Virus record (IMG/VR): IMGVR_UViG_3300017733_000015
Coordinates: 1 to 37,866 of that record
DNA length: 37,866 nucleotides
Strand: one strand, 5' to 3'
Source of the DNA: a virus
This document shows positions 1-37,866 of the stretch, in pieces. Below the pieces are notes generated by a model. It was not told the DNA's origin. It worked only from the letters and a program-made list of their open reading frames with translations, and ran no database searches. Made by a program: the position numbers and the translations under genes. Each line of letters opens with the position of its first letter. The stretch's first letter is position 1.

Positions 1-289
1 ATAAATAAGTTGAAAAAAAATAGACCCCATAAAACACAAACAGCCAACACAAAAAACTAAATGCCTTGATATCATCATTATAATTGTAGCAATAAATATA
101 TAATCTGTTGCAACTATAACAAATCTGTTTTGTAGGCCATAACTAATGCCATTTTAACTGCCACTATCCACCTAAAAATTTGACTACAACAACAATGATA
201 ATGGGGAAAATTACGGCCATACTATGCGTATATACCCCTCATATTTTTGTACTAAAATAAAAAGGTGTATGCAGTAGTGCATAGGTACA

Positions 290-440
290 CTTATAGTTAC
301 TCTTCTAGTTAACCCTAAGTATACTTATAGTGTTACTCTTATTACTACTCCTATAATTACTCTTATAGTTTAGACTTATAGTTAGACTATTAGTTACACT
401 TATAGTTTACTTATAGTTACACTTATAGTTACTCTTATAG
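290..440. repeat. CTATAAG heptamer array
   Basis: The plus strand has eight exact copies of CTTATAG, starting at 290, 324, 362, 375, 399, 410, 422 and 434. Degenerate relatives (CTTCTAG at 302, CCTATAATT near 350, a GACTATTAGTT stretch near 385) lie between them. Most copies continue into TTAC. Read in the gene direction the unit is CTATAAG. The array sits between the terminase gene and the window end. T7 has a comparable array of imperfect CCTAAAG heptamers beside its terminal repeats, so a role in concatemer processing or genome-end maturation is a reasonable inference. Confidence 0.85.
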
Positions 441-470
441 TATCTCTCTCCCCTGACCCTATCTATAACC

Positions 471-486
471 AGTAGCACATAGATTT
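471..486 (-). promoter_or_regulatory. Candidate phage promoter, phiOR position
   Basis: The gene-strand sequence AAATCTATGTGCTACT directly abuts the stop codon of the large terminase gene. The same sequence, with three extra bases (AAATCTATGTGTTGCTACT), lies upstream of the SSB gene at 31236-31254. T7 has promoters at both equivalent places, phiOR at the right end and phi2.5 before gene 2.5. Two occurrences at these positions suggest a site for the phage RNA polymerase. This is inference, and no transcription start can be read from sequence alone. Confidence 0.4.
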
Positions 487-2142
487 TTATCTATTGATCC
501 AGTTATGGTTTTGTTTTTGTGCCCCTATATTATGTTCCATAAACCTATCTAGTTCTTCTTTCAATAAGTTTTCTTTGTGTTCACTTACAGCATCTTCTGC
601 ATCTCTATCCATTATTTCAGTCCAGTAGTTAACTGCCATAGATAGAGCTTCTAGTCTATCATCATGGATGAGTGCTCCTCTATCTCTTGTTAATCTTGTT
701 ATCTGATAGAACAACTTATACTTAAGATCTTGTGTTGACTCAAAGTCATCCTTAATAATCTTCTCGTCTACTATGAGTTTATGACTATTGAATACTGGTT
801 CTAGTGTATCTATGATTCTTTTCTCTTTTTGTGTACTATGTCTAACTTCATCTATTGTACAAGGATAGATACTAGCTAGAACTGGTTTTAAGAGCTGTGA
901 GAACATACCATCACCAAAGTTGGACTCAACTATCATCTGGTTGACGTTTTGCTCTCTAGCGACCTCTGAGAGCTTTCTTAAACTTTCAGTAGAATAACCA
1001 TTAAGTAGTCCACCAGATGCTGTTAGGTATAGGTTACCATGCAGCATTTTTACTACAGCATAACCAGTTTCATCTTTACCTCTACCAGCAGGATCGATGG
1101 CCATCACTGATCCCTCCCACTCGGCATAGTCATCTGCTATGTGCATGGGAGCTACCCAGTAGTCACCTTTTAGTCCTAAATTAGGTAGCATCTTACAGGC
1201 ATCTAATTGGTCTACACCTGATGCCCACTTTAGGCTGACTGGTGCTTCTTCCCAGGTGTGTACTCCTGAGAGAACCATAAGGTCATTAATCTTGAGAGGG
1301 TACTTGTTAGCATCTGATAGAGATACATCAAGCATAAACTGTAAGGCAAACCCTGATTTACCATACGATAACTCACGTTCTAACAGATCGTCTTTATCGA
1401 ATCGTTTAGGATCAGTAGGACTACCTGCTTCTCCATCAGACTCACCAATAATAGGTGCTAGTCTATGACTATAAGCTACCTTTTGTTTATCATCAGGATA
1501 ACGAGCACACCAGATACGAGTCTTGTAACCTCTCTCGTCTAACTGATTGTACACTGACATTTCAGTTTGAGGTGTACCGAGAAATAATATACGACCACCT
1601 GGTTTGACAATAGATTCAAACTCTTTGACTGTCTCTGAGAGTTTGTCTCGCATGAGTTGTGTTTGGGAATTGTTGGCAGACTCGATATCGTCTGCAATAA
1701 TGATATCAGCTCGTGATCCAGTTAGCTGGCCAGTGATACCCATAGATTTAACTGAGGGTGCATGACTTGCTTGTGCTGTACCAACATCAAAGCTGATCTT
1801 AGACATTCTTTGTCCATCTCTAGGTTTAAGATGAGCAAGTATAGGAATCTCGTGGATTAGTCTCAGAGTAAACGTAGAGAAGTCATCAGCTCTTGTCTTA
1901 GATGCTGATACGACCAATATGTTTTTCTGAGGGTCAAGTAGGAGTTGGTGGCATACAAATGCCGATGTTATCCAAGATTTACCAGCTCCTCTAAAAGCTT
2001 GAACTACAAGTCTGCGAAGTGTTGCATCTTGTATGTAATCAGCCATGTCATATTGGACTGGTGTTGGATGTGGTAAGTTAAGATGTTTCCAACAGACGTA
2101 CAAAAAGTTCTTAAAGTCTTTTAGCTTGCCTAACACTTCCAT
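487..2142 (-). CDS. terL: Terminase large subunit (T7 gp19-like)
   Basis: This 551-residue protein is the DNA-packaging motor: an ATPase that pumps concatemer DNA into the prohead and a nuclease that cuts it. A Walker A loop, FRGAGKS, is at residues 50-56, and a Walker B strand (ADIIIADDIES) follows near 150. The C-terminal half has the RNase H-like nuclease pattern: AIDPAGRGKDETG near 345, VESNFGDG near 405, and a late HDDRLEA acidic cluster. Length is close to T7 gp19 (586). The ATG lies inside the end of the preceding basic-protein gene (13-nt overlap), which suggests coupled translation. It is the last gene of the late operon, as in T7, and works with the small terminase and portal found upstream. 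Confidence 0.97.
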   Translation of the reverse strand: MEVLGKLKDFKNFLYVCWKHLNLPHPTPVQYDMADYIQDATLRRLVVQAFRGAGKSWITSAFVCHQLLLDPQKNILVVSASKTRADDFSTFTLRLIHEIPILAHLKPRDGQRMSKISFDVGTAQASHAPSVKSMGITGQLTGSRADIIIADDIESANNSQTQLMRDKLSETVKEFESIVKPGGRILFLGTPQTEMSVYNQLDERGYKTRIWCARYPDDKQKVAYSHRLAPIIGESDGEAGSPTDPKRFDKDDLLERELSYGKSGFALQFMLDVSLSDANKYPLKINDLMVLSGVHTWEEAPVSLKWASGVDQLDACKMLPNLGLKGDYWVAPMHIADDYAEWEGSVMAIDPAGRGKDETGYAVVKMLHGNLYLTASGGLLNGYSTESLRKLSEVAREQNVNQMIVESNFGDGMFSQLLKPVLASIYPCTIDEVRHSTQKEKRIIDTLEPVFNSHKLIVDEKIIKDDFESTQDLKYKLFYQITRLTRDRGALIHDDRLEALSMAVNYWTEIMDRDAEDAVSEHKENLLKEELDRFMEHNIGAQKQNHNWINR

Positions 2143-2393
2143 CGTCTTAGTGAAGCTCTAGCTCTTTCTGAGTTTTTAGATCTTTTTACAACACCTCTCA
2201 TACGAGCACAAAAACTTTTCTTTCTGGCTTTGTCTTTTTTAGTCTTAGGATTTGGTGCTGGTGCTTTTAGATTACTACCAGTTGCTCGGTTATATTTAGC
2301 TCTTCCTTTAGCTGTTAACCCTGCACCTTTCTTTGTAGAGAGTTTTTCTCCTCTACCGACTGATAATTTGACTGATTTCTTCTTTCTTGGCAT
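2130..2393 (-). CDS. Small Lys/Arg-rich protein (DUF6321-like)
   Basis: This 87-residue, very basic protein opens with MPRKKKSVKLSVGRGEKL and ends with RARASLRRWKC, with a GLTAKGRAKYNRATGSNLKAP stretch between. That layout is one I recognise from a family of small conserved phage proteins often filed as DUF6321; the assignment is from memory of the pattern. No enzyme motif is visible. The charge suggests nucleic-acid binding, and the position directly before the large terminase gene, overlapping its start by 13 nt, suggests a packaging or genome-end role. Cysteines near residue 63 and at the C-terminus are the only ones. Confidence 0.8.
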   Translation of the reverse strand: MPRKKKSVKLSVGRGEKLSTKKGAGLTAKGRAKYNRATGSNLKAPAPNPKTKKDKARKKSFCARMRGVVKRSKNSERARASLRRWKC

Positions 2394-2493
2394 CTATTGT
2401 TCCTATTTGGCGATATAAAGCTCGTACAGAGCCACTATCAGAAATAACGACTGTTACTATTATTAGGGTTGCAAATGCTTGTCTCAGGCTATC
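2353..2493 (-). other. Open frame after an amber codon; possible small gene
   Basis: Directly after the TAG stop of the 29-residue gene, the same frame stays open for another 46 codons. The predicted peptide has a hydrophobic run (FATLIIVTVVI) followed by a polar, charged part (SGSVRALYRQIGTIDAKKEE). It ends 40 nt inside the next gene. There is no ATG, GTG or TTG near its beginning; a CTG (third codon) preceded by AGGA is the only hint. It may be a readthrough extension, a gene with an unusual start, or chance. Without it, 2394-2493 would be the only sizeable gap in this packed operon. Confidence 0.2.
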
Positions 2494-2583
2494 CTAGGAC
2501 TTCTTTTTCTTCATCTTAGACTTTTTTATCTTAGCTTGTAGATGTTTTGGTAAAGTTTTTTGTTTAGATGTAAGTTTTGCCAT
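2494..2583 (-). CDS. 29-residue Lys-rich microprotein
   Basis: The predicted peptide begins MAKLTSKQKTLPKHLQAKI and ends in a run of lysines and a serine. Its ATG overlaps the stop of the preceding gene by one base (TAATG), a common coupling arrangement in this genome. A clean start, tight spacing and company with three other tiny basic proteins argue that it is real. Peptides of this style occur next to terminase genes in marine T7-like phages, to my recollection. Function is unknown; nucleic-acid or capsid association is a guess from charge. Confidence 0.65.
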   Translation of the reverse strand: MAKLTSKQKTLPKHLQAKIKKSKMKKKKS

Positions 2584-2753
2584 TAAGCTCTCCTAGTTTT
2601 CTTTTTTGGTTTTTTAGCTGTCTTTGCAGCTTGTCTAAAATTAGCAGCAGTAGGTGCACCTTTTTGTCCAGGCTTCTTCATTTTTTCATTACTACCTCTT
2701 TTTATTCTTTTTCTTTTTGCATGTATGTTGGCATACAATCCTGGTCTAGCCAT
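2583..2753 (-). CDS. 56-residue basic protein (MARPGLYANI type)
   Basis: The peptide starts MARPGLYANIHAKRKRIKRG, continues with a GSNEKMKKPGQKGAPT segment and ends in KPKKKTRRA. I recognise this N-terminal pattern from small proteins of unknown function that recur in marine phages. The start is well placed after AAGGAG in a short AT-rich gap. The protein has no acidic stretches or hydrophobic segments, so it is probably soluble and binds nucleic acid. It is the second of four consecutive tiny basic genes ahead of the large terminase, and its stop overlaps the next start by one base. Confidence 0.78.
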   Translation of the reverse strand: MARPGLYANIHAKRKRIKRGSNEKMKKPGQKGAPTAANFRQAAKTAKKPKKKTRRA

Positions 2754-2809
2754 ATCAACTCCTTAAAATATAATATAAATTGCTAAATTAATAAGTAGGT
2801 AAGTAATCA

Positions 2810-2881
2810 TTAGCACATACCATTTTTCTTTTTCTTTTTAGGTCTTCCTGGTTTTTTATATGTTCCTTTACCCATTGGCAT
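2810..2881 (-). CDS. 23-residue Lys-rich microprotein
   Basis: The peptide begins MPMGKGTYKKPGRPKKKKK and ends NGMC. It starts one base after the stop of the membrane-protein gene at 2883, with AAGGAG upstream. Pro-Gly-Arg-Pro followed by lysines looks like an AT-hook-like minor-groove binding element, although that reading is inference. Similar 'MPMGKGTY' peptides occur in other marine phages, to my recollection. It is far below usual gene-calling length but has a proper leader and a dense operon context. Confidence 0.65.
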   Translation of the reverse strand: MPMGKGTYKKPGRPKKKKKNGMC

Positions 2882-2882
2882 A

Positions 2883-3113
2883 TTATTTCTCCTTAGTTAA
2901 TTGTTTGTATCGATAGATGTTTCTTATGTGTGTGAAAGTCATAAAAGCATTTAACAACATAATGAATTTCATGTCGAAGTAGATAGCAAATGTCCACCAA
3001 AAGCATTGACTAATAAGTCCAATATAGGGTGCATGCTTAGAGTGGTTGCCATAACTCCATACAGATATTACAGCAGCAATAGAAGCCGTTGCTTCAATTA
3101 AGATTCCTAACAT
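2883..3113 (-). CDS. Small multi-pass membrane protein
   Basis: This 76-residue protein has about three hydrophobic segments: roughly residues 2-21 (IEATASIAAVISVWSYG), 29-47 (YIGLISQCFWWTFAIYF) and 50-65, then a basic tail (YRYKQLTKEK). The start overlaps the small terminase stop by one base. The family is not clear to me. Position among holin-like and terminase genes suggests lysis or membrane association. It could be a second holin or an antiholin. Confidence 0.75.
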   Translation of the reverse strand: MLGILIEATASIAAVISVWSYGNHSKHAPYIGLISQCFWWTFAIYFDMKFIMLLNAFMTFTHIRNIYRYKQLTKEK

Positions 3114-3334
3114 TAGTGTAAGGCATCTCCATCCTCGTCAAAAGGTAACTCTTCTACTAACTGTTTAATAGCTGAGTCATCTGTTGGTATTGCTGTAATA
3201 TCGTTATCTTTGAGAAACTGTCGAGCTACATTAAGTTCACTTGCTTTGGCTTCACCAGATTTAATTCTGTTAAGAAGATCTTCTGTTAATGCTAAATGCA
3301 TTTCACTTAGGATTTCTTGATTCTTTTTAGCCAT
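3113..3334 (-). CDS. terS: Terminase small subunit (T7 gp18-like)
   Basis: This 73-residue acidic protein starts MAKKNQEILSEMHLALTEDL and contains RIKSGEAKASELNVARQFLKDN, a pattern I associate with the short DNA-recognition subunit of T7-type terminases: a helical segment, then an AITAIP-like linker and an acidic tail (FDEDGDALH). T7 gp18 is 89 residues, so this one is slightly short. The small subunit binds packaging DNA and hands it to the large subunit. The two are separated here by five small genes, whereas T7 has gene 18.5 and 18.7 between them. Confidence 0.85.
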   Translation of the reverse strand: MAKKNQEILSEMHLALTEDLLNRIKSGEAKASELNVARQFLKDNDITAIPTDDSAIKQLVEELPFDEDGDALH

Positions 3335-3450
3335 TCTTTTCTCCTTTTAATTTCTAATAAATCTTTTTGCTTGTGCCATCCAAGCATGGATAGTTTTTTA
3401 CCCATGTCATACAGATAGCCATACCACCAGTATTTAATGTTAAAAAACAT
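3307..3450 (-). CDS. Small hypothetical protein, 47 residues
   Basis: The likely start is the ATG at 3450, preceded by AAGAAGTAAAAC, giving MFFNIKYWWYGYLYDMGKKL and a basic C-terminus. A longer reading from 3492 would run back into the holin gene and is less likely. It overlaps the small terminase gene by 28 nt. The N-terminal half is aromatic (Trp and Tyr-rich) and could touch membrane; the C-terminal half is Lys/Arg-rich. I do not recognise a family. Confidence 0.6.
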   Translation of the reverse strand: MFFNIKYWWYGYLYDMGKKLSMLGWHKQKDLLEIKRRKEWLKRIKKS

Positions 3451-3454
3451 TGTT

Positions 3455-3823
3455 TTACTTCTTAAGAAACTTAGAAGCTCCTCTGAATCCAAAGCTTGCA
3501 GCTACAATCACACCTAACAAATACTGGTAAAAAGGTGGAGCTGTCTCTAAAGCTTGAAAGAAAGTATGTACTCTTTCTTCTTCCCCTAGCAAAAGCATTA
3601 TAAGGGGGATGGTAAAAATTATGGTGAGCCATTCGTCTTTCCATGAGCTGTCTGCATTTTTCTGTGCTTCTATATCCCACTCAATTTCACCAGTGACTTT
3701 CTTCTCCATAATCTTTGTTTCTGCTTGTACCTGTAATAACTTTTGTTTGGCCTTTTGTTTTTTAGTCTCAAAATATCCTTTGACTACATCACCAAGTAAA
3801 CCAGCTACTGCTCCAAAAATCAT
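3455..3823 (-). CDS. Holin-like protein (GTA-type 3TM holin family)
   Basis: This 122-residue protein has an N-terminal hydrophobic segment (IFGAVAGLLGDVV), a charged coiled region rich in Lys, Gln and Glu (residues 20-55), then a membrane segment (LTIIFTIPLIMLLLG, about 66-80) and another (YQYLLGVIVAASFGFRGASKF, about 98-118). This order, with a WKDEW motif just before the middle segment, fits the 'holin of 3TMs, for gene-transfer release' family. Such proteins open the inner membrane so that the amidase can reach peptidoglycan. It sits among other small membrane proteins upstream of the small terminase. Confidence 0.82.
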   Translation of the reverse strand: MIFGAVAGLLGDVVKGYFETKKQKAKQKLLQVQAETKIMEKKVTGEIEWDIEAQKNADSSWKDEWLTIIFTIPLIMLLLGEEERVHTFFQALETAPPFYQYLLGVIVAASFGFRGASKFLKK

Positions 3824-3832
3824 ATAGTTCTC

Positions 3833-4282
3833 CTATTTGGATGTTAACATTTTATAGTTAAAAGAAAATATAACGACAACAGCTACAAGTAAAAGTCCAA
3901 TACCGATATAAGATGCTATCTTTACAAGCTCTGCTCTTTCCTTTGCTTTTCTTTCTCTTTCTTTTTGTTTCTTTTTTCTTATGTCACTTCTAATTGCTAT
4001 GAACTCATCCCAAGCATTAGGAGCACCATACCACATAAAGAGTTCTCTTAGTTGATTCTCCATGTCATGTACTTTTTTAAGATTAAAATAAGTATCTAAA
4101 GCTTCTTCATTAGAAGAGGTAAACCAACTGCTTTTTTTCTTCTTATGCTCTTCTTCAACCACATTCATTTGTTTGACAAATTTTACAATGTGGTGGCTCA
4201 CATCATTGAGTTGTTTTCCGATTTCTACACCAGATTTTATGGCAGCAAATGCACTTGTTGCCAGGCTTACAGGATCAAGCAC
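3833..4282 (-). CDS. Conserved phage membrane-anchored protein, 149 residues
   Basis: The protein starts MLDPVSLATSAFAAIKSGVEIGK and has a long soluble, charged middle with a WYGAPNAWDEFIAIRSDIRKKK motif near residues 90-110. The end is a basic helix and one hydrophobic segment (ASYIGIGLLLVAVVVIFSF, about 123-142). I recognise the opening and the 'Y/GxxAWDE' motif from proteins common in marine T7-like phages near the lysis and terminase genes, without a known function. A C-terminal anchor with a cytoplasmic coiled part would fit a spanin-like or lysis-control partner, but that is a guess. Confidence 0.8.
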   Translation of the reverse strand: MLDPVSLATSAFAAIKSGVEIGKQLNDVSHHIVKFVKQMNVVEEEHKKKKSSWFTSSNEEALDTYFNLKKVHDMENQLRELFMWYGAPNAWDEFIAIRSDIRKKKQKERERKAKERAELVKIASYIGIGLLLVAVVVIFSFNYKMLTSK

Positions 4283-4286
4283 TGGG

Positions 4287-4481
4287 TCATAAACCTTTTG
4301 ATAACAATAAGAATACTGAACCTAAAATTGTCATTGTTGATGCCATGATTAACAACTCCAATCTCTTAATACGACTTTCTAAATTATCTAAACTTTTTTG
4401 TGTGGTTAATCTGTATACCTGACATTCTCTTTCATGAGCTTCCATCTCTGATGCTACATCTTGAATATTTTTATTTGTCAT
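4287..4481 (-). CDS. XhlA-like coiled-coil protein with C-terminal anchor
   Basis: The likely start is the ATG at 4481, overlapping the previous gene by 11 nt, giving 64 residues beginning MTNKNIQDVASEMEAHEREC. A heptad-like coiled coil (QKSLDNLESRIKRLELL) leads directly into a hydrophobic segment (IMASTMTILGSVFLLL) and a short tail. This is the layout of the haemolysin XhlA family, which assists holin-type lysis in some phages. A longer reading from 4523 adds 14 residues with no better leader. The neighbours are two other membrane proteins, supporting a lysis cluster. Confidence 0.7.
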   Translation of the reverse strand: MTNKNIQDVASEMEAHERECQVYRLTTQKSLDNLESRIKRLELLIMASTMTILGSVFLLLSKGL

Positions 4482-4590
4482 TCTTTTTATAACCCCATCT
4501 GTTTTCAGACTTATCCCAAACACCTTTCATAGCTTTAGGTATAGATACGAACCAATTATTAAATCGTATTATGTTTTTAGTTAACTGCAT
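4471..4590 (-). CDS. Small hypothetical protein, 39 residues
   Basis: The ATG overlaps the stop of the upstream chaperone-like gene by one base (TAATG), and the gene runs 11 nt into the next one, so it fills an otherwise empty gap. The peptide begins MQLTKNIIRFNNWFVSIPKA and continues MKGVWDKSENRWGYKKNDK. It is basic and Trp/Asn-rich, without membrane segments. I do not recognise it. Operon continuity is the main evidence that it is translated. Confidence 0.55.
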   Translation of the reverse strand: MQLTKNIIRFNNWFVSIPKAMKGVWDKSENRWGYKKNDK

Positions 4591-4883
4591 TACTCAGGTT
4601 TCTTTGGCATAGTTACAGCTTTAGCTTTATCAACTGTATCTATATCTTTAGTTATATCTCTTAATTCTTGTCTATAAGTTTTCCAATTATCAGACATAGT
4701 TGTATCAGACACTCCCATCCAATCACATTCAGCTAAAAGACTTGTTCTTTCTTGACGAATACTAACCATAAGTCTGTCATACTCTCCGTCAGCCCAAGTT
4801 TTATCTCTAGCTTCTAGTTCTTTGATTTCGTCAGCAGTTAATTCTACTTCCTTACCATTAACCATTTTCATTTTATAAGACAT
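4590..4883 (-). CDS. Tail assembly chaperone-like protein (Phage_tail_APC type)
   Basis: This 97-residue protein carries RTSLLAECDWMGVSDTTMSD followed by WKTYRQELRDI at about residues 46-76. That matches the 'RxxLLxxxDW...WxxYRxxLRDi' signature of phage tail assembly chaperones that sit after tail-fibre genes. The N-terminus (MVNGKEVELTADEIKELEARD) is helical and acidic. It directly follows the last adhesin paralogue, so it probably helps fold or attach those fibres. AGGAGG lies close upstream of the ATG. Confidence 0.82.
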   Translation of the reverse strand: MSYKMKMVNGKEVELTADEIKELEARDKTWADGEYDRLMVSIRQERTSLLAECDWMGVSDTTMSDNWKTYRQELRDITKDIDTVDKAKAVTMPKKPE

Positions 4884-4901
4884 ATTTACCTCCTTTCTAT
4901 T

Positions 4902-5489
4902 TTATGTTTTTACTAATCCATATAAGCTAAATGTTCCACTTGCAATATTACCAGAAGAAAAATAGAATTTAAAATAATTTACTGCACCCGTAGAATCTCT
5001 AAAATACCCATCTGTTAATTTCCAATAATAAGGGTCAGATGATTTTTGTACATTTTCTCCCCACCAAGTTTTTGCGGTTGTAGAATTAACATCATTTAAC
5101 CATATTTGTGAACCAATAACCTCATTTGTTCCCGTACCCGCACCATTTATCCATTGAAAATAATTTGCATTATTAGTATTTCCATTTGCCCCACTTAAAT
5201 TACGACCTAAAGTTGTGTAAGTGCTATTTGAATACCAACCTGTATCAAGTGTACTACCATTATCACCAGAGGTTTGGAATCTTTGATTTGCCGTATCTGT
5301 TGCAGGCACTACACCTGTCATCCTAAATAAATAATCATCATAAGTAGAAGTAATAAGAGTATTGTTAAAAACTACTTCTGATACTGCTGAAGATACTACT
5401 TGTCTACTCAATAAAACTAAACCACCCGTTGCAAAAGGCAATGTAGTTACTGAACTAAGTGTATTATTGTTTGCTCTAATTATTGCCAT
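4902..5489 (-). CDS. Receptor-binding/fibre protein paralogue C
   Basis: This 195-residue, Ser/Thr/Asn-rich protein is predicted to be mostly beta structure. Its C-terminal signature, FKFYFSSGNIASGTFSLYGL, is shared with the proteins encoded at 5489-6526 and 6526-7155. The first 30 residues differ from theirs (MAIIRANNNTLSSVTTLPFA). The start overlaps the previous stop (TAATG). With no catalytic motif and a fibre-cassette position, it is probably an adhesin tip or a decoration of the tail fibre. What it binds cannot be read from sequence. Confidence 0.72.
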   Translation of the reverse strand: MAIIRANNNTLSSVTTLPFATGGLVLLSRQVVSSAVSEVVFNNTLITSTYDDYLFRMTGVVPATDTANQRFQTSGDNGSTLDTGWYSNSTYTTLGRNLSGANGNTNNANYFQWINGAGTGTNEVIGSQIWLNDVNSTTAKTWWGENVQKSSDPYYWKLTDGYFRDSTGAVNYFKFYFSSGNIASGTFSLYGLVKT

Positions 5490-6526
5490 TAGCTAATCCC
5501 ATATATTTTAACAAAACCATTTGCAAGGTTTCCACCAGATGAATAAAATTTTATACTTTGATGAGTAGCGGCAGAATTTAAAGAAGTAATTGAATCCATA
5601 ACTACTGGATTTGTACTACTAGAATAAAATAATGAATTTGCTCGTACATAAGTATAATCGTTACTATCGTTAGCATTATAAATATAACCAAAAGATACAA
5701 AAGGTGTTTCTGTTGTGCTTTGTTGAGCAGTCCAATCAGAAGATAAACGACCATATCCAACAGAATCTTGATCTGTACTTGCAACAGATCCATTAGACCC
5801 ATAAACAGTTGATGTATGATAACTACTTGCTGTTACCCAAGTTGAACCACTTGTACCAAATTGAAACTGTAGATAACCTGTAGATGCTCTTTGTAATTTT
5901 GCTAAGAAAAAATACACATCATAATTCTGCAATACATCTGCAAAATCAACAGAACTTACCCCACTAAAACTTGTATTACTTGATAATAATGTTAAACCAC
6001 CAGCACTACCAAAAGATAGATTACCACTACCATCTGTAATTAATGCTTTGTTTGCACTCGGTGCTGTGCTCGGTAAGACTAATGTGTAACTCTGCCCTGC
6101 CGAATGTGGTGGTGATTTAATCTTTACTCCGTGGCTATTCTGTGAGCAGTTAAGTTGTATAGCTCCATCTGTACTACCACCATCTCCTTTACTAATTATA
6201 GTTGGTGCAGTAGCTAACTTATCATTGGTTACTGTATTGTCGCTAGGTGTTCCTATGTTTAACACATCGCCTAAAGCTAAGACAAAATCTATTGAATCGC
6301 CTGTGCTTAAATTAGATGCAAAACTAAGGGTACTGCCAGATACTGTAAAGCTGTCTTGAGGTGCTTGGATAACACCATTTAAACTTACAATAAGATGATT
6401 CGCACTAGCAGGACTATAGTTAGCCGATCCACTTTGTAAAGTATAAGAGGCTTGACCATTAACTACTGTAATAGCATCTAGCTTTTTATATGCTCCGATT
6501 TCTGGTTGTTTTCCTATGTATGGCAT
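5489..6526 (-). CDS. Tail fibre/adhesin with adaptor domain, paralogue B
   Basis: The 345-residue protein has two parts. Residues 1-100 (MPYIGKQPEIGAYKKLDAIT, then a LIVSLNGVIQAP motif and FVLALGDVLNIG) form an adaptor domain resembling the first 90 residues of the 7458-8315 protein. The remainder is a Ser/Gly/Asn-rich beta domain that ends SIKFYSSGGNLANGFVKIYG, the signature of paralogues A and C. A short GSGNLSFGSAGG linker lies between the parts. It is likely a trimeric fibre that docks on the tail and carries a receptor-binding end. Confidence 0.75.
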   Translation of the reverse strand: MPYIGKQPEIGAYKKLDAITVVNGQASYTLQSGSANYSPASANHLIVSLNGVIQAPQDSFTVSGSTLSFASNLSTGDSIDFVLALGDVLNIGTPSDNTVTNDKLATAPTIISKGDGGSTDGAIQLNCSQNSHGVKIKSPPHSAGQSYTLVLPSTAPSANKALITDGSGNLSFGSAGGLTLLSSNTSFSGVSSVDFADVLQNYDVYFFLAKLQRASTGYLQFQFGTSGSTWVTASSYHTSTVYGSNGSVASTDQDSVGYGRLSSDWTAQQSTTETPFVSFGYIYNANDSNDYTYVRANSLFYSSSTNPVVMDSITSLNSAATHQSIKFYSSGGNLANGFVKIYGIS

Positions 6527-7155
6527 TAGCTTTTAACTCCATATAATGTAAATGTTCCATTAATATTTCCACTACTCATAAAAAACTGAATTGCTGTTCC
6601 ATTAACAATTTCAGAACTTTCACTAAATGTTCCTGTACCAAATGCACACGCTTGTATTACTCCAGACATAGGATAACCAATTATCCAATTAGTTTGTGGT
6701 GGATGGTTTGAATCACCCATTCTAAATAAATCCATTGTTCCACTTAAAAATTCAAAAGTATCACCTGGAATACGATAACCATCACCTGTTAATCCAGCTA
6801 ACCATAATTGTGCTAATCCGTGATTGTTTTGATAAGTATTTCCAATAGTAGTTGAACCACCAGAATAAAAAACACTATTATAATTTGATGAAGAATTATA
6901 TGTAGGTGTTGAACCAATACCATACCTTGCATATAAAACAGCTGTATTATCACTTTGTGCTGTTACATTATCTAACACAATTTTATACATTGAATAAGTT
7001 GATGTAGTATCTAATCCTGTAAATGAAACACTAGTTGCATTACTTGCTGTTGTTGTAGATATTTTAACTAACCCACCAACACCACTTACTGTACCTGAAA
7101 AAGCATAAGTGTCGGCTAGGTTCATTGATTCAGCTTGTATTTTACTTAATGGCAT
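6526..7155 (-). CDS. Receptor-binding/fibre protein paralogue A
   Basis: This 209-residue protein starts MPLSKIQAESMNLADTYAFS and, after a GVGGLVKI turn, is a Ser/Thr/Tyr/Asn-rich beta domain. It ends AIQFFMSSGNINGTFTLYGV, the same signature as paralogues B and C. It lacks the adaptor domain found in B. It is the first of the three tandem paralogues and overlaps the next start by one base. A host-recognition role is inferred from the fibre cassette and composition. Confidence 0.72.
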   Translation of the reverse strand: MPLSKIQAESMNLADTYAFSGTVSGVGGLVKISTTTASNATSVSFTGLDTTSTYSMYKIVLDNVTAQSDNTAVLYARYGIGSTPTYNSSSNYNSVFYSGGSTTIGNTYQNNHGLAQLWLAGLTGDGYRIPGDTFEFLSGTMDLFRMGDSNHPPQTNWIIGYPMSGVIQACAFGTGTFSESSEIVNGTAIQFFMSSGNINGTFTLYGVKS

Positions 7156-7158
7156 AAT

Positions 7159-7458
7159 CTATTCCTTTGGGTATTTATCCTTTATTGGTTTAATCATTTC
7201 GCTTTTCCATTTCTCAATTCCATCGTGATATATTTTATCTAATTGTTCCTCTATTTTTGGGTACTCTTTTTCTCTTTGCATTTGGTATTCATTAGCTTTA
7301 TCTACCTTATCTAATTCTGCTTTCTTTGTTTTTATTTGGTCAACAGTAATTTTATTTGGATTATCATCAAACCAAGTAATTTTATTATAATCTTCGCTAA
7401 CTACTTTTACTTTTGCTTTTACATCTAAAGCTAATATTGCATCTATTATATTTGCCAT
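7159..7458 (-). CDS. Putative small fibre chaperone, 99 residues
   Basis: A helical, Lys/Glu-rich soluble protein: MANIIDAILALDVKAKVKVV, an ITWFDDNPNKITVDQIKTKKAEL stretch at about 27-49, and a charged C-terminal helix ending KDKYPKE. I do not see the full tail-chaperone signature present in the 4590-4883 protein. Size, charge and location between fibre-type genes suggest a similar accessory role, and XkdW-like chaperones have this flavour. Start overlaps the preceding stop (TAATG). Function assignment is tentative. Confidence 0.65.
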   Translation of the reverse strand: MANIIDAILALDVKAKVKVVSEDYNKITWFDDNPNKITVDQIKTKKAELDKVDKANEYQMQREKEYPKIEEQLDKIYHDGIEKWKSEMIKPIKDKYPKE

Positions 7459-8315
7459 TATGCACCTATTTCCATTAAAGTAATATTTGAAGTTGGAACT
7501 GCTGTTTCTTTATTATTGTAAGCATAACCACCACCATTAATAATTAAATTTATTGAACTTAAACTACTTCCATAATGGTTGGCATATGCTTTAAAATTGT
7601 ATGTTGTAGCAGAAGTTGTATTTGGAGTATCTAAAAAGTGCAAAGGCACAGCTTGATCTGGCTTATGATAACCACTAGCGTGGATGATTGAATGAGCCAC
7701 ACCTACACCAGAGTTCCAACTACTTGCATCACCTGTACCAATAACAGTAGAACCTCTTAATATATCTACACCATAAACTTGAACATTTGAATAAGTTGAA
7801 GCCATACTTATAAATCCTGTAATTAATATTTTACTACTTGTTGCACTAGGTGTTATCGCAAGAGAAAAAACTTGAACTTTATTGTCAACATTAGTATTTG
7901 AATAACTAGCATAATCATTATTATGAAGATTAACCACTTGCAATACTTTACCTCCACCTGGAACAGCAAAACTATTATCACCTCGTAAAAATGTTGTATT
8001 GTTTTTTGTACCTGTAGCTGATAACTCTCCTAATCCTACACTACCACTAGCAGGATTTATTGTACCTACTGCTCTACCTAAATAGATACAGTACATATCG
8101 TCTGAACCAGATGTTGCCGCTGTAAGAGTTAATGCAGTACCAGATGCAGAATAAGCATAGGTTGGCTCTTGTCTTACATTATTAATAAATAAAGCTATGT
8201 CGTTAGCACTTGTTACTGAATTAGATAACGTATAAGACGTTGTTGCACTTGTTGTAAAATCTTGTTTAGCTAGTGTCTGAAACGATGTTGTTGGTGCTGA
8301 CCCCAGATAAGGCAT
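7458..8315 (-). CDS. Tail fibre protein with adaptor domain
   Basis: This 285-residue protein starts MPYLGSAPTTSFQTLAKQDF and has an ALFINNVRQEPTYAY motif near residue 40, then MYCIYLGRAVGTINP near 80. This is the adaptor arrangement also seen at the start of the 345-residue fibre protein. A short GLGELSATGTKNNTTFLRGD linker leads to a beta-rich C-terminal domain (about 125-285) that does not end in the paralogue signature. It probably forms a distinct fibre or spike. It is separated from the upstream structural gene by one base. Confidence 0.75.
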   Translation of the reverse strand: MPYLGSAPTTSFQTLAKQDFTTSATTSYTLSNSVTSANDIALFINNVRQEPTYAYSASGTALTLTAATSGSDDMYCIYLGRAVGTINPASGSVGLGELSATGTKNNTTFLRGDNSFAVPGGGKVLQVVNLHNNDYASYSNTNVDNKVQVFSLAITPSATSSKILITGFISMASTYSNVQVYGVDILRGSTVIGTGDASSWNSGVGVAHSIIHASGYHKPDQAVPLHFLDTPNTTSATTYNFKAYANHYGSSLSSINLIINGGGYAYNNKETAVPTSNITLMEIGA

Positions 8316-8316
8316 T

Positions 8317-8661
8317 CTATGTTTGCTCCATGATTGATACTGACATGTCTAAAGCAGATCCTGCTGATGCTTGAGCTTTAACCACATCGGTTGTTTGTAA
8401 TACTAACTTTTGACCACCAAAGACTTCTAATGTTGTATTTGCTGGAATACTTACTGATTTTAACAAAAAGATATTAGCATTTGTTTCTGTATCAGATGTA
8501 TCTGAAACCAGTTGCACATCTGCTGTGATTGTATTACCAGTAATATTACATAGTGACATTCCCAAAACAATCGTAGTAGTTGCACTCGGTACAGTATAAA
8601 CTGTAGCTAAAGAGCTGTTTGATACAGCAGCTTTAGTTTTTATTTTAAATGTATTTGCCAT
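8317..8661 (-). CDS. Virion structural protein, 114 residues
   Basis: The protein starts MANTFKIKTKAAVSNSSLAT and is Ser/Thr/Val-rich with a beta-type alternation throughout: YTVPSATTTIVLGMSLCNIT, then VFGGQKLVLQTTD. No catalytic motif or membrane segment is visible. Similar small proteins follow the gp17-like fibre in marine podoviruses and are usually called structural. A decoration or collar-type role in the fibre complex is inferred from position. AAAGGAG lies just before the ATG. Confidence 0.68.
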   Translation of the reverse strand: MANTFKIKTKAAVSNSSLATVYTVPSATTTIVLGMSLCNITGNTITADVQLVSDTSDTETNANIFLLKSVSIPANTTLEVFGGQKLVLQTTDVVKAQASAGSALDMSVSIMEQT

Positions 8662-8671
8662 GTTTTCTCCT

Positions 8672-9331
8672 TTAACCTAAAGCAATAGCCAATGCTGTAG
8701 CATCAGCAAGTGAAGTTTCACCATCAGTACCTGCACTTCCTTGTGCACCAGTGTTACCAACTGGAATGCCAAGTGTGAAATTTAAAGTAGCAGCTTGAGT
8801 TGTACCTGAGTTTGTAATAGCAACTGTAGCACTACTACCAGCACTCAAAGTGTTTGTCGTTACAGATCCAACAGCTACAGTAGCTCCATTAGAATCTACA
8901 TAACTTTTAGTAGCTGCATCTTGAGCTGCTGATGGATTAGTAACATTTTTAATACGTCTGCTTGTTGCATCAAATTGATCAGTGCTATCTTTTACTAAAG
9001 CATCACCAGCAATATCAATAGACTCTTGAGCCATATTAAAAGCTTGAATACTATCGTTATCTAGATCTGATTCCTTAAAGACAGAACCAGCAGCATAATC
9101 AACGAGTCTTGTAGATTGACTTGTAGCTCTTCTTATTTCTATTACGGCATCTTGAGCTGGAGGTGTTCCAAACTGTACTTGATTAGAACTAGGAAAAGTG
9201 TAGTGAGTTGTAATTGTCTTAGTTACTCCATCAACCTTTACGATAACATCATCAGTTGATCGGTAACTAAAAGGTACACTGAATGTAGTGGTACTGTTAT
9301 TGCCAGTATAACGATTTAAAGCAAATGCCAT
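8672..9331 (-). CDS. Tail fibre, T7 gp17 N-terminal domain type
   Basis: The first 140 residues match the T7 tail-fibre attachment domain: MAFALNRYTGNNSTTTFSVP, YRSTDDVIVKVDG, VIEIRRATSQSTRLVDYAAG and the AQESIDIA helix. This part binds the fibre to the tail tubes. The protein is only 219 residues against 553 in T7, and ends soon after a short GNTGAQGSAGTDGETS collagen-like stretch. It therefore lacks a tip domain, which the separate adaptor-type fibre proteins encoded downstream probably provide. This modular split is the most notable feature of the tail genes. Confidence 0.9.
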   Translation of the reverse strand: MAFALNRYTGNNSTTTFSVPFSYRSTDDVIVKVDGVTKTITTHYTFPSSNQVQFGTPPAQDAVIEIRRATSQSTRLVDYAAGSVFKESDLDNDSIQAFNMAQESIDIAGDALVKDSTDQFDATSRRIKNVTNPSAAQDAATKSYVDSNGATVAVGSVTTNTLSAGSSATVAITNSGTTQAATLNFTLGIPVGNTGAQGSAGTDGETSLADATALAIALG

Positions 9332-9340
9332 AGTTTTTCC

Positions 9341-12300
9341 TTATTGTTGTTGTTGTTTAAGTATGTTTAGGATAGCTGGCACTTCATTCATACCAGCTTT
9401 TGCAAGTGATTTAGAAACCTCTTTGTTAATAAACTTATCAAATAAATCTTTGTTTTGCTCTGTCTTACCCTCTTCTATTATTGTAAGAAGCATAGCTTGG
9501 TCTCTAATTTTTTGAATAGCAGATTTAACTCTTGTAAAACCAGCTCCTCTTTTAGATACATCTTGAGTACCAAAAGGAAGTCCAGCTCTTGCATAAGCAT
9601 TAACAACCTCAACGAGTCTAAGCTCTCTTGTTTTTCTCATATATCGATCCATAAGAGTTTCTTTACCATCGGCTGTTTTAGTTATATTAAGTTGTACTCC
9701 TGGTAAGAACCTATGAGTTACTTGTGGTATAAAATTTGTACCAGTAGCCTGACCAGCAGCTATTAAATATCTTTCTGCATATAACTCTTCTTTCGTTACA
9801 GCTTCTTTTCTTATCTTAGTGTCCATTACATTTAGTCCAACAAACTTAGACATAAATGGATTGTGTATTTTTCTTGGTCTTCCTAAAGGTGTATATGAGT
9901 TAGCAATCGTTCCAGATTTAAACATGGACATAGCATACTGTTCTAAAGTTTGTGGATCTTTAAGTTGATCATCAAATTGGTAAGCAACATTTTGAGCTGT
10001 TTTTGGTATAAGTAATCTTACTTTTGATGTAAACCACTCCATTACATCATATTCTTTATCTTTACTAGTGTCATCTATTTCATCTGTAAGTTTTAACAGC
10101 TGATCAATACCACCAAATAAATTTGCATCTCTTATTGTATTTACTATAGAAAACCATGCAGTTTGTATATACTGTAAAGTTTCTTTATATGCTGATGCAT
10201 TAACAAATTCACCTTGTTCTCTTCTCATCTCAAGGTTAGTTAAATAATCAAAACTATTAAATAGTATTTTTAGAGGAGTAGATATAGGATCTAAATTTCT
10301 ATAATTTATTTCTTGATCACCAATTCTAATTGTGTAGGGAGGTAAATCTCCATACTCTTCTGACTGTCTTCTTAGCCTATGATTTGTAGCAGTAATACTA
10401 CCAGTTGCATTTCCAGTTATATATAAAGACATAGCAGCAGCTACAACACTATATCCAAACAATGCTTCACCATTAGCTCTTGCTTGTCTTCTGATTCCAT
10501 TTTTACCTTGCAAGTCAGCTAGATATTTAGGAGCTAAAAACTGAACTCCAGGTGTCATCCTAACACCAACTTCCATAACTCTTATTGGAGTTCTAAAGAA
10601 TAACTGTCCTACAACTTTAAATATAGGATGCCCAGCTACAAAATTTTCGTATCTTTTTGCAGTTCTACTAACAACACCTTTTCCAGAAAATTCTCTTTTA
10701 AATAAAAAGTCTTTTGTAAAATCTAAACCCTCAGTATCTAGTCCAGTCTTCATTCCCTCTTTATTTTTATCTATTGCTCTTTTTACAAATATTTCTAGTT
10801 TCTTACCAGACAAACCTCTGTTTTTTCCATCTCTTATCAGAGCATCAATAGCAGTCTTTTTAAATTCCAAAGATTCGTCTATTGTCTTTTTTATATGACT
10901 CTCAAGGTCTTCTTCAAACTTTTTACTTTTAACATACTTTATACCAAGCTTTTTATCATTTAGAGCCTTTTCAGTAAACTCTTCAGCAGCTTGACCAGCT
11001 ATGTAACCTCTGTAAGTTGTCTGCTCAAAGAAAGCATCAGTTGCTAATAGAAGTCTAGGAAAAGTTCTTATTAAACCTGCACCAAATCTTTTAGGAATAG
11101 AGGGTAAATTCTTTCCACCAAACTCCATAAACTTATCATAAGTATCAGTAAGAAAAGCTTTTTCATATTTTAATGCTGCTCGAAAAGCTTTAAACCCTGC
11201 TCCAGCAGCTTCTTTTAATGCACCATATTGAGCTGATACACCTTTAATAGCAGCGATACTATAATCACCTCTACCAAAAAATTCTAACAAAGGATTTAAT
11301 GCAGTTCTGTAAAATGATGGTATACCATTAACAGTTAATGATGTTGTGCTTAGTGCATTACTAATCATAAGTTCTGACACTAATCTATTTACTGGTTGTA
11401 TAATATTGTTGTAAACTTTTTTTGGTAAACCATCAGCTTCAAATGATTTTTGTATGAGGGACTCTTCTACTTCTCTAAGCTTCTCTTTAAGCTCTACGAC
11501 TTTTGTGTAATTGCCACTTTCAAACTCTGAATCAATTTGTCTGTTTAAAGATTTTATTAAAGGATTAATTCTTGCTTTATGTAATCTTCTTACATAAGCA
11601 TCCATAAATTGGTTTAAATTTTGTTTTTGTTTCTTTGTTAATTTTACTGTTGGATCATCAGGCATAACATCACCAGCTTTTACTTTACTTAAAGAACCAG
11701 CAAAAATTCTGTCTTGTAGTTGACCCATTATTCTACCTGATGACTGTCTAAAATCATCATCAACTTTAGCAATTTTATCTTCAAGTGTTTTTAAGTTTTT
11801 GAAATGATCTATAAGATTTCTACTTGATGTCTCATCAGTTGTATTTTGTAATATTTGAAATGTTTTTATTAGTTTTGAACTAACAGTGTCTCTAGCTTCT
11901 GCTAATGATTTTTGTAACAACTGACTCTGTGCTTCATTTAATTCAGTTCCAAATAGCTTATGTAACTCATCTAATTCATCTAAACCTAATGTTTCAAAAT
12001 CTTTGGTTACAGCTTCAACAATTTTACTAACAACTCTTCTACTTTGAACCCCATCTTCTTTAACACCAACAGGTGTTCCATCTGTTAATTCTTTAATCTT
12101 TTTTACTATATCATTTAGATTACTTGCAATAGGGTTAGAACTAAGGATAGCTTCTTCTTCTAAAAGTTTCTTTTCTTCATCAGTTACTTTTATTTTTTCT
12201 GATGGTAATTCTTTACCTGCCTTTTTTGCAGTTAATAAGTTTGTTACTGTTTTAGCTCCAGTTCCTAATACACCACCTAAAGCTCCTCCGATAGCTGTAG

Positions 12301-13018
12301 CTAAAGCAACTTCACCTCCACTTATCTTTTCTTTTTTACCACCAGCAACTTCAACTGTTTGCCTTGATACATTTTCTAAAGCTGAAAAGGTAGCTGTCTC
12401 GGTCGCTAACATTACACCTGTTCCAACAGAAGATTTAAGTGCTTTTTTAATCTTTTGTTTCATCGCTTTTTTTGCAACAAATTTAGCACCAACTCCGATA
12501 CCTAGTGTTCCTACACTTAACCAATTAGTTAAATCTGTACCCATACCAATAACAGCTCTTTTTGTACCAGACAAAGATAAACCTAAATCATCGTAGGCAT
12601 CCATCATATATAAGAAAGCTTTCTTTTGTTCATCTGAAGCTCTTCTAATATAATTAGCTTTAAACATTGTAGAGCCAAGATTATAGTTAAACCATCCCAT
12701 TTGGTTAAGACCATACTCACCAGCTTCTTCGTCAGTGCCATTGAAATCTCTTCCTCGGTTCATTCTAAATATTATTTTAGAAGCATCGATAAAGTCAGGA
12801 TCGTTTTTTAAAAACTCATCATTGGTAGAGTTTTCTGTATCAGGGTCTTGATACATTTTATCGAAACTAGGTTTAGGAGGTTGTTGAGTTTCAGCTTGTT
12901 GTGGAGCTTGTGTTTTCTTATAAGCATCAATCTTTTCCTGCATCTGCTGAATAGTAAGGTCTTCATCCTTGAAATTATAATTCTTACCACTTCTAGGATC
13001 AGTATATTTTCTAACCAT
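9341..13018 (-). CDS. Internal virion protein, T7 gp16-like
   Basis: The largest gene, 1225 residues (T7 gp16: 1318). It lies in the gp16 slot between gp15-like and fibre genes. Such proteins form the inner core and are ejected to make a channel across the cell envelope. A short N-terminal tag (KYTDPRSGKNYNFKDEDLT) is followed by a Pro/Gln linker, Gly-rich hydrophobic segments around residues 155-260, a long coiled region, and further helices with transmembrane-like patches near 810-850. I do not see the N-terminal lytic transglycosylase motif that T7 gp16 has. The upstream stop overlaps the start by one base. Confidence 0.85.
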   Translation of the reverse strand: MVRKYTDPRSGKNYNFKDEDLTIQQMQEKIDAYKKTQAPQQAETQQPPKPSFDKMYQDPDTENSTNDEFLKNDPDFIDASKIIFRMNRGRDFNGTDEEAGEYGLNQMGWFNYNLGSTMFKANYIRRASDEQKKAFLYMMDAYDDLGLSLSGTKRAVIGMGTDLTNWLSVGTLGIGVGAKFVAKKAMKQKIKKALKSSVGTGVMLATETATFSALENVSRQTVEVAGGKKEKISGGEVALATAIGGALGGVLGTGAKTVTNLLTAKKAGKELPSEKIKVTDEEKKLLEEEAILSSNPIASNLNDIVKKIKELTDGTPVGVKEDGVQSRRVVSKIVEAVTKDFETLGLDELDELHKLFGTELNEAQSQLLQKSLAEARDTVSSKLIKTFQILQNTTDETSSRNLIDHFKNLKTLEDKIAKVDDDFRQSSGRIMGQLQDRIFAGSLSKVKAGDVMPDDPTVKLTKKQKQNLNQFMDAYVRRLHKARINPLIKSLNRQIDSEFESGNYTKVVELKEKLREVEESLIQKSFEADGLPKKVYNNIIQPVNRLVSELMISNALSTTSLTVNGIPSFYRTALNPLLEFFGRGDYSIAAIKGVSAQYGALKEAAGAGFKAFRAALKYEKAFLTDTYDKFMEFGGKNLPSIPKRFGAGLIRTFPRLLLATDAFFEQTTYRGYIAGQAAEEFTEKALNDKKLGIKYVKSKKFEEDLESHIKKTIDESLEFKKTAIDALIRDGKNRGLSGKKLEIFVKRAIDKNKEGMKTGLDTEGLDFTKDFLFKREFSGKGVVSRTAKRYENFVAGHPIFKVVGQLFFRTPIRVMEVGVRMTPGVQFLAPKYLADLQGKNGIRRQARANGEALFGYSVVAAAMSLYITGNATGSITATNHRLRRQSEEYGDLPPYTIRIGDQEINYRNLDPISTPLKILFNSFDYLTNLEMRREQGEFVNASAYKETLQYIQTAWFSIVNTIRDANLFGGIDQLLKLTDEIDDTSKDKEYDVMEWFTSKVRLLIPKTAQNVAYQFDDQLKDPQTLEQYAMSMFKSGTIANSYTPLGRPRKIHNPFMSKFVGLNVMDTKIRKEAVTKEELYAERYLIAAGQATGTNFIPQVTHRFLPGVQLNITKTADGKETLMDRYMRKTRELRLVEVVNAYARAGLPFGTQDVSKRGAGFTRVKSAIQKIRDQAMLLTIIEEGKTEQNKDLFDKFINKEVSKSLAKAGMNEVPAILNILKQQQQ

Positions 13019-14616
13019 TATAGTGTCGGTATCTCAAAATCAGGAGCTGGAATGTCAAAAGTTGAGACATTTCTCTGATCTGCTGATCTATTATCTAATG
13101 TTTTTACAAAACCAAAATCTTTTTCTAGTGCTTGCTTTGTTGCAATAGAAGCTTTTTGATATACTTGTTCTCGTAAAGTTTTTGGACTGACATTGTTAAA
13201 ATCTTTTCCATTATTTTCATAAACAAATAACAACAGCTCATCAACAGCATCATCATAATATTGTTGTGCCCAACTTTGTAAGTCTACCCTTTGTTGAAGC
13301 AACTCATATAAAGGGCTAGCTGTAAAAGGTGCTACATGAGAATTAGTAACAACATTGAAATACCTATCATATTCAGGATTGTTTTTTAGGTTTTTTGCAC
13401 CATTAGCAAGTGATTCTACCTTTTTCATTAAAGCTATTTTTTCTGGCTTATTAATATCTTCTGCATCTTTTATTTGTTCTAATATTTGAGAGGGTGGTAT
13501 ATCGCCAGTTATTGTTGAACCAACTATTTGTGTTTCAAGTCTTGTACTGTTAATTAAACTTGTTTGAGCATCAACTTCATCTGGGTCTTCTGTATTTAAA
13601 AAGTCTACTAAATTTTTATTTGCAGGATCATAATCTAAGTAATTTATTCTTTGATTAGGGTTTTTTTCTTTTTTGTTATATAAGTCTTGTTGTTCTTGTC
13701 TTATTCTTAAAGTTCTTTCTCTTTCTCTAGCTTGAAATTCAGCAGATTTTCTTGCAAGAAGAGATTGTCGTATAGATACTTTTTTATCAGCGACTTGTTG
13801 TTTAAGATCAGGTGTTAAATAGTTTCCCTTTGGTATCATCTCTAGCACCTTTACTGCTTGTGTAATGTCACCAGTCTCATCTGCAATTCTTTCAGCTACA
13901 TCTAAAACAGTTTCAACTATTCCATCTCTTCTTGATATAGTATCTAAAGATGAAGATTTTGCCCAAGTATCATCTATTGCTTTTAATGAAGTAGGTTGAG
14001 CAGATGTTAAGTTACCTCTTATTACTAAAGATACTTTTCTTCTAAAATCATCATTTTGTATCTGTATATCTCTTTTTGCTTGTTCTGATCTAAACTGTAA
14101 GTTGTATTGTCTGATCTGACCCTCTATTGTAGATAATGCTCCTTGAGCAAAAAACTCTCTGCCCTCTACTTGTTGTGAAATATCTTGTCTTAAATCGTTA
14201 AAGAATACTGATCGTGCACCAGAATTAAACTTTATGTTTTCATCTGATAATGCTTTTTGTATTTGTTCATCAAAATACTTTTCTGCATATTGAGCACCTA
14301 ATCCCTCGGCAACTCTTGCTCTAACTCTAGGTGACAAATCAGGAAATATTTCTCCTACTTGTGTCTTACTAGCTAGTCCAAGTTCTGCATCTTTTTTAAA
14401 CTCATTGACATAGAAATCAATTTTTTCTAAATCTTCTTTTTCTTTTTCTTGTCTTTTTTGTTCAACAATTTCAGAAGCTACACCTAAAGCTTCTGCTAAC
14501 TGGCCAGCTCCTGTGCCAGCTTGTTGAGTACCTCCTCCAGCAAAAGCATCTATAGGTCTTGCTTGAGGTTGTAGTCCTGGTTGTGTTAAGTTACCAACTG
14601 GTTTATTTTTTGCCAT
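13018..14616 (-). CDS. Internal virion protein, T7 gp15-like
   Basis: A 532-residue, mostly helical, Gln/Lys/Glu-rich protein in the gp15 slot (T7 gp15: 747). It begins MAKNKPVGNLTQPGLQPQAR with a Gly-rich stretch, then long helices with coiled-coil character (LGVASEIVEQKRQEKEKEDL near 45-65, RERERTLRIRQEQQDLYNKK near 298-317). In T7, gp15 and gp16 build the periplasmic channel for genome entry. No enzymatic motif is visible. Assignment rests on order, size and composition. Confidence 0.82.
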   Translation of the reverse strand: MAKNKPVGNLTQPGLQPQARPIDAFAGGGTQQAGTGAGQLAEALGVASEIVEQKRQEKEKEDLEKIDFYVNEFKKDAELGLASKTQVGEIFPDLSPRVRARVAEGLGAQYAEKYFDEQIQKALSDENIKFNSGARSVFFNDLRQDISQQVEGREFFAQGALSTIEGQIRQYNLQFRSEQAKRDIQIQNDDFRRKVSLVIRGNLTSAQPTSLKAIDDTWAKSSSLDTISRRDGIVETVLDVAERIADETGDITQAVKVLEMIPKGNYLTPDLKQQVADKKVSIRQSLLARKSAEFQARERERTLRIRQEQQDLYNKKEKNPNQRINYLDYDPANKNLVDFLNTEDPDEVDAQTSLINSTRLETQIVGSTITGDIPPSQILEQIKDAEDINKPEKIALMKKVESLANGAKNLKNNPEYDRYFNVVTNSHVAPFTASPLYELLQQRVDLQSWAQQYYDDAVDELLLFVYENNGKDFNNVSPKTLREQVYQKASIATKQALEKDFGFVKTLDNRSADQRNVSTFDIPAPDFEIPTL

Positions 14617-14630
14617 CTATACTTCCCTTA

Positions 14631-15284
14631 TTATATTATACTAGCTCCACCAAAATTCATTCCTGGTGTTCCAAAATTACTTGGTCTTAAATTTCCCATA
14701 ACAGGTGAAGTAACCATCGCTGACCTACCCATACCAAAACTATTACCAAACGTACTACCTATAGATGGTATTTTAAGTGCATCACCTATTCCAGGAATAG
14801 CAGCTATTGATGCACCAGTAGATATAAGAGAGCCTAAGATGTTACCACCAACTGGCTGTTCTTGTTGTGCATATCTATTTGCAAGTGTTGCATAAGATCT
14901 TGTTCTGTCATCATTTAGAGCAGCTACAGTGTTAGTAAAGTTTCTTTGAATTGTCTGGTTAGCCATACCAGCTTGCATCTCTGTATTTTCTAAAATTGCA
15001 TCTACTGATAAACCAGTAATACCTGCTTCACCAAGCCTTACTTGTTTAGTAGCTCGGTTTTCCATAGCTTCTACTCTAGCTTTTAATAGTTCTTGTCCAG
15101 ACTTCTCAGATTCTTCTTGTTGTCTTCTATCTAAGATAGCCATGTCTCTTCTATAGGCTGCATCTGCATTTGCTCGTAAGGTAGCATTTCTACCTTTAGC
15201 TGCACTTTCTTCGTTCTCAGCCTGTACATAGCTCATAACACCTTGACCTATTGTCAAAACTGCTGCAACAACTGGATCACACAT
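14631..15284 (-). CDS. Internal virion protein, T7 gp14-like
   Basis: A 217-residue protein starting MCDPVVAAVLTIGQGVMSYV, a short hydrophobic N-terminus typical of gp14-type proteins. It continues with an Ala/Arg/Glu helical region (AAYRRDMAILDRRQQEE) and a Gly/Ser/Asn-rich C-terminus with a GSLISTGASIAAIPGIG segment. In T7, gp14 leaves the virion first and forms the outer-membrane channel. The gene overlaps the preceding gp13-like gene by 8 nt. T7 gp14 is 196 residues, so size agrees. Confidence 0.86.
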   Translation of the reverse strand: MCDPVVAAVLTIGQGVMSYVQAENEESAAKGRNATLRANADAAYRRDMAILDRRQQEESEKSGQELLKARVEAMENRATKQVRLGEAGITGLSVDAILENTEMQAGMANQTIQRNFTNTVAALNDDRTRSYATLANRYAQQEQPVGGNILGSLISTGASIAAIPGIGDALKIPSIGSTFGNSFGMGRSAMVTSPVMGNLRPSNFGTPGMNFGGASII

Positions 15285-15744
15285 TATTTAATTCCTTTGT
15301 AAATAAATAAAAATTTTCTTTTTTAACACCATAAGGTTTTTGAAATTTTACATCAAAGCCACACCACTGTAGCCACCTCATAGCTGTCTTATTTTTGTCG
15401 TGAACAAAATTATATAAGACTGGATATTTTTCACCTAAGTGATCTACCCACGTTCTACACTCTCTTAAGAATTCTTTTGATATACTTTTTATTGATGATG
15501 ATGTTAACATCCAAGGCACTCCATAGTTAGTGCCATTAACACAATCAGAAACACCAAACATTCCTATAATCTCATTACCATTGACAATAGTGTACACTTT
15601 AGCATTAGGAGCTTTGAATGCTCCCATTAAAGCATCGATTGGTTTATGACCATTCATAGCTTTTATTTCCTCAATGTCTTCTTTTCTTAATCGAGGAGCT
15701 AATATTACAGCATGAGTTTTAGTTGCTTCTATTACTTCTGCCAT
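15277..15744 (-). CDS. gp13-like protein with GNAT-like character
   Basis: The best start is the ATG at 15744 after AAGGATATA, giving 155 residues from MAEVIEATKTHAVILAPRLR. A reading from 15783 would add 13 residues from inside the tail-tube gene and has no leader. Position between gp12 and gp14 homologues identifies the T7 gene 13 slot. The pattern (DIEEIKAMNG, YTIVNGNEIIGMFGV, FVHDKNKTAMRWLQWCGFDV) resembles an acetyltransferase fold: a strand pair, then the 'N..A..ll...GF' helix and strand. Whether it is catalytic is unknown. T7 gp13 is 138 residues. Confidence 0.82.
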   Translation of the reverse strand: MAEVIEATKTHAVILAPRLRKEDIEEIKAMNGHKPIDALMGAFKAPNAKVYTIVNGNEIIGMFGVSDCVNGTNYGVPWMLTSSSIKSISKEFLRECRTWVDHLGEKYPVLYNFVHDKNKTAMRWLQWCGFDVKFQKPYGVKKENFYLFTKELNNV

Positions 15745-17822
15745 TATATCCTTTGTGATCTGATAGTATAGAAACCCTCCCACTCAGCTTTTTGAAAAGC
15801 ACAAGGAAGATAACTATCAGAAGTTATTGATATAGTTACTCTGTCATTTTTAGACAGAATAGGAAATCTAAATGTACCATCATCGAGTCTAACCTCTTCG
15901 ATTAAACTATCAGATTCATTAACAATAATTCCATTAAATTCATAACTACTAGCAGTCCTAGATTTAGGGGTTACGTTAATTACAAAGTGACCAGTATCTT
16001 CATAGTCAATACTCATAGTTCTTAACTGCAACCTGCCAGAGTTGACTGTTATAGTGGCATTTTTTTCTTTGACATGTTGCTGTGAGAATTGATAAGTAAA
16101 TGTATAGGGTATTCCGACTAAAGAAGCTGCTGCATTATAATTACCAGTAGCAGTTACTGTTGTTGTAGATGTTCTAGTAAGTGTAGGAATATCAACACCT
16201 TTTCTACTAGACCAAGCTCCTGACTTCACAACCTTTACTGTGTCACTTGTAGGAATAGGGTAAGGCAAAGTCCAAGTCGTAATGTTAGTACCTGAGTTAT
16301 AAGAACCAGTAAGAGAAGTTTTTCTATCTAGCCTTACATTAAAATCTAAACCAGTATCAGCAGGATATTGTAACTCCATCTTTTCAATATAAACACCATC
16401 TGTTCTTGCTACAATTAAGTACAAAGTGTTTTCTAATAAATCAATATTAAGAATAGTATCGTTGTTGGATAGCTCGTAAAATGACCAAGCTGATAAAGCT
16501 TTTTTAGCTCTTGTTATTGTTGTTTCACCAGAAGTAAAATACCATCGGTAAACATAGATTCTATTTACATCTCCTGAAGTAATTGCATAAAGAGAATCTT
16601 CAGAATTAGATGCAACCATTCTTTTTACATTATTTGGAATGTATTGAGGAACATGAGCTGTAATGTTTGCAGCATTCTTTGTAATATTATCTTCGTCTAC
16701 AAAGTATTCTCTTACGTTTGTAAATTCACCTTTCTTATATGCAAAGTAAACATTATTACCAGCTCCGACAGGCTGTACATTTGTATCAACCTCAAACTCA
16801 GTGGTTGCAGTAATACTAATTGTTTCTGGTGTGAGGTTACCATTAGACTCTAAGATAAATTGTGTTTTATCTGAGAAGAACAATAAACTCTCATTGTAGG
16901 GTATAACCTTTTTTAGAATAGAAACACTAGTGTGACTGACTGTCACATCTATAGGTGAATCATCTAATAAAGCTGTAACTGTACTAGGAAAGAAATTAAA
17001 GAAATCACCAGCTCTACTAAAAATTACATTCTCATCGGATATAAATCCAAGTCTATTTTTATGAAAGAAAACACCATTAATAGTTTGTCCTACAAAACTT
17101 GGGTCAGGAACTGATTCTAAATCTCCTACAGTTCTGTCATCATAAGTAGCTCTGTCAAACGTAAATGCACCACCAGACAAAGAAAGTTTATGTGGCATTG
17201 TTGTATTATTTATTTGAAACGTAATACCTGGTTTTACAGTTTCCTCATAGTCACCTCCAGTAGAAGTGGCCTTTACATAGTATTCATCAAACTCGTTACT
17301 AGGATCACCTATAATTTTATAGATATCTCCAATACTTACACCTGTAGTTGGAAGCTGAGAGAATTGGTTTTTTTCATCAGCAATACTTCCTGGTGTAGTA
17401 CCAGTGTTCATAGCAACTGTTGTTTTCTTATTTATAATAAAAGTAAAATCAGCAACAGTTAAAAACTCTAAATCAGTTGAGGGATTACTGCACACTAAAT
17501 AACCTGTACCATTAGGTGTGTTTACAGTGACAGAGTTACCACTTAGGTCATAGGCAACTACAGATGCAGTTGAATTGTCACTAGTAACAACAACTATATA
17601 TTGATTGCTTGTATCTCTGTTTACAACATGGATAGCTGCATTACTTAATGATGAAGATGAAATTTTTGCTACATGCTCTGTTGGTGGTCGTTTAAGTAAA
17701 CCATCAACAACTGAACTTATTCCATTAATTTGACTATCACATTGTGTAAGTTGTCTTAATGTAGCTGGTTGTTGTGAAACACCATTAATTAAATTTGGTA
17801 TTGATGTACTGACTAAAGGCAT
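15744..17822 (-). CDS. Tail tubular protein B (T7 gp12-like)
   Basis: This 692-residue protein forms the nozzle of the short tail. The opening, LVSTSIPNLINGVSQQPATLR, is the hallmark of the family: 'NLxxGVSQQpxxlR'. Further typical stretches are FHKNRLGFISDENVIFSRAG near 252-271 and the repeated beta strands thereafter. T7 gp12 is 794 residues, so it is moderately shorter. It starts three bases after the gp11-like stop, with GAGG upstream, and its own stop overlaps the next start (TAATG). Confidence 0.95.
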   Translation of the reverse strand: MPLVSTSIPNLINGVSQQPATLRQLTQCDSQINGISSVVDGLLKRPPTEHVAKISSSSLSNAAIHVVNRDTSNQYIVVVTSDNSTASVVAYDLSGNSVTVNTPNGTGYLVCSNPSTDLEFLTVADFTFIINKKTTVAMNTGTTPGSIADEKNQFSQLPTTGVSIGDIYKIIGDPSNEFDEYYVKATSTGGDYEETVKPGITFQINNTTMPHKLSLSGGAFTFDRATYDDRTVGDLESVPDPSFVGQTINGVFFHKNRLGFISDENVIFSRAGDFFNFFPSTVTALLDDSPIDVTVSHTSVSILKKVIPYNESLLFFSDKTQFILESNGNLTPETISITATTEFEVDTNVQPVGAGNNVYFAYKKGEFTNVREYFVDEDNITKNAANITAHVPQYIPNNVKRMVASNSEDSLYAITSGDVNRIYVYRWYFTSGETTITRAKKALSAWSFYELSNNDTILNIDLLENTLYLIVARTDGVYIEKMELQYPADTGLDFNVRLDRKTSLTGSYNSGTNITTWTLPYPIPTSDTVKVVKSGAWSSRKGVDIPTLTRTSTTTVTATGNYNAAASLVGIPYTFTYQFSQQHVKEKNATITVNSGRLQLRTMSIDYEDTGHFVINVTPKSRTASSYEFNGIIVNESDSLIEEVRLDDGTFRFPILSKNDRVTISITSDSYLPCAFQKAEWEGFYTIRSQRI

Positions 17823-17825
17823 TGG

Positions 17826-18431
17826 TTACCTCAAGGCTCGTCTTAGTACACCCCTGTTAACAATCTTACGAGTGGTAAAGTTGTCATTAAGTACGTTGTA
17901 ATCTTGTGTTTGTGCTTCTATTTGTTCAAAGTATAATAAAGCTTCATTCTCATCAGCTTGAGTAAATCCTGATAAAGTTTGTGATCCTAATATTCTATTT
18001 TGAAATCTTCGTGCTGATTTAACTGTTATATATCTTCTTATATGTTGAGGTAAATCTGTAAATTCTAAGAGTAAAACCATAGTAACAAACAGAGTACCAG
18101 TGAAAGTTGTAAAACTTCGTTGCCCTCTATCATATAACCTTGTTCCTCTTTGTACGACATCGGTTTGTAGTGATTGACCAGTAGTATCTACACTAACACA
18201 ATTAGCAGGTAACTCTATTTCTCCATCTGTATTAGGAGTAATAGGAAAGTTTATTTCTGTATTACAATGTAATCCTCTAGATTGAATTTCTACATTTGTT
18301 TCATCTAAAATACTTTCAGCAATAGAAACATCAGCAAGAGTTGCATCATCTAAAGATGAAACTGGAGCTTCACCTATTGATGCAAGCATAATGTTTACAG
18401 CTTGTATTTTACTAGTCGGTGTTAATGCCAT
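17826..18431 (-). CDS. Tail tubular protein A (T7 gp11-like)
   Basis: A 201-residue adaptor joining portal and nozzle. The N-terminus, TSKIQAVNIMLASIGEAPVSSLDD, is the classic opening of T7-type tail tube A ('AVNxxLxxIGExPV'). The middle contains RGLHCNTEINFPITPNTDGE, and the end is Arg-rich. T7 gp11 is 196 residues. It follows the hairpin terminator after the capsid gene, so transcription across that terminator must be partial, as in T7 for genes beyond gene 10. Confidence 0.95.
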   Translation of the reverse strand: MALTPTSKIQAVNIMLASIGEAPVSSLDDATLADVSIAESILDETNVEIQSRGLHCNTEINFPITPNTDGEIELPANCVSVDTTGQSLQTDVVQRGTRLYDRGQRSFTTFTGTLFVTMVLLLEFTDLPQHIRRYITVKSARRFQNRILGSQTLSGFTQADENEALLYFEQIEAQTQDYNVLNDNFTTRKIVNRGVLRRALR

Positions 18432-18446
18432 TTAAATATTCCTAAG

Positions 18447-18478
18447 TTAAAAAAAGGAGCACCATTACGATGCTCCTT
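18447..18478 (-). terminator. Hairpin terminator after the capsid gene
   Basis: In the gene direction, AAGGAGCA and TGCTCCTT form a perfect 8-bp stem around a 9-base loop (18454-18461 with 18471-18478). A run of seven T (18449-18455, partly in the stem) follows. It lies about 13 bases after the capsid stop. T7 has its only major late terminator, T-phi, in this place, which lets capsid mRNA outnumber downstream tail mRNA. The same role is likely here. Confidence 0.85.
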
Positions 18479-18490
18479 AATTGAGTAGTG

Positions 18491-19459
18491 TTATGCTGTT
18501 TGAATTTGAACAGCCGCTTCTGGCCTGAGCACTGCGTGGCCACTCGCGTATTTCGCGACAAGTAGTGTCCCTTGACGGCGAATATCGTATTCCGATTCGA
18601 CTGCAAGATCCATTAATTTAACTGTACCCACAGCAGATGGGTGTGTAATAATGGCAACTGTATTTGCAGCAGCAGCTACCTGTTGTCCATTAGCACCACC
18701 AGCATCTACACCAGTACCAGTGATATTGGCAGTTGGTAGATGAGGTACTTTGATTAAATTAATACCAGCTAACTGAGGAACTTGTCCTGTTGCGATTGAA
18801 CCTTGACCTGAAAAGTCAACATTCACAGCATTTGTTCCATTAGCTAAAAGATAATATTGCTCTGGTTTTAAGAAACAATATCTGTCTTCTGCTGGTACAT
18901 AGTTGTCATCCAATGTTTCGGCTGCTGAGAAAATACTAGCAATTAAAGATGTTGCACTAGTATTCGCATCGGAATCAGTAATGACTGTGCCTGATGGATA
19001 ACTTGTATCACCTACATTGGCTGTAGACGTATTTGCAGCAGCAACCATCATTTGTAAAACGTGCTTATCCATTTGGAAAGCAAGTGCTCTACCCATCTCT
19101 TGCGAGTAGACAGATCTTACGTCATAATGATTTTTAGCTTCGTCTATTGATGCTATAAAGTGATGTGATATTAATAGGTCATTGATTTGAATGATTTTCT
19201 CGTTGTGGTTCAAATCTGTACCTACGATTTCAGCTCCAGGAGTGTGGTAAGCAGCACTTGATCTTCCCATAACTGGAAAGCTTGCACTTTTTCCTGAAGA
19301 TATTTGTCGGACAAGATGTTTGTCCATTGTTACGGCAGTTCTTTCAAATGATTCCATAACCTCACCACTGAACACTTTAAGAAATAAAGAGTTTGCATTA
19401 GCATAGTTACTATCATTTGCATTAACTGCACCGAGTCTTGAGACTGTTGCATTAGTCAT
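18491..19459 (-). CDS. Major capsid protein (T7 gp10-like)
   Basis: A 322-residue HK97-fold shell protein (T7 gp10A: 345). Familiar segments are FLKVFSGEVMESFERTAVTM near 26-45, RQISSGKSASFPVMGRSSAA near 51-70, HHFIASIDEAKNHYDVRSVY and an Asp/Thr-rich loop. It follows the scaffold gene after about a hundred untranslated bases that hold a promoter-like element. AAGGAGATAAAAC precedes the ATG, a strong site suited to high expression. The hairpin terminator follows. Confidence 0.96.
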   Translation of the reverse strand: MTNATVSRLGAVNANDSNYANANSLFLKVFSGEVMESFERTAVTMDKHLVRQISSGKSASFPVMGRSSAAYHTPGAEIVGTDLNHNEKIIQINDLLISHHFIASIDEAKNHYDVRSVYSQEMGRALAFQMDKHVLQMMVAAANTSTANVGDTSYPSGTVITDSDANTSATSLIASIFSAAETLDDNYVPAEDRYCFLKPEQYYLLANGTNAVNVDFSGQGSIATGQVPQLAGINLIKVPHLPTANITGTGVDAGGANGQQVAAAANTVAIITHPSAVGTVKLMDLAVESEYDIRRQGTLLVAKYASGHAVLRPEAAVQIQTA

Positions 19460-19514
19460 GTTTTATCTCCTTGATAAAATAAGTTAATATAAATGTTTTC
19501 TATCTACACCTTAC

Positions 19515-19528
19515 TTCGCAAAAGTATT
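19515..19528 (-). promoter_or_regulatory. Candidate late phage promoter before the capsid gene
   Basis: The scaffold-capsid gap is the longest gap in the structural region. On the gene strand it contains AATACTTTTGCGAA, matching 12 of 14 bases of AATACTTATGAGAA, which is present twice at 35931-35972. It also shares TACTTTT with the sequence upstream of the SSB gene. T7 has promoter phi10 in this same gap. The motif is short and AT-rich, so one chance match is possible; position is what makes it credible. A GC-richer CTCCGAGGAG sequence lies just upstream. Confidence 0.35.
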
Positions 19529-19561
19529 CTCCTCGGAGAGTTTTGTTCGTTTTGGTTTTGA

Positions 19562-20335
19562 TTAGAGTTTGGAACGAGCCAACTTATCTTGAACTTCTTG
19601 TTGATAAGATGGATCTTTACGATACTCTGGTTTTGCCATGTCAGCAGTGACTTGACTCCAGTTATCATATCCGACTCCAGTGGATGCAGCAGATTTACCA
19701 CCAACTAGTGATGGGTCTGTGCCCTCTGAACTTGTATATCTAGCATTTAAACCTTGTACTGCAAGATTTATTTGAGCTACATCAGAACTGTTAACAGCAG
19801 TGTTGAAAGCATTAACTTCATCTTTTGATAAACTATCTTTCGCCCAGTTAACCATTTCTGTATAATGTTCTTTACCACCTACAGTATTGTAAACTTGGTT
19901 TTGAACATTTGTTGCTAGTGCCTGTTGACCTTGAATATATTGGTCAACGACATTTCTTGGTATACCTTTTTGTTCCATCTCAGCATAGCTTGAGTCAGAA
20001 AGACTACCATTTGTATTATATTCATTTGAATACTTACCAAAATCTAAACCGACAGACTCCAATGCTTCTTCTGCATTTTCACCTTGTATTTCTAAAGTAT
20101 CATCTTTAGGTTTTTCTGTTGGTTGTTCTTTTGGTTCTTCAGCTTTTTGTTTTTGTGTAAGCTTTGTGTATTCACCTTGAAGTGAGTCATAAGCTTTTGC
20201 TAAGTCTTCAGGAGACTTAAACTTTTCTTGTAACCACTCAGGTCGTTCTTGTGTTGTTGTTACTTCTTCCTTAACTTCTTCTTGAGGTTTTTCGGAAGTA
20301 GTTTCTTCTGATTTTATTGTAACTGTTTCAACCAT
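19562..20335 (-). CDS. Capsid assembly scaffold (T7 gp9-like)
   Basis: A 257-residue acidic protein with a low-complexity Glu/Thr/Lys N-terminus. PEWLQEKFKSPEDLAKAYDSLQGEY follows at about 33-57, a motif typical of podovirus scaffolds. The middle carries EALESVGLDFGKYSNEYNTNGSLS and ends with a helix, a GVGYDNWSQVTADMAKPEY stretch and DKLARSKL. Scaffold proteins guide prohead assembly and then leave. Order portal-scaffold-capsid is the T7 order. The start lies two bases after the preceding small gene. Confidence 0.93.
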   Translation of the reverse strand: MVETVTIKSEETTSEKPQEEVKEEVTTTQERPEWLQEKFKSPEDLAKAYDSLQGEYTKLTQKQKAEEPKEQPTEKPKDDTLEIQGENAEEALESVGLDFGKYSNEYNTNGSLSDSSYAEMEQKGIPRNVVDQYIQGQQALATNVQNQVYNTVGGKEHYTEMVNWAKDSLSKDEVNAFNTAVNSSDVAQINLAVQGLNARYTSSEGTDPSLVGGKSAASTGVGYDNWSQVTADMAKPEYRKDPSYQQEVQDKLARSKL

Positions 20336-20337
20336 GA

Positions 20338-20496
20338 TTAACTCTTTACAATAATTGAGCCTTGAGCATTACGATACTTTTTGCCTGCTTCGGCAGTTTG
20401 TGCATTCCATAATGGTAGGTCTTCAATTTTTAGTTCTTTAGTCTTGGTTTCTTCTTTTGGATTATCCTTATCACTAAGGGTCTTACTCAGTTTCAT
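20338..20496 (-). CDS. Small hypothetical protein, 52 residues
   Basis: The chosen ATG at 20496 follows AAGGAACTAC and gives MKLSKTLSDKDNPKEETKTK, ending GKKYRNAQGSIIVKS. A longer reading from 20553 would be buried in the portal gene and is unlikely. It overlaps the portal C-terminus by 14 nt and sits directly before the scaffold gene. The protein is hydrophilic and Lys/Glu-rich with an LPLWNAQTAEAGKKYR stretch. I do not recognise it; a minor head protein or assembly helper is possible. Confidence 0.65.
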   Translation of the reverse strand: MKLSKTLSDKDNPKEETKTKELKIEDLPLWNAQTAEAGKKYRNAQGSIIVKS

Positions 20497-22054
20497 TTGT
20501 AGTTCCTTGTTGTTGTTGTGGTTGCTGGAGATTTTGAGCTGAAGCTTTAGCATATTCTTTTACAGCTCCAGGTGCAGCTTTCTCCATAGCAGAGTTTAAC
20601 ATTTGTTGCTGCATAGCTTGCTGCTGTTCTTGAACTTCAGCAGCTAGTTGCTCGTCAGTTTTAATTAGACCTGACGTATCTATTCCATGACCAGTAGCTA
20701 ACCTAGTTATCAAGTCACCAAAGTCAACTCTTTGAATTGTTTCTGGATTAGCTTGAGCTAGTTGAATAACATCTGTCATAAAGGTTCTAAGCTTATTAAG
20801 ATCATTACCTCTACCAAGAGCTTCAATACCAGTTATAATTACTGGAGCTACTTTGTCTTTTGGAATCTTTGGTATCTTACCACTTGATGACATCCTTTGC
20901 ATAAGAATATTAACAATAGGTAATTGCATTTCTTGAGATAGAATAGAGTAAACACCACCGAGTGCTGTCTCTAATTCTTGAGCCATATATCTAATTTCTT
21001 CAGCAGTAACTCTTTCAGCTTTTCTTTGTATTGCAGAGTTAAGTAAGAAATCAAATGCTAGTCGTTCTTCAATTCTTGTAATAGCTTGAAGAGACACTTG
21101 CATGTCTGCTCTTTTTTCAGTTTGTAAAACTCGTACATCATCAGGTTGACCAGTAATCACTGCACCATTTTCAGCTTCAGCTATATCTCTTTTTCGTGTA
21201 GTAGCATTAGGCCTTACTAAGAATACAACTTTAGATGTAGCAGCAGCAGCTTCAACCAATGCTTCGGTCAAACCCTCTAGACTTTTTAAGTCTCCTATAA
21301 ATTCTTCACAGTAACTTCTACCATAATCTTCATTATCAATCCTAACCATTCTTAATGGTATAAAAGGTAAAAGTTCTTTTTTGTATCTTCCTTGTGACTT
21401 AGGAATAATTACATCTTTAACTTCTTGTTGAACATTATAAAAATCACCATCTTTTGTGACAACAGTAAATACTTCAACATCTTCATCTTGATTTTTTATG
21501 TCAGCTTGTTGTCTAATTTCTTCATCAAGTGACATCGGTGAAACCATTTCTTTTACAATAATTTCTAATACCTCACCTTGTGGATCTCTTTTTACACCAA
21601 AAGAATGTAAAGGAAAAACTCTTAGATTTCCTTTTTTAGGTAAATGTAATAATACGTTACCACCTACAATTAAATGCTTAAGAGCTTCAAATACTGGAAC
21701 TCTTATAGCTGAATTTTCAACTTCAGCCTGTATTTCTCTTTCTATATTAGCAAGTGTATCTTCTACTTTTGTTTTTAAACCAGGTTGATTAACTAATTCT
21801 TTTTTAGTTTTTGAGTCAACAGACAATCTAAAGAAAGGACTATTAGGTGGAAACAATAACAGTAATAGTTTACTAGCAAGATTGTTTACACCTCGTGAAC
21901 CAACAGATTGATAGGGTTGATATAAATCATTACTATAAGAAAAACCCTCATAAGGTAATAAAGAGGGTATAGTTAACTCAGCACATTCTCGTGCTCTATC
22001 AAGATAAAGTTCTCTTTCTGTTGCTAACTTTTCGTATCTGCCTGATGCACTCAT
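20483..22054 (-). CDS. Portal, head-tail connector (T7 gp8-like)
   Basis: A 523-residue dodecameric gate protein (T7 gp8: 536). The N-terminus has RARECAELTIPSLLPYEGFS, and SVGSRGVNNLASKLLLLLFPPNSPFFRL follows near 51-78, strongly typical of the family. Later come HSFGVKRDPQGEVLEIIVKE and ERVTAEEIRYMAQELETALGGVYSIL. The C-terminus is Gln-rich (QEQQQAMQQQ and PQQQQG), common in T7-like portals. It works with the large terminase in packaging and with tube A in tail assembly. Confidence 0.96.
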   Translation of the reverse strand: MSASGRYEKLATERELYLDRARECAELTIPSLLPYEGFSYSNDLYQPYQSVGSRGVNNLASKLLLLLFPPNSPFFRLSVDSKTKKELVNQPGLKTKVEDTLANIEREIQAEVENSAIRVPVFEALKHLIVGGNVLLHLPKKGNLRVFPLHSFGVKRDPQGEVLEIIVKEMVSPMSLDEEIRQQADIKNQDEDVEVFTVVTKDGDFYNVQQEVKDVIIPKSQGRYKKELLPFIPLRMVRIDNEDYGRSYCEEFIGDLKSLEGLTEALVEAAAATSKVVFLVRPNATTRKRDIAEAENGAVITGQPDDVRVLQTEKRADMQVSLQAITRIEERLAFDFLLNSAIQRKAERVTAEEIRYMAQELETALGGVYSILSQEMQLPIVNILMQRMSSSGKIPKIPKDKVAPVIITGIEALGRGNDLNKLRTFMTDVIQLAQANPETIQRVDFGDLITRLATGHGIDTSGLIKTDEQLAAEVQEQQQAMQQQMLNSAMEKAAPGAVKEYAKASAQNLQQPQQQQGTTNETE

Positions 22055-22055
22055 A

Positions 22056-22265
22056 TTAATTAGGTATGTTTAAACCTGAACCACTACCATAAGAACCACC
22101 TAGTGCTGTATCAGAACCAGTAGTTCTCAACGAGCTTCTTCCTTTTTTCTTTTTCTTTTGTGACTCATTATCCACTAACTCTGGTGTCTCAATATCTGAT
22201 GGATCAGTAAGAGGAGGAGGTGGTGGGGGTGCAGGTGGGGGTTTTGGAGCACTAAATACACACAT
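22056..22265 (-). CDS. Proline-rich small virion protein (gp6.7/7.3-like)
   Basis: A 69-residue protein: MCVFSAPKPPPAPPPPPPLT, an acidic middle, a KKKKKGRSSLRTTG stretch and a Gly/Ser end GGSYGSGSGLNIPN. The Cys-Pro-rich opening, the 'GRssLR' motif and the 'GLNIP' end are what I recall for small tail/virion proteins encoded just before the portal in T7-like phages. In T7, gp6.7 and gp7.3 are minor virion proteins needed for ejection or tail assembly. The gene lies one base from the portal start. Confidence 0.78.
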   Translation of the reverse strand: MCVFSAPKPPPAPPPPPPLTDPSDIETPELVDNESQKKKKKGRSSLRTTGSDTALGGSYGSGSGLNIPN

Positions 22266-22266
22266 A

Positions 22267-22443
22267 TTATTCTTCCTTGTTTTCTTCGTTTTCTTTTAAT
22301 GTTATTAACCATTGAACAACTGACCTTTGACCAGATTTAAACCATATCTCTCTATCAGTAAGTTTTATATCTGGACACTCATTTGGAAAAATCTTATCGA
22401 GTTCGTCTATAAGATCTTCTAATTTATAAGGTAATTGTTCCAT
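22267..22443 (-). CDS. Small acidic hypothetical protein, 58 residues
   Basis: The peptide begins MEQLPYKLEDLIDELDKIFP, continues NECPDIKLTDREIWFKSGQR and ends with KENEENKEE. A gap of 27 bases separates it from the reductase gene, and its stop is one base from the proline-rich protein's ATG. It is helical and acidic. I know of similar 'LDxxFPxxxPxxxxxxxxIxxxAGxRxVV' proteins in podoviruses before the portal, but no function. Dense spacing supports it. Confidence 0.7.
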   Translation of the reverse strand: MEQLPYKLEDLIDELDKIFPNECPDIKLTDREIWFKSGQRSVVQWLITLKENEENKEE

Positions 22444-22470
22444 GAAATGTTTCTAAAACCATTAGTACAG

Positions 22471-24426
22471 CTATCTTACTGGACAAGCTCCTGTTGCACA
22501 TTCATCATCCTTTAGCTCTTCTAATGAATTTGCCGAGTTAATATCTATAGGTTCTAATTGTTTTACATACTCATCGTGTTCTTCTTTAGTTACTACTTCT
22601 TGCGGTAAGTAAGGATAACCAAGGTCAGAAGCTGATTTTGTAGGGTCATTTCTGTAAAGAAAAGAAACACCTATGTAAATATCCCAATTCTTAAGTAACC
22701 ATTCTATTATTGCTGGAACTTCTTTTTTATCATACGAGATTGTAACTGAGCAGTTATGGTCAACATAGTTTTCCATTAACAGTTTATATCTATCTAGTTG
22801 ATCAACTGCTGCTTCCAAGTTTACTTCTTTACCATCTACTTCTGTAAAATCAACATTGTCATGACAAACAGGAAATGTAACTAAAACACTTGTATCATCA
22901 TAAGGATTATCCATAACCTTGTAGTTACTTTGTTTTAATTTTTTTACAAGAGGATCACTTTTAGAAAAGTTAATGTTATTAAATATGTATTTACCTAATG
23001 GTTTATGTACTCCCTCAGTAGTGTCCATTATTTTAGATAAAGTTCCACTTGGCTTAACAGTAGTCACAGCTTTAGGTCTTGGCATATTAAGTTCTTCAGC
23101 CATACTTTCAGCTCCCTTAACTGCTATTTCTTTTAATCCTTTAAATGATTTAGCAGAGTCACAATGTTCCCAACTTACAATTCCAGTTAGGCCAACTCCA
23201 CATAATCGTAAGAAATTATTAAGCTCATGCCATGTGTCAGCTAACACTCCATCTTTTAGATTAACACAAGTTTGTCTATAGTTAGCTCTTGCAATTAAAT
23301 AAATAGCTCTAAGTAAACCCTCCCAATCACCATTAAATTTTCCTAAATCACACTCGACTAAGTTACAAAAATTTTTGTTACCTAAAAGTATTTCTGCACA
23401 GGGGTTGAGTCCTTTAAACCATGCTGCTTTTCTTTTTGCTGTTTCAGCATTTATAAAACCAGGTTCTGAACCTCCAGCTTCTTCCATTAATTTAAATATA
23501 TAATGTAGTTCTGCTTTTGTAGGTTTTTGATGAAACACTAATGAGTTATTAGATTGGCTTCTTTGTGGGTTGTCATTGAAATGATCTTTCTTAGCTTTAG
23601 CAAAATCTTCCCACTCAGGACTATTATAATCTAATAAGCATATCTCTGCTGATCGTCTACTTGATAGTACAGTTCCTACCCAATTAATAATGTCCAAAAT
23701 ATCCAAATGGCTAAGAAGATTACCAGACCTCCTATTAAGTATGTCAACGATTTGTAAAAATGCTTTTGACAAAAGTTTATCGCCTTGAGAAATCCAACCA
23801 TAACCTGAGAGTCTCGAACCCTCTGGCCTAATTTCAGAGAAGTCAATAACCAGTTTTTCACAGTCATACTTACCAGCAAGAAGTTTTCCAAGACCTTTGC
23901 ACCAACTTTCGGCACTATCCCCAATACTAACTTTCCAAAGTTTTTTATCTTTGTCATAAAATTCAATGTTGTCATTTCTACCTCCTTTTGTTTTTCGTTT
24001 TGTTCGGACAACTTCAACATTATGAATATAGTTTTGAAATCCATTTAAAGTTCCAGTGACTGGTTGGAAACCCACACCACACCCCTGAAGCAATAACCAG
24101 AAAGCATCCACTATATCATAAACTGTTTCTACTCTTAGAAAGCTACAATTAAACTGAGAAGCTTCTCTTTTTTTAGAGACTTCAGTTCCACCTAACCATA
24201 GTGTTCTACCAGCTACAGATACTTTTCTTTCTAGAAGTAACTTTTTTAATTCAGTAAGCTCTTGTGACTCTTCATAATTTAAATCATGTTTCTTAGCTCT
24301 AATCCATAACCATCTTTGATGACTAATAACTCTGCTTATAGTTTCTTTCCATGTTTCAAATTTGTCATTATCTAATGGTCGATTATAAGTTCTTCTTGTA
24401 ATTACTTCTGCTCTCGTAGATACCAT
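22471..24426 (-). CDS. nrdJ: Ribonucleotide reductase, class II (adenosylcobalamin-dependent)
   Basis: A 651-residue monomer-type reductase that makes deoxyribonucleotides using cobalamin. Reductase motifs are visible: FNCSF with Cys94, a QGCGVGF loop near 114-120, NPCAEI with Asn341, Cys343 (thiyl position) and Glu345, then FCNL with Cys354, and PKAVTTVKPSGTLSKIM later. The end, ECATGACPVR, is a CxxxxC pair like the reducing arm of the Lactobacillus enzyme (739 residues). The enzyme recycles host-DNA nucleotides or raises dNTP supply. It lies between DNA metabolism and head genes and begins directly after the preceding stop codon. Confidence 0.93.
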   Translation of the reverse strand: MVSTRAEVITRRTYNRPLDNDKFETWKETISRVISHQRWLWIRAKKHDLNYEESQELTELKKLLLERKVSVAGRTLWLGGTEVSKKREASQFNCSFLRVETVYDIVDAFWLLLQGCGVGFQPVTGTLNGFQNYIHNVEVVRTKRKTKGGRNDNIEFYDKDKKLWKVSIGDSAESWCKGLGKLLAGKYDCEKLVIDFSEIRPEGSRLSGYGWISQGDKLLSKAFLQIVDILNRRSGNLLSHLDILDIINWVGTVLSSRRSAEICLLDYNSPEWEDFAKAKKDHFNDNPQRSQSNNSLVFHQKPTKAELHYIFKLMEEAGGSEPGFINAETAKRKAAWFKGLNPCAEILLGNKNFCNLVECDLGKFNGDWEGLLRAIYLIARANYRQTCVNLKDGVLADTWHELNNFLRLCGVGLTGIVSWEHCDSAKSFKGLKEIAVKGAESMAEELNMPRPKAVTTVKPSGTLSKIMDTTEGVHKPLGKYIFNNINFSKSDPLVKKLKQSNYKVMDNPYDDTSVLVTFPVCHDNVDFTEVDGKEVNLEAAVDQLDRYKLLMENYVDHNCSVTISYDKKEVPAIIEWLLKNWDIYIGVSFLYRNDPTKSASDLGYPYLPQEVVTKEEHDEYVKQLEPIDINSANSLEELKDDECATGACPVR

Positions 24427-24666
24427 CTAGTTGTTCTCCTTTTTTTTAAATAGTTCCCATTTGTTTAAGTTGTATTTTTTAAACCAGACTGATGGTTCGT
24501 TACATTTAGCTGCTCTAAATTTTCTTAGAGGATATTTTTCTTCGTACACTTCTATAAGTTCAATAACTGCTGACTTGCAGTCTGAAACTAATTGATTAGG
24601 ATAGTGCTTCATATGAAGCTTGTTATTTAACTCAAACCACAAAGTGACAATGAACCAATCAAACAT
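24427..24666 (-). CDS. Small hypothetical protein, 79 residues
   Basis: It begins MFDWFIVTLWFELNNKLHMK, continues through a charged helix (SAVIELIEVYEEKYPLRKF), then KCNEPSVWFKKYNLNKWELF and a Lys-rich end. The hydrophobic N-terminus is short and could be a weak signal or membrane contact. The stop codon is immediately followed by the reductase ATG. Two Cys are present. I do not recognise a family; it probably belongs to the nucleotide-metabolism operon by position alone. Confidence 0.65.
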   Translation of the reverse strand: MFDWFIVTLWFELNNKLHMKHYPNQLVSDCKSAVIELIEVYEEKYPLRKFRAAKCNEPSVWFKKYNLNKWELFKKKENN

Positions 24667-24874
24667 CTAACCCTAAATTTTTCCTAGCATTTTGTCTGAT
24701 TAAAAAAGTTTTCTTATCGTAACACCCCCACCCTTGAATCATTTCTGGATGAGTTAATGTTTTATCTATATATTCATTTATGACATTTGTAATGTGGTTA
24801 ACTTCACACTTCTCAACACCACCATAAATTTTTTCTTCACCAGTAATTAAAAACAGTATTAATACCCATTTCAT
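24659..24874 (-). CDS. Small hypothetical, possible signal peptide, 71 residues
   Basis: MKWVLILFLITGEEKIYGGVEK looks like a short N-terminal secretion or membrane signal: a lysine then a run of eight hydrophobic residues. The rest is soluble, with Cys at two places (EKCEVNH and GWGCYDKKT). It overlaps the DUF3310 gene by 4 nt (ATGA type) and the next gene by 8 nt. Its function is unknown. Export to the periplasm is inferred from the N-terminus only. Confidence 0.65.
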   Translation of the reverse strand: MKWVLILFLITGEEKIYGGVEKCEVNHITNVINEYIDKTLTHPEMIQGWGCYDKKTFLIRQNARKNLGLDV

Positions 24875-25128
24875 TTTAAACCTGCTTCTTCTCTAAGATT
24901 TTCTTCATCTGTAATTAAAAAATCAATATAAGCTCTAGCTTTTTTAAGATCCTCAATGTGACCTCTATCTTGATATCTACATATGTATTTAATTACATTT
25001 CCCTGACAGAAACTTAATTCGTTAGCGAGTATAAAATTTATTGGTTGAATTTTGTGCTGACTATAATGGTCAGGATTAATTGCTTTATCTTTTTCTTCTC
25101 TTAATGCTTTCGCAATATCATAATACAT
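24871..25128 (-). CDS. DUF3310 protein (T7 gp1.7-like nucleotide kinase family)
   Basis: An 85-residue protein with the family core INPDHYSQHKIQPINFILANEL at about 17-38 and FCQGNVIKYICRYQDRGHIEDLKKA at about 40-64. The HY...F...GNVIKYxxRY...DLxKA pattern is that of DUF3310. T7 gp1.7 is a member that has been described as a nucleotide kinase, though larger (196 residues). Here it lies between exonuclease and reductase genes, which suits nucleotide metabolism. Overlaps the exonuclease by 11 nt. Confidence 0.85.
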   Translation of the reverse strand: MYYDIAKALREEKDKAINPDHYSQHKIQPINFILANELSFCQGNVIKYICRYQDRGHIEDLKKARAYIDFLITDEENLREEAGLK

Positions 25129-25852
25129 TTGGACTCCATAGTTTTATTTGTTTGTTTTTAAAATCGTAATCACTAGCTCGTAAGATTCGAGCCATGCGAG
25201 CTTGTAACAAAGCTTCGTTTTCATCTAAGTTTGCTTTGGCAAAACAATCTAAAACAACTTGCCAAGAACATTCCTTAGTTAAAATTTTATCAGCAGTTAC
25301 AGCTCCTATACCTGGTACACCTGAATAACCATCAGTTGCATCACCAGTCAGTGTTTGTTTTAGAAAGTTGTAGTCAGCTACTTCTTCACCTATCTCGTGT
25401 AGTTGTCCACTTTTCCATAACAATCCTGGAATAGTCATTAGGTCTTTATCTTCAGATACAACAATTTTCTTATCTTTAATAAGAGTAGGATGTGTAGATA
25501 AAATTCCTAATACATCATCAGCTTCAAGTTCAGGTCTTACATAAGTTTCATAATTATCTGTAATCCAGTTAACTAATGCTTTGTAGCAGACAGGTTTTCT
25601 TATTTTTTTTCTATTTACTTTGTAATTAGGATTAATCTTTTTTCTAAAGTTTTCCTTATCAGTAAAAGCAAAAACAACTTTGTTGGCTTCAGTTGCTTCA
25701 AGCAAATGATCTACATATTGTTTTATTAAATTAGAAGCTTCCTTTCGGTCACTCCAAAGTGTCCAGACATCTTCACCCCAGTCAACCTCATGCTCACTTG
25801 CAGAGGAATATTGATAAGCACAGATATCTCCATCAATTAGTAATGTTGTCAT
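25118..25852 (-). CDS. 5'-3' exonuclease (T7 gp6-like, FEN fold)
   Basis: A 244-residue FEN-family nuclease. Acidic metal ligands are visible: Asp7 and Asp9 in LLIDGDI, Glu110-Asp112-Asp113 in ELEADDVLG, Glu134/Asp135/Asp137 in SEDKDL, and Asp171/Asp174 before GVPGIG (178-183), the helix-hairpin-helix DNA clamp. T7 gp6 is 300 residues. It removes RNA primers, degrades host DNA and helps recombination and concatemer processing. The start lies within a 4-nt overlap with the nuclease-like gene upstream. Confidence 0.93.
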   Translation of the reverse strand: MTTLLIDGDICAYQYSSASEHEVDWGEDVWTLWSDRKEASNLIKQYVDHLLEATEANKVVFAFTDKENFRKKINPNYKVNRKKIRKPVCYKALVNWITDNYETYVRPELEADDVLGILSTHPTLIKDKKIVVSEDKDLMTIPGLLWKSGQLHEIGEEVADYNFLKQTLTGDATDGYSGVPGIGAVTADKILTKECSWQVVLDCFAKANLDENEALLQARMARILRASDYDFKNKQIKLWSPNVL

Positions 25853-26253
25853 TTAGTGCCTTTGTGGATAGGTCTATGTTTAATAAACCTTATCTTTTTT
25901 GTATGAGGATTATAATGTAGGTATCTAACACCGAGCTTTTTTTGTATTGAAGTTCGTGAAGATAACCTGCCATCCTTATAACTTTTAACGTCAACTAATA
26001 ACAATTCACCAGAGTTTACATTTAGAGCTATCAAATCAACAGCTCCAGATTGACCACTATTTCTAAACACCTCATATCCTTTTGACCATAGCCAAGCTAT
26101 ACAATGGTGCTCTGCTATATCTCCTTTACGTTGAGGACTAATGTGTTTGAGACCAATCTTTTCCCACTCGGTATTCGCAATCCAACTCACATCGGAAGCT
26201 AAACTTTTTCTCTGAGTTTCGGATTGCTTGCTTTGCGAGTTTTCCAAGCTCAT
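25849..26253 (-). CDS. PD-(D/E)XK nuclease-like protein
   Basis: The chosen ATG at 26253 has AAGGAG seven bases before it and gives 134 residues. The core from about 40 reads GDIAEHHCIAWLWSKGYEVF, then SGAVDLIALN and LLLVDVKSYKDGR. Glu48, Asp73 and Asp88-x-Lys90 form the catalytic pattern of the restriction/resolvase-like PD-(D/E)XK fold. The N-terminal 38 residues are encoded within the end of the polymerase gene (116-nt overlap). The substrate is unknown; DNA branch or end processing is plausible beside the exonuclease. Confidence 0.8.
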   Translation of the reverse strand: MSLENSQSKQSETQRKSLASDVSWIANTEWEKIGLKHISPQRKGDIAEHHCIAWLWSKGYEVFRNSGQSGAVDLIALNVNSGELLLVDVKSYKDGRLSSRTSIQKKLGVRYLHYNPHTKKIRFIKHRPIHKGTK

Positions 26254-27874
26254 CAGCATGCTCCTTTCTTGTTTCAATTTGTATTTCATCATGAACCCAT
26301 GCTACTTGTTTGCAGTCTAAGTTATGCTGATGGATTAATTCGTGGACATCTATAATCCACTGTTTACAAATCAATGCTCCTGATGATTGCAGTAAAGTAT
26401 TCAGAGCTTTGTGAGCTGACCTAATCTTTAGTTGCCTACCATCAAGACCTTTGATGTAACCTTTAGTTGCTTTTTGTTGTACGTCTTCTATTAATCTTTT
26501 GAGTGCTGGTGTTCTTTTCATAAAATCAGAAATAATTTTCTTTCCTGCCTTTACGTCTTTACCAAGTATCTCTCCCATCTTAGCTGCACCACAACCATAG
26601 ACTAATGCATAAATAAAAGTCTTAGCTTGTGCTCGTGTGTCTAAGCCTGCTGCTTTTTGGTTTGCAGTGTGTATGTCTCCATCTAAAACTTCTTTAATGT
26701 AAGTTCCATTATCATAACGAGACATATAGTGAGCTAAACATCGCAGCTCTAATCCTGACACATCAATACCAACTAGAACATTATCATCATCTACAGTAAA
26801 TAATTCTCGACACTCTTTACCATAAGCAACAGTAGTAGCAGGGACTTGTCCTACGTTAGGATGACTGTGGGTAGCTCGACCAGTTACTGCTCCATTAGTA
26901 TTTACACTTCCATAAATCCTATTGTTCTTAACAAGTTTTAACCAAGCTTGTCTTCCCTCGGCTAACTGTCCTATTCTTTTTTCTATTGTGTAATACTCAA
27001 CAAGAACTTTTGATTCAGGGTAAGGTAAACTTTTTAGAACATCTTCATCTACTTTCGGTTTACCATCATTTGTATATTGTTTAGGTTTCCATCCTCTAAG
27101 ATTTATTAATCTATTTGCAACATGATCTCTAGAGCTTGGATTAAATTCTATAACCTGAACTTTTTCAATTAATATTCCTTTTCTGTACCCTAGCTTTTTG
27201 TTATTTACTTTTGGTATAAAAGGAGTTCTTACTTCCCAGTCAGGAAAAGAATCTTTAAGTTTTTGTTTAAGGCTTTCTCTTTTTGCAGCAAGCTCACTAT
27301 ACAATCGTTGAGCTTTAGTAGTATTAAATTTAAAACCATTACACTCTTGCCTATAAATTATTTCAGCTAATCTATGTTCAAGTTCTATTGACTCTTCACT
27401 ATAATTTTTTTCATAAATCTTTTTCCAAAGGGAGTCAGTGACATGAACATCTTGAATACAATATGATAACATCTCATCATTAAATTGTTCCCAAGATCCT
27501 GTGTAGTCTCCCTTAGTGTTTCCTAATCTAACACCCCAAGCTTGTAATGAGTGTCTACCAATTAGCTTTGTCGGAAAATCTTTTGTTTGAAAATCTCGTT
27601 CTTTGATATCTGACCAGATCAAACGAGTTAAGACTAAAGTGTCTCTGACCTTACCTTTGTAATTAAAGTTATATACTTTTTTTAAAGCTGGTAAGTCAAA
27701 CTTAATTATGTTGTGACCTATAATACAGTCAGCTTGCTCCAATCTTTTAAGACCATCTTGAATATTATCAGTATAAGTTTCAACCTTATTTGTAGATGTA
27801 TCTTTTAAAACAAGACAATGAACTCTATCCAAGTCATCAAGCAGTCCATTTGTTTCAATATCAAATATAATCAT
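26138..27874 (-). CDS. DNA polymerase, family A (T7 gp5-like)
   Basis: 578 residues from the ATG at 27874, which overlaps the preceding stop as ATGA; a longer reading would run into the zinc-ribbon gene. The 3'-5' exonuclease is intact: Asp5/Glu7 in FDIETNG, Asp60 in GHNIIKFD, Asp142 in CIQDVHVT. Polymerase motif A is GIDVSGLE with Asp371; motif B is RAQAKTFIYALVYG with Arg414, Lys418 and Tyr422; motif C is HDE at 528-530. T7 gp5 is 704 residues, so linker or thumb insertions are reduced, and a processivity loop for thioredoxin is not evident. Confidence 0.96.
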   Translation of the reverse strand: MIIFDIETNGLLDDLDRVHCLVLKDTSTNKVETYTDNIQDGLKRLEQADCIIGHNIIKFDLPALKKVYNFNYKGKVRDTLVLTRLIWSDIKERDFQTKDFPTKLIGRHSLQAWGVRLGNTKGDYTGSWEQFNDEMLSYCIQDVHVTDSLWKKIYEKNYSEESIELEHRLAEIIYRQECNGFKFNTTKAQRLYSELAAKRESLKQKLKDSFPDWEVRTPFIPKVNNKKLGYRKGILIEKVQVIEFNPSSRDHVANRLINLRGWKPKQYTNDGKPKVDEDVLKSLPYPESKVLVEYYTIEKRIGQLAEGRQAWLKLVKNNRIYGSVNTNGAVTGRATHSHPNVGQVPATTVAYGKECRELFTVDDDNVLVGIDVSGLELRCLAHYMSRYDNGTYIKEVLDGDIHTANQKAAGLDTRAQAKTFIYALVYGCGAAKMGEILGKDVKAGKKIISDFMKRTPALKRLIEDVQQKATKGYIKGLDGRQLKIRSAHKALNTLLQSSGALICKQWIIDVHELIHQHNLDCKQVAWVHDEIQIETRKEHADELGKLAKQAIRNSEKKFSFRCELDCEYRVGKDWSQTH

Positions 27875-28017
27875 TCGTCTTTTGGTAGATAAACCATTAC
27901 AAAAGAACCACACTCAGGACAACTTAGGTTTGTTTCCATACAAAACTCAGGGTCTTCATGATCAATGTCATGGTCACCACCCCAAATTAATTCAGTTCCA
28001 CAATGCCAACATTTCAT
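27871..28017 (-). CDS. Small zinc-ribbon protein, 48 residues
   Basis: The peptide begins MKCWHCGTELIWGGDHDIDH, and two CxxC pairs (Cys3/Cys6 and Cys33/Cys36) would bind one zinc. The part between is rich in Asp, Glu and His. I recognise this 'CWHCGTELIWGGDHD' opening from small proteins found beside replication genes in many phages. It starts with a TAATG overlap and ends in an ATGA overlap with the polymerase, implying coupled translation. A DNA or protein docking role is likely; nothing more can be said. Confidence 0.82.
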   Translation of the reverse strand: MKCWHCGTELIWGGDHDIDHEDPEFCMETNLSCPECGSFVMVYLPKDE

Positions 28018-28220
28018 TAGTGCACACTCCTTATTTCTATAATTATTTTTTCAGCTTCTTCGTATTCCTCTGCAAGCTCATCTAATAAATCTTGCATGTA
28101 TATTTGACTCACAACATCAGGTGCATAGAGAACTAATGGCTCTCCATTCTTTTGTATTTTTTTAATAGCTCGTTCAAGAGTCTTCCCTAAGTTATAAAGG
28201 TTGTCATCAGTAGTCATCAT
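28017..28220 (-). CDS. Small acidic hypothetical protein, 67 residues
   Basis: The start at 28220 follows AGAGGATGTCA, so MMTTDDNLYNLGKTLERAIK is favoured; an ATG two codons earlier (28226) is an alternative. The chain contains KNGEPLVLYAPDVVSQIYMQ and a strongly acidic helix ELAEEYEEAEKI. It overlaps the primase-helicase end by 14 nt and the zinc-ribbon start by one. No family is recognised. Position between helicase and polymerase is like T7 genes 4.1-4.7, which are also small and unassigned. Confidence 0.68.
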   Translation of the reverse strand: MMTTDDNLYNLGKTLERAIKKIQKNGEPLVLYAPDVVSQIYMQDLLDELAEEYEEAEKIIIEIRSVH

Positions 28221-29769
28221 TGACATCCTCTAACAGTCTTCCAGTTTCAGGGTTATATATCAGGTGACCACATGTTCCAGTCTCTCCAGTAAAACGATTT
28301 TTAAGAACTCTTATTGTTGTTCTGTTCGGATCATCAGCTTGTTGATTTCGTTCTAAACTTAAAACCATGTCTGATAGTTGAGCAATACTATGACTACCTC
28401 TTAGGTTAGTAAGTGAGATATTTTTACCCTCTTCAAAAGATGTTTCTGACTTAGGCCTATTAAGATGTGAGACACAAAGTAAACAGATGTTTAACTCTTG
28501 CACTAAGGTTCTTAAGTTAGTCACAAAGTTATCAATCATACGTCTTTCATCAGTTTGTAAGTTTGTAGAAAGAGCTATGTGAAGATGATCTAAAATAATA
28601 AACTTACATCCACATGACTGTGCAAAATATCTAATCCTTGACTGTAAGTTATCAAGCTCGGTTGCACCAAAGCTGTCATAAAGATATACCCTGCCAGAAC
28701 CAACAGTCCGATTGTAAGGCTCAACCAAGTCATCAAAAGAAACATCGTTGCACTCCAGATGTAAAGGTCTCTCGACCTCAATGCCCATAAGACCAAGTGC
28801 AGTCCTTTTGATACTTTCTTCCAACATAATAAAACCAACACTTTCGCCTCCTTTAATAAGACTGTGACCTATCTCTCTAACAAAAGATGATTTACCAATT
28901 CCTGATCCTGCACAAATTGTTACAAGCTCACCACATCTAAGTCCTTTTGTTTTTTCGTTAAGAGATTTGTAAGGATAGTCTGATGAATAAACTAATTCGT
29001 TTTTACTAATTACATCCCAAATGTCTCGACCATCTACTATGCCATCAGGTCTAAAAGTTTTTGCTTCCCATATTGAATTAAGCAGCTCCTTAACTTTACC
29101 TTTTACAACCATATCATTAGGATCTTTTTCTGATATACGAGCAATCTTTGCTTTTCCTGGAGCTATAAGTTGAGCACAATCTTGAGCAGCTTGTTGGCCA
29201 GCTTCATCCATATCAAATAAAAACACAACAGTTTCATAACTATTAAGAAACTCTAGTGATTTGCGAATATCATTTTTAGCCGAACTTGCACTTCGTACTG
29301 AGACTACAGAATACTTATGATTAAAACATTGAGATAGTGATATACAATCTAGCTCACCCTCTACCACAGTAATCATCTTACCACCCTGTCTCCAAAGCCA
29401 TTCGCCATAGAGCAAACAAGAGTCGGTGTCACCTATAAATTTAAACTGTTTGTTTGGGTATCTAAGTTTTTGTGCAACAACTTTATTATTTAAATAGTAG
29501 TTGGCAATCTGAAAAGATTTACCATTTTCCTTACCTACTTTGTAACCAAACTTATCACATGACTCAGCAGTAATATGTCTTTTACTTAATGCTTTTATTT
29601 CACCATCATAAAATTTTTTATCTAATTCTTTTTCCATATACTCCTCTCCTTGATGACCACATCCAGGTGTGAAACAAAAACTACCATTAGAATAAACTGC
29701 TAAGTTGTTTTTACTTCCACACTTTGGACATGGCGAATGATGTAAAAAATGTGAGTTAGATTTCAACAT
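28207..29769 (-). CDS. DNA primase-helicase (T7 gp4-like)
   Basis: From the ATG at 29769 it has 520 residues (T7 gp4: 566), starting MLKSNSHFLHHSPCPKCGS, which lines up with the T7 N-terminus; an ATG at 29787 is possible but lacks a leader. Zinc ribbon: Cys14/Cys17 and Cys32/Cys37. Toprim: VVEGELD with Glu137 and FLFDMDEAG with Asp186/Asp188. The helicase has Walker A, GSGIGKS at 288-294, and Walker B, FIILDHLHI. It unwinds DNA at the fork and lays primers for the family A polymerase encoded downstream. The C-terminus, VNDDY, is acidic with an aromatic end, as in T7. Confidence 0.95.
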   Translation of the reverse strand: MLKSNSHFLHHSPCPKCGSKNNLAVYSNGSFCFTPGCGHQGEEYMEKELDKKFYDGEIKALSKRHITAESCDKFGYKVGKENGKSFQIANYYLNNKVVAQKLRYPNKQFKFIGDTDSCLLYGEWLWRQGGKMITVVEGELDCISLSQCFNHKYSVVSVRSASSAKNDIRKSLEFLNSYETVVFLFDMDEAGQQAAQDCAQLIAPGKAKIARISEKDPNDMVVKGKVKELLNSIWEAKTFRPDGIVDGRDIWDVISKNELVYSSDYPYKSLNEKTKGLRCGELVTICAGSGIGKSSFVREIGHSLIKGGESVGFIMLEESIKRTALGLMGIEVERPLHLECNDVSFDDLVEPYNRTVGSGRVYLYDSFGATELDNLQSRIRYFAQSCGCKFIILDHLHIALSTNLQTDERRMIDNFVTNLRTLVQELNICLLCVSHLNRPKSETSFEEGKNISLTNLRGSHSIAQLSDMVLSLERNQQADDPNRTTIRVLKNRFTGETGTCGHLIYNPETGRLLEDVNDDY

Positions 29770-30214
29770 CGCTGGGAGGAGTAACATTTAGATCGACATT
29801 GTGATCTACCCATGCTTTTACATCAAATGATGGACACTCTTTTCTATCATCTAGATTGTAATGCCCAACAATTTCTGCATCAGGATAGTCTTTTGTAAGA
29901 CTAAGAAGTAACATTTGTAATGCAGAAAACTGTTCGTCTGTGAAATTATCTTCAGCTTTTAAATCATCATCAACTCCACCAACAAGAGCTACACCTATGC
30001 TCTGGGAGTTGTACCCTTTTACATGAGCACCAACAACATTAATATCTCTACCATTTTCTATAGTGCCATCTCTTTTAATAACTTTATGATATCCTATGTC
30101 TAACCACCCTTGACCTCTGTGAATTTTTCTAACCCACTCAGCATCAATATCCATTTCAGGTTTGGTGGCAGTACAGTGCACTACAATGTAATTAGTTTTT
30201 CTTCTTTCTGTCAT
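29756..30214 (-). CDS. N-acetylmuramoyl-L-alanine amidase (T7 lysozyme, gp3.5-like)
   Basis: 152 residues, almost the length of T7 gp3.5 (151). The zinc ligands match: His13 in VVHCTATKP, His118 in VGHYN, Cys127 in KECPSF; Tyr42 in DIGYH and Lys125 match the catalytic pair. The GWLDIGYHKVIKRDGTIE stretch is nearly that of T7. The enzyme cuts the amide bond of peptidoglycan at lysis. In T7 it also binds and inhibits the phage RNA polymerase, so it may do so here, although that is inference. The coding end overlaps the primase start by 14 nt. Confidence 0.96.
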   Translation of the reverse strand: MTERRKTNYIVVHCTATKPEMDIDAEWVRKIHRGQGWLDIGYHKVIKRDGTIENGRDINVVGAHVKGYNSQSIGVALVGGVDDDLKAEDNFTDEQFSALQMLLLSLTKDYPDAEIVGHYNLDDRKECPSFDVKAWVDHNVDLNVTPPSDVEI

Positions 30215-30647
30215 CTAAACATCTCCTTATAGCTTTGATTCGTTGTTGTTGTTTTGGCTCTCTAATCCATGCAGCAGGAATAGAGACATCAGAAAAGTTA
30301 AAACCAAACCGATCACACCACATGGCATAAGTTGTTTTGCTTTTCTTTCCGATTCTTGTTCTTGAGTTACTAAACACAAATCGTATATCAAGATCAGGAT
30401 GTTGCTCTTTAATAAGCTTATGTTTTGATCTGTCACTCGACACAAATTGTCCTTTAGCTTCAATGATAATTCCATTAGGTAAAATAAAATCTGGTGTATA
30501 TTTTGAAGTTGGCTTGGAGTATTTAACTGTAAGTGTTTCATACTCAAACTTAATTCTTTGTTGGCACAACTGACTTGCAATCTCTTTCTCCAAACCACTT
30601 CTAAATTTTCTCGGACTAGAAATCGTCTGTTTCCTCTGATACTTCAT
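30192..30647 (-). CDS. Endonuclease I, Holliday junction resolvase (T7 gp3-like)
   Basis: From the ATG at 30647 (preceded by AGAGGAAG) it has 151 residues; T7 gp3 has 149. Catalytic residues fall in register: Glu20 in GLEKEIAS, Glu35, Asp53 in TPDF, Glu63 and Lys65 in IIEAKGQF, equal to T7 Glu20, Glu35, Asp55, Glu65, Lys67. It resolves branched DNA before packaging and breaks host DNA. A longer reading from 30740 lies inside the SSB gene and is unlikely. Overlaps SSB by 32 nt and amidase by 23 nt. Confidence 0.95.
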   Translation of the reverse strand: MKYQRKQTISSPRKFRSGLEKEIASQLCQQRIKFEYETLTVKYSKPTSKYTPDFILPNGIIIEAKGQFVSSDRSKHKLIKEQHPDLDIRFVFSNSRTRIGKKSKTTYAMWCDRFGFNFSDVSIPAAWIREPKQQQRIKAIRRCLDDRKKKN

Positions 30648-31218
30648 CTTCCTCTGTGGTTGAATCTGTATCAGGTGCTTCATAACCTTTTTCTTCTTTA
30701 AATCCATGACTGCCCATATCTCCATCTTTACCTGAAACAAGCTCTATAATTTGGACTGCTTTAAGTCGCATGGTACATCCATAATTACTACCTGCTAGGT
30801 AAGGAATTAACAAAGCACTAACTTTACACTTTGTTCCTCCCCAAATTTGTTCATTAGTAAGCTTGCGACCTTTAGCATCAACAACAACTGGTTTCATATC
30901 AGCTTGTGTTCCATCCTTAAGATTAATCTTTGATTTTTGTTTAAAATTAAAAACAAAATTACCAGTGGGTTGATCCTGATCGTCTAACTCTTCTTTGTAT
31001 GGTAAGTTGTTTGGAACTATTTTTTTTCCCTTACCTAGCTCTTTAGCTTTAGCAACAGTATCTTCTATCTTTTTAATAAGTGGAGCTGCTTGTTCTTTAG
31101 TAAGAATCAAACCAAGCTTGTATTCACCAGGATTTGAATATTGATCGTCTGGGTAGTTAAGCCAAGGGTATCTTGCTATACCGATGTCGGTAACTATTTG
31201 TTCAAATTTATTTGCCAT
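30616..31218 (-). CDS. ssDNA-binding protein (T7 gp2.5-like)
   Basis: A 200-residue protein (T7 gp2.5: 232) that opens MANKFEQIVTDIGIARYPWL and has an OB-fold-type body, with GNFVFNFKQKSKINLKDGTQ and VVVDAKGRKLTNEQIWGGTK. The end is very acidic and finishes in an aromatic residue: TTEEDEVSEETDDF. That tail with a terminal Phe is the hallmark of gp2.5, where it contacts polymerase and helicase. The acidic tail is encoded within the overlap with the endonuclease gene. A hairpin and promoter-like element precede the gene. Confidence 0.93.
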   Translation of the reverse strand: MANKFEQIVTDIGIARYPWLNYPDDQYSNPGEYKLGLILTKEQAAPLIKKIEDTVAKAKELGKGKKIVPNNLPYKEELDDQDQPTGNFVFNFKQKSKINLKDGTQADMKPVVVDAKGRKLTNEQIWGGTKCKVSALLIPYLAGSNYGCTMRLKAVQIIELVSGKDGDMGSHGFKEEKGYEAPDTDSTTEEDEVSEETDDF

Positions 31219-31226
31219 ATCTATTC

Positions 31227-31266
31227 CTTTCTAAAAGTAGCAACACATAGATTTAATACCTATGTG
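31227..31266 (-). promoter_or_regulatory. Candidate phage promoter and hairpin before SSB gene
   Basis: In the gap between the RNA polymerase stop and the SSB ATG, the gene strand has CACATAG, nine bases, CTATGTG (31244-31266), a 7-bp inverted repeat. It is followed by TTGCTACTTTTAGAAAG down to 31227. The piece AAATCTATGTG(TTG)CTACT recurs at 471-486 beyond the large terminase gene. T7 has promoter phi2.5 in this position. The hairpin could equally be an RNA processing site, like the RNase III sites of T7. Confidence 0.45.
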
Positions 31267-31275
31267 GATTAGTTA

Positions 31276-33720
31276 TTATGAAAAAAAGAACTCAGATTCT
31301 AATACCTGATCTATAATTAGATCTCCTTTTTTTGGTGGCATCGGAACTTCATCCTTTTTTGATTCAGGAAGCATTGAAATAATGTCATTCCTAAAATCCA
31401 TTAACACATCATGGCTCTTGTAGATATCAACAAAAGTTGCTCTACAACATTCACCAAGACGTTCTACATCAGCAGCTAGTGTTCCATAACTATCGTGCAC
31501 CATAGCAAAATCTTTTATACCCTCTGCAAAAGCAGTGCATAAAGTCATTTGTAAATGGCAACTATCAAGAGCATGCACCCAGTTAGGTGAAACTCCTGCT
31601 GCTTGTTTTCTTTTATCCCACTTACTATTAAGATTCTCATTTGAAACTTTAAGTTGTGGTCTAAAAACTTTTCCCATTAGTTTTGTTTGTATTTGTAGTG
31701 GCTTGTAGTTTTCGTAAGCTTGTTGCACTGGAAAACCCATAGGTGTATACCACACTATAGGAATACCCTCGGCACTGGCAATTCGTGCGACATCTTGTAA
31801 CCATTTCATTACCTTAGATGCAGCTTCAATTACATCACTGGCCACCTGCCACATAATTTTTGCAAGGTAGCTACAAGCTTTTAATAGCTCATCACCAAAA
31901 GGGTGCATGTGACCTTTCTCTTTTCTTTTTTGAACTATTTCATTTACAAAATCAGTCCAGGAATATTGTCTACTGCCATAGCATATTGTCATGGTAGGTC
32001 TTTTAGCTATACTTCTATCAACACCAAAATCTAACCACTTTTTAGCAAAGGGGTTTTCTTCTTTTTGTAATTTCAGTATTACATTGTCTGCAACCTTTTG
32101 ATAAATATCAGCAGGTACTTCACTTGGAATCATATTAACTTGTTTGCCAGTTACTAAGCTTCGTATTGATGCACTAAAGTGCTGAAGACCTGAACAAGTT
32201 GCATCCATAGATATTGGCAGTGAACTTTTGTATTCTGTTCCTTGATCTAAAAAATTTCTCCATTCTAAACAAAATGCTAAAAACTGCCAGGGGTCATCTG
32301 CATCCATCCAAAATTTATTGTTGTAAGGATCTTCGGCTGAAGCTTTTATGTTATCACTATTTTTTTCAACAAAATCTATTCGATCTTGAAAGGAGCACTT
32401 ATCATATCCAAAACAATTAGAGCCATGAATTGCAAGATAGCATGCACCTTGCTCACCTAATGATTTTGCATTGGCAAAAGTTAGTAATGCTTTTTGATAA
32501 TCAGCTCCTTGTGGATTTAAAAAGGCAGTAGTTGCATATAACCTACCTCTAAAATCTAATTGATAAGGAAAGTAAAACTTATAGGTGTAAAACTTATCAG
32601 CTAACTCAAATGTTTTTGCACATTGTATCTGCTTTGATTTATGTCTTTCTACCTCACCATACCACACTACCATCTGAGCTTTATACTTTCTAAGTATCTC
32701 TTTGTTTTTTAATGACTCTTCACTTGGTTTAATTGGTTTCTCATCTTTAAGATCACCAGGAATTGATCCAACAGTATGACCTTTCTCCCAAAAATGTTTT
32801 TGTACTTTTAAAATTTCTCTATTAATAACAAAAGGTGTTTCCTGACAAATATTTATAGAATCATAAACACCAGTCATATCTTTCTCAGATAACTCTTGAA
32901 GATATTTATTGTTTTTTGTTTTAACAACAGTAAGTGGTGGTAGATGGTTAGAGTAATAGCCACCTCCATAAGGTGACTGCCATAACTTTGGTATTACAAC
33001 TGTTGGTAATCTTTCAGGATGTAATATTGAACCTCTAAGTTTTTTTTCTTTTATCCATTTAATACATTTATCAGTTGGACTAATAAATTTTTGTACCTTT
33101 TTACCTTTTCTAAAATCTAACTCTGAAAATAAATCACTTACTAATTCTACTATGACATATAAAGTTCTTCCTACTCGGAGTTTATCTTTTACAGTCCACT
33201 CTATTCTTTGGAGACCATCTCTTTGTGATGCTTCTAGGTATTTTCTGCGACTATATTCATATCCTGCATTTCTACTTTTTAAATCTGAATAAATTTTAGT
33301 AAACAATTCTGGGTTTTGTTCTGCCATAGCTTCACAATTTATTTCGTCTAAAATGTGTTTGCCAATTTTTATAAATGTAGATGTAGCAGGTTTTCTTCTA
33401 GTTGCATTGTTAAGTAAAGTCTTCAGTGTAATAATTGCTGCTTTATCAGGTTCTATTAATTGTAAGTTCTCAATAGCTTGTGCTCTTAGCACTGGACTGT
33501 TCTTTGCTTTTTCATTGGCTATATACTCATCAAGTTTATCAGCCACTGGTTGTATGTAATGTTTAACTAAATACTTGGCATAATCTGTAGTTGCTTCCTG
33601 ACCTCTGTCTTTTTTCTTTTCGTTGTTTTTCTCATATCTGTTGATGCCTAGCACTCGACTCTCAAGCTCTAAGTTTATTTGTTCCTCAAGGTTTACTTGC
33701 TCTTTTATCTTATCTGCCAT
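31276..33720 (-). CDS. Single-subunit RNA polymerase (T7 gp1-like)
   Basis: An 814-residue polymerase (T7: 883) that transcribes the middle and late genes. Catalytic residues: Asp506 in SMDATCSGLQH, Lys573 and Tyr581 in AKRPTMTICYG, Asp743 in MVHDSYG, equivalent to T7 Asp537, Lys631, Tyr639 and Asp812. PYQLDFRGRLY is at 385-395. The promoter-recognition loop equivalent is about 672-712. The C-terminus ends FFFS, resembling the aromatic FAFA foot of T7. The leader is TATAAGGAGTAGTAATG. Its promoter sites cannot be predicted from the loop by eye. Confidence 0.97.
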   Translation of the reverse strand: MADKIKEQVNLEEQINLELESRVLGINRYEKNNEKKKDRGQEATTDYAKYLVKHYIQPVADKLDEYIANEKAKNSPVLRAQAIENLQLIEPDKAAIITLKTLLNNATRRKPATSTFIKIGKHILDEINCEAMAEQNPELFTKIYSDLKSRNAGYEYSRRKYLEASQRDGLQRIEWTVKDKLRVGRTLYVIVELVSDLFSELDFRKGKKVQKFISPTDKCIKWIKEKKLRGSILHPERLPTVVIPKLWQSPYGGGYYSNHLPPLTVVKTKNNKYLQELSEKDMTGVYDSINICQETPFVINREILKVQKHFWEKGHTVGSIPGDLKDEKPIKPSEESLKNKEILRKYKAQMVVWYGEVERHKSKQIQCAKTFELADKFYTYKFYFPYQLDFRGRLYATTAFLNPQGADYQKALLTFANAKSLGEQGACYLAIHGSNCFGYDKCSFQDRIDFVEKNSDNIKASAEDPYNNKFWMDADDPWQFLAFCLEWRNFLDQGTEYKSSLPISMDATCSGLQHFSASIRSLVTGKQVNMIPSEVPADIYQKVADNVILKLQKEENPFAKKWLDFGVDRSIAKRPTMTICYGSRQYSWTDFVNEIVQKRKEKGHMHPFGDELLKACSYLAKIMWQVASDVIEAASKVMKWLQDVARIASAEGIPIVWYTPMGFPVQQAYENYKPLQIQTKLMGKVFRPQLKVSNENLNSKWDKRKQAAGVSPNWVHALDSCHLQMTLCTAFAEGIKDFAMVHDSYGTLAADVERLGECCRATFVDIYKSHDVLMDFRNDIISMLPESKKDEVPMPPKKGDLIIDQVLESEFFFS

Positions 33721-33928
33721 TACTACTCCTTATAACTGACATTAAATACAACCATATAGGCATTAAAATCATCGGTTGACATAGAGACAAGGCTATTTTG
33801 TTGGGAAGGAAATCAAAGAATGCCGAGGTGCAAGGAAGATGCTTAAGATTTTGAATCCTTTGCATAAAATCAACCCTTGCTCACTGTGGCTTTCAAAGTA
33901 GCCAATGTCACTATGTCACCAAATCGTG
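33721..33928. other. Candidate attP region between integrase and RNA polymerase genes
   Basis: This 208-base gap has no gene. At its centre, GATTTTGAATCC (33847-33858) is identical to 35011-35022 in the tRNA-Leu gene, where it is the anticodon loop and part of its stem. Around it lie inverted repeats: ATGC (33839-33842) with GCAT (33862-33865), and GCAAGG (33830-33835) with CCTTGC (33875-33880). Four RTGTCAC direct repeats lie to the right. A core with inverted binding sites plus short direct repeats beside int is how tyrosine-recombinase attP sites look. In cyanophage P-SSP7 the tRNA-Leu-matching att sequence is also just downstream of int. Confidence 0.5.
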
Positions 33929-33943
33929 TCACTTTAGTGTCAC
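33905..33943 (+). repeat. Four RTGTCAC direct repeats
   Basis: ATGTCAC at 33905 and 33913 and GTGTCAC at 33926 and 33937 are in the same orientation, 8, 13 and 11 bases apart. Two lie in the gap and two run across the end of the integrase gene, including its TGA stop. Possible roles are arm-type integrase binding sites next to the candidate attP, or operators for the RNA polymerase gene. The half GTGTCA also occurs in the palindrome before the marR gene, so a shared regulator is worth considering. Confidence 0.6.
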
Positions 33944-34933
33944 CACTTTGTTAGACTGTAATATGTCTCTTGCTTGCTCTAAGTTCTTATCACATAAGTG
34001 AGCATAACGTAGAGTTGTTTGCATGGATTTGTGACCCATCCACTTCATAACCACAGTCAGTGGTACACCTTTTTGTACCAGTCGAGATGCACAAGTGTGT
34101 CGGCAAATGTGTGGTACAAAATCTTCATCATTCCTATCTAAATGAATCCTTACTCGATTCCACCAAGCTCTAACCTGATGGTCTTTAAAAATAAACCTAT
34201 TGTATTTCTTTAATATACTCGCAGCTCTATCAGTCAAATATACAGTCCTCTCTAAATCATTCTTACTACCATAGACAATCATAGAATTATCTTTTTCGTT
34301 TAAGTCTTTAAAAGAAACTTTGAGAGCTTCACTTCTCCAACGTAGTCCAGTGTCTATTAAGAATACTACAAAGTCAGAGAACTCTTTGTTGCACTGGTCA
34401 AGAAATTTTGTGATCTTTGCTTCGTCATCATCAGATAAAAAACTAAGTCTACCTTTACCCTCTTTAAGTTGTTCAAGTTTAGGTTGATGCTCTAGTGCAC
34501 CTATCTTAACTGCATATCTAAATGACCTACTCATGACTGCATTGTATCGATTAACTGTTGCATTAGATACTTTACGTTGTTCTGTGAGGTGGTCTCTAAT
34601 TTCTTCCAAGTGTCTATACTTAATGCAGCTTACTGGTAAGTTTTTACCTAAGATATCCATAATGAGTTTCATCTTAGAAAAACTATTTAGTTTAACCTCA
34701 TGCTCATAGAATCGTTTATGTACGTCAGAAAATAAGTTCTCTAAAGTGTATATAGATTTTACCTTTTTACCAGTTGGTATAGGTAAACCTTTTTCTAGTG
34801 CATGCATCACTTCAGCATAAAACAACTTAGCTTCACTTTGTGTTGCAAACACTGGCCTTATTCTCTGTGGCTTGTGATCTTTACCAAGAAAACAATCAGC
34901 AATCCACTTGTTTCCTCTAAATATTACTCCCAC
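33929..34933 (-). CDS. int: Tyrosine integrase
   Basis: 334 residues with an N-terminal arm-type domain (1-60), a SAM-like core-binding domain (about 61-155) and a C-terminal catalytic domain. Catalytic residues: Arg198 in TGLRWRSEAL, Lys224 in SKND, His275 and Arg278 in HICRH, His301 in MGHKS and nucleophile Tyr310 in LRYAHL. It would integrate the phage at attB. The start codon is GTG, with GAGGAG six bases upstream. It lies between the tRNA-Leu and the candidate attP. All active-site residues are intact, so a temperate lifestyle is possible. Confidence 0.95.
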   Translation of the reverse strand: MGVIFRGNKWIADCFLGKDHKPQRIRPVFATQSEAKLFYAEVMHALEKGLPIPTGKKVKSIYTLENLFSDVHKRFYEHEVKLNSFSKMKLIMDILGKNLPVSCIKYRHLEEIRDHLTEQRKVSNATVNRYNAVMSRSFRYAVKIGALEHQPKLEQLKEGKGRLSFLSDDDEAKITKFLDQCNKEFSDFVVFLIDTGLRWRSEALKVSFKDLNEKDNSMIVYGSKNDLERTVYLTDRAASILKKYNRFIFKDHQVRAWWNRVRIHLDRNDEDFVPHICRHTCASRLVQKGVPLTVVMKWMGHKSMQTTLRYAHLCDKNLEQARDILQSNKVVTLK

Positions 34934-34964
34934 AAATGCTCCTCTCTATAAGACTAGTATCACA

Positions 34965-35051
34965 TGGTAGAGGTGGTGGGACTTGAACCCACAAGAACCG
35001 AAGTTCACTGGATTTTGAATCCAGCATGTTTACCAATTTCATCACACCTCC
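34965..35051 (-). tRNA. tRNA-Leu (anticodon CAA), intact, CCA encoded
   Basis: The 87-base sequence folds completely: acceptor GGAGGTG with CACCTCT (first pair G-U), D stem ATG/CAT with a GGTAAA-type loop, anticodon arm CTGGA-TTCAAAA-TCCAG with CAA at 34-36, long class II variable arm GAAC-TTCG-GTTC, T arm GTGGG-TTCAAGT-CCCAC, discriminator A and an encoded CCA. The long variable arm confirms leucine type; it reads UUG codons. The first base is the G of the marR TAG stop. Either it overlaps an attachment site or it replaces a host tRNA interrupted by integration. Confidence 0.95.
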
Positions 35052-35413
35052 TAATGTATACAAGAATTTAATTTTGTATGTATTCTCTCAGCTAATCTCT
35101 CACCTTTATATGTAAGTTTGACTAGCTTGTTTCTCCTATCAGTAGGGTCTTCAAAAGACTCTACAAGCTCGTGACCTTTCTCTCTATGCCTATTTATTGC
35201 AGATAAAGTTGCAACATTTCTAGACAGTGTTGATTGTGGCATATTTAAGTTTACTACTAGTTTCTGCATTGAGATACTCTCACTTGCCATAGCAACATTT
35301 AAAAATGTTCTCATTGTCTGTACTAGCATTTCTGAGTCGTATTCTTGAAAACACTGATAAATGTCATCAAGACAAGCAAAACTTTTATTTTGCTTTACTT
35401 TTTTTGTATTCAT
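35051..35413 (-). CDS. MarR-like winged-helix regulator
   Basis: A 120-residue protein whose helix-turn-helix reads SMQKLVVNLNMPQSTLSRNVATLS (about 48-71), followed by the wing EDPTDRRNKLVKLTYKGERLA (about 91-111), matching the MarR 'DxRxxxLxLTxxG' signature. N-terminal and C-terminal helices would make the dimer. AGAGGAGTAATTA precedes its ATG. It sits beside tRNA-Leu and int, where temperate phages keep lysogeny control genes, and no CI-like repressor is visible. It may therefore regulate lysogeny or early transcription. A palindrome GTGT-TATG-ACAC lies 16 bases upstream. Confidence 0.85.
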   Translation of the reverse strand: MNTKKVKQNKSFACLDDIYQCFQEYDSEMLVQTMRTFLNVAMASESISMQKLVVNLNMPQSTLSRNVATLSAINRHREKGHELVESFEDPTDRRNKLVKLTYKGERLAERIHTKLNSCIH

Positions 35414-35567
35414 TAATTACTCCTCTTGGTGTTATGACACACCTCATTTTATGTATACCTAGAATATACTCTCTAGTGGATATCTTTTCCACAAAAAACA
35501 AATTCGAATTTTTTACATTGTATTCCACATAAAAAAACCAGAAATATAAATTAAAACACATAAACAT
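35385..35567 (-). CDS. Small hypothetical, hydrophobic N-terminus, 60 residues
   Basis: The ATG at 35567 has GGAGGAGATTAC upstream and gives MFMCFNLYFWFFYVEYNV, then FFVEKISTREYILGIHKMRC and a Lys-rich end. It overlaps the marR gene by 29 nt. The first 15 residues are strongly hydrophobic and aromatic and could insert into membrane. Very AT-rich sequence makes Phe/Asn/Lys peptides by chance, so this may be a leader region rather than a gene; the good ribosome site is the main support. Confidence 0.45.
   Translation of the reverse strand: MFMCFNLYFWFFYVEYNVKNSNLFFVEKISTREYILGIHKMRCVITPRGVINEYKKSKAK
35429..35440. promoter_or_regulatory. Candidate operator before marR
   Basis: GTGT-TATG-ACAC is a 4-bp inverted repeat with a 4-base centre, ending 16 bases before the marR ATG. 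A second, GTGGA-N7-TCCAC, is at 35476-35492. MarR proteins bind palindromes near their own promoters, so autoregulation is a natural hypothesis. Both are short, so chance is possible. Confidence 0.3.
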
Positions 35568-35607
35568 TTTTGTAATCTCCTCCAAGTAGTGTTCTACATA
35601 AGTTCTA

Positions 35608-35799
35608 CTAAAAAAGTGCATCATAGTAAATACCCTTTTCTAATAATTTTTTATATTTGACTGCTTCTAAATAATGTTTATCAGCAACCATGTCCAAACA
35701 CAATACTGAGTAATTTCTCGCCAGTATTAAGTTATCATCATATGCCTTTTGGCAGCTTATGATTCTTGTGTCAGAGTCAGCACCAGTATACTTCGTCAT
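35608..35799 (-). CDS. Small hypothetical protein, 63 residues
   Basis: The ATG at 35799 follows GGAGGAGAGTG; a GTG one codon earlier is an alternative. The peptide begins MTKYTGADSDTRIISCQKAY and continues DNLILARNYSVLCLDMVADK and HYLEAVKYKKLLEKGIYY. It is soluble, probably helical, with two cysteines. It overlaps the upstream small acidic gene by 23 nt. No family is recognised. Confidence 0.62.
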   Translation of the reverse strand: MTKYTGADSDTRIISCQKAYDDNLILARNYSVLCLDMVADKHYLEAVKYKKLLEKGIYYDALF

Positions 35800-35914
35800 C
35801 ACTCTCCTCCTCTGTTATATCTTCATCTTCAATTATGTATTTATAACCTTTAGGCATATTTTCTACATCAACAACACACCCTCCCTGGACTTTTATTATA
35901 ATTACTTTACTCAT
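35777..35914 (-). CDS. Small acidic hypothetical protein, 45 residues
   Basis: MSKVIIIKVQGGCVVDVENM leads to PKGYKYIIEDEDITEEESDD and EVYWC. The opening 'K V x G G V V x x V x N M P x G' is a style I know from small phage proteins of unknown function. The leader is AAAAAGGAGTAACTG. It is the first gene after the tandem promoter-like repeats. Acidic composition is shared with several other early proteins here and might mean host-protein binding. Confidence 0.65.
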   Translation of the reverse strand: MSKVIIIKVQGGCVVDVENMPKGYKYIIEDEDITEEESDDEVYWC

Positions 35915-35930
35915 CAGTTACTCCTTTTTA

Positions 35931-35972
35931 TTTCTCATAAGTATTGATATTATTTTGTTTCTCATAAGTATT
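35931..35972 (-). promoter_or_regulatory. Tandem 15-base repeats, candidate promoters
   Basis: TTTCTCATAAGTATT occurs exactly at 35931-35945 and 35958-35972, in the same direction. In the gene direction it reads AATACTTATGAGAAA. They lie directly upstream of the early gene at 35914. Similarity to the capsid-upstream sequence (AATACTTTTGCGAA) suggests phage-polymerase promoters. Alternatively they bind a regulator. Confidence 0.4.
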
Positions 35973-35989
35973 ATGTTATAACCTCCTTA

Positions 35990-36020
35990 GAGCCAGGAGA
36001 ATTAGTTACTCGCCTGGCTC
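35990..36020 (-). terminator. Strong hairpin in early intergenic region
   Basis: GAGCCAGG (35990-35997) pairs perfectly with CCTGGCTC (36013-36020) around 15 bases. In the gene direction it follows the 36080 gene by about 60 bases and precedes the tandem repeats. There is no T tract on either side; TAAGGAGG follows instead. It may be an early-transcript terminator of weak type or an RNA processing site. It is clearly GC-richer than its surroundings. Confidence 0.5.
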
Positions 36021-36079
36021 ATAATTTATTGGTTAATGGTTTTCTTCCCCACTCTTACAAGGTAAATTAAAATGATATC

Positions 36080-36313
36080 TTAATCTTCCTCCCTTATATG
36101 TTCATTAATAACACCAAGTATTTTACCAATGTTTGGGTCAATAGATGTTATTTCTAATTCTTCAATAGAATCTTCATCAACATCTAAGTCTTCCCCCATC
36201 CATTGCTGCTCTTCGTCTTTCCAGTCCTTAACATCTTCCTCAGTGCCAAAGGTTACTGTTATTCCTCCATCTTCGTGGACAGTTCTTTTATATATTTTTT
36301 CTTTTTTAGTCAT
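36080..36313 (-). CDS. Acidic early protein, 77 residues
   Basis: MTKKEKIYKRTVHEDGGITVTFGTEEDVKDWKDEEQQWMGEDLDVD reads as a basic start, one or two strands, then a strongly acidic chain (EDSIEELEITSIDPNIGKIL) and NEHIREED at the end. AAGGAGTAAC lies upstream. Highly acidic early proteins in phages can mimic DNA or bind host polymerase or defence proteins, but that is only a possibility here. No family is recognised. Confidence 0.72.
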   Translation of the reverse strand: MTKKEKIYKRTVHEDGGITVTFGTEEDVKDWKDEEQQWMGEDLDVDEDSIEELEITSIDPNIGKILGVINEHIREED

Positions 36314-36347
36314 AATAATGTTACTCCTTTTTTTTAGTTAATGACAT

Positions 36348-36375
36348 AAAAGGAGACCTTAACGAGCTCCCCTTT
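36348..36375 (-). terminator. Terminator-like hairpin
   Basis: On the gene strand, AAAAGGGGAG pairs with CTCCTTTT with a two-G bulge, around 10 bases, ending in TTTT. It lies ten bases after the 36385 gene. It is a plausible weak terminator or attenuator between early genes, less convincing than the one after the capsid gene. Confidence 0.4.
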
Positions 36376-36384
36376 TCAAAATTA

Positions 36385-36543
36385 TTATTTATCATCGGTG
36401 TCATTTAAACTTATATTGTTATTTCTCCTTAGTTGTAATTGGCTTAGTGTATAGCCATATTTTTTAGTTAATAGTTCAGTGACCAGTTGCGGCCTATCAT
36501 TTAGCATTAATAAAAGTGTTTTTTCATTGTTATAATTTGACAT
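36385..36543 (-). CDS. Small hypothetical protein, 52 residues
   Basis: The peptide begins MSNYNNEKTLLLMLNDRPQL and continues VTELLTKKYGYTLSQLQLRR, ending NNNISLNDTDDK. AGAGGAGTGACGCACA precedes its ATG, and it begins seven bases after the stop of the upstream gene. Two short helices seem likely, with a small DNA-binding look (LVTELLTKKYGYTLSQLQL resembles a helix-turn-helix), but it is too short to be sure. No family recognised. Confidence 0.62.
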   Translation of the reverse strand: MSNYNNEKTLLLMLNDRPQLVTELLTKKYGYTLSQLQLRRNNNISLNDTDDK

Positions 36544-36549
36544 TGTGCG

Positions 36550-36795
36550 TCACTCCTCTTCATCAGGGTTAATATGCCTATCTGGAAGTATTTTATCCAT
36601 TCTTTCAGTGTAATCAGATTGTATGAATACATCTGTTTGAATGTCTGGGTTCCAGTGGTCATCAGCCACATCTTTTTCAGCATTTATTTTTGCTTCAGCT
36701 TCTTTTTTAGTCTTGGCTTCAACAATAAACTCTGCAAAGGTAGACTGATTTTTAATAACTCTTACATTCCATTCGTAAATTTTGTTTTTATTCAT
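36550..36795 (-). CDS. Early hypothetical protein, 81 residues
   Basis: MNKNKIYEWNVRVIKNQSTF is followed by AEFIVEAKTKKEAEAKINAE, with VADDHWNPDIQTDVFIQSDY near 45-65 and an acidic end. The beta-helix-beta pattern 'W.V.V......F.V.A.t..eAe..' is like small early proteins in T4- and T7-like marine phages where strands pair around one helix. The leader is TTAAGGAGTAACTAAC. It shares MNKNKI with the 37006 gene's N-terminus. Function unknown. Confidence 0.72.
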   Translation of the reverse strand: MNKNKIYEWNVRVIKNQSTFAEFIVEAKTKKEAEAKINAEKDVADDHWNPDIQTDVFIQSDYTERMDKILPDRHINPDEEE

Positions 36796-36814
36796 TGTTA
36801 GTTACTCCTTAAAT

Positions 36815-37006
36815 TTATTTATCTAGATTATTATTAAAGTTTTTTATTTGTTTAGTTGTTAATTTATTTTTTTGTGTTTGCTCATAAAATTGAGCAGTGT
36901 TAGTTCTATCAATACAAGTTATAGATGAACTTTCAGAAAAGTGGTTAATAACGTCTAAAACCTTTTCTATTTCAATTGTATTAATATCAAGTATAAATCT
37001 AGCCAT
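36815..37006 (-). CDS. Early hypothetical protein, 63 residues
   Basis: MARFILDINTIEIEKVLDVI, then NHFSESSSITCIDRTNTAQF and YEQTQKNKLTTKQIKNFNNNL. It looks like a beta-helix-beta start and a Lys/Asn-rich helical tail. AGGAGGTCGCATA precedes the ATG, which shares a base with the upstream stop. No family recognised. Confidence 0.65.
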   Translation of the reverse strand: MARFILDINTIEIEKVLDVINHFSESSSITCIDRTNTAQFYEQTQKNKLTTKQIKNFNNNLDK

Positions 37007-37455
37007 TATGCGACCTCCTCAGTGTATAACCTTTTATCGTTACTCCATTTATAGGCTAAGTGTTGAATAACATAATCAAGACAAATCGCTTGACCAGTGC
37101 AAGTTCTACCCCACCAAGTCTCATAATCAGTTTCTAATATAGGTTCGTTTAACTCTTTTAACTGTTCTATAAGCCAGTTAGAGCAGACCCAATATTCAAA
37201 AATTTCCTGTTGATCCTCTCCATTATCCTTTAAAGCTTGTAAGTCTTCCTTACAAGTTAAACCAAAGTTAACTATAAGGTCTCCGTCAGTAAAATATAAA
37301 TTGTGAATATCATCATAATGAATAATTTCTTTTTTAAATAATTCATCTACTAGGTATGATTGATTGATATAAATATGATTTCTGATAAAACTTTCTGCGA
37401 TATCTTGCTTAGTTGTATCATCAAGTTTATTAAATGGTATTTTATTTTTATTCAT
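37006..37455 (-). CDS. Early hypothetical protein, 149 residues
   Basis: The largest early gene product. It begins MNKNKIPFNKLDDTTKQDIA, with HIYINQSYLVDELFKKEI, then YFTDGDLIVNFG and EIFEYWVCSNWLIEQLKELN near 95-114, and ends with ETDYETWWGRTCTGQAICLD and a short tail. It is acidic, with Trp clusters and three Cys. The 'YWxVSxWLxxkLxexgEpxxxxxxxxxWGRtttGQ' pattern is one I recall for hypothetical phage proteins of marine and enteric viruses, without known function. Leader: AAAGGAGTAACCAAACT. Confidence 0.75.
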   Translation of the reverse strand: MNKNKIPFNKLDDTTKQDIAESFIRNHIYINQSYLVDELFKKEIIHYDDIHNLYFTDGDLIVNFGLTCKEDLQALKDNGEDQQEIFEYWVCSNWLIEQLKELNEPILETDYETWWGRTCTGQAICLDYVIQHLAYKWSNDKRLYTEEVA

Positions 37456-37574
37456 AGTTTGGTTACTCCTTTTTTAATGTCTAAGACTACCCAAAATTAA
37501 TTAGGTAGTTTCGCTTAATGAAAGCTTATCAATTAGACTTTTTTTGTACTGACAAAACATGCAGCACTTTTTTT
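37456..37574. other. Early intergenic gap with small hairpin
   Basis: No gene is supported here. ACTACC (37486-37491) pairs with GGTAGT (37504-37509) around 12 bases. On the gene strand a TTGTCA about 18 bases ahead of a TGATAA sequence loosely resembles a host sigma-70 promoter, near 37555-37525. Both signals are weak. Confidence 0.35.
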
Positions 37575-37787
37575 TTACTCCTTAACATTAAATATTTTAT
37601 ATTCAATTTCATTTACCCTTGAATCTGGGCATTCGGTGTGATCCATCCCACAACTTGAACAATAAGCTTCAACACTTTTTAAGTGGATATAATAGTGGTC
37701 GCATTCACAATCCCAAAACCTCGAGTCAGTATAAAACTGAGTTTCAAGGCCTTTATTATGTATTTCAAGATAACTTTTATTTGTCAT
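37575..37787 (-). CDS. Cys-rich early protein, zinc-ribbon-like, 70 residues
   Basis: Contains FWDCECDHYYIHLKSVEAYC followed by SSCGMDHTECPDSRVN. Cys pairs at about 27/29 and 44/47, with His and a further Cys close by, would fit a zinc-binding knuckle. Start overlaps the previous stop by one base. Early zinc-knuckle proteins in phages often contact host proteins or nucleic acid. No family recognised. Confidence 0.68.
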   Translation of the reverse strand: MTNKSYLEIHNKGLETQFYTDSRFWDCECDHYYIHLKSVEAYCSSCGMDHTECPDSRVNEIEYKIFNVKE

Positions 37788-37864
37788 TACTCTAACCCCT
37801 TAAGCATACCCATTGCAAAAAAGGCAATGCCTCCTATTGTATAACCAAGAAAAGCTTCTGGCAT
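37787..37864 (-). CDS. 25-residue hydrophobic peptide at window edge
   Basis: MPEAFLGYTIGGIAFFAMGM followed by LKGLE would be a single membrane-spanning peptide with small residues (Gly, Ala) along one face. Its stop overlaps the next ATG by one base. The window ends two bases beyond the ATG, so its leader and any longer N-terminus cannot be seen, and it may be partial. Confidence 0.5.
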   Translation of the reverse strand: MPEAFLGYTIGGIAFFAMGMLKGLE

Positions 37865-37866
37865 TA

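Follow-up and report, generated by a model that had tools for sequence, protein, structure and literature searches.

The 208-bp gap that follows the integrase gene in a T7-like marine phage genome is very likely an attachment site (attP) with a 12-bp core. We consider it probable that this gap (33721-33928) recombines through its core (33847-33858) with a host tRNA-Leu(CAA) gene, and that the tRNA carried by the phage (34965-35051) replaces the host gene that is broken. In the proposed mechanism, the tyrosine integrase would recombine the core with the anticodon arm of the host gene; since only about 12 bp are in common, neither attachment junction would restore the host tRNA, and the phage tRNA-Leu(CAA), encoded between a MarR gene and the integrase gene (int), would take over from it. 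What was demonstrated is the anatomy of the region, its conservation, the combination of a short core with a matching tRNA in other phages, and an integrated relative that splits a host tRNA and carries its own. Recombination of the phage studied here, the identity of its host, the function of the arm-like sites and a requirement for the phage tRNA are inferred.

The stretch analyzed (the window) is a virus record of 37,866 bases that is classed as linear. The contig of a close relative (L002, 1594-2000) bridges both window ends (positions 1 and 37866) with about 407 additional bases, so that the genome is nearly complete at about 38.3 kb and the cut point of the window is arbitrary. Genes for a T7-type single-subunit RNA polymerase and for T7-like replication proteins are present, the T7-like set comprising RNA polymerase, DNA polymerase, primase-helicase, ssDNA-binding protein, endonuclease I, major head protein and terminase, and by its polymerase and replication genes the phage is T7-like (Autographiviridae). 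It would be temperate, a lifestyle that is itself predicted. The nearest named relatives are SAR11 phages, with RNA polymerases at most 41% and capsid proteins about 60% identical. On the minus strand the MarR-type regulator gene is followed by tRNA-Leu(CAA), int, the gap and the RNA polymerase gene (Table 1), and the last base of the MarR gene is the first base of the tRNA. The early region (35060-37866) holds small genes and varies strongly between relatives, with patchy homology from about 34.98 to 37.8 kb. Elsewhere, at 22471-24426, a gene matches ribonucleotide reductase models, weakly including the B12-dependent insertion domain.

Table 1. Features of the putative attachment region and its surroundings (window coordinates).
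Feature	Position	Strand	Evidence
T7-like RNA polymerase, other flank of attP	31276..33720	-	PF00940 E 4.6e-105
Int-RNA polymerase gap, putative attP region	33721..33928	.	95-97% identical in L003, L004, L005, L008; shortened in L006/L007
Additional TGACATT copy, inverted; candidate for an outer arm	33737..33743	.	inverted pair of 7 nt; weak
Inverted arm-like site TGACATAGAGACA, RNA polymerase side	33777..33789	.	92% complementary to 33906-33918
Putative attP core, GGATTCAAAATC on minus strand = tRNA-Leu(CAA) positions 30-41, anticodon arm	33847..33858	-	12-mer match; unchanged in L002, L003, L004, L005, L008
Four RTGTCAC direct repeats, candidate arm-type sites	33905..33943	+	motif count
Inverted arm-like site TGTCACTATGTCA, int side	33906..33918	.	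pairs with 33777-33789
Tyrosine integrase int, 334 aa	33929..34933	-	PF00589 E 2.5e-21; phrog_1 E 2.7e-50
Complete tRNA-Leu(CAA), encoded CCA, proposed replacement tRNA	34965..35051	-	ARAGORN; Rfam tRNA 60.5 bits
MarR-type regulator	35051..35413	-	phrog_9665 transcriptional regulator E 1.3e-26; about 42% identical to annotated MarR of HTVC109P

The core and its flanking repeats

An earlier note on this DNA had placed a probable attP downstream of int, with a 12-base identity to the anticodon part of the phage tRNA. The identity was reproduced: GATTTTGAATCC occurs exactly twice in the window, at 33847-33858 and, inside tRNA-Leu(CAA), at 35011-35022, where it surrounds the anticodon (tRNA positions 35-37). 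It is the sole 12-mer common to the tRNA (both strands) and the rest of the 37,866-base window, and any 12-mer of the tRNA was found in 17 of 5000 dinucleotide shuffles of the gap. All five relatives that retain the gap (L002, L003, L004, L005 and L008) have the identical core; with its 99.98-100% identity to the window, L002 does not count as independent evidence of conservation. In L004 and L005, int is 95% identical and the core unchanged, though both lack the tRNA and the MarR gene, while in L006 and L007 int is 78% identical and most of the gap is replaced.

On the host side, the tRNA-Leu(CAA) of three SAR11-order genomes that were read contains ACTCAAAAT, one mismatch from the core. The exact 13-mer GGATTCAAAATCC was detected in six of 297 SAR11-order genomes, four times in tRNA-Leu(CAA) and twice outside it, so that host-type tRNAs with the exact core, for which the earlier note had proposed a search, exist in four of the 297 sampled genomes. 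The same 13-mer is present in the tRNA-Leu(CAA) of five of 20 tRNA loci read from the wider class and in that of G947, a bacterial genome described below; this arm is common across genomes and does not point to one host. BLAST of the gap against the 297 genomes gave scattered weak matches (best E 0.0015 among the matches listed), and in none of the 30 loci taken from these did the match fall within a tRNA gene. A core of 12 bp is too short for BLAST to detect. Weak matches were likewise obtained for the gap of the related phage MedDCM-OCT-S28-C10 (S28C10) in 58 genomes. Two peptide patterns gave no confirmed relative of the window integrase in genome contigs, pattern scans of viral contigs, aimed at the core and at the 3' end of the tRNA, yielded no contigs beyond the relatives already found, and no lysogen or junction of the window phage was found in the genome contigs searched.

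Two sets of flanking repeats had been described. The four RTGTCAC repeats are present (33905, 33913, 33926 and 33937), the third overlapping the int stop and the fourth lying within the int frame; the window holds 11 copies against 7.7 expected, so that their clustering alone is notable. The inverted repeats GCAAGG/CCTTGC and ATGC/GCAT were both recovered as well, but in the alignment the GCAAGG pair is disrupted in L004 and L008 and counts as weak evidence. A stronger flanking structure is the inverted pair 33777-33789/33906-33918, whose score was reached by seven of 300 shuffles. These candidate arms lie 57 nt and 47 nt from the core, respectively, which is comparable to the arm-to-core spacing of 53-66 nt in the phages HTVC109P, HTVC105P and HTVC121P. 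A similar inverted pair is retained in L006 (5/300 shuffles) despite the replacement of most of its gap. The arms of G947 are marginal (22/300), those of S28C10 and its relative L266 differ in spacing (27 and 62 nt), and by the shuffle test no significant pair was detected in the gaps of HTVC200P, HTVC119P, HTVC201P, HTVC134P, LUZ100 and YIMV22061.

A role of the repeats as integrase arm sites would fit this arrangement. The TGACA-type repeats might instead be MarR operators or transcription signals of the RNA polymerase gene, a reading that is compatible with an attP and that we regard as rather unlikely. It draws on the position of the gap, which also precedes the RNA polymerase gene and has a MarR gene nearby, and on the several related gaps just named in which similar repeats are not significant. 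However, the repeats are inverted and stand on either side of the core much as they do in HTVC109P, HTVC105P and HTVC121P, and L006 retains them while neither a MarR gene nor a tRNA was found in its record.

Core length and tRNA carriage in related phages

The int-RNA polymerase gaps of related phages were used as controls and compared with tRNA genes from 50 loci of three SAR11-order genomes; BB8, ProddE, Pasto, CRP-171, CRP-118 and P-SCSP2 were left out of the comparison with host tRNAs, and L267, a duplicate of S28C10, was not counted. In all 14 phages whose stretch read has no tRNA, the gap includes 23-43 nt from the 5' part of a SAR11-type tRNA, and this match stops at the anticodon arm. 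The tRNA is Leu TAA in HTVC109P and HTVC105P, Cys (antisense) in HTVC201P, Jormungand, HTVC121P, HTVC021P, HTVC022P and HTVC131P, and Arg TCT in HTVC134P, Bylgja, HTVC120P, HTVC309P, S42C7 and S46C10. Whole-genome scans of HTVC109P and HTVC021P detected no tRNA; for the other 12 controls, absence refers to the stretch read or, in the Cys group, to BLAST with tRNA-Cys. No tRNA was found in the stretch read of BB8, ProddE and Pasto.

A different picture was obtained for HTVC200P, HTVC119P, S28C10 and L266, which form one genus-level group. Their gaps hold a core of just 11-12 bp of tRNA-Leu(TAA), and a complete tRNA-Leu(TAA) separates MarR (or the gene annotated in its place) from int. In the stretches of HTVC200P (L268, 1396-1481) and HTVC119P (L269, 1393-1478) this tRNA is unannotated. 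HTVC019P combines a 15-bp tRNA-Cys core downstream of int with a complete tRNA-Cys on the far side of the RNA polymerase gene, at a distance of more than 4 kb from int. This tRNA-Cys(GCA), too, is unannotated (L356 7539-7612; HTVC019P record 8946-9019). When it was used as query, full-length matches among Pelagibacter phages were confined to the two records of HTVC019P itself, while nine relatives, some nearly identical to each other, matched over the 39-nt 5' part alone. Among the pelagiphages compared, tRNA carriage accompanies short cores. The brevity of the match, which the earlier note had counted as a weakness, loses its weight, as short anticodon cores are what goes with a phage-borne tRNA in this comparison.

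Farther afield, LUZ100, YIMV22061 and RHEph21 have a tRNA-Leu near int and anticodon-type cores of 8-10 bp that are individually weak: the 8-bp match of LUZ100 to its own tRNA is not significant (94/200 shuffles), that of YIMV22061 is marginal (15/200), and in RHEph21 GATTTAGGTT, picked with a typed motif, does not match its own tRNA. Lo5R7ANS carries a tRNA-Leu(TAG), and no anticodon core was found in the stretch read.

An integrated relative was identified in a search for T7-like RNA polymerases, in which four of 398 genomes of the phylum had matches (G947, G772, G834 and G664). In G947 the polymerase gene (C7:120359-122827) and an integrase gene (about 161519-162523; product 43% identical to that of LUZ100) belong to a prophage with a tRNA-Leu(TAG) directly before the integrase gene, on the opposite strand. 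A host tRNA-Leu(TAG) is split, its 5' half lying upstream of the polymerase gene and its 3' half downstream of int; the two halves have CTGGATTTAGGTT (13 bp) in common. ARAGORN reported no tRNA at either junction, and joining the host flanks restored a complete tRNA (ARAGORN). At the same locus an intact tRNA-Leu(TAG) was present in nine of nine relatives read, one of them identical over all 85 bases, and some match was also present in 54 other genomes drawn from the family. The tRNA of the prophage is not identical to the host gene split by integration. Of the 57 tRNA matches in G947, ten have class-II size; they comprise three Ser and, for leucine, one CAA, one TAA, three CAG and one GAG tRNA together with that of the prophage, the only Leu(TAG) found. 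No tRNA-Tyr was among the genes identified in this draft genome, so that some tRNA genes, conceivably including a second host Leu(TAG), may have escaped the list. In a draw of 369 genomes of the class, the G947 polymerase found only G947 itself. No int was found in the stretches of G834 and G664 examined. The G772 match lies on a T7-like contig of 44 kb from a bacterial assembly (contig 16; L295 1-15, L296 end) with a 15-bp direct repeat at its ends; these identical ends, and an int that has no tRNA with it in the stretch, suggest that the contig may represent a phage in free or circular form.

The proposal of an attP downstream of int gains support from these comparisons, since its place in the gap, the tRNA-Leu anticodon-arm core and the bracketing arm-like repeats fit the host-tRNA matches in the corresponding gaps of 14 related phages and the integrated element of G947.

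The phage tRNA-Leu(CAA) as a probable replacement

The tRNA-Leu(CAA), the sole tRNA found in the window by ARAGORN, looks functional from its sequence, and by analogy with G947 and a published system it is likely to be a replacement for the host tRNA-Leu. It is accompanied by the MarR gene in four of eight records (the window, L002, L003 and L008), while neither was found in the entire records of L004-L007, which may be fragments. In L003 the tRNA is identical over 87 of 87 bases, compared with 95% for int and the gap and 89% for the first kb of the RNA polymerase gene. The L008 tRNA has 94% identity, not above int (95%) or the gap (97%), and two of its five changes convert a G-C pair of the T-stem to A-U, a compensatory double change. 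The homology that L004 and L005 share with the window stops inside the tRNA, at 34991 and 34981 (about 1926 in L004, about 5953 in L005), leaving remnants of 27 nt and about 17 nt.

These data also bear on the view that the attP is real and the tRNA a relic of imprecise excision after an earlier integration, which we hold to be improbable. A relic would adjoin int, as this tRNA does, could decay as in L004 and L005, and could be no more conserved than its neighbors, as in L008. Against this, the structure of the tRNA is maintained in both L003 and L008, and comparison with 12 SAR11 genomes gave no strong match to it (best E 0.06). Moreover, the matching tRNA of HTVC019P is remote from int, tRNA carriage goes together with short cores among the pelagiphages, and the prophage tRNA of G947 is not identical to the host gene that was broken.

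Still less probable is that the 12-bp match is due to chance and that the phage in fact uses the 3' end of the tRNA upstream of int as its attP, a candidate prompted by the homology break of L004 and L005 inside the tRNA. Among prophages, int genes often lie beside the 3' end of a tRNA gene. This candidate was set aside, as the match to the host tRNA sits in the int-RNA polymerase gap of the pelagiphages compared and the junctions of G947 do so as well; in addition, the MarR gene is absent along with the tRNA in L004 and L005, as expected from a deletion, and the shuffles make a chance match in the gap improbable. The earlier note had named 34965-35051 as an alternative place of recombination; this segment is probably the replacement for the host gene broken by integration and not a rival attP. 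Phage-borne tRNAs that serve translation are widespread, but a tRNA for lytic translation whose anticodon agrees with the core by coincidence is hardly credible here, because TTG, the codon read by CAA, makes up 58 of 760 leucine codons and TTA 358 (19 window genes), so that codon supply is a poor explanation, because just one tRNA was found, and because the agreement of anticodon and core recurs in HTVC200P, HTVC119P, S28C10 and L266 (Leu TAA), HTVC019P (Cys) and G947 (Leu TAG).

Comparison with known systems

Lysogeny that depends on a phage tRNA was defined in actinobacteriophages (Fionnbharth, Cluster L, Gaia; PMC10865867), where cores of about 10 bp lie in a tRNA gene that is not rebuilt and the phage carries a tRNA of matching isotype; Gaia uses tRNA-Leu-CAA with an 8-bp core, and natural tRNA-less mycobacteriophages form clear plaques. 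Like these phages, the window phage has a tyrosine integrase; its putative core of 12 bp would likewise lie in a host tRNA gene that is not rebuilt, and its tRNA would be of the matching isotype, both being tRNA-Leu(CAA) as far as the core identifies attB. Unlike them, it is T7-like and marine, its tRNA lies between the MarR gene and int in the same orientation, and its junctions and its dependence on the tRNA are predicted. L004 and L005 resemble the natural tRNA-less mycobacteriophages of that study, whose discussion (2024) poses the frequency of such lysogeny outside actinobacteriophages as a question and calls for its study.

T7-like cases are partly known already. Prophages similar to Lo5R7ANS, a phage filed in Autographiviridae, break tRNA-Leu(UAG) mid-gene in two strains of Sinorhizobium meliloti and bring their own tRNA-Leu(UAG) (PMC11476347), a case that PMC12429752 ties to the tRNA-dependent mechanism. 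They share with the window phage the T7-like relationship and the own tRNA, and their splitting of a tRNA-Leu is what is proposed for the window phage, but have a soil host and another anticodon (UAG).

Within the ocean, HTVC109P, HTVC021P and others have the same order of MarR, int, gap and RNA polymerase and a host-tRNA match to the anticodon arm in the gap; unlike the window phage they hold 23-43 nt of the tRNA 5' part, from which the host tRNA could be restored, and no phage tRNA in the stretch read. HTVC200P, HTVC119P, MedDCM-OCT-S28-C10 and LUZ100 share the complete tRNA-Leu between MarR and int and the short anticodon-type core (8 bp in LUZ100), but their tRNA is TAA and antisense to int, whereas that of the window phage is CAA and has the direction of int. 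The attP of P-SSP7 and S-TIP37 is likewise downstream of int and matches a host tRNA-Leu; PCR demonstrated integration, int and attP proved necessary in S-TIP37, and stable lysogens were not found (PMC8776855). A cyanophage contig has a 42-bp match to tRNA-Leu of MED4 (PMC3861242), longer than the 12 bp of the window.

For LUZ100, the tRNA-Leu beside int was discussed as a possible relic of imprecise excision, an idea attributed for pelagiphages to Zhao et al. 2019 (PMC10134795). Among the literature matches listed, in which Zhao et al. 2019 is represented through PMC10134795, no claim of tRNA-dependent lysogeny for pelagiphages was found. As a tentative extension, to which we give slightly less than even odds, tRNA-dependent lysogeny may be a switch that is repeatedly gained and lost across T7-like phages including those of SAR11, alternating between a long tRNA-half attP and a short core with a spare tRNA even within a genus (HTVC019P and its nine relatives); for L004 and L005, in which the MarR-tRNA pair is lost and int and core are kept, integration would then be lethal and the integrase a dead end or even a killing device. 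A replacement role of the tRNA would indicate which of the sequenced phages are able to establish viable lysogens, and would account for the failure of the usual long-match searches to find their attachment sites. The tRNA-Leu beside a T7-like int, so far a possible relic (PMC10134795), would gain a testable role as a licence for lysogeny, and the cases described here would extend tRNA-dependent lysogeny from actinobacteriophages toward T7-like phages of the ocean, with G947 as the finished state in a bacterium.

What the first reader, a model, noticed from the sequence alone, without database searches (positions are those of the whole stretch)
34965..35051. Complete phage tRNA-Leu(CAA) that may replace a host tRNA split by integration
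If the integration core is the anticodon loop of a host tRNA-Leu(CAA), insertion would break or alter that gene. The phage carries an intact, CCA-encoding tRNA of exactly that anticodon one gene away from the candidate attP. A compensating tRNA would let the integrase target the middle of an essential gene. The alternative is that attP is in this tRNA gene itself and it rebuilds the host copy.
Basis: inference. Interest (0 to 1): 0.6.

Follow-up and report, generated by a model that had tools for sequence, protein, structure and literature searches.

The report
Phage tRNA replaces one broken by integration
This ocean virus probably inserts its DNA into the middle of a bacterial leucine-tRNA gene, breaking it, and carries its own intact copy of that gene so the infected cell survives; the trick is already known from related viruses, so this is a good new example and not a new mechanism.

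Summary
The tRNA is real: an intact tRNA-Leu(CAA) with encoded CCA at 34965-35051, minus strand. It lies in a lysogeny block on that strand: MarR-like regulator, tRNA, tyrosine integrase, a 12-bp copy of the tRNA anticodon arm (33847-33858), then the phage RNA polymerase. The window is a T7-like, HTVC019P-type phage, probably of SAR11 or a similar AT-rich marine alphaproteobacterium.

Best explanation: tRNA-dependent lysogeny. The integrase recombines the 12-bp attP core with the anticodon loop of host tRNA-Leu(CAA). The host gene is split and not rebuilt, and the phage tRNA replaces it. Support is comparative. In related phages the carried tRNA and the attP core change together (Leu-CAA, Leu-UAA, Cys). 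Eight sister genomes whose attP holds 23-43 bp of tRNA, enough to rebuild the gene, carry no tRNA. Lineages that lost the regulator also lost the tRNA. A Pseudomonas prophage of the same architecture joins phage DNA to a host tRNA-Leu(UAA) 3' half at the homologous place and keeps its own tRNA intact.

Not shown: a lysogen of this phage, its host, or that tRNA-Leu(CAA) is essential. The mechanism is published for actinophages, rhizobial phages and a freshwater SAR11 prophage. New member of a known kind.

The parts
34965..35051 (-). intact tRNA-Leu(CAA), CCA encoded; inferred replacement for the host gene
35011..35022 (-). GGATTCAAAATC in the tRNA anticodon stem-loop, identical to the attP core
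33847..33858 (-). candidate attP core GGATTCAAAATC between integrase and RNA polymerase
33777..33789 (.). inverted-repeat arm flanking the core (possible arm-type integrase site)
   Evidence: function inferred
33906..33918 (.). partner inverted-repeat arm on the integrase side of the core
   Evidence: function inferred
33929..34933 (-). tyrosine integrase, 334 aa
   Evidence: phrog_1, E 2.7e-50
35051..35413 (-). MarR-like regulator, 120 aa; its stop codon overlaps the first base of the tRNA
   Evidence: (phrog_9665)
31276..33720 (-). T7-type RNA polymerase that bounds the attP gap

Best explanation
tRNA-dependent lysogeny in a T7-like marine phage. On infection the regulator-tRNA-integrase block is expressed. 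[quoted passage not shown] Because attP carries only about 12 bp of tRNA sequence, neither junction rebuilds the host gene. The intact phage tRNA-Leu(CAA), now in the prophage, takes over decoding of UUG and keeps the lysogen viable. Shown: the parts, their order, the core identity, co-variation of tRNA and core across lineages, and a prophage junction in a homologous Pseudomonas system. Inferred: expression, the integration event, the host, and the rescue in this phage.
For: (1) tRNA and core co-vary. The window, L002, L003 and L008 carry tRNA-Leu(CAA) and core GGATTCAAAATC. HTVC200P, HTVC119P, S28-C10 and their viral-contig relatives carry tRNA-Leu(TAA) and an 11-12 bp core of the GACTTAAAATC type at the same place after int. 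HTVC019P carries an unannotated tRNA-Cys and a 15-bp tRNA-Cys core. LUZ100 carries tRNA-Leu(TAA) and ACTTAAAA. (2) Contrast: HTVC022P, 201P, 021P, 105P, 109P, S35-C6, Bylgja and 134P have attP sites holding 23-43 bp of the target tRNA and no tRNA anywhere in the genome. (3) L225, a Pseudomonas-type isolate prophage: int, then CAACAGACTTAAAA fused to a host tRNA-Leu(UAA) 3' half, with its own tRNA-Leu(UAA) intact upstream of int. (4) A SAR11-order prophage has the same kind of junction in tRNA-Leu(UAA). (5) The regulator is found exactly in the window-clade loci that keep the tRNA. L004 and L005 lost the regulator and the tRNA 5' part; L006 and L007 also lost the core. (6) Exact attB cores exist in tRNA-Leu(CAA) of AT-rich alphaproteobacteria. 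(7) T-stem changes between the window and L008 are compensatory.
Against: No lysogen or hybrid junction of this clade was found. The host is unknown, and the complete SAR11-type genome examined has GACTCAAAATC, not the core. The phage tRNA carries the full 12-bp core itself, unlike several relatives, so the integrase might act on it. L004 and L005 keep the core without an intact tRNA. L225 and L188 show one junction each; the other end was not available. No tRNA was seen in the 26 kb of the L188 prophage that is assembled. L110 has a tRNA-like core but no tRNA near int.
Confidence: 0.82

Rival explanations
1. The tRNA is a relic picked up by imprecise excision from a tRNA attachment site and has no function now. 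This is the published reading for LUZ100, whose authors cite Zhao et al. 2019 for the same idea in pelagiphages.
For: tRNA-Leu genes lie beside integrases in these phages; stated in PMC10134795.
Against: Relics should decay, but stems stay paired with compensatory changes. Carriage tracks short attP cores and is absent with long ones. HTVC019P's tRNA-Cys is about 4 kb from int. The tRNAs are diverged from the host genes compared here, not fresh copies.
Confidence: 0.08
2. attP is the phage tRNA itself: crossover inside it gives two hybrid tRNAs and rebuilds the host gene.
For: The phage tRNA contains the same 12 bp.
Against: Prophage junctions in homologous phages lie downstream of int, in L225 with the upstream tRNA intact. 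Sister pelagiphages have their tRNA-half attP in the same int-RNAP gap.
Confidence: 0.04
3. The tRNA supplements translation of UUG codons during lytic growth, unrelated to integration.
For: A common explanation for phage tRNAs (own knowledge).
Against: UUG is rare in this phage, 8.0% of Leu codons and 6.9 per 1000, no more than in pelagiphages without the tRNA. It does not explain the match of core and tRNA or the joint loss with the regulator.
Confidence: 0.04
4. The tRNA protects against host tRNA-cleaving defences.
For: Proposed for phage tRNAs in general (discussed in PMC10865867).
Against: No tRNA-cleaving defence was looked for, and the idea does not predict the link between core length and tRNA carriage.
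Confidence: 0.02

Closest known systems
tRNA-dependent lysogeny of actinophages (Fionnbharth, LeBron, Gaia; PMC10865867)
   Same: Tyrosine integrase, short core (8-17 bp) in a host tRNA gene, tRNA not rebuilt, cognate phage tRNA; Gaia uses tRNA-Leu-CAA with an 8-bp core.
   Different: Those are actinophages, with experimental proof for several. This is a T7-like marine phage with no experiment.
Fonsibacter prophage uv-Fonsiphage-EPL, with HTVC011P and HTVC025P (HTVC019P-type group III; PMC6811365)
   Same: Same phage group; [quoted passage not shown]
   Different: Target there is tRNA-Leu(TAG); here it is inferred to be tRNA-Leu(CAA). No lysogen is known here.
Rhizobium phage vTRX32-1 / RHEph01 (PMC8631192) and Lo5R7ANS-like Sinorhizobium prophages (PMC11476347)
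   Same: 12-bp core within a tRNA-Leu in vTRX32-1; [quoted passage not shown]
   Different: The vTRX32-1 phage tRNA lacks the 12-bp motif, said to prevent super-integration; the window tRNA contains its full core.
Pelagiphages HTVC022P and HTVC105P, and T7-like cyanophages (PMC12753301, PMC8776855)
   Same: T7-like, integrase, tRNA target, attP downstream of the integrase.
   Different: HTVC022P and HTVC105P attP carry about 40 bp of the tRNA, enough to rebuild it, and these genomes carry no tRNA; cyanophage attP sites are reported as perfect matches to regions of host tRNA-Leu genes.

Membership tests
tRNA-dependent lysogeny | phage-encoded tyrosine integrase | tested here: met
   phrog_1 E 2.7e-50
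tRNA-dependent lysogeny | attB overlaps a host tRNA gene | tested here: inconclusive
   Core equals the tRNA-Leu(CAA) anticodon arm of some AT-rich alphaproteobacteria; host unknown; shown only in homologues L225 and L188
tRNA-dependent lysogeny | common core too short to rebuild the tRNA | tested here: met
   12 bp against the phage's own tRNA and against tRNA-Leu(CAA) of G152, G251, G332 and G507; the flanks of the core do not continue as tRNA
[quoted passage not shown]
   tRNA-Leu(CAA); target isotype inferred from the core
tRNA-dependent lysogeny | phage tRNA needed for viable lysogens | not testable with these tools
   needs a tRNA deletion experiment
HTVC019P-type pelagiphage (Autographiviridae) | T7-like RNA polymerase and terminase with pelagiphages as nearest relatives | tested here: met
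   terminase 65-66% and RNAP 41% identical to HTVC031P and relatives
classical tRNA integration with reconstitution | attP carries a tRNA half that rebuilds the gene | tested here: not met
   only 12 bp in attP, against 23-43 bp in eight sister genomes

The most novel reading that the evidence does not exclude
T7-like phages may switch repeatedly between rebuilding the host tRNA (long attP) and replacing it (short attP plus own tRNA), within one phage group and on the same host tRNA. The replacement tRNA would then be a lysogeny gene that decays once lysogeny control is lost. In the window clade the rescue tRNA still contains the complete attP core, so integrase could act on the phage's own tRNA and delete int or admit a second phage.
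Probability: 0.45. Interest if true: 0.5.

Novelty: new member of a known kind. Interest (0 to 1): 0.38.

Why it matters
It extends tRNA replacement at integration to another lineage of marine T7-like phages and to another tRNA, Leu(CAA). It gives comparative evidence against the published reading that tRNA-Leu genes beside these integrases are relics. It also gives a simple sequence rule for predicting integration sites: look for the carried tRNA's anticodon loop just after int. The complete SAR11-type genome examined has 33 tRNA genes with single copies of the leucine isoacceptors, so loss of one could matter.

Tried and rejected
Hybrid attL/attR junction patterns for this clade in viral contigs: none; also none for the HTVC200P type. 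The integrase scan of genome contigs gave only two distant hits. Integrase search of the order of G332 found nothing, and of 397 genomes of the order of G217 found no close prophage. A tRNA-Leu(CAA) pattern in 147 genomes of that order matched none because my T-loop part was too strict, so it says nothing. The other end of the SAR11-order prophage was not found in its assembly. HTVC019P first looked like an exception (short core, no tRNA near int); scanning its whole genome revealed a tRNA-Cys. Codon-usage support for a translation role was sought and not found. No 12-bp core was found near int in Lo5R7ANS by comparison with its own tRNA. Zhao et al. 2019 was not in the library.

Full report
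Observation. The window holds one tRNA gene, tRNA-Leu(CAA), at 34965-35051 on the minus strand, confirmed by Rfam. It encodes CCA. The stems are fully paired in L002, whose tRNA is identical to the window's. The window is a virus record of 37,866 bases with terminase, capsid, connector, T7-type RNA polymerase, primase-helicase and ribonucleotide reductase. Nearest terminases are those of HTVC019P-type pelagiphages (65-66%), and the RNA polymerase is 41% identical to theirs. The host is therefore probably SAR11 or a similar marine alphaproteobacterium; this is inference.

Anatomy. Reading along the minus strand: MarR-like regulator (35413-35051), tRNA (35051-34965), integrase (34933-33929), a 12-bp sequence GGATTCAAAATC (33858-33847), RNA polymerase (33720-31276). 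The regulator's stop codon shares one base with the tRNA. The 12-bp sequence is identical to the tRNA anticodon stem-loop. In 20,000 dinucleotide shuffles of the int-RNAP gap a match this long arose in 0.3%, and within the anticodon arm in 0.1%; no other place in the genome shares 12 bp with the tRNA. Inverted repeats flank the core at 47 and 57 bp, resembling repeats at about 55-66 bp in several pelagiphages. Arm-type integrase sites are a possible reading, but L006 keeps a similar repeat without the core.

Relatives of this phage. Seven viral contigs encode close integrases (78-100%). L002, L003 and L008 keep regulator, tRNA and core. L004 and L005 (integrase 97% and 96%) have lost the regulator and the 5' part of the tRNA, keeping only 3' remnants next to int, and still have the core. 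L006 and L007 (78%) have neither regulator, tRNA nor core. No other tRNA was found in the records of L004-L007, which are incomplete. The regulator and the tRNA are thus lost together, as expected if both serve lysogeny.

Co-variation test. If the tRNA compensates for the target, a phage with another target should carry another tRNA. HTVC200P, HTVC119P and S28-C10 carry tRNA-Leu(TAA), antisense, between regulator and integrase, and an 11-bp copy of that tRNA's anticodon loop after int. About twenty viral contigs show the same, with cores of 11-12 bp at tRNA position 30 or 31. Many of these are close relatives and not independent. HTVC019P has a 15-bp core matching a SAR11-type tRNA-Cys and carries an unannotated tRNA-Cys at 8946-9019. 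LUZ100, a Pseudomonas T7-like phage, has regulator, antisense tRNA-Leu(TAA), integrase and an 8-bp core.

Contrast test. HTVC022P, HTVC201P, HTVC021P, HTVC105P, HTVC109P, S35-C6, Bylgja and HTVC134P have attP sites holding 23-43 bp of the target tRNA, mostly its 5' half, and ARAGORN finds no tRNA in any of these complete genomes. Counting phages, 0 of 8 with long attP and 6 of 6 with short attP (window, HTVC019P, HTVC200P, HTVC119P, S28-C10, LUZ100) carry the cognate tRNA. By hand arithmetic the Fisher probability is 1/3003, but the genomes are related, so the number is only indicative. The HTVC019P and HTVC200P cores match SAR11-type host tRNAs independently of the phage tRNA. HTVC022P is reported to integrate at tRNA-Cys (PMC12753301), which agrees with the attP reading used here.

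Prophage evidence. L225 comes from an IMG/VR record whose name suggests an isolate genome; its integrase is 87% identical to that of LUZ100. After int it reads CTGCAACAGACTTAAAA, as in LUZ100 attP, then continues as the 3' half of a host tRNA-Leu(UAA) with CCA and host sequence. Its own tRNA-Leu(UAA) lies intact 12 bp upstream of int. No 5' half is restored at that junction. A genome of the SAR11-like order (G703) holds a T7-like prophage whose int-side junction is AGACTTAAAATCC followed by the host tRNA-Leu(UAA) 3' half. In both cases the other end was not available, so a phage-borne 3' half at the unseen end is not excluded; for L225 the attP of LUZ100 and L224 makes it unlikely. No tRNA was seen in the assembled part of the G703 prophage.

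Host site. tRNA-Leu(CAA) genes of small AT-rich alphaproteobacteria contain the exact 12-bp core (G152, G251, G332, and G507 in the order of G217). In G332 three displaced 3' halves beginning at ATTCAAAATCC lie near the intact gene, so this anticodon loop is a used integration site there. Whether loss of tRNA-Leu(CAA) would be lethal is not known; tRNA-Leu(UAA) might read UUG (own knowledge).

Rivals. The relic hypothesis is published (PMC10134795) but does not explain the link to core length and identity. Codon supplementation is unlikely: UUG is 8.0% of Leu codons, no more than in pelagiphages without the tRNA.

Known systems. The mechanism was proven for actinophages in 2024 (PMC10865867). 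It was stated earlier for a SAR11 (Fonsibacter) prophage of this same phage group with tRNA-Leu(TAG) (PMC6811365), for Rhizobium phage vTRX32-1 with a 12-bp core (PMC8631192), and later for Sinorhizobium prophages like Lo5R7ANS (PMC11476347). The original pelagiphage paper (Zhao et al. 2019) was not in the library, so parts of the comparison may be described there. This finding is a new member of that kind: another lineage and another tRNA.

Noticed in passing
HTVC019P KC465901 8946-9019 (L206): Unannotated tRNA-Cys in the type pelagiphage. Among the tRNA-Cys-type phages read here it is the only one with just a short Cys core.
   Followed up: yes
L029 2453, 6768, 8338 (genome G332): Three displaced 3' halves of tRNA-Leu(CAA), all starting at ATTCAAAATCC in the anticodon loop, lie within about 7 kb of the intact gene: an integration hot spot.
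   Followed up: partly
L188 6204 (genome G703): T7-like prophage in a SAR11-order genome, integrated in the anticodon loop of tRNA-Leu(UAA); the other end is missing from the assembly.
   Followed up: partly
L036, L039, L208, L206: Phage tRNA anticodon stems differ from the host's beside the loop, so they share less with attP; this may keep the integrase off the phage's own tRNA. The window's tRNA does not show this.
   Followed up: partly
L110 around 3502-3850: Integrase relative with a GGCTTAAAATC sequence after int but no tRNA found near it.
   Followed up: no
L059 and L060 (genome G449): Two tRNA-Leu(TAA) genes about 1.45 kb apart in a genome of the SAR11-like order.
   Followed up: no
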